This document shows, piece by piece, positions 1-11,869 of a stretch of DNA of 11,869 nt. Below the pieces are notes generated by a model, which had not been told where the DNA came from, ran no database searches, and was given only the letters and a program-made list of their open reading frames with translations. Within the stretch, counting starts at the first letter, position 1. Every line of letters starts with the position of its first letter. Made by a program: the position numbers and the translations under genes. The stretch is taken from NCBI GenBank assembly GCA_035288405.1, contig DATEAK010000028.1:1-11869 (forward strand), given 5' to 3'. The DNA is from JACPSX01 sp035288405 [NCBI: bacterium] (lineage in GTDB: Bacteria; JACPSX01).

Positions 1-546
1 AAGAATATCCGCATAGGTATTCACCAGGTCCACCTCTTCGGGGTTCATCACCTCGGTGATGATCGGCAAGCCCGTCTCTTCCCGCGCTTCCGCCAACAGC
101 CGCAGTCCTTCTTCGGCCATCCCCTGGAACGCATAGGGAGAGGTGCGGGGCTTGAAGGCCCCTCCTCGCAAAATGTGGGCCCCATGGGCCTTCACGATTC
201 GGGCTGTTTCCAGAAGCTGCTCGCGGCTCTCCACCGAGCAGGGTCCCGCGATCACGACCACTTCGGGTCCCCCGATTTTCACGCCTCCCACGGAAATCAC
301 GGTGTCTTCCGACTTGAACTGGCGGCTCCCCAGCTTGTAGGGCTTCAGAATGGGAACCACGCTCTCTACACCGGGCATGGAAATGAGAGCTTGCAGCTGG
401 GCCTTGCCCCGCTCATCCCCCACGGCACCGATGACCGTCTTTTCGACTCCCCAGATTACATGTGTGTTATATCCCATGGCCTGCACCCGGCCGATGACTT
501 CATCAACCTGCGCACTTGTCGACTTGCCTTTCATAACGATGATCAT
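1..546 (-). CDS. aroF: DAHP synthase, type I-beta (3' end cut by window edge)
   Basis: Cytoplasmic 3-deoxy-D-arabino-heptulosonate-7-phosphate synthase. It condenses phosphoenolpyruvate with erythrose 4-phosphate, the first step of the shikimate pathway. The first 182 residues are visible and the frame is open to base 1. Residues 1-70 (starting MIIVMKGK) match the small ferredoxin-like N-terminal domain of type I-beta enzymes. The barrel then begins with the hallmark GPCSVES at 101-107, where Cys103 is the expected metal ligand, and [16 protein letters not shown] at about 127-142, which binds PEP and phosphate. The ATG at 544-546 is preceded by AAGGAGG at a spacing of five bases, so the start is firm. 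It is the first structural gene behind the attenuator-like leader at 547-840, which suggests control by the supply of charged Tyr, Phe or Trp tRNA. The family identity is secure; the choice between aroF and other DAHP synthase names is conventional. Confidence 0.95.
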
Positions 547-574
547 CCCCGCCTCCTTCGTTAGCCGCTAAATG

Positions 575-614
575 AAAAACGGGCCATTCCGTTTTCTACC
601 CGGCGGCCCGTTTT
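575..614 (-). terminator. Second terminator-like hairpin in the aroF leader
   Basis: On the minus strand AAAACGGGCC (614-605) and GGCCCGTTTT (585-576) form a perfect 10-bp stem with a 19-base loop, ending in five T. Four of these T are part of the stem, so it is weaker as a terminator than the first hairpin. The loop repeats the element GGGTAGA that is also present in the first terminator (650-644), so strand 2 of the attenuator (719-711 region) could pair with it too. It may be a back-up terminator, a second attenuation step, or an mRNA-stabilising hairpin. Confidence 0.5.
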
Positions 615-620
615 ATCCAT

Positions 621-657
621 AAAAAAAGCCGCGGGTCTCGTCGTCTACCCGCGGCTT
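621..657 (-). terminator. Attenuator 3:4 intrinsic terminator
   Basis: On the minus strand AAGCCGCGGG (657-648) and CCCGCGGCTT (635-626) form a perfect 10-bp GC-rich stem, extended by one T-A pair, around a loop of about ten bases. Seven T (627-621) overlap and follow the 3' arm. It lies 18 bases after the leader-peptide stop and well before aroF, so it can only act as an attenuator for aroF. It is a strong candidate by eye. Confidence 0.85.
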
Positions 658-720
658 GTATTGAGTTTTTCTAACTAACTGTCTCTGACCTCCCCACTCA
701 ACACAGCGCCCGGGCAGACG
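642..720 (-). promoter_or_regulatory. Attenuator 2:3 antiterminator
   Basis: On the minus strand CGTCTGCCCG (720-711) pairs with CGGGTAGACG (651-642) over 10 bp with one G-U wobble. It uses the same strand as the 1:2 hairpin. It also takes four bases of the terminator's 5' arm (651-648) and part of its loop, so it excludes both other structures. This is the pairing expected to allow transcription into aroF when charged aromatic tRNAs are scarce. Confidence 0.7.
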
Positions 721-794
721 GGGGTAAAGTAAAAGTAATAAAAATACCGCCAAGGCCCTTTCTGCCCGACTTTCTCTGCAACGCTGCGCGCCAT
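675..794 (-). CDS. Aromatic-rich leader peptide of aroF (39 aa)
   Basis: A short ORF of 39 codons plus TAG. Codons 15-23 (bases 752-726) read W-R-Y-F-Y-Y-F-Y-F: four Tyr, three Phe and one Trp codon in nine. The ATG at 792-794 has GAGG six bases upstream, and an in-frame TAG lies five codons before it. Downstream is the gene for the first enzyme of aromatic amino acid synthesis. A run of codons for the end product just before a terminator hairpin is the defining mark of a ribosome-stalling leader peptide. The peptide itself probably has no function. The run is flanked by two complementary octamers (761-768 and 711-718), so a ribosome stalled here would mask the first and free the second. Confidence comes from the agreement of codon content, structure and downstream gene; translation is not shown. 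Confidence 0.85.
   Translation of the reverse strand: MARSVAEKVGQKGPWRYFYYFYFTPVCPGAVLSGEVRDS
711..768 (-). promoter_or_regulatory. Attenuator 1:2 protector hairpin
   Basis: On the minus strand CGGGCAGA (768-761, within leader codons 9-12) is perfectly complementary to TCTGCCCG (718-711). The stem is 8 bp, and the aromatic codon run lies in its loop. When formed it locks up strand 2 and leaves the terminator free to fold. A ribosome stalled on the Tyr/Phe codons would cover strand 1. Confidence 0.72.
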
Positions 795-821
795 GGGAGC
801 CCTCAACTAACCCTGATCCTG

Positions 822-850
822 TGGACGGATGAGAAACGTTGGAGTATATA
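822..850 (+). promoter_or_regulatory. Possible promoter of the aminotransferase gene
   Basis: TGGACG (822-827, four of six matches to the -35 consensus), a 17-base spacer, and TATATA (845-850). A start near 857 would give a leader of about 50 bases before the ATG at 909. The -10 lies in the same palindrome as the divergent aroF promoter, so the two probably compete or share a regulator. Weaker than the minus-strand promoter. Confidence 0.4.
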
Positions 851-855
851 TACTC
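842..855. repeat. Perfect 14-bp palindrome between divergent promoters
   Basis: GAGTATATATACTC is a perfect inverted repeat and contains the predicted -10 elements of both divergent promoters. It could be an operator for a dimeric regulator or simply the result of two overlapping AT-rich -10 boxes. No regulator is identifiable from the sequence. Confidence 0.5.
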
Positions 856-876
856 GACCCCTTCCGGGGGTGTCAA
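847..876 (-). promoter_or_regulatory. Promoter of the leader peptide-aroF transcript
   Basis: On the minus strand a perfect -35 TTGACA lies at 876-871. An 18-base spacer separates it from TATATA at 852-847, four of six matches to the -10 consensus. The predicted start at about 840 gives roughly 46 bases before the leader ATG, a sensible length for an attenuator RNA. The spacer holds CCCC and GGGG arms around GGAA. Predicted from consensus only. Confidence 0.65.
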
Positions 877-908
877 GGCTTTTTTGTGATGGAAAGGGGA
901 GGAGAACC

Positions 909-2063
909 ATGCCCGCTGAAAGGGTGAAGACGTTCACCGAATCGGTGATCCGGGGAATGACCCGGGAGTGTCTCAAATACGGGGGAATCAATTTGGCCCA
1001 AGGTTTCCCCGACTTCGATCCACCCGGGGAGATTAAAGAGGCCGCCGTCCGAGCCATACGGGACGGCTACAACCAGTATGCCATTACCTGGGGGTCTCCC
1101 AATCTGCGCCAGGCCATTGCCGAAAAGGTCTCCAGTTACAACGGCATCCCGGCGGATCCGGAGCAAAACGTGGTGGTCACCTGCGGAGCGACCGAAGCCA
1201 TGATCGCCTCTTTACTGGCCACCGTAAATCCGGGAGAAGAGGTGATCGTTTTCGAACCTTTTTATGAAAACTACGGCCCCGATGCCATTCTGGCCGGAGC
1301 AAATCCCCGCTATGTTTCCTTGCGGGGGCCCCAACTTACGTTCGACCCGGAGGAACTCGAACAAGCTTTCACGCCGCGCACCCGTGCCCTCATCCTCAAC
1401 ACTCCACACAACCCGACGGGAAAAGTCTTCAGCCGCGAGGAATTAGAAATCATCGGCCGCCTCTGCTGCAAGCACAATGTCATTGCCGTTACCGATGAGA
1501 TCTACGAGCATATTCTCTACGACGAAGCCCGCCACGTGAGCCTGGCCACACTGGAGGGAATGGCGGAAAGGACGATCACCATCAGCGGCCTCTCCAAAAC
1601 ATATAGCGTGACCGGTTGGAGGCTGGGGTATACGATCGCCTGCGCGGAAATTACCGACGGCATTCGCAAGGTCCATGATTTTCTCACAGTGGGGGCTCCG
1701 GCCCCGCTCCAGGAAGCCGCAGCCGTCGCCCTGCGCCTTCCGCACAGCTACTATCAAGGGTTACAGCGGGATTATACCCGCAGGCGGGATCTTCTGTACG
1801 GAGCCTTGTGCGAGGCGGGATTTCAATGTACGCTCCCCCAGGGCGCCTACTATATCCTCACAAATTTTGAGGCCTTCGATTCCGGGGACGATACGGAGTT
1901 TGCCATGGGACTCGTGCGCAATGTGGGGGTCGCCGGGGTCCCCGGCAGCAGCTTCTACCACCATGCGGAACTGGGAAAGGGGCAGATCCGGTTTACGTTT
2001 TGCAAGAGAGAAGAAACGCTGCGAGCTGCCGCCGAGCGGCTGCACTCCTTACCCCGCTTGTGA
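909..2063 (+). CDS. Class I/II PLP-dependent aminotransferase
   Basis: A 384-residue cytoplasmic transaminase, full length for the AspC/kynurenine-aminotransferase-like fold type I family. Visible PLP-site residues are NPTG at 168-171, Asp196 and Tyr199 in TDEIYE, and the Schiff-base Lys230 in SGLSKTYSVTGWRLGY. Arg361 in QIRFTF is the expected substrate-carboxylate arginine. The ATG at 909 is chosen because GGGGAGGAG lies just upstream. An in-frame GTG at 870 would add 13 poorly conserved residues and lies on the divergent promoter. Substrate cannot be read from the sequence; close relatives use aspartate, aromatic amino acids, methionine or kynurenine with 2-oxoglutarate. Its head-to-head position with the DAHP synthase gene makes a role in aromatic amino acid metabolism plausible but unproven. 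Confidence 0.92.
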   Translation: MPAERVKTFTESVIRGMTRECLKYGGINLAQGFPDFDPPGEIKEAAVRAIRDGYNQYAITWGSPNLRQAIAEKVSSYNGIPADPEQNVVVTCGATEAMIASLLATVNPGEEVIVFEPFYENYGPDAILAGANPRYVSLRGPQLTFDPEELEQAFTPRTRALILNTPHNPTGKVFSREELEIIGRLCCKHNVIAVTDEIYEHILYDEARHVSLATLEGMAERTITISGLSKTYSVTGWRLGYTIACAEITDGIRKVHDFLTVGAPAPLQEAAAVALRLPHSYYQGLQRDYTRRRDLLYGALCEAGFQCTLPQGAYYILTNFEAFDSGDDTEFAMGLVRNVGVAGVPGSSFYHHAELGKGQIRFTFCKREETLRAAAERLHSLPRL

Positions 2064-2126
2064 GTAAACGATTTCTCCAGACTGCACAGTCATCACAAAG
2101 ATTCGCACCGGCATAAACCTGTGTGC

Positions 2127-3302
2127 TTAGCGCTTACCGATGGTATCCAACAATTCCTGGGCTTCCGAAAATTCAGGTAAGAGTTCCAGAGCCTGCCGGA
2201 GGGAAGAAGCAGCTTCGACTCTTTCTCCGGCCTCCCAATAAGCCCTGGCCAGATTATAGTAAAGAACCTCGTCCCCCGGATCAAGAGCCAGGGCTTTGCG
2301 GTATTGTTCAACGGCCTGAGCGAATTTGGCTTGCTTGCGCAGGGCGATCCCGAGCCGGTTGAGAACGTAGACGCGCTCCTGGGGATCGTCGGACAGAGCT
2401 CTCAGGAAAGCGTCTTCCGCATCGGAAAATTTCTCACCCTTCAGGTAGGCATCTCCAATTAGGGTCTTGATCCCGGCGTTGGTGGGATCAATGGCCATGG
2501 CCCGATCAAAGTTCTCCTGGGCTTCTTCCAGCCGGTCCTGAGAGAGGAGGAGTTCCCCCAGGAGAGCCAGTGATTTGGAGCTATCGGGTTGGATTTGCAG
2601 TGACTTCTTCATGATGATGGTCGCTTTGCCGAAATCCCCTTTTTCCCGGTAAAGGTCCGCCAAGTCCTCATAGGCTTTCAGGAGCTGGTTGTCCATGGCG
2701 ATGGCCTGAGTGAAATGGGTGATGGCCATCTCCACATCTCCTTTCCCATGGAAGAGATCGCCGAGCTGAAAGTGGGTTTCCGCTTCCGGGAACACGCTCA
2801 GAGCCGCTTCATACGCTTTAATGGCAGCGTCGATGTCTCCTTCTCCGCGTAGGTCCTCGGCCCGGGCGCAGATTTCCTGGGCCTCCACTTGTTTGGGGCT
2901 CATGCGGGCCCGGATGGACTCCTCGATCTTCTTCTGGAGGGTTTCCAAGCTGAAAGGCTTGACTACATAGCCATTGGCCCCTCCCTGCACGCAGCGGATG
3001 ATATCATCCCGGTTGTGGGAAGAGCTGACCATGAGGATGGGCACATCCTTTAGTTTCGTGCTCCTGCGCACCCCTTTGAGGAGCTGAAAGCCGTTCATTC
3101 GGGCCATATTGATATCACACAGAATCAGATGGACCGGTTCGATCAGAAGGATTTTCCAGGCCGAGTCCCCTCCATCGGCATCCAGAATATTGGAAAATCC
3201 CATCTTGGTCAGCATTTGCCGGATCAAGGCTCTGGTCTTGTACATGTCGTCTACGATCAGAACCGTCATCTCGCTGAAGTTCTTGGGGTCCTCCCGGCTC
3301 AT
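2127..3302 (-). CDS. Response regulator with CheY-like receiver and TPR repeats
   Basis: 391 residues. The receiver domain spans about residues 11-130: acidic pair Asp18-Asp19, phospho-acceptor Asp63 in LILCDINMARMNG, a Ser cluster at 93-95, and Lys115 in GYVVKPF. After a short linker, from about residue 140 to the end, come roughly seven tetratricopeptide repeats with the usual W/L-G-Y-A-F-A-P spacing (for example AIKAYEAALSVFPE and AVEQYRKALALDPG). There is no DNA-binding or enzymatic output domain, so the TPR part probably acts as a phosphorylation-controlled protein-binding scaffold. The ATG at 3302 lies 9 bases after the kinase stop and has AGGAGAGG just upstream, so it is co-translated with the kinase gene, its likely partner. 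It ends convergent to the aminotransferase, 63 bases away. No clear terminator was seen between them. Confidence 0.9.
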   Translation of the reverse strand: MSREDPKNFSEMTVLIVDDMYKTRALIRQMLTKMGFSNILDADGGDSAWKILLIEPVHLILCDINMARMNGFQLLKGVRRSTKLKDVPILMVSSSHNRDDIIRCVQGGANGYVVKPFSLETLQKKIEESIRARMSPKQVEAQEICARAEDLRGEGDIDAAIKAYEAALSVFPEAETHFQLGDLFHGKGDVEMAITHFTQAIAMDNQLLKAYEDLADLYREKGDFGKATIIMKKSLQIQPDSSKSLALLGELLLSQDRLEEAQENFDRAMAIDPTNAGIKTLIGDAYLKGEKFSDAEDAFLRALSDDPQERVYVLNRLGIALRKQAKFAQAVEQYRKALALDPGDEVLYYNLARAYWEAGERVEAASSLRQALELLPEFSEAQELLDTIGKR

Positions 3303-3311
3303 CCTCTCCTC

Positions 3312-5048
3312 TCAAACATCCAAAGAGGTGCGGCGCCCGTTTTCCACCGGCAAGGTGAAGCTGAACGTGCTGCCCACCCCTTTCTCGCTGGTCACCCAGA
3401 TCCTGCCCCCGTGTGCTTCCACGAACTCTTTACAAATAGCCAGGCCAAGGCCGGCGCCAAATTCCGAGCGCGCCTCTTCCCCACGCTCAAACTTATTGAA
3501 AATTCTCTGCTGATCCTCGGGGGAAATCCCGTGTCCGGAGTCAATGACGGACACCATGACGTTTTCCCGGCGCTCCGGACCGCCTCCGTTGCGCACGAGT
3601 TCCACCTGAATCACGACGGCTCCTTTTTCATAGGAATACTTGATGGCATTGTCGAGAAGGTTGTAGACAACTCTTTGGATCTGTTCCCGATCCACGGACA
3701 CAGGGGAAATGCTGCCCAGGAAACGGGGTTTCACCGCAATTCCCTTCTGGGAACCCTTCGCCTCCAGACGCTTGGCGCAGCTCACGACGAGATCCGCCAG
3801 GTTCACCGGTTCAAGTTTCCTGGAGACCTTTCCTTCTTCCATTCGGCTGATGTCGAGCATTTCCCGAATCATGTGAAGCATGGCCTGACCGTTTTCCAGG
3901 CAGGTCTCCAGTGTCTCGTTCCTGTCACCCACAGGTCTTTCCGGCTCACTCTGCAGGAGTTCCAGAGACATGATGATCTGCCCCAGCGGACCCTTCAGAT
4001 CATGCACGATCATGTTGGTCAGATCCCGGCGCTTCTCCTCGGAACGTCGCAGCTTCTCGTTCGCCAGGGCCAGTTCAGAGCGCTCGCGGCTCAACGCCTC
4101 CTGCGCCTGGGCGTGGGCAATCGCCAGAGATACCTCATGGGCAATGGCTACCATGGTCTCCTTATCGGACTCGCTAAACTTCTGGCAATTGGCCTTGTTG
4201 TTCACGTTGAAAACCCCGATTACTTTCCCTTCCACTTTTAGAGGCACCGAGAGCAGTGAGGTGGTGGTATACCGTTTGCTCCCCTCCTGGGGACGAAAGC
4301 GAGGATCCTGCTCGATGTCGTTAATCAAGAGAGGCTCTCCGCACAACGCCACCCACCCCGAGACTTTGCCGGGGCCCACCTTGACGCGGGAGGATTTCAC
4401 CACTTCCGGGGGCAGCCCCTGGGCCGCCTTGATGAGCAGGTCTCCCTGCTCGTCGATGAGCATGATGGAGCCCGTTTGAGCCTGCATGAGGTCCGTGGAA
4501 AGATGGCAAAACCTGTCCAGCTTTTCCTGGAGTGGCAGCGGGGAGCTGGTCACTTTCGCCATCTGGTAAAACGCTTCCAGGCGGGCTCGGGTGACCTGGA
4601 GCTGGCTGGTACGGTCCTGGACCAGCCTCTCCATCTGCTGTTTGAGGCGCAATGTTTCAAAAGCCCGAGCCACGGAGATTTGGATTAATTTCGGGGTGAA
4701 GGGTTTCAGTATATAATCAAACGCGCCGGACTCCCTGGCCTGGATCGTCGTGTCAATGGTGGATTTTCCGGTAATGATGATCACCGGAGAGGGCAGCTGC
4801 TTCTCATTTACGTATCGGAGGACTTCGAAGCCGTCGCGATCCGGCATCGCCAAATCGGTCAGTACCAGATCGAAGGACTGGACGCTCAGCTGGGCAATGC
4901 CGGCTTCCCCGTTGCTGGCCTTGGCGACTTCGTAGCCTTCCTGCTCCAGGAAGGCGGCCAGAACATCAAGTAGACCTTCGTCATTCTCAATAACGAGGAT
5001 TTTTCCACGCTCCGACAGGAAACTCCCCTCGGTTACCGGAAGTGCCAT
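3312..5048 (-). CDS. Hybrid sensor: receiver-GAF-histidine kinase
   Basis: 578 residues from the ATG at 5048, cytoplasmic, with no membrane segment or signal peptide. An N-terminal receiver has Asp65 in LVLTDLAMPDRDG, Thr93 in IITGK and Lys115 in YILKPF. A coiled linker follows, then a GAF domain at about 165-320, then a HisKA region with phospho-acceptor His349 in MIVHDLKGPL. The HATPase_c domain shows the N box NLLDNAIKYS (Asn467), the G1 box VIDSGHGI, an F box (IFNKFERG) and the G2 box GAGLGLAICK. The GAF domain probably senses a small ligand or redox state. Asn22 sits where receivers normally have the second acidic metal-binding residue. The start at 5048 is preferred because GAGGG lies eight bases upstream; an in-frame ATG at 5063 would add five residues but has only a weak site. 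It lies between the SAM hydroxide adenosyltransferase and REC-TPR genes in one apparent operon. Confidence 0.92.
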   Translation of the reverse strand: MALPVTEGSFLSERGKILVIENDEGLLDVLAAFLEQEGYEVAKASNGEAGIAQLSVQSFDLVLTDLAMPDRDGFEVLRYVNEKQLPSPVIIITGKSTIDTTIQARESGAFDYILKPFTPKLIQISVARAFETLRLKQQMERLVQDRTSQLQVTRARLEAFYQMAKVTSSPLPLQEKLDRFCHLSTDLMQAQTGSIMLIDEQGDLLIKAAQGLPPEVVKSSRVKVGPGKVSGWVALCGEPLLINDIEQDPRFRPQEGSKRYTTTSLLSVPLKVEGKVIGVFNVNNKANCQKFSESDKETMVAIAHEVSLAIAHAQAQEALSRERSELALANEKLRRSEEKRRDLTNMIVHDLKGPLGQIIMSLELLQSEPERPVGDRNETLETCLENGQAMLHMIREMLDISRMEEGKVSRKLEPVNLADLVVSCAKRLEAKGSQKGIAVKPRFLGSISPVSVDREQIQRVVYNLLDNAIKYSYEKGAVVIQVELVRNGGGPERRENVMVSVIDSGHGISPEDQQRIFNKFERGEEARSEFGAGLGLAICKEFVEAHGGRIWVTSEKGVGSTFSFTLPVENGRRTSLDV

Positions 5049-5075
5049 GGTTCCAGCCCTCATTCAATACCATCA

Positions 5076-5888
5076 TTACACTGTGTAGAGATGTACCTTT
5101 TCGCCTCTCCTGACCCCCAGCTTCTCTGCAGCGTTTGAGCCTTTCCAGAAAATTTCCATCCAGCCGCTGCTGTTAAAGAGGGCAAAAGGTTCTTCCTCCG
5201 AACCCTCGCCATAATATCGAACAATTTTGCCAATCCCTTGAGCCAAAATGGAAATCCGGATCGAGCGGTTTCCCCAACCCGCCCGCAAGCGCTCGTAGAG
5301 CTCCACAGGAATGTTGGAAATGAGGTTCCCAAAGTGATCCACGTGGATGATCTCCCCCTGGATCTTCGAAGTCCCTATGACCTTAGGTTCAGGTATCTTC
5401 AGCGTGACCGGATCGTGGATCGTTCGGCCCATCTCCGAGATCGGAGTCCCCGTTGAAAGCCACGCCGCCGCGGGAGCAAAAATATCTCTCCCATGAAACG
5501 TGGCTCCGGCGGGCTCGAGAAAATATTTTCCCGCTGTAAGCTCATAGGCCGCTTGAAAAGAGGAATCACTGAAAATAAACGAAAACAATCCGTTATCAGG
5601 ACCCACGAAGAGATAATCCCGGGTAACAACCAGCAAGGGACGACGCAATCCGCCGACTCCCGGGTCAACGACCGCCAGATGAATCGTCCCGGGTGGGAAG
5701 TAGCTATAGGCGGACTGGAGAGAAAAAGAGCCTTCCAGGATATCCTGGGGAGGAATCTGATGAGAAATATCAACAAAGACTAGTGCCGGGTTAATGCACA
5801 GCATGACCCCTTTCATAGTGCCGACGAAGGAGTCCGCAAGACCAAAATCTGAAGTGAGAGTCATGATGCCGGATACTTTGAAATCCAC
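5076..5888 (-). CDS. SAM hydroxide adenosyltransferase (DUF62 family)
   Basis: 270 residues. This family hydrolyses S-adenosylmethionine to adenosine and methionine using an activated water or hydroxide; it is related to fluorinase and chlorinase. Recognisable motifs are TLTSDFG with DSFVGTMKGV near the N-terminus, VVDPGVGG at 73-80, PDNG at 97-100, TFHGRDIFAP at 130-139, and HVDHFGNLISNI in the C-terminal domain. The expected Asp-Arg-His triad can be placed at Asp75, Arg82 and His132, with spacing close to the archaeal enzymes. The start is GTG at 5886-5888, supported by GAGGAGG upstream; an internal ATG at codon 9 has no ribosome site. It is the first gene of the minus-strand operon, 12 to 27 bases before the kinase gene depending on that start. 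Any functional link to the signalling pair is unknown. Confidence 0.92.
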   Translation of the reverse strand: MDFKVSGIMTLTSDFGLADSFVGTMKGVMLCINPALVFVDISHQIPPQDILEGSFSLQSAYSYFPPGTIHLAVVDPGVGGLRRPLLVVTRDYLFVGPDNGLFSFIFSDSSFQAAYELTAGKYFLEPAGATFHGRDIFAPAAAWLSTGTPISEMGRTIHDPVTLKIPEPKVIGTSKIQGEIIHVDHFGNLISNIPVELYERLRAGWGNRSIRISILAQGIGKIVRYYGEGSEEEPFALFNSSGWMEIFWKGSNAAEKLGVRRGEKVHLYTV

Positions 5889-5969
5889 CGTCTTTTTCCT
5901 CCTCTAGAAATCGAAAATCCCCTGGCCCATCTCCCACACATGGTATCCTGCCGGTACGGGGAGGAGTGA

Positions 5970-6500
5970 ATGAATTCCACACGCAGCCTGATGGAACTTC
6001 TCGACCACCACAAGCAAATGGACGAGATGTTTCTGGGCCACCAAGAAGCGCTCATGGCTCTGGAATGGGAGCGCGCCGAGGTTCTCTTGGAACGGTTTCG
6101 AGGAGCGATTGAGGACCACATCCTTTTTGAGGAAGCGCACCTTCTCCCCCTTTACAAAGACCGGGCCAGTGAGCGGCCCGGCGCCACCGTGACCCTCTTT
6201 GTAGGAGAGCATAAAAAAATCAAACAGTTTCTGACTCGGTTCACCAGGCATGTCCGTTCCGTCCGGGATGCGGAAAACCCCCGCCGCGCCCTCCTTTCCC
6301 TTTTCGATCAGCACACGATGTTCAAACACCTGATGGAGCATCATGATCTGAGGGAACGGAACGTGCTGTACCCCTGTTTGGATGAAGTAACCACCCTCCC
6401 GGAAAGGGATGCCCTTTTCCAGGAACTATCCCGGCTTACAGATTCCCCCGAGGTCCAGGCGACCCCGCCCATCACCACAAACAACCAGGAAAACCGCTGA
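5970..6500 (+). CDS. Hemerythrin-like HHE domain protein
   Basis: 176 residues, predicted cytoplasmic and all-helical, with the HHE cation-binding pattern of a non-heme di-iron four-helix bundle. Candidate ligands in order are His13/His14 (LLDHHKQMD), His50 and Glu54 (EDHILFEE), Glu80/His81 (GEHKKIKQF), and His115, His120, His124 and His125 (HTMFKHLMEHH) before the NVLYP turn. Family members bind oxygen or sense or handle O2, NO or iron, and in anaerobes they are often protective. The last 25 or so residues are a polar, Pro/Thr/Asn-rich tail. The ATG at 5970 has GGGGAGGAG five bases upstream. It is divergent from the SAM hydroxide adenosyltransferase gene with only 81 bases between them. The exact role is not readable from the sequence. 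Confidence 0.88.
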   Translation: MNSTRSLMELLDHHKQMDEMFLGHQEALMALEWERAEVLLERFRGAIEDHILFEEAHLLPLYKDRASERPGATVTLFVGEHKKIKQFLTRFTRHVRSVRDAENPRRALLSLFDQHTMFKHLMEHHDLRERNVLYPCLDEVTTLPERDALFQELSRLTDSPEVQATPPITTNNQENR

Positions 6501-6704
6501 TCTCCGCACCCGATTTTTCTTTCCATCCAGAATCTGCGGTGCCCCACTTGGAGAGCACGAAACCGGGATGAAACAGCACACCAGGTCCACTGCCCTGCTT
6601 AGCGACAACTTCCATTACTGTAGTTATTAATCTTTCTAGGTAGTATTTTGTAATTCTTAGTTGTGTTTTTGCCATCGTTTGCTAAGATCTCCCCGGGAGA
6701 GCCC
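6501..6704 (+). promoter_or_regulatory. AT-rich intergenic region upstream of the tungstate operon
   Basis: About 200 bases without a convincing gene. The first half has ordinary base content and no clear terminator for the hemerythrin gene; only a weak GCACC/GGTGC pair at 6506 and 6537 was seen. Bases 6612-6672 are markedly AT-rich against GC-rich surroundings and probably hold the promoter and operator of the regulator-tupABC operon. TAGT-starting elements recur at 6621, 6641 and 6659 at spacings of 20 and 18 bases. No convincing -35/-10 pair or canonical ModE site was found. Confidence 0.4.
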
Positions 6705-7613
6705 ATGAACCAGGAATACTTGACCACCCGGGAAGTCAGCAAATATCTAAAAATCAATGAAAAGCTGGTCTATCGCCTGATCCAGGACGGAGGAATCCCC
6801 TGCACCCGGGTAACCGGCAAGTGGCTTTTTCCGAAAACATTGATCGATGACTGGATGCTCGTAAGCGTCCAGGAGCACAGGCGCCGGCAGGGACCTGGAG
6901 GTACATCGCAAGACCGCATCCTCTTTGTGGGCAGCGATGATTTACTCCTTCCCCATCTGGCCCGGGACCTGTATTCCACGACCCCTCGAGTTCTTTTTCT
7001 TTGGGCTCCCCTGGGGAGTCTTGCCGGCCTCAAGTCCTTGCGGGAAGGACGGGGAGAAATCGCGGGAATTCACCTCTTGGACCCAAAGACCGGGGAATAT
7101 AACCTTTCGTTCCTTACCTCGCAGTTTCCGGACATGAACCTGGTGCTGGTCCGTATGGCCCGACGCCAGCAGGGGCTGATGGTGCAGCCGGGGAACCCCC
7201 TGGGAGTGAGATCCGTGGCGGACCTGGCAGGATACTCCCTGCGGATCATCAACCGCCAGCCGGGTTCCGGAACACGGACGTTGTTGGATCACCTGCTTGC
7301 GGAAACGGCCATTGAGTCCCGCAGGCTTCCCGGTTATGAGCGCGAAGTAAACACGCACGGGGAGGTAGCCCAGTCTGTCCTCCATGGGGAAGCGGATACG
7401 GGCCTCGGGACCTATAGCGCCGCCCGAGCTTCAGGATTGGAATTCATCCCTCTGGCCACGGAACGGTACGACCTGGTTATCCGCAAGGAAGTCCTCGGAG
7501 AAGACCGCTTCCAGAAGCTGCTGGACACCTTGCGATCCTCCCAGCTCGCCGGCGAAGCACTGCGTTTGGGAGGATACGACGTCCGGGAGGCTGGGGAATT
7601 AATCTATCTCTGA
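6705..7613 (+). CDS. Excisionase-type HTH / PBP-domain regulator, probably tungstate or molybdate responsive
   Basis: 302 residues. Residues 1-52 form an excisionase/MerR-like winged helix (LTTREVSKYLKINEKLVYRL, then GKWLFPKTLIDDW). Residues 70-290 form a periplasmic-binding-protein-like domain of the COG1910/PF12727 type, marked by NRQPGSGTR at 183-191 and GEADTGLGTYSAA at 228-240. There is no signal peptide, so the binding domain works in the cytoplasm as a ligand sensor. Such fusions commonly sit beside molybdate or tungstate importers, and this one lies 19 bases before tupA, so it probably controls tupABC in response to intracellular oxyanion. The ATG at 6705 is chosen because GGGAGA lies four to five bases upstream and the HTH begins directly after it. 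An in-frame GTG at 6663 would add 14 residues. Whether it represses or activates is not known. Confidence 0.85.
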   Translation: MNQEYLTTREVSKYLKINEKLVYRLIQDGGIPCTRVTGKWLFPKTLIDDWMLVSVQEHRRRQGPGGTSQDRILFVGSDDLLLPHLARDLYSTTPRVLFLWAPLGSLAGLKSLREGRGEIAGIHLLDPKTGEYNLSFLTSQFPDMNLVLVRMARRQQGLMVQPGNPLGVRSVADLAGYSLRIINRQPGSGTRTLLDHLLAETAIESRRLPGYEREVNTHGEVAQSVLHGEADTGLGTYSAARASGLEFIPLATERYDLVIRKEVLGEDRFQKLLDTLRSSQLAGEALRLGGYDVREAGELIYL

Positions 7614-7632
7614 TTCACTCGTAGGAGACGCG

Positions 7633-8502
7633 ATGAGACGACTCGATCGAAAGTTTCTGGCCATAGGTCTGGGATTCCTGCTGGCAGGCGTCTTCATGGG
7701 AGACCGAGGATTCTCGGCGGAGGGGCAAAAGGCCACCTCGAACTCTCTTCTCCTATCCACAACCACGAGCACGCAAGACACCGGCTTGCTCGACGTCCTG
7801 ATCCCACTCTTTGAAAAGAAGACCGGCTCCAAAATAAAGACGATCGCCGTCGGCAGCGGCCAGGCGCTGGCCATGGGCGCCCGCGGAGATGTGGATGTGG
7901 TTCTTGCCCATGCTCCGGATCTGGAAAAGGAGCATGAGTCCCAAGGACTCTTCGTCGATCGCCAGCTCGTCATGCACAACGACTTCGTTCTTCTGTGTCC
8001 TGCCGCGGACCCGGCGCAGATCCGGGGTCTCAAGCGCACTACGGAAGCTCTCGCCCGTATCGCGTCGAGGCAAACCCGCTTCGTCACCCGGGGGGATAAA
8101 TCCGGGACCGACCTCCTGGAAAAGAGTCTCTGGAAACAGGCGGGCATCGCGCCCAAGGGCACGTGGTACATGGAATCCGGGCAAGGAATGGGGGCCAGCC
8201 TTCTCCTGGCCTCCGAAAAACAAACCTGTATCGTAAGCGACCGCGGCACCTACCTGGCTTTCAAGAGCCGCCTGAGTCTGGACATCGTTCTTCAGGGAGA
8301 CCGCGTGCTTCTAAACATCTACCATGTGATGCAGCCCAATCCGGAGAAGTTTCCCAAAGTGAACGCAGCCGGAGGCAAAGCGTTCGTTGACTTCATGATT
8401 TCCCGCGAAGCTCAGGAGATCATCAGGCAATTCGGCAAGGAGAAGTTCGGGTCGCCACTGTTCGTCCCGGACGCCGGCAAACGCGACGAAGATTTAGGGT
8501 AG
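7633..8502 (+). CDS. tupA: Tungstate ABC transporter, substrate-binding protein
   Basis: 289 residues with a Sec signal peptide: basic start MRRLDRK, a hydrophobic core at about 9-22, and likely cleavage after FSA at residue 29. The mature protein starts the binding fold with the TupA signature TTTSTQDTGLLD (43-54), followed by VGSGQAL (73-79), RGDKSGT (153-159) and DRGTY (203-207). TupA proteins bind tungstate with very high affinity in the periplasm and pass it to TupB; molybdate binding is possible. The ATG at 7633 has TAGGAG seven bases upstream. It follows its regulator in the same operon. The stop at 8500-8502 lies just before the tupB reading frame. Tungstate preference is assigned from family motifs, not from the sequence alone. 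Confidence 0.93.
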   Translation: MRRLDRKFLAIGLGFLLAGVFMGDRGFSAEGQKATSNSLLLSTTTSTQDTGLLDVLIPLFEKKTGSKIKTIAVGSGQALAMGARGDVDVVLAHAPDLEKEHESQGLFVDRQLVMHNDFVLLCPAADPAQIRGLKRTTEALARIASRQTRFVTRGDKSGTDLLEKSLWKQAGIAPKGTWYMESGQGMGASLLLASEKQTCIVSDRGTYLAFKSRLSLDIVLQGDRVLLNIYHVMQPNPEKFPKVNAAGGKAFVDFMISREAQEIIRQFGKEKFGSPLFVPDAGKRDEDLG

Positions 8503-8507
8503 AAGCC

Positions 8508-9221
8508 ATCGACCTTCTCTGGAACGGCATACAGCAGGGTATCTCGCTCCTCCTGGGTGGAGACCCGGAGGTACTGGGAATCACTCTGCTTTCCCTGGAA
8601 ATCTCGGGGAGCGCCACAATGGCGAGCCTTCTGCTCGGCATTCCCGTGGGAATGTTTTTGGCTCTGAACCGCTTCCCCGGCCGCAAGCTCGCGGTGACAC
8701 TGGTGAACACGGGAATGGGACTCCCCCCTGTTGTAGTGGGACTTTTCATCAGCATTTTCCTGTGGCGTAGCGGCCCCCTGGGCTCCTTGGATCTTCTCTA
8801 TACCCCGGCGGCGATCTTCATCGCGCAGGTAGTCATCGCCGCTCCGATCGTCACGGGCCTCACGCTGGCTGCAATCCAGCAGATCAACCCGCGCTTCCAA
8901 CTTCAGTTGACCGCCCTGGGAGCTTCCCACTTTCAGGTTCTCGTCGAGCTATGCCGGGAAACAAGCCTGCCCCTGCTGGCGGGGGTCATGGCCGGCTTCG
9001 GCGGCGTCATCTCCGAAGTCGGAGCCTCCATGATGGTCGGGGGCAATCTAAAGGACTCCACCCGTGTGCTCACCACCGCCACCGTCCTGGAGACGAGTAA
9101 GGGAAATTTCGTGGTGGCCATCGCGCTCAGCGTCATCCTCCTCTTTCTCGCCTTCGCCGTGAACCTAGCGCTCACGCTGATCCAGCAGAAGAGACAGAGA
9201 AGTGCCTGGCCCCCTCGTTGA
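8508..9221 (+). CDS. tupB: Tungstate ABC transporter, permease; no canonical start codon
   Basis: A multi-spanning inner-membrane permease of the TupB family. It has about five hydrophobic segments and the EAA-type loop that contacts the ATPase (ALGASHFQVLVELCRETSLP). PPVVVGL and ISEVGASMMVGGN are also typical. The frame encodes a normal N-terminus (DLLWNGIQQGISLLLGGDPE) from about 8511, where TupB proteins usually read MDLL or similar. No ATG, GTG or TTG occurs in frame before 8619, and a start at 8619 would lose 37 residues and the first membrane segment. The start given here is an ATC at 8508, where the Met codon is expected, with AGGG eight bases upstream. It could be a rare start, an ATG-to-ATC mutation, or a sequence error. 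From 8508 the product is 237 residues, the usual family length. It overlaps tupC by 20 bases. Confidence 0.85.
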   Translation: MDLLWNGIQQGISLLLGGDPEVLGITLLSLEISGSATMASLLLGIPVGMFLALNRFPGRKLAVTLVNTGMGLPPVVVGLFISIFLWRSGPLGSLDLLYTPAAIFIAQVVIAAPIVTGLTLAAIQQINPRFQLQLTALGASHFQVLVELCRETSLPLLAGVMAGFGGVISEVGASMMVGGNLKDSTRVLTTATVLETSKGNFVVAIALSVILLFLAFAVNLALTLIQQKRQRSAWPPR

Positions 9222-10338
9222 GCTCCGGGACGTGGAGGTTCACTACTCCGGGGCGCGCGTCCTCTCGATCCCCCGGCTGGAACTGCAGGAAGGAGAAATC
9301 CTGACCGTCCTGGGCCCCAATGGAGCCGGGAAATCGACCCTGATGCGCATCCTGGCGTTGATCGAAGAACCGGAGTATGGCGAAGCATTTTACCGAGGGG
9401 CTGCGGTGCCGCGCGGTCCTGCGCGCCTGCCCATACGCCGGCGCTTCACCGTAATTTTTCAGGAGCCGCTGCTGGCCGACACCACCGTACTCGGCAACGT
9501 GGAGATGGGGCTGCGCTTTCGCGGCGTCCCGCGCCAGGATCGGCGCCGGCGGGTGCAACCATGGTTAGAGCGATTGGGACTTTCTTCTCTGACTCGAAGG
9601 CGCACTTCCACCCTCTCCGGCGGCGAGGCGCAGCGCACCAGCCTCGCCCGCGCCTTCGTGCTGGAGCCCGAAGTGCTTCTCCTCGACGAGCCGTTTTCCT
9701 CCCTCGATCCACCGGCCCGCGAGGAGATGCTGCTCACGCTCAAGGAGATCCTGGAGAGCACGGGCACCACGGCAGTCCTGGTGACCCACGACCGGGACGA
9801 GGCGTTCCTGCTTGGAGATCGAGTCGTCGCCCTGATCAATGGGAGAGTCGCCCAGGTGGGAGATCCGGAAGACCTGCGCCTGCGGCCTGCCAGCGGTGAG
9901 GTGGCCCGCCTGGTGGGATTCGAAAACCTGTGGTCCGCCACCGCCCTCCCCTTGCGCAGCGACGTGAGCCGGGCAGAGGTGGGAGGCCGGCAGATTCTTC
10001 TCCCCTCGATCCGGCAACCGGGGAAAGATCTGCTGCTGGGTGTGCGGGCCGAGGAGATCACTCTCCTGCGAACGGATGCCCCCGAGGCAGAAAGGAACGA
10101 GAACGAAAACCGGTTCCAGGGAAATGTCACCCGGGTCATCCCGAAAGGGCCGCTCCTGTGGATCGAGGTCGATTGCGGATTCCCTCTGGTAGGGTTTCTG
10201 TCACGAGAGGAGCTGCGCAAGGCCCCCATTCCTGGGGAAAGGATCATCGCCCGTTTCCCCGTCTCCTGCGTACGCTGTCTGCCTCCTCCCTGGCCCGAGA
10301 ATTCTCGCCGAGACCGCCTCAACGGCAAACAGGAATAG
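9202..10338 (+). CDS. tupC: Tungstate ABC transporter, ATP-binding protein
   Basis: 378 residues. The nucleotide-binding domain spans about 1-235: Walker A GPNGAGKST (38-46), Q-loop Gln87 (FQEP), signature LSGGE (138-142), Walker B VLLLDEP (158-164) and H-loop His196 (LVTHDRDEA). The remaining 140 or so residues form a C-terminal regulatory region like the TOBE/MOP-type extensions of oxyanion and other CUT-type ATPases; two segments (near LLLGVRAEEITLL and FQGNVTRVIPKGPLLWIEV) fit TOBE strands. It energises the TupB permease from the cytoplasmic side. The start is GTG at 9202, inside the end of tupB, so translation is probably coupled; the upstream site is only a weak purine run. Base composition is higher in GC than in the genes to its left. 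Confidence 0.92.
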   Translation: MPGPLVELRDVEVHYSGARVLSIPRLELQEGEILTVLGPNGAGKSTLMRILALIEEPEYGEAFYRGAAVPRGPARLPIRRRFTVIFQEPLLADTTVLGNVEMGLRFRGVPRQDRRRRVQPWLERLGLSSLTRRRTSTLSGGEAQRTSLARAFVLEPEVLLLDEPFSSLDPPAREEMLLTLKEILESTGTTAVLVTHDRDEAFLLGDRVVALINGRVAQVGDPEDLRLRPASGEVARLVGFENLWSATALPLRSDVSRAEVGGRQILLPSIRQPGKDLLLGVRAEEITLLRTDAPEAERNENENRFQGNVTRVIPKGPLLWIEVDCGFPLVGFLSREELRKAPIPGERIIARFPVSCVRCLPPPWPENSRRDRLNGKQE

Positions 10339-10415
10339 TGGAAAAACGTTGATCGTCCGAACACGGACCCATAGAATGAGTGCCGTTGAAATTATCTTCC
10401 ATGGAGGAAACGGCA

Positions 10416-11432
10416 TTGAAACTCGACGCTCTGGTATTCACCGGTGACCTGAAACAATTCCCGCAGACGGCGCGCTTCCTCGAAGATCTTGGATACGACG
10501 CCCTGTGGACGCTGGAAACCCAGCACAATCCATTCTTCCCTCTGCTGTTATCCGCAGAGCACACCCAGAAGATCAAGGTGGGAACCTCCATCGCGGTGGC
10601 CTTCCCCCGCAGCCCGATGGTGCTGGCCCACATCGCCTGGGACCTGCAGGAATTCTGCAACGGCCGGCTCATTCTTGGCCTGGGAACCCAGGTGCGCGGG
10701 CACATCGAGCGGCGTTTCAGTGTTCCGTGGAACTCGCCCGGGCCCAGACTGCGGGAGATGATCCTGGCCTTGCGAGCCATCTGGGACTGCTGGCAGAACG
10801 GCACTCCGCTGAAGTTTCAGGGGAAGTTCTATTCCTTCACTCTGATGACCCCCTTCTTTAACCCGGGGCCGATCCGTCATCCCAAGATCCCCATTTACGT
10901 GGGTGGACTCAATCCGTATATGTGCCGCCTGGTGGGCGAGCTGTGCGACGGCATGCACATCCATCCCCTGCACACGGTGAAATTCATCCGCGAGGCCATC
11001 GTACCCAAGATCCGGGAGGAAGCTTCTAAAGCAGGGAGGGACTCCCGGCAGATCTCCCTTTCAACAGCTGCCTTCGTGGCCACAGGAAAAGATCGCGCCG
11101 CAGTGGAGAAAGCCAAGGAAAAGATCAGGAGCCAGATCGCGTTCTACTCTTCAACCAAGAACTACCATCCGGTCCTGGAGCTTCACGGCTGGGGGGAGAC
11201 AGCCCGTGCTCTACAAAAGAAATCCATCGCCGGAGATTGGGACGGGATGCCCCGGGAGATCAGCGACGAGATGCTGGAGGAGTTCGCCCTCATCGGCTCC
11301 TATGCGGAGATCGCCGACAAGATCCACAACAAGTACGACGGGGTCATCGACCGACTGTCCTTCTATGACTGCCTGCCCATGCCCGGTGAAGAAAAGGAAT
11401 GGAAGCCGATCATCAAGGCGATCAACGGTTAG
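10416..11432 (+). CDS. LLM class (luciferase-like) oxidoreductase, probably F420-dependent
   Basis: 338 residues from a TTG start. It has the luciferase-like TIM-barrel pattern: KLDALVFTGDL at the first strand, GYDALW, VGTSIAVAFPRSP (substrate/cofactor strand), GRLILGLGTQVRGHIERRF, PIYVGGLNPYMCRLVGELCDGMHIHP, and a C-terminal IGSYAEIADKI. The layout resembles the F420-dependent LLM subfamily that begins MKLDA. Flavin use cannot be excluded, and the substrate is unknown. The TTG at 10416 is preferred because GGAGG sits eight bases upstream and the conserved N-terminus begins there. The in-frame GTG at 10380 and ATG at 10401 lack ribosome sites. It follows tupC by 77 bases on the same strand, with only a small 5-bp hairpin between them, so co-transcription is possible. 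Its end overlaps the convergent broken PIN-like gene by 11 bases. Confidence 0.88.
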   Translation: MKLDALVFTGDLKQFPQTARFLEDLGYDALWTLETQHNPFFPLLLSAEHTQKIKVGTSIAVAFPRSPMVLAHIAWDLQEFCNGRLILGLGTQVRGHIERRFSVPWNSPGPRLREMILALRAIWDCWQNGTPLKFQGKFYSFTLMTPFFNPGPIRHPKIPIYVGGLNPYMCRLVGELCDGMHIHPLHTVKFIREAIVPKIREEASKAGRDSRQISLSTAAFVATGKDRAAVEKAKEKIRSQIAFYSSTKNYHPVLELHGWGETARALQKKSIAGDWDGMPREISDEMLEEFALIGSYAEIADKIHNKYDGVIDRLSFYDCLPMPGEEKEWKPIIKAING

Positions 11433-11869
11433 CGGACCTGGGGAAAATTGATAGACATGGGAAAACCCTATCATCCCAAGTCAAGAATGATTCTCTCTTG
11501 AGCAAACAGTGGGCATGCAGGTGATCCCAGTCGCGCCAGTCCGGGACGTTCCTTCCACGCTCCCGCGCCAACCGACACGCAGTTGGCCAGAAGTCCTCGA
11601 ACTTCTTGTCCCCAAGCATGTCTCTATTAAGTTTGCACAGGCCCAGGCGTGTTACCGAACCGGTCTCGGTGATCTGTAATCTCTGTAATTCGTTGATCCT
11701 GTCTGCAAGTGGCGGTCGCACCCGAGGGTACCCGTAACCAAACCACCCAGGACCTCGGTGTAAGTCACAAGGCCCAACGCTCTGCTAAGTTCGATACCTC
11801 GAGCCAGACAGCATCGTCGATCTCACGACGCATGACCCCAAAAACATACTCGTCAAAAAAATGAAGGAG
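11422..11869 (-). pseudogene. PIN-like protein remnant with two frameshifts, cut by window edge
   Basis: Reading from base 11869 on the minus strand, three frames join into one plausible protein. Frame one gives FFDEYVFGVMRREIDDAVW and ends at a TGA at 11765-11767. Restoring one G in the G run at about 11773-11775 continues into LVTYTEVLGGLVTG. Restoring one T at about 11730 continues into YPRVRPPLADRINELQRL and on to a stop at 11422. The C-terminal part contains CKLNRDMLGDKKFEDFWPT and HLHAHCLLKRESFLTWDDRV. The H...FLTWD stretch resembles the C-terminal acidic motif of PIN-domain nucleases, the family of VapC toxins. The true start lies beyond the window, and the last 15 or so residues look unlike the family. 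The PIN assignment is by motif resemblance only. The frameshifts could be decay or base-calling errors. Confidence 0.55.

What the first reader, a model, noticed from the sequence alone, without database searches (positions are those of the whole stretch)
675..794. Leader peptide with WRYFYYFYF upstream of DAHP synthase
Seen: a 39-codon ORF with a ribosome site encodes eight aromatic residues in a nine-codon block, ahead of a GC-rich terminator and the gene for the first committed step of aromatic biosynthesis. Known: ribosome-mediated attenuators of amino acid operons use runs of codons for the regulated end product (trp, phe, his, leu). Inferred: this leader senses charged Tyr and Phe tRNA together, with one Trp codon, giving joint control of the common pathway. 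I do not recall a described attenuator in front of a type I-beta DAHP synthase outside classical enteric examples, so it may be a new leader family.
Basis: partly seen in the sequence, partly recalled or inferred. Interest (0 to 1): 0.87.

Follow-up and report, generated by a model that had tools for sequence, protein, structure and literature searches.

The report
Aromatic leader-peptide attenuator before aroF
A short peptide gene packed with tyrosine and phenylalanine codons sits before the first gene of aromatic amino acid synthesis and probably works as an RNA switch that turns that gene on when these amino acids run short; similar switches stand at the same place in several little-studied groups of bacteria.

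Summary
On the minus strand, window 794-675 is a 39-codon ORF with WRYFYYFYF (8 aromatics in 9 codons; 0 of 5000 shuffles), followed by two terminators and a type I-beta DAHP synthase gene. The gene on the other side is divergent. Of 77 aroF upstream regions (76 relatives and the window) a curated 24 carry an aromatic-run leader, each followed by a terminator: Rokubacteria, Nitrospinota, Tectomicrobia, Acidobacteriota, Planctomycetota, Desulfuromonadales; a 25th was seen by eye. The nearest aroF relatives lack it. Of 20 second aroF copies and 19 pheA regions none was judged to have such a leader; 2 of 16 trpE regions (both Nitrospinota) have a Trp leader of their own. In folding, a ribosome on codons 9-22 abolishes both terminators and one at codon 24 or later restores them, provided RNA cannot pair across the ribosome. 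The pairings suggest a five-segment relay; its first helix covaries in relatives. Rfam has no match. Phe/Tyr attenuation of a DAHP synthase is already known (Corynebacterium aroR-aroF), and relays are recalled from the his operon, so this is a new family of a known kind. Nothing was tested in cells.

The parts
847..876 (-). promoter-like TTGACA (876-871), 18 nt, TATATA (852-847)
   Evidence: read by eye; the scan lists no promoter here
800..804 (-). ribosome site GAGGG of the leader
   Evidence: sequence
675..794 (-). leader peptide ORF, 39 codons and stop
726..752 (-). aromatic run WRYFYYFYF, codons 15-23, presumed stalling site
   Evidence: 0 of 5000 shuffles
761..768 (-). segment 0 CGGGCAGA, can pair with segment 1 (protector hairpin)
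   Evidence: folds
697..719 (-). segment 1: GTCTGCCCG (719-711) and GTGTTGAG (704-697), inside the leader ORF just behind the run
643..665 (-). segment 2: CTCAATAC (665-658) and CGGGTAGAC (651-643), partner of segment 1 and 5' part of hairpin B
626..657 (-). terminator hairpin B (11 bp), followed by T 627-621; its 3' arm 636-628 is segment 3
575..614 (-). terminator hairpin C with T-run; 607-598 is segment 4 (GCCGCCGGGT), able to pair with segment 3; 585-576 is segment 5
552..558 (-). ribosome site AAGGAGG of aroF
   Evidence: sequence
1..546 (-). aroF, type I-beta DAHP synthase, first 182 residues (runs off the window)
   Evidence: PF00793 and PF18152

Best explanation
A ribosome-mediated transcription attenuator of aroF. 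RNA polymerase starts in the intergenic region and a ribosome translates the leader close behind it. With enough charged Tyr-, Phe- and Trp-tRNA the ribosome passes the run, covers and then leaves segment 1 (which can fold back on segment 0), hairpins B and C form and transcription stops before aroF. With too little charged Tyr- or Phe-tRNA (or Trp-tRNA) it waits on codons 15-22; segment 1 stays free, pairs with segment 2 and opens B; the released segment 3 pairs with segment 4 and opens C; aroF is transcribed. Shown here: the anatomy, its recurrence with terminators at aroF in relatives, and the coincidence of the computed switch point with the end of the run. Inferred: the transcript start, stalling, readthrough, the relay in cells and the amino acid response. 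My confidence is for the attenuator as such; for the two-terminator relay it is about 0.55.
For: Aromatic density beyond chance. 26 of 77 aroF upstream regions hold an ORF with 5 or more aromatics in 10 codons, against a mean of 1.8 (maximum 6) in 30 shuffled sets, 2 of 77 antisense, and 2.9% of 698 random stretches of the same loci. In the curated 24, a terminator lies between leader stop and aroF in 24 of 24; a terminator within 130 nt of aroF occurs in 21 of 24 against 9 of the 53 others, read off the list (recount). Ribosome scan of the window: A-site codons 9-22 give B 0.00-0.12 and C 0.00-0.01, codons 24-40 give B 0.98-0.99 and C 0.94-0.96 (mode 1). Over 24 loci the antiterminator is occupied 0.70 with the ribosome on the run and 0.40 at the stop; 15 of 24 differ by more than 0.2 that way, 0 of 24 the other way. 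Helix 1:2 in seven relatives: 9 pairs, all cells paired, 3 pairs changed on both sides; whole structure 94.7% paired (3 of 500 shuffles as high), covariation score reached by 5 of 500. Phe codons in the runs are TTT in 46 of 86, in the aroF parts in 10 of 66. The neighbour 870-2063 is divergent, so no upstream gene on this strand needs these terminators. The same gene has a T-box before it in L063 and L032.
Against: No transcript or expression data. If pairing across the ribosome is allowed (mode 2), segment 0 takes segment 1 and the terminators form with the ribosome on codons 17-22 (B 0.94-0.99, C 0.95-0.96) and are weaker at the stop codon (B 0.41-0.53, C 0.48): the opposite of the model. 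The nearest aroF relatives lack the leader. Single-locus pairing tests are weak in this GC-rich DNA: duplex energy p below 0.05 in 5 of 24, window p 0.32; ungapped helix p below 0.05 in 6 of 24 by dinucleotide shuffle (window 0.037) but 2 of 24 by synonymous shuffle (window 0.047), combined synonymous p 0.19; the native helix beats all swapped ones in 3 of 24. At equilibrium terminator C still forms in the stalled state in 8 of 10 relay-group members (0.73-1.00; not in the window and L018), and over 24 loci the terminator probability differs the expected way by more than 0.2 in only 4, the other way in 1. L018 shows no switch and L005 none of the kind expected.
Confidence: 0.85

Rival explanations
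1. A simple four-segment (trp-like) attenuator: only segment 1 against terminator B matters; hairpin C is a back-up terminator or a processing site, and the 3:4 pairing is incidental to GC-rich sequence.
For: B carries its own T-run in the window, unlike the other nine of the relay group; MAFFT aligns B of the window with the single terminator of the relatives; the longest unbroken 3:4 helix of the window is 7 bp.
Against: The stalled fold of the window opens both hairpins (C 0.00 on codons 10-22), and 3:4 complementarity of 5-10 bp recurs in all ten relay-group members examined.
Confidence: 0.35
2. The ORF encodes a working small (perhaps membrane) peptide and the hairpins are ordinary terminators or stabilisers.
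For: Aromatic-rich short peptides can be membrane peptides (general knowledge); the peptide is in frame and has a ribosome site.
Against: Outside the run the peptides differ between phyla, while run, position and terminator recur; the upstream gene is divergent.
Confidence: 0.04
3. Control of aroF is by another device: a repressor at the palindrome near the promoter-like site, or an undescribed riboswitch, and the ORF is incidental.
For: A perfect 14-nt palindrome GAGTATATATACTC at 855-842 overlaps the promoter-like site (by eye).
Against: No Rfam family reaches its threshold in the window and the weak hits are far below theirs; an incidental ORF would not recur before aroF in several lineages. 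A repressor could act in addition.
Confidence: 0.06

Closest known systems
aroR-aroF attenuator of Corynebacterium glutamicum (Neshat et al. 2014, seen only through passages of PMC11802643 and PMC4046766)
   Same: leader peptide with Phe and Tyr codons before a DAHP synthase gene; stalling raises transcription
   Different: three aromatic residues (Phe-Tyr-Phe) against a run of eight; another phylum; leader sequence and hairpins not compared here
trp and pheA leader attenuators of enterics (general knowledge; passages of PMC11802643)
   Same: codon run of the end product, alternative hairpins, terminator before the first gene
   Different: other target genes; one amino acid each; one terminator; no Rfam leader family matches
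his operon attenuator of Salmonella/E. coli (recalled, no paper seen)
   Same: chain of alternative hairpins that relays the ribosome's position to the terminator
   Different: His codons; one terminator, whereas the window has two in tandem
T-box leaders (RF00230)
   Same: read tRNA charging; found directly before aroF in L063 (E 7e-19) and L032 (E 3e-10), both below the gathering score
   Different: bind the tRNA itself, no leader peptide

Membership tests
ribosome-mediated transcription attenuator | short translated-type ORF with a run of codons for the end product of the regulated pathway | tested here: met
   translation itself not shown
ribosome-mediated transcription attenuator | intrinsic terminator between leader and first structural gene | tested here: met
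   two in the window, at least one in 24 of 24 curated loci
ribosome-mediated transcription attenuator | mutually exclusive antiterminator controlled by the ribosome's place | tested here: inconclusive
   met in folds of RNA downstream of the ribosome (mode 1), reversed if pairing across the ribosome is allowed (mode 2)
ribosome-mediated transcription attenuator | readthrough rises when the charged tRNA is scarce | not testable with these tools
   needs an experiment
his-type relay attenuator (features recalled) | chain of alternating pairings 1:2/3:4 against 2:3/4:5 | tested here: inconclusive
   complementarity present in ten members; stalled truncated transcripts show B 0.00-0.01 and 3:4 0.33-1.00 in 10 of 10, but the return of B at the stop is clear in 4, partial in 3, absent in 2 and not computed in 1
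C. glutamicum aroR-type leader | homologous leader sequence and structure | not tested
   the C. glutamicum leader was not fetched
Rfam leader families (Trp, Phe, His, Leu, Thr leaders and others) | covariance-model match at gathering score | tested here: not met
   no match in the window nor at the leaders of 17 relatives, where the 7 matches are tRNAs
T-box RF00230 | covariance-model match | tested here: not met
   no T-box among the matches for the window

The most novel reading that the evidence does not exclude
A widespread, undescribed class of aromatic leader-peptide attenuators guards the type I-beta DAHP synthase gene in at least six bacterial lineages where ribosome-mediated attenuation is hardly described, arose several times, and in the window's lineage lets one stalled ribosome open two tandem terminators through a five-segment relay.
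Probability: 0.45. Interest if true: 0.68.

Novelty: new member of a known kind. Interest (0 to 1): 0.55.

Why it matters
It would extend ribosome-mediated attenuation, which by 2010 was documented in Proteobacteria and Actinobacteria with one new case in Firmicutes (passages of PMC2965389), to several uncultured or little-studied phyla and to the entry step of aromatic synthesis, where Phe, Tyr and often Trp codons are read together. The same gene seems to be tied to tRNA charging by peptide leaders in some lineages and by T-boxes in others, a good case for how such sensors are exchanged in evolution.

Tried and rejected
Tried with little result: single-locus pairing tests, weak because the DNA is very GC-rich. 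MAFFT over the relay group misplaces the window, so the pair count uses seven relatives without the window, L006 and L008. Gene order gave no kin: only two weak protein hits of window neighbours in the 80 loci; the aroF tree leaves the window near Tectomicrobia and Nitrospinota without a supported group. No covariance model and no structure prediction were made.

Curation: of the 26 ORFs six were dropped by judgement. L012, L016, L036 and L047 have no terminator-like site before aroF; L035 and L076 do have one (-173 and -58) but L076 reads like the end of a prephenate dehydratase gene (recalled) and L035 is unclear (I suspected a tRNA; ARAGORN finds none), so L035 may be a missed case. L050, L067, L071 and L080, with 4 aromatics in 10, were added by resemblance. 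L079 is not in the counts. The Fisher test on terminators mixes two definitions and is not used.

Mended on re-checking: my first scan of trpE and pheA regions left out ORFs over 90 aa and so missed two Trp leaders at trpE, found. Rejected: riboswitch or T-box in the window; a Phe/Tyr leader at pheA (a few aromatic ORFs, among them one with 6 in 12 in L138, none followed by a terminator-like site between it and the matched domain, except possibly L123 and L137, where the ORFs lie far off or carry Trp rather than a Phe/Tyr run).

Full report
What is there. On the minus strand of the window, 794-675, lies a 39-codon ORF with the ribosome site GAGGG (804-800), MARSVAEKVGQKGPWRYFYYFYFTPVCPGAVLSGEVRDS. 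Codons 15-23 hold eight aromatic residues; 0 of 5000 shuffles reach this. Two hairpins with T-runs follow, B (657-626, T 627-621) and C (614-576), then AAGGAGG (558-552) and the aroF start at 546. The enzyme carries PF00793 and the ferredoxin-like PF18152, as type I-beta DAHP synthases do (the type is my reading of these domains). The neighbour 870-2063, an aminotransferase (PF00155), is on the plus strand, so terminators facing aroF should act on transcripts begun within this intergenic region. A promoter-like TTGACA-18-TATATA at 876-847 is seen by eye; the scan listed none.

Relatives. One scan of genome contigs with the aroF N-terminus kept the best 80 loci of more. With the window, 77 regions had at least 200 nt upstream. 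26 of 77 hold an ORF with 5 or more aromatics in 10 codons within 450 nt, against a mean of 1.8 and a maximum of 6 in 30 shuffled sets, 2 of 77 antisense, and 2.9% of 698 random stretches of the same loci. After dropping six and adding four (reasons under Tried and rejected) the curated list has 24: the window; six Rokubacteria (L005, L007, L014, L018, L037, L066); two Nitrospinota (L006, L008); one Tectomicrobia (L080); two Desulfuromonadales (L020, L030); ten Acidobacteriota (L027, L029, L050, L052, L053, L056, L060, L067, L071, L072); two Planctomycetota (L061, L073). A 25th, in L079, was seen by eye. A terminator lies between leader stop and aroF in 24 of 24. For any terminator within 450 nt the tally is 24 of 24 against 23 of 53; within 130 nt of aroF it is 21 of 24 against 9 of 53, and of those nine L079 is the missed leader and L032 and L063 have T-boxes. 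On the aroF tree the leader needs 8 changes against 20.9 in shuffles, and at least 6 by well-supported branches: it follows lineages but was gained or lost several times. The relatives nearest to the window's aroF (L001, L004, L011, L047, L031 by path; L002 by identity, 69%) have no curated leader.

Specificity. 20 of the 42 further aroF matches (E up to 1e-30) were fetched, 15 of them from leader-bearing genomes: 16 of 20 have no ORF with 4 aromatics in 10, four do (L086, L099, L101 with 4, L103 with 5) and were judged by eye not to be leaders. In 19 pheA upstream regions no Phe/Tyr leader with a terminator behind it was recognised. In 16 trpE regions, 14 show no clear leader, but two, from the Nitrospinota genomes of L006 and L008, have short ORFs SWPWRDAARFRWGGPPVVD and AWPWRSWTLFRWGGLPAIG, each followed by a strong terminator: a Trp leader of their own. 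So the Phe/Tyr leader goes with the main aroF copy, and in Nitrospinota trpE seems to have a second, Trp-coded one.

Codons. In the runs of the 24, 46 of 86 Phe codons are TTT, in the aroF parts of the same loci 10 of 66 (p 1e-6); Tyr tends the same way, 15 of 34 TAT against 21 of 78 (p 0.08).

Mechanism. RNA downstream of a ribosome placed at each codon was folded (mode 1). A-site codons 9-22: B 0.00-0.12, C 0.00-0.01; codon 23 between; codons 24-40: B 0.98-0.99, C 0.94-0.96. The run is codons 15-23, so the switch lies at its end. The stalled structure pairs segment 1 (719-697) with segment 2 (665-643) and segment 3 (636-628) with segment 4 (607-598). Untranslated RNA forms segment 0:1 and both terminators. 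If pairing across the ribosome is allowed (mode 2), segment 0 takes segment 1 and the terminators form at codons 17-22 (B 0.94-0.99, C 0.95-0.96), less at the stop (B 0.41-0.53, C 0.48), which would reverse the response; the model assumes, as attenuator models usually do, that such pairing is hindered.

The group. In ten members (window, six Rokubacteria, L080, L006, L008) the stalled transcript cut before segment 5 has B at 0.00-0.01 and 3:4 at 0.33-1.00. With the ribosome at the stop, B returns clearly in the window, L007, L037 and L066 (0.77-1.00), partly in L014, L006 and L008 (0.35-0.49), not in L005 and L018 (0.00), and was not computed for L080. At equilibrium C still forms in the stalled state in eight of the ten (0.73-1.00); it does not in the window (0.00) and L018 (0.24). 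Only the window has a T-run behind B. Over all 24 loci the antiterminator is occupied 0.70 on the run and 0.40 at the stop, 15 of 24 by more than 0.2 in the expected sense and 0 against; the terminator probability at equilibrium differs in 4 of 24 as expected and 1 against. In seven relatives helix 1:2 (9 pairs) is formed in all cells, three pairs with changes on both sides; the whole structure is 94.7% paired (3 of 500 shuffles), pairs changed on both sides 4 (10 of 500), pair types 9 (204 of 500), score 0.245 (5 of 500). In eight Acidobacteriota, an alignment without the terminator's 3' arm folds by itself into a pairing of leader GCGGC with the terminator's 5' arm; those five pairs never vary and the overall covariation term is slightly unfavourable, +0.58 kcal/mol. 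Single-locus tests are weak (figures under evidence against).

Known work. Rfam has no match. Passages of PMC11802643 and PMC4046766 describe the C. glutamicum aroR leader with Phe-Tyr-Phe before aroF. Passages of PMC1262725 report no Phe/Tyr elements in Actinobacteria in 2005; passages of PMC2965389 say that leader peptides were known from Proteobacteria and Actinobacteria and add Firmicutes. The listings of searches show no paper that by title or abstract start treats such leaders at aroF in the phyla found here; the library holds openly licensed papers only, so this is no proof. The his relay is recalled. T-boxes stand directly before aroF in L063 and L032, below the gathering score.

Verdict. 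As far as sequence can show, a ribosome-mediated attenuator: a known kind, a new family, new phyla, with a tandem-terminator relay as a plausible untested variant.

Noticed in passing
L107 (last 420 nt, minus-turned) and L112 (last 420 nt), upstream of trpE in the genomes of L006 and L008: A Trp-coded leader (SWPWRDAARFRWGGPPVVD and AWPWRSWTLFRWGGLPAIG) with a strong terminator before trpE in two Nitrospinota, apparently a trp attenuator.
   Followed up: partly
L063 3670-3875 and 2395-2642; L032 122-419: T-box leaders before the same DAHP synthase gene in a Halanaerobium and an armatimonadote; only the one at L063 2395-2642 reaches the gathering score.
   Followed up: partly
window 842-855: Perfect 14-nt palindrome GAGTATATATACTC over the promoter-like site between the two divergent genes, operator-like or chance.
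   Followed up: no
L007 1037-1080: A promoter-like TTGACG-18-TACAGT ends 12 nt before the leader ATG, so this leader may be translated from a nearly leaderless RNA.
   Followed up: no
G004:C34:21777-23599 and G022:C19:3982-5540: Two aroF copies in tandem in two Rokubacteria; the leader stands before the first one only.
   Followed up: partly
window 7633-10338: Tungstate-type ABC transporter genes (TupA-like binding protein and permease by NCBIfam).
   Followed up: no
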